Of a stretch of DNA of 7,044 bases, positions 1-7,044 are shown one piece after another. Within the stretch, counting starts at the first letter, position 1. The number at the start of each line of letters is the position of its first letter. Position numbers and translations under genes: made by a program. The stretch is from Gemmatimonadota bacterium (GTDB taxonomy: Bacteria > Latescibacterota > UBA2968 > UBA8231). Location: NCBI GenBank assembly GCA_026706505.1, contig JAPOYQ010000465.1:1-7044 (forward strand). Direction: 5' to 3'. The notes below the pieces were generated by a model. The model ran no database searches. It had not been told where the DNA came from and saw only the letters and a program-made list of their open reading frames with translations.

Positions 1-780
1 GGCGACGAGTTGGGTCTCGATAAACTCCACCTTGGGCGCGCCGTCGGCCTTGGTTTTGGCGTTCATGCCGTGATCGGCGGTAATGCCCAAGATAATGTCT
101 TGGGCGTCGAGCGCGCCGATAAAGCGGTCGAGGCGCGCGTAGAAGGCGTTGGCTTCCGGCTCGCCGGGTGCCCACTTGTGTTGGACGAAATCGGTTGTAG
201 AAAGGTAGAGCAGGTCGAGGTCGTAGCGTTCGAGTAGACGCGCGCCGGCCTCGATGCAGTACACGCTGGCTTCGGGATCGTAGATACCGGGGTTTTCCCG
301 GCCGACTAGGTCGAGGACGTCGCCGATGCCGTGGGTGGATGGCGCGGCTTCGTGCGCTTTTTCGACGGAGAAATTGATGCCGTGCCAGCCGTGGGCCAAA
401 AGCAAGCGCAGCTTGTCTTTGGTGGTGATGGCGGCGACTTGTTGGCCAGCTTGATGGAAGGCGGCGAGGATCGTCGGAGCGCGCAGGAAGCGAGGGTCGT
501 TCATCATCACTTCCTCAGCGGCATCTAGGTCGTAGTAGAAATTGCCGGGAATGCCGTTTATGGCCGGCGGCGCACCCGTGATGATGGCGACGTTGTTGGG
601 ATTGGTGAAAGAGGGAATGACGGTGTGGACTTGGCCGTGGACGCCGCGCTCGATGATCGAGCGGAGATTGGGCATCTGGGCGGCAGCTTCGTCGAGGTAG
701 GCCTGGGAGCAGCCGTCGAGGCAGATGCCGACGATAGTTTTGTCGCGCGGGCGATAGCCGCGGTCATTGACTTGAATCAT
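1..780 (-). CDS. phnA: Phosphonoacetate hydrolase PhnA (partial, C-terminus beyond window)
   Basis: Alkaline-phosphatase-superfamily, metal-dependent enzyme that hydrolyses the C-P bond of phosphonoacetate to acetate and phosphate, probably in the cytosol (no signal peptide is seen). Reading back from the ATG at 780-778 gives 260 residues without a stop. Family hallmarks are all present: first metal Asp in ICLDGC (D22), nucleophile Thr in PSFTNPNN (T59), the block EEVMMNDPRFLRAPTILAAF (89-108), the KDK pair thought to bind substrate (K121, K123), DFVQH (D197, H201) and ADHGMN (D236, H237). Spacing of these residues agrees with my memory of the Sinorhizobium PhnA structure. The family is about 400 residues long, so roughly 150 residues, including the last metal His, lie outside the window. 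The start overlaps the stop of the upstream dehydrogenase as ATGA, and the Shine-Dalgarno is poor, so expression is probably translationally coupled. The family call is strong; the exact substrate is inferred. Confidence 0.92.
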   Translation of the reverse strand, partial: MIQVNDRGYRPRDKTIVGICLDGCSQAYLDEAAAQMPNLRSIIERGVHGQVHTVIPSFTNPNNVAIITGAPPAINGIPGNFYYDLDAAEEVMMNDPRFLRAPTILAAFHQAGQQVAAITTKDKLRLLLAHGWHGINFSVEKAHEAAPSTHGIGDVLDLVGRENPGIYDPEASVYCIEAGARLLERYDLDLLYLSTTDFVQHKWAPGEPEANAFYARLDRFIGALDAQDIILGITADHGMNAKTKADGAPKVEFIETQLVA

Positions 781-1802
781 GCGTTGGGAGCAACGGCGAC
801 GCGGATGTGCTGGCGGGTTTCGGCCAAGGCGATGGCTTGCTCTAGCTCAGCGAGGGCAAAGGGGTCGCTGACCAGCGACGAGTACGGGTAGCGGTCGGCG
901 GTGTGGGCGAGAAAGGCGAGTGCCTCGTCGAGATGGCGAGGGCTGTAGTTGTGGACGCCGCGGATCGTCAGGCACTTGCGGATGACCTGTTCGCCGGTCA
1001 ACTCTAGCCGAGTGTCGGGGTGGACCATGCCGACGAAGACGTAGTTGCCGCCCGGGCGCAGGGCCGAGACCCCCAAGGGAATCAAGTCCGCGTTGCCGGC
1101 GACTTCAAAAACAGCGTCGAGTCCTTCCGGTGACGGATCAATCACGGGTATAGCGCCGAATTCGCTGGACAGCGCTAGGCGGTCCGCGTCGATGTCGGTG
1201 CAGTAGATTTGCTCAATGCCGCGCTCGGCGAGCAGGGCGCACGTATAGAGGCCGAGCAGACCAGCGCCCTGGACCAGAACCTTGTCGCAGGGGGTGGGCA
1301 GCACCGCGATGGCGTTGACCGCAGTGGCCAAGGCGCAGTTGGCTGGGGCGACTGCGGAGTCGGGCAAGCGGTCGTCCACCTTGGCGATGTGGGTGCCGGG
1401 TCTAATGAGCAAATGCGTGGCGTAACAGCCGTTGAGTCCGCTGCCGTCGGTGAGCGTGGCGTGGCCGTATTTGAAGAGCGCGGCGCATTTTTCCGGCAGG
1501 CGATGTTCGGTGCATGCCACACAGGTACCGCAACTGTCGGCGATAGTCCAGCTTACGCGGTCGCCTAGTGCCGAGGTAGGACGCTGCGAGGCGACGACGC
1601 GGCCGACGGCCTCGTGGCCGAGGATCAGGGGCGTAGGCTCCGTGCGCAGGCCGGACAGCGTATGGAGGTCGGAGCCGCAGATCGTGGCAAGGCCGATCTC
1701 GACGAGCACTTCACCCGGCGCGAGGGAATCGGGTAGTGGCAGGCTTTCGCAGCGTAGCGGATGGTCTAGGCCGTCGAATACCTGTGCGCAGGCCGTGGGC
1801 AT
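777..1802 (-). CDS. Zinc-dependent alcohol dehydrogenase, phosphonate-catabolism-associated type
   Basis: Complete 341-residue medium-chain dehydrogenase (MDR superfamily). The catalytic zinc site is visible as C42 (ICGSD) and H63-E64 (GHEAVG), with C156 (ANCA) as a likely further ligand. The structural zinc lobe has four cysteines, C91, C94, C97 and C106, in the usual C-x2-C-x2-C-x8-C arrangement. The nucleotide-binding fold has GAGLLG at 179-184, and the acidic D203 after the next strand favours NAD over NADP. The sequence resembles the subgroup described as 'putative phosphonate catabolism associated alcohol dehydrogenase' (TIGR03366, HpnZ, from memory), and the position directly before phnA supports that. 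No member's substrate is known to me; a hydroxyalkyl-phosphonate is a reasonable guess. It starts 3 nt after the SDR-B stop and its TGA overlaps the phnA ATG. A generic threonine- or sorbitol-type dehydrogenase is the alternative. Confidence 0.88.
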   Translation of the reverse strand: MPTACAQVFDGLDHPLRCESLPLPDSLAPGEVLVEIGLATICGSDLHTLSGLRTEPTPLILGHEAVGRVVASQRPTSALGDRVSWTIADSCGTCVACTEHRLPEKCAALFKYGHATLTDGSGLNGCYATHLLIRPGTHIAKVDDRLPDSAVAPANCALATAVNAIAVLPTPCDKVLVQGAGLLGLYTCALLAERGIEQIYCTDIDADRLALSSEFGAIPVIDPSPEGLDAVFEVAGNADLIPLGVSALRPGGNYVFVGMVHPDTRLELTGEQVIRKCLTIRGVHNYSPRHLDEALAFLAHTADRYPYSSLVSDPFALAELEQAIALAETRQHIRVAVAPNA

Positions 1803-1805
1803 AGG

Positions 1806-2540
1806 CTAGCCTTGCGGCTTGCGCCAGTAGCCCTCTAACAGGTCTTGCGGCACCCAGCCCAGCAGGCGTCGGGCTTTGGCGTTGCTGTAGCGGCCGTGGG
1901 GCGTGTCCGTGGTGATGTGGAAGATCTCGCAGCGCGAGGGCAGGGACGCCAAGTCCACCTCTAGGCACTTTTGCAGGGCGCGGGCGGCGTCGGGAAAAGT
2001 GACGGAAAAGGGATTGGTGCCGCTGCCGAGTTGCTCGGCGGACGGCTCGGCGTCGCGAAAGCTCAAAAAGAGGGTAGTGAGCACGTGGATGGGATGGTTG
2101 GCGGCGAAGACGCGGCAAATCTCTTGGCCGAGCGATTTGGTGTGCGCGTAGAGGCCGACGCCTGAATGCAGGGGGACTTCTTCGTTGATGTCGAAATCGT
2201 AATGCTCGTACGAGGGGCCGGCTTGGGTGAAGTGGGGTCCGGTGTTGACGAAGCGAGTGTGGCCGTTCTCGACGGCGGCGCGAATGCCGTTGTACGTGCC
2301 AGTGGTACTGACGTCAAAGGCGATCTTGCGGTCGTGGCGCAGTACTGAGCAGTTGATGGTTACATCGGTGCCTTCGGTGGCGCGGCGCACTTGATCGAGG
2401 TCGGAGACATCGACCTGCATGGTTTCGTGCGGGCTGTCGATGGGTACGATGTCGGTGATGCGCAGCTCGTAGGTGTCCTGGAGTTGCTTAACCACATGCG
2501 GGCCGAGAAAGCCATTGCCACCGAGGAGCAAAACTTTCAT
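1806..2540 (-). CDS. NAD(P)-dependent epimerase/dehydratase-like SDR with intact motifs (SDR-B)
   Basis: Complete 244-residue extended-type short-chain dehydrogenase/reductase. The N-terminal Rossmann motif is intact (GGNGFLG, residues 7-13, i.e. G7, G10 and G13). An acidic residue after the second strand (D30 in RITDI) favours NAD. The catalytic pair is present as Y131-x3-K135 (YAHTK), and the helix motif TTGTYN (79-84) is typical of nucleotide-sugar epimerases and related reductases. It is shorter than most epimerases (about 310 or more residues), so the C-terminal substrate domain is reduced. It ends with the RRLLGWVPQ element (225-231 region) often found at the end of this family. Its ATG overlaps the stop of SDR-A (ATGA), with a GAGG Shine-Dalgarno about 8 nt upstream, and it ends 3 nt before the alcohol dehydrogenase. 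The substrate is unknown; the operon suggests oxidation, reduction or epimerisation of a phosphonate or a sugar-linked intermediate. Confidence 0.85.
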   Translation of the reverse strand: MKVLLLGGNGFLGPHVVKQLQDTYELRITDIVPIDSPHETMQVDVSDLDQVRRATEGTDVTINCSVLRHDRKIAFDVSTTGTYNGIRAAVENGHTRFVNTGPHFTQAGPSYEHYDFDINEEVPLHSGVGLYAHTKSLGQEICRVFAANHPIHVLTTLFLSFRDAEPSAEQLGSGTNPFSVTFPDAARALQKCLEVDLASLPSRCEIFHITTDTPHGRYSNAKARRLLGWVPQDLLEGYWRKPQG

Positions 2541-3226
2541 GGGTTGGCCTCAAAGTTGTATTGGGGATCGAACGTTAGGTGGCTCTTGGCGCGCTCGACG
2601 GAAAAGCGGGCGCGTGCCGCAGCGGACTGGATGTGGATGGCGTTGTACTGGCCGACTGGCCCCTTTTGCACAATCTGGGCCACGGCTTGGGCGGCGTCGC
2701 GCTCGTCGAGCCACATGGAATCGTAGGGCTGGTCGGCGACCTCTTCGGCGCGGACGAGGTGGCCAAGGCGGGCAATGGTGATGTGGAGTTCGTGGCTGTG
2801 GGCAAATTCGCGGGCGGTAAACTCGGCTAGGTGAGCACCGAGAACGGCCGGCGCGCAGGAGGGCAGCGGCTTCCAAGTCTCGTCAACGGTGAGGTCTTCT
2901 TCGTACGAGGCGAAAAGGTCGAGCGTGCTCACGAGAATGGCGTGTTCGACCTCCGCGGCGGCCGCGGCCAAGAGAAGATTGTACGTGCCGCGCGTATTGC
3001 GGTCCAGCCAAGTGTTTTCGCCGTCGCCGTCGCGCGGCTCGTATGCGAGATGGATGATGATGTCGATGTCTTTGACGAGCTCGTCGGTTTCTGAGTCGTG
3101 CCCCAGATTACTCTGAATCCCGAATCTAGGCTCAAAGTCGGTCAAGCGCACTTGGTGTGCGTCGCCGAGGCTATCAGCTAGGGCTTGGCCGAGCGAGGTT
3201 GCGGCGTTGGTAATGAGTACGCGCAT
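2537..3226 (-). CDS. Degenerate SDR-fold protein, probable pseudoenzyme (SDR-A)
   Basis: Complete 229-residue protein that aligns with the extended SDR fold and with the next gene, SDR-B, but lacks the active-site residues. Shared features are the first strand (MRVLITNAA), the acidic D30 in RLTDFEP, the NTRGTYN helix (77-83) and a WLDERDAAQAV segment (172-182) like the conserved Asp-Ala-Ala region of epimerases. Of the three glycines of GxxGxxG only G13 remains (N7 and T10 replace the others). At the YxxxK position the aligned residues are G130 and A134. The reading frame is open and well packed, so this is not a decaying pseudogene but more likely a protein with a structural, regulatory or non-redox role. 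It starts 4 nt after the guaB-like stop and overlaps SDR-B by ATGA. The fold call is fairly firm; the function is unknown. Confidence 0.78.
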   Translation of the reverse strand: MRVLITNAATSLGQALADSLGDAHQVRLTDFEPRFGIQSNLGHDSETDELVKDIDIIIHLAYEPRDGDGENTWLDRNTRGTYNLLLAAAAAEVEHAILVSTLDLFASYEEDLTVDETWKPLPSCAPAVLGAHLAEFTAREFAHSHELHITIARLGHLVRAEEVADQPYDSMWLDERDAAQAVAQIVQKGPVGQYNAIHIQSAAARARFSVERAKSHLTFDPQYNFEANP

Positions 3227-3230
3227 AGCC

Positions 3231-4712
3231 TTAGAGGACCTGCTGGTCGGTCGGAGTGGGGACGATGTCGTGGATCTGGCTGTCCATCAGCGCGGTGGAC
3301 GACTGCATTTCGAGCACGGCCTTTTCGTGCAACTCGTCGATGGTGCGGCAACCGGCCGTGGCGAGGGTGGCGCGCAGCATCTGGATGCGGATCGGCAATT
3401 TGTCGTGAATCGAGCCGATGTGGGGCACGTAGCCGGCGATGCCCTCCTCGAAGAAGTTCTCTCGCGTCTGTGCATAGCGCCGCATGTTGTGGGCGCGCAG
3501 CGAACCTTCCATCCAGTACTCTTTGACGATGTCGCCGGCCGCGGTGCGCACGAGGTTGCCTTGACTTTCGGTGTAGCCAGCGAAGAAGCTCCCCATCATC
3601 ACGGCGTTGGCGCCCAAGGCCATGGCCACGGCGATCTCGGACGGGCCTGAAATGCCTCCGTCGGCGATGATGGGCAAGTACGCGTTGCAATCCTGCTGCC
3701 ACTGGTTGCGCGCCGCGTTGATTTCCATCAAGGCCGTGCCTTGGCCGCGGCCCGTGGCCTTGACTTCCTGAGTAATGCAGCCCGAGGCGATTCCCATGCC
3801 GACTTTGATGGCGTCGGCACCGGTCTCGGCCAAGAAGCGAAACCCCTCGGCCGTGACGACGTTGCCGCCGATGACTGGGGCGTCGGTGCGCTCCTTGAGG
3901 AATTGGATCATCTGCCGCTGGTACTCGGTGTGGCCGTCGGAGGCGTCGATGACCAGCACGTCCACTTCTTGCGCAATGAGGGCTTCGGCCCGCTCGCGGT
4001 CCTCCGGGTGGGTGGAGACGGCCGCGCCGACGAGCAGGCGCTTCTGTTCGTCGATGGATTCGTTGGGATGCCGCAGGTGCTTGTCGAGGTCCTTTTTGAA
4101 GACCACTGCTTGTAGCACTCCCCCTTTGGACAGAATGGGCAGGAAGCCGCGACCGTAGCGGATCATTAGCTCGTTGGCGGCCTTGAGGTCGCTTATTTCG
4201 CGGCCGGCCTGCACGTCGGTTTTCATGCGGGAGGCGACTTGGCAGTCGAGATCGCGGCGCTCGTCGAAGTCCTTGTCGGTGAGGATGCCGAGGAGTTGGT
4301 CGTGGAACTGGCCGCTGGTGGTGACCGGGAAGGTCGTGTAGCCGGTGCGGTGGATGATCTCGACGACCTCGGCGATGGGCTGCTCGGGAGATAAGGTGAG
4401 AATATCGGTCTGAAAACCGGCCTTGAAGCGCTTGACTTGGCCGACCTTGGCGCACTGCTCGTCAATAGGCTGGCTGACGGGCAGGATGCCAATGCCGCCT
4501 AGCTGGGCCAAGGCAATGGCCATCTCGCCGCCGGTTACGGCCTGCATGGCGGCGCTGAGAAAGGGCACGTGCAGATAGAGAAAGTCGTCCCCCTTGCGGC
4601 AGAGCCGGGTTTTCAGCGATGCGTTGGGTGCGTTGCCGTCGGTGGGCGTGTACCCGGGCAGAATGCGAAATTCTTTGAGGCTGTGGGAAGGGGTGCTCAG
4701 GACTTGGGCCAT
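3231..4712 (-). CDS. guaB: IMP dehydrogenase, variant subtype with two CBS domains
   Basis: 493 residues from the preferred start, the usual size for inosine-5'-monophosphate dehydrogenase, which oxidises IMP to XMP with NAD in guanine nucleotide synthesis. Seen from the N-terminus (numbering from this start): barrel start with PFLSAAMQAV (50-59), a CBS pair at about 99-214, the IDASDGHTEY segment (256-265), GGNVVTAEG (282-290), catalytic loop MGIASGCITQEVKATGRGQ (306-324) with Cys312, IADGGI (349-354), MMGSFFAG (372-379), and the flap with EGSLRAHNMRRYAQ carrying the catalytic Arg-Tyr (R412-Y413). The loop differs from the standard GPGSICTT, and the flap block KEYWMEGS...FEEGI matches a subtype I recall from Clostridia and Bacteroidota. 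The ATG at 4712 has GAGAGGA 5 nt upstream. An in-frame ATG at 4778 lies inside the promoter spacer and has no Shine-Dalgarno. It heads the phosphonate operon, an odd partner. GMP reductase is unlikely because of the CBS pair. Confidence 0.9.
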   Translation of the reverse strand: MAQVLSTPSHSLKEFRILPGYTPTDGNAPNASLKTRLCRKGDDFLYLHVPFLSAAMQAVTGGEMAIALAQLGGIGILPVSQPIDEQCAKVGQVKRFKAGFQTDILTLSPEQPIAEVVEIIHRTGYTTFPVTTSGQFHDQLLGILTDKDFDERRDLDCQVASRMKTDVQAGREISDLKAANELMIRYGRGFLPILSKGGVLQAVVFKKDLDKHLRHPNESIDEQKRLLVGAAVSTHPEDRERAEALIAQEVDVLVIDASDGHTEYQRQMIQFLKERTDAPVIGGNVVTAEGFRFLAETGADAIKVGMGIASGCITQEVKATGRGQGTALMEINAARNQWQQDCNAYLPIIADGGISGPSEIAVAMALGANAVMMGSFFAGYTESQGNLVRTAAGDIVKEYWMEGSLRAHNMRRYAQTRENFFEEGIAGYVPHIGSIHDKLPIRIQMLRATLATAGCRTIDELHEKAVLEMQSSTALMDSQIHDIVPTPTDQQVL

Positions 4713-4717
4713 GGAAG

Positions 4718-4724
4718 TCCTCTC
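4718..4724 (-). promoter_or_regulatory. Ribosome binding site of the guaB-like gene
   Basis: GAGAGGA on the minus strand, 5 nt before the ATG at 4712. It decides the start codon: the in-frame ATG at 4778 has no comparable site and lies upstream of the predicted transcription start. Confidence 0.75.
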
Positions 4725-4762
4725 AGCGTTGGCGGGGGGAAGAGGGAAGGATTTAGCCTTAG

Positions 4763-4791
4763 AGTATAAAAATAGCATTGGTTTTATTCAA
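4763..4791 (-). promoter_or_regulatory. Sigma70-type promoter of the guaB-SDR-ADH-phnA operon
   Basis: On the minus strand, TTGAAT (4791-4786) and TATACT (4768-4763) are separated by exactly 17 bases, matching the -35 and -10 consensus at 4 of 6 and 5 of 6 positions. Transcription would begin near 4756, giving a leader of about 44 nt before the ATG at 4712. The spacing, the AT-rich setting and the position directly before a five-gene operon make this the most convincing promoter in the window. No PhoB-type direct repeat (CTGTCAT twice) is visible beside it. Confidence 0.7.
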
Positions 4792-4830
4792 CCCACTTTA
4801 TTTTCTTTAATAGATAGCAATCACATCCAT

Positions 4831-4845
4831 AAGCTAAAGGAGCTT
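4831..4845 (+). promoter_or_regulatory. Shine-Dalgarno of the YtxH-like gene inside a short inverted repeat
   Basis: TAAAGGAG (4835-4842) is a near-perfect Shine-Dalgarno 7 nt before the ATG at 4850. It sits within the perfect inverted repeat AAGCT-AAAGG-AGCTT (4831-4845), whose 5-base loop is the AAAGG core. The ribosome binding site is certain. A regulatory hairpin is only possible, since a 5-bp stem is weak. Confidence 0.65.
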
Positions 4846-4849
4846 TGTT

Positions 4850-5101
4850 ATGTTCTACGAAAAAATCTATCCCCGGAACAACCATTCGACCGACGGCATG
4901 ACGTGTCTCTTGGCAGGTTTTGTGGCTGGCGTCGCGGTCGGCGCAGCCGTGGGTGTGTTACTGGCCCCGAACAAGGGCGAGGACACCCGGCGCTTGATCA
5001 AGGACCAAGCCGAAGAAACGCGCGACCAAGTGGTGAAGGCTGTGAACGGGGTGACGGCGCGGTTCGAAAAGAAGGCCCCACAGGAGGAAGAGGCGGCCTA
5101 A
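4850..5101 (+). CDS. YtxH-like small membrane-associated protein
   Basis: Complete 83-residue protein, the only plus-strand gene. After a short polar N-terminus (1-16) it has one hydrophobic segment at about 17-39 containing a glycine zipper (G23, G27, G31 and G35, every fourth residue), followed at once by LLAPNKGEDTRR (37-48), the LLAP-x2-G-x2-TR signature of the YtxH/gas-vesicle-protein-like family. Residues 44-73 form a charged amphipathic helix probably on the cytoplasmic side, and the end is acidic (EEEAA). Members are small, often stress-linked proteins with no defined biochemical activity. It has its own excellent ribosome binding site, is divergent from the phosphonate operon, and converges with the ABC exporter with overlapping stop codons, so it is probably a single-gene transcript. 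Its relation to the neighbouring genes is unknown. Confidence 0.85.
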   Translation: MFYEKIYPRNNHSTDGMTCLLAGFVAGVAVGAAVGVLLAPNKGEDTRRLIKDQAEETRDQVVKAVNGVTARFEKKAPQEEEAA

Positions 5102-6882
5102 GACCGGTCGTAGTTGAGGCGGTAGAGGCGCGCGTAGATGCCGTCTTGGAGCAATAGTTCTTCGTGGCGGCCTCGCTCGCGCACCTCGCCTCGGTGCATC
5201 ACCAAGATCTGGTCGGCACTGCGGATGGTCGAGAGGCGGTGGGCGATGACGATGGAGGTACGCTCGCTCATCAGCTTGGCAATGGCGTCTTGGATGAGTT
5301 GTTCGGTCTCGGTGTCGATGCTGGAGGTGGCCTCGTCGAGGACGAGGATTTTCGGGTCGAAGGCTAAGGCTCGGGCAAAGGCCAACAATTGGCGCTGGCC
5401 GGCCGATAGGGTCGAGCCGCCTTCGGCTACGGCGTGGGCGTAGCCTTGGGGGAGGCGTTCGATGAAGGGCGCGGCGTTGACGTAGCGGGCCGCGCGCTCG
5501 ACTTGGGCGTCGTCGATGGCGTCCTCCCCGAGGCGGATGTTGCCGCTGATATTCCCAGAAAATAAGAAGACCTCCTGCTGGACGATGCTGATGCGGCGGC
5601 GCAATTCCGCGGTGTGCCATTGGCGCACGTCGCGGCCATCGACGAGGATTTCTCCGCGCTGGATGTCGTAGAAGCGGCAGAGGAGGCTGACGATAGTGGT
5701 CTTGCCCGAGCCGGTGGCCCCGACCAATGCCATGCTCTGTCCGGCCTGTAGTTCAAACGAGACATCCTTGAGAATCCAGTCTTCGGCTGCTGGATCGTAT
5801 TTAAAGAACACGTTGCGGAATTCAATCTGTCCTCCGCGGCTGGCCACGGGCAGATTGCGCTGCGGTCCGCCGGTGGGTTCGCCGGGGACGGCCAATAGCT
5901 CGAAGATGCGCTCGGACGCGGCCATGGCGCTCTGCAGCAGGGCGTAGCGGTCGGAGATGTCCATGATCGGGCGGAAGAAGCGGCGGATGTACTGGAGAAA
6001 GGCCACCAGCACCCCCAGCTCAATGCGGTCGTCGATCACGTCCGAGGCCCCGTACCACAGCACTAGCACCATGCCGACGGTGCCGAGTAATTCGGTGAAG
6101 GGGAAGAAGAGGGCATAGAAGTGGATTTCGCGGTCTTCGGCGCGGCGATAGGGCAGGTGCTCGGCGTCGAAGTCGCGCAAATTGCGCTGCTGGCGGTTGA
6201 AGAGCTGCACCACCTCCACACCGGTGATATTCTCTTGCAAATAGGCATTGAGCCGCGCCAAGCGCGTGCGCAACTCGCGATAGGCGCGCATGGCTAGGCC
6301 CTGTAGGTAGAAGGTCGAGATGGCGATGACTGGAACCACTGTGCAGCAGATCAGGGCGAGCTCGAAGTCGATATAGGCCATGAAGCAGACGATGGCCAGC
6401 AGGGTGAACAGGTCCATAAAGACCGAGACGACGCCCTCGCTGAAAAATTCGTTGAGCGCGTCGATGTCGTTGGTGGCGCGGGTCATAACCCGCCCCAGCG
6501 GCGTGCGATCGAAGTAGCGCAGCGGCAGCTTTTGCAGATGGGCGAAGAGATCGCGGCGCATGTCGTACATGACGCGCTGGCCGATCATGCCGGTGACCAA
6601 GGTCTGGGCGTATTGAGCGCCGTACTGCACGGCAACGCTGCCAAAGAAGGCCGCGATCATCCACCGCAAACCCACCCAGTCGCCGATGGCGATGTAGTCG
6701 TCAACCGCTACCTGCGTGATATAGGGACCGACTTGGCCGAAGCCTGCGGCGAGGGCAATGGTGCCGAAGGCGAGGATTACGTACCCGCGGTGGGGCTTGA
6801 GATACCCCAACAGTTGCAGCGTCAGCCCCAAGTTGAAGGCGCGTTCCTGGATTTCTTCTTCTTTGTTGAGTTCGGTGCTCAC
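5098..6882 (-). CDS. ABC exporter half-transporter, second subunit of a pair (MDR type)
   Basis: Complete 594-residue protein with a fused transmembrane domain and ATPase domain, the standard size for type IV (B-type) exporters. The membrane domain spans about 30-320 with the usual six hydrophobic segments; [20 protein letters not shown] (121-140) is the conserved intracellular loop. The ATPase domain starts near 352. Walker A is GATGSGKT (388-395), the Q-loop is at Q435/Q436, the signature is LSAGQ (492-496), Walker B is ILVLDE (512-517) with catalytic Glu517, and the switch His is H548, so all its own motifs are intact. It starts with GTG (6882-6880), which overlaps the TGA of the preceding exporter gene as GTGA; no suitable ATG lies nearby. 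This arrangement resembles YheI/YheH (BmrC/BmrD) heterodimeric drug exporters. The substrate is not predictable; lipid or drug export are both possible. Confidence 0.9.
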
Positions 6883-7044
6883 AGCGTTTCCAGTTCGGCG
6901 CTGAGCTGCTGGCGCTGGTACAGTTCGGCGTAGAAGCCGCCGCTGTTGATCAGTTCGTCGTGGGTACCCTGCTCGGCGATGCGGCCGTCTTCGAGTACGG
7001 CGATGTGGTCGGCGTGGCGCAGGGTCGAAATGCGGTGGGCGATG
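6879..7044 (-). CDS. ABC exporter half-transporter, first subunit (partial, C-terminal 54 residues)
   Basis: Read on the minus strand from the window's right edge, the frame gives the last 54 residues of an ABC ATPase domain ending in TGA (6881-6879). It starts within the H-loop IAHRIST, followed by [19 protein letters not shown] and the [16 protein letters not shown] tail typical of B-type exporters. The switch His is present; whether the catalytic Glu and the other motifs are intact cannot be seen here. It overlaps the downstream exporter by GTGA, so the two are probably made in equal amounts and form a heterodimer. The first base of the window edge is the third position of a codon, so the gene continues to the right. 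Confidence 0.85.

Follow-up and report, generated by a model that had tools for sequence, protein, structure and literature searches.

Two described systems bear most closely on this locus. The first is the PbfD2-PhnY-PhnA pathway, proposed in Zangelmi et al. (2023; PMC10590968) for (N-methyl-)2-aminoethylphosphonate, with Luteolibacter luteus named as an example; in that paper PbfD1 is annotated as TIGR03364. Four of our loci (L003, L007, L017, and L020) likewise combine a TIGR03364 FAD oxidase with PhnY and PhnA in a single module, with no PhnW alongside. The clade differs in that its module lies behind guaB and includes an HpnZ-like alcohol dehydrogenase (ADH), with a pair of short-chain dehydrogenases (SDRs) in three of these four loci, and in that four close relatives have no PhnY in the cluster and carry a distant PhnY-type gene elsewhere. 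With the second system, the PhnWYA pathway, the clade has PhnA and PhnY in common, but PhnW scores over its cut-off in only 3/22 relatives; in two genomes (G008 and G009), PhnW sits at another locus, next to a PhnA-PhnY pair.

The window, that is, the whole stretch of DNA analysed, comprises 7,044 nucleotides of a Latescibacterota genome (contig JAPOYQ010000465.1). We consider it probable that in its one tightly packed gene string a known phosphonate route stands together with a housekeeping gene and with an SDR pair specific to the lineage. Sequence comparison suggests that phosphonate breakdown follows the PbfD-PhnY-PhnA route already proposed, and not a new route through the SDRs and IMP dehydrogenase (IMPDH). 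The window's own genes past phnA, the co-transcription of the string, and all substrates named below are what we infer.

The comparison covered 47 IMPDH loci: the PF00478 search took in the genomes belonging to 37 of them, and PhnA, PhnY, PhnW, PhnX, HpnW, HpnZ, and GuaA were searched for in 22 of those 37 genomes (the “22 relatives”). Gene absences are soft outside the single-contig genomes G003 and G035, and the contexts of the distant loci L040, L043, and L046, where gene calling was poor, were left out.

The gene string and the IMP dehydrogenase at its head

On the minus strand the order is IMPDH-SDR1-SDR2-ADH-phnA, with junctions of exactly +4, ATGA, +3, and ATGA, confirming all four junctions of the packed string that the sequence-only reading had described. 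The five-gene order is exact in 6/47 loci (L001–L005 and L007), is kept in L015 and L017 apart from an additional gene separating IMPDH from SDR1, and is kept with a broken ADH in L044; the SDR and IMPDH genes do recur with phnA in relatives (9/47 loci), and the string recurs among IMPDH loci more often than by chance. The five closest relatives are 92.5–94.7% identical to the window in DNA sequence, and all compared genes are under purifying selection (Nei-Gojobori dN/dS 0.01–0.38, window versus up to six relatives). A scan of the window for Rfam RNAs, riboswitches included, gave none above gathering score.

The gene heading the string (3231..4712, minus strand; 493 aa) encodes a Tritrichomonas-type IMPDH with a CBS domain. 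An alternative start at 4778 is also open; we set the start at 4712 because an SD-like GAGAGG precedes it and because the listed relatives (120 of 4902 matches, from 7998 scored candidates sharing most words) are most often 493 aa long. The protein matches PF00478 with an E-value of 4e-96 and falls below two NCBIfam equivalog cut-offs (NF005493, 433 of 585 bits; TIGR01302, 348 of 481.5 bits), and is therefore a divergent IMPDH. Within the Tritrichomonas foetus/Lmo0132 type (PDB 1ak5, 8ebc), 1ak5 gives a full-length alignment of 336 bits in which the Arg-Tyr and the loop with the catalytic Cys both fall into register, although the loop reads ASGCITQE in the window against GGSICITRE in that type. 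Cys312, in the SGCITQE loop, and Arg412-Tyr413, which we take to be the catalytic Cys loop and the Arg-Tyr flap, are invariant in all 24 aligned sequences (the window and 23 homologues).

Exactly one full-length IMPDH is present in 22/22 relatives, two of which are single-contig chromosomes, and in 29/37 genomes of the PF00478 search; a second guaB was found in none of the 22, the other PF00478 matches being fragments of at most 42 bits. GMP synthase is present in 19/22. Upstream in the window lie a divergent gene for a YtxH-like small protein (4850..5101, plus strand), outside the phosphonate module, and an MsbA-like ABC exporter (5098..6882, minus strand), both of the conserved guaB neighbourhood, and in L011, L012, and L034 two ABC genes, YtxH, and IMPDH keep their order in loci without phnA. 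Because the IMPDH is the sole full-length copy in relatives and its neighbourhood persists without phnA, it is the housekeeping guaB and would make XMP from IMP. Its tight packing with the other genes suggests co-expression, which counts against a reading as separate units.

With its catalytic Cys and Arg-Tyr kept, the enzyme could be imagined to moonlight as a Cys-thioester phosphonoacetaldehyde dehydrogenase replacing PhnY, the cysteine and phosphate site taking an aldehyde phosphonate; its place at the head of the cluster and the lack of an in-cluster PhnY in four close relatives would fit. Those four relatives, however, carry another PhnY-type gene, the IMPDH is the only copy, and its dN/dS in L006, where phnA is lost (0.079), lies within the range found elsewhere (0.050–0.139), so that we give such a second function next to no chance. 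Our literature search returned no paper joining phosphonoacetate hydrolase, IMP dehydrogenase, and phosphonate, and in a broader search on operon, phnA, and phosphonate, IMP dehydrogenase appeared in none of the matches listed.

The SDR1-SDR2 pair

SDR1 (2537..3226, minus strand; 229 aa) is a pseudo-SDR with a uronate-dehydrogenase-like fold, ATGA-coupled to its intact partner SDR2 (1806..2540, minus strand; 244 aa). GxxGxxG and YxxxK are kept in none of the aligned SDR1 sequences (0/32: the window, three loci, and 28 homologues from the 120 of 166 matches listed), while SDR2 keeps both motifs in 8/8 sequences, as GGNGFLG and YAHTK in the window. SDR1 lies directly upstream of an intact SDR in 30/30 sampled loci. 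These genomes hold further such pairs at sites apart from phnA, some of them beside sugar-type genes, in numbers that are approximate because the SDR1 and SDR2 models cross-match at low scores.

Both in sequence and in fold, SDR1 has uronate dehydrogenase (PDB 6mfh, 3rfx) among its top matches (E 1.6e-18 to 6mfh; TM 0.82 and 0.84); unlike that enzyme, SDR1 has neither the YxxxK pair nor the glycine motif. The pair is probably a hetero-oligomer, predicted to oxidise a sugar-like substrate through an NAD-dependent SDR2 related to uronate dehydrogenase; a literature search for heterodimers that contain an inactive short-chain dehydrogenase returned no paper. The racemase PbfF was considered as an identity for the SDRs and rejected: PbfF is pfam02826 according to PMC12366243, and the window SDRs match PF01370/PF01073.

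The pair is not bound to phnA, because it persists intact where phnA is absent from the locus (L006, L016, L019, and L039), and phnA occurs without it (L018 and L020). Moreover, SDR2 remains constrained (dN/dS 0.07–0.08) in L006 and L044, where the phosphonate module is lost or broken. SDR1-SDR2 is a unit separate from phosphonate cleavage, a lineage-specific tandem that would take no step in it.

A looser connection deserves consideration, in which the pair adds an accessory phosphonate step (e.g., the oxidation of an alcohol or an isomerisation dependent on NAD) and so opens a PbfD-PhnY-PhnA core to more substrates. Pair and phnA do stand together in nine loci, PbfA and PbfF are accessory enzymes of such clusters as described in PMC12366243, and among the 22 genomes the pair is mildly associated with PhnA (11/14 versus 2/8; Fisher p 0.026, kinship ignored). 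This association may nevertheless reflect shared descent, paralogous pairs adjoin sugar-type genes, and the four loci above have the pair without phnA; we regard an accessory step as unlikely. Quite unlikely, too, is a joint reading in which the pair is an obligate two-subunit dehydrogenase, a dead SDR1 serving a live SDR2, whose radiation gave each Latescibacterota genome several paralogous pairs, with the window pair recruited as an accessory step giving the PbfD-PhnY-PhnA module a further hydroxy-phosphonate and with expression tied to purine synthesis via guaB.

The phosphonate module

The window edge cuts phnA (1..780, minus strand), leaving the N-terminal 260 aa of a protein that is 405 aa long in L002. 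This part matches TIGR02335 with 300 bits over model positions 1–259 of 408; the full-length L002 protein scores 473.5 bits, over the cut-off of 407.55. The motifs LDGC, SFTNPNN, STTDxVQHK, and TADHG, presumably the nucleophile and metal-site motifs, are present in the window translation and align with 1ei6 in the L002 protein; the C-terminal His motif lies beyond the window. The locus is a phosphonate cluster, as had been proposed from the window alone. The same proposal assigned to phnA the neighbouring zinc ADH (777..1802, minus strand; 341 aa), and rightly so: the HpnZ-like ADH tracks phnA, matches of at least 280 bits going with PhnA over cut-off in 12/14 of the 22 relatives' genomes concerned. 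Its best family by about 200 bits is TIGR03366, at 302 bits under the 328.1 cut-off, which its relatives in G014 and G017 exceed. It may feed hydroxy-phosphonates into the route; a literature search on TIGR03366/HpnZ gave nothing relevant by title.

What follows phnA is seen in the relatives. In L003, the phnA stop coincides with the start of PhnY (TIGR03250, 651 bits, over cut-off), after which comes a TIGR03364 FAD oxidase, an order shared by L007, L017, and L020; L018 has PhnY after phnA and no oxidase. In L001, L002, L004, and L005, the TIGR03364 oxidase comes directly after phnA and PhnY is missing from the cluster; their genomes carry a distant PhnY-type gene (622–626 bits, 48% identical to that of L003, with shared neighbours). 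These four, all among the five closest relatives, appear to have lost the in-cluster PhnY, the distant homologue having apparently replaced it. The supposed absence of both PhnW and PhnY therefore held for PhnW, which is missing from the window and is over cut-off in no genome of the closest clade (0/7; G001–G006 and G035), and did not hold for PhnY, which directly follows phnA in 5/11 loci carrying phnA here; of the two genes whose presence just downstream was to count against a new route, PhnY is found, with a PbfD-type FAD oxidase in the place of PhnW.

Genome-wide, PhnY-type genes occur in 11/22 relatives at 613–651 bits, 2 of the 11 over the curated cut-off of 635.65 and the distant copies just below it. 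At a threshold of at least 613 bits, 11 relatives have both PhnY-type and PhnA genes, none PhnY alone, two PhnA alone, and nine neither, shared descent being ignored. The TIGR03364 oxidase is over cut-off in 10/22, the five closest included, and accompanies PhnA in 10/10, again with shared descent ignored. PhnX, as another fate of phosphonoacetaldehyde, was looked for and is over cut-off in 0/22.

These counts also bear on the new route that the sequence-only reading had put forward, in which PhnA would receive phosphonoacetate made from a hydroxy- or keto-phosphonate by the SDRs, ADH, and IMPDH acting together, without PhnW or PhnY. The fact that several relatives keep this order along with phnA, the mild association of the SDR pair with PhnA, and a PhnW under cut-off in the closest relatives agree with it, as does G015, which has the SDR pair, ADH, and PhnA, whereas PhnY (at most 378 bits), the oxidase, and PhnW all stay below cut-off, and which therefore has another feed or phosphonoacetate uptake, or is an incomplete MAG. 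Against this, 11 of the 13 PhnA genomes have a PhnY-type gene and 10 an FAD oxidase, the IMPDH is the only guaB of the relatives, and the pair and phnA each occur in loci that lack the other, SDR2 staying constrained where no working module is left. A joint route of this kind is in our view very improbable.

In the PbfD-PhnY-PhnA route that we prefer, ADH-PhnA would be the window end of the phosphonate module, with a PbfD-type FAD oxidase beyond the edge and PhnY either adjoining phnA or elsewhere in the genome. The oxidase is predicted to convert AEP or N-methyl-AEP by oxidative deamination to phosphonoacetaldehyde, which PhnY would oxidise to phosphonoacetate and PhnA would cleave to phosphate and acetate. 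A hydroxy-phosphonate, e.g., 2-hydroxyethylphosphonate, probably enters at the aldehyde by way of the HpnZ-like ADH.

A housekeeping gene heading a string can thus mislead the reading of an operon, and relatives in which single genes have been lost, moved, or replaced offer a comparative test that separates the phosphonate route from its neighbours. For the Latescibacterota, the comparison points to a hydrolytic phosphonate route without PhnW, and the recurrent pseudo-SDR/SDR tandem, a predicted enzyme architecture, is its newest element.

IMP dehydrogenase at the head of the gene string

The window sequence bears out the tightly packed string of five minus-strand genes, with junctions of +4, ATGA, +3 and ATGA, that the sequence-only reading had described: an IMP dehydrogenase (IMPDH, 4712–3231), SDR1 (3226–2537), SDR2 (2540–1806), an alcohol dehydrogenase (ADH, 1802–777) and phnA (780–1). 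The degenerate SDR is SDR1, the first of the two in the reading direction. The window's phnA is truncated at 260 aa by the window edge, and what comes after it is seen in relatives only. A contig scan with an IMPDH alignment gave 47 IMPDH loci, the majority labelled Latescibacterota or Gemmatimonadota. Closest in DNA identity to the window are L001 (94.7% across 5073 bases), L002 (94.5% across all 7044 bases), L004 (94.1%), L005 (93.1%) and L003 (92.5–93.1%, in two pieces), with L044 and L006 next at 89–90%.

The IMPDH, which that same reading had drawn into a possible new phosphonate route, is read here from its sequence and setting as a divergent guaB (its best NCBIfam equivalog gives 433 of 585 bits), because it is single-copy in relatives, keeps its catalytic residues and has a neighborhood found without the SDR pair or phnA. 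For 37 of the 47 loci the genome was searched with PF00478: 29 have exactly one full-length IMPDH, among them the two single-contig genomes, G003 and G035, and all 22 relatives on which the other searches drew, and eight have more than one (G025, G028, G030–G034, and G037); the locus of G025, L028, carries a Latescibacterota label. The catalytic Cys and Arg-Tyr are invariant across 24 aligned sequences, and those of the Tritrichomonas enzyme (1ak5) align with them. The order two ABC genes–YtxH–IMPDH is kept in L011, L012, and L034, where the ABC genes lie 2 to 4 kb from YtxH and there is no SDR pair or phnA, neither of which stands beside IMPDH in 30 of the 47 loci, some of them on short contigs. 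GMP synthase was detected in 19 of the 22 genomes searched and not found in G011, G016, and G017.

The genomes of L028, L032, L035, L036, L038, L040, L043, and L046 hold a Tritrichomonas-type IMPDH plus at least one other full-length IMPDH, and five of these eight records are labelled as Proteobacteria groups. A divergent gene, LysR-like by eye, adjoins IMPDH in L022 and L035. Directly behind guaB lies a xylose-isomerase-like TIM-barrel gene in eight loci (L010–L013, L015, L017, L018, and L034), and a Gfo/Idh gene on the opposite strand, usually accompanied by an MlrC-like gene, follows in 17 of the 47.

The SDR pair

The favored reading takes guaB, a separate SDR pair and a PbfD-PhnY-PhnA-type module to share one string. 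The SDR1–SDR2 pair occurs at the IMPDH locus in 15 of the 47 loci, nine with phnA (L001–L005, L007, L015, L017, and L044) and six without phnA at the locus (L006, L008, L016, L019, L039, and L009, whose contig ends there). In the genomes G008 and G009, phnA lies at a separate place adjoining PhnY and PhnW; in G019, a PhnA end fragment sits next to an HpnZ-like ADH on a different contig; and L018 and L020 have phnA without the pair. The pair is associated with PhnA (p 0.026, uncorrected), which counts against the favored reading.

Alignment searches covering 64 genomes of the phylum found SDR1-like genes in 47 and SDR2-like genes also in 47, often several per genome. G003 has two more pairs, near 1.45 and 3.40 Mb; a 6-phosphogluconate/3-hydroxyisobutyrate dehydrogenase-type gene precedes one of them, and the other adjoins genes for a Gfo/Idh oxidoreductase and for a binding protein of sugar type. 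Among 30 loci fetched by SDR1 match, one per genome (L082–L111; L082–L096 are the guaB-locus pair itself, the remaining 15 other pairs), SDR2 lies directly downstream of SDR1 on the same strand in all 30; the distance is at most about 340 bases except in L109, where it is 432. Over all SDR loci sampled, which overlap, 53 of 57 SDR1 matches are paired; the four exceptions are L109, the single SDR1 of L144 and a tandem of two SDR1-like genes in L148. L126–L135 and L147 carry SDR2-like genes with no SDR1. The best SDR1 matches in G066, G067, and G069–G076 span one to three stop codons, apparently beyond a shorter open frame.

GxxGxxG and YxxxK are retained in none of 32 SDR1 sequences and in all eight SDR2 sequences. 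The AlphaFold model of SDR1 (pLDDT 90.9) most resembles uronate dehydrogenases and sugar epimerases related to them. SDR1 is under selection, with a dN/dS of 0.16–0.38 (SDR2, 0.01–0.14). In five of six comparisons no gene is more relaxed than SDR1; in the one with L002, the ADH is. Our own reading is that SDR1 may be a pseudo-subunit with SDR2 as its active partner. In the distant SDR1 homologues P0210, P0218, P0223, and P0230, the N terminus is extended by a stretch that, judged by eye, bears an RRxFL-type, Tat-like motif, which suggests that the pseudo-SDR may be exported in other lineages.

The phosphonate module

A route from the SDRs, IMPDH and ADH to PhnA without PhnW or PhnY had been proposed from the sequence. 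In L003, PhnY starts where phnA stops, and next comes a TIGR03364 FAD oxidase, an order also found in L007, L017, and L020; L018 has PhnY without the oxidase. In L001, L002, L004, and L005, in-cluster PhnY is absent and a gap of roughly 30 to 210 bases separates phnA from the oxidase downstream of it, each genome having a PhnY-type gene elsewhere (TIGR03250, 622–626 bits, just below the curated cut-off of 635.65). These copies (G001, G002, G004, and G005) share only about 48% identity with the in-cluster PhnY of L003; three of their loci (L078, L080, and L081) have common neighbors, and the fourth, the short contig L079, has one of those. The in-cluster PhnY thus looks to have been replaced by a distant homologue. 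Only two of 11 PhnY-type genes exceed the TIGR03250 cut-off, a count against the favored reading.

G035 keeps PhnA, with a broken ADH, an oxidase reduced to a 123-base remnant and a best TIGR03250 match of 377 bits. In G006, neither PhnA nor the oxidase was found above cut-off, no TIGR03250 match exceeded 376 bits, and the ADH is a 90-base remnant. G015 has PhnA, with neither PhnY nor oxidase found; lacking the known feeders of PhnA, it argues against a uniform route. PhnW was above cut-off in three of the 22 genomes (G008, G009, and G018) and PhnX in none.

The best family for the window's ADH is TIGR03366 (302 bits, below cut-off). An ADH match of at least 280 bits occurs in 14 of the 22 genomes, 12 of which have PhnA above cut-off, kinship being ignored in this count; that leaves G014 and G019, the latter with the PhnA fragment. 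G035 alone among the 22 has PhnA without such a match. A literature search on TIGR03366/HpnZ found nothing on the function of the ADH; the simplest guess is that it turns a hydroxy-phosphonate into the aldehyde.

A study of sponge-associated Latescibacterota MAGs reports phnW, phnY, and phnA (PMC12993501). According to PMC10590968, PbfC and PbfD enzymes convert N-methyl-AEP to phosphonoacetaldehyde, some also accepting AEP; TIGR03364 is the annotation of PbfD1; and a PbfD2, PhnY and PhnA pathway is proposed, with Luteolibacter luteus as an example. The module of the window's relatives fits this proposed PbfD2-PhnY-PhnA pathway.
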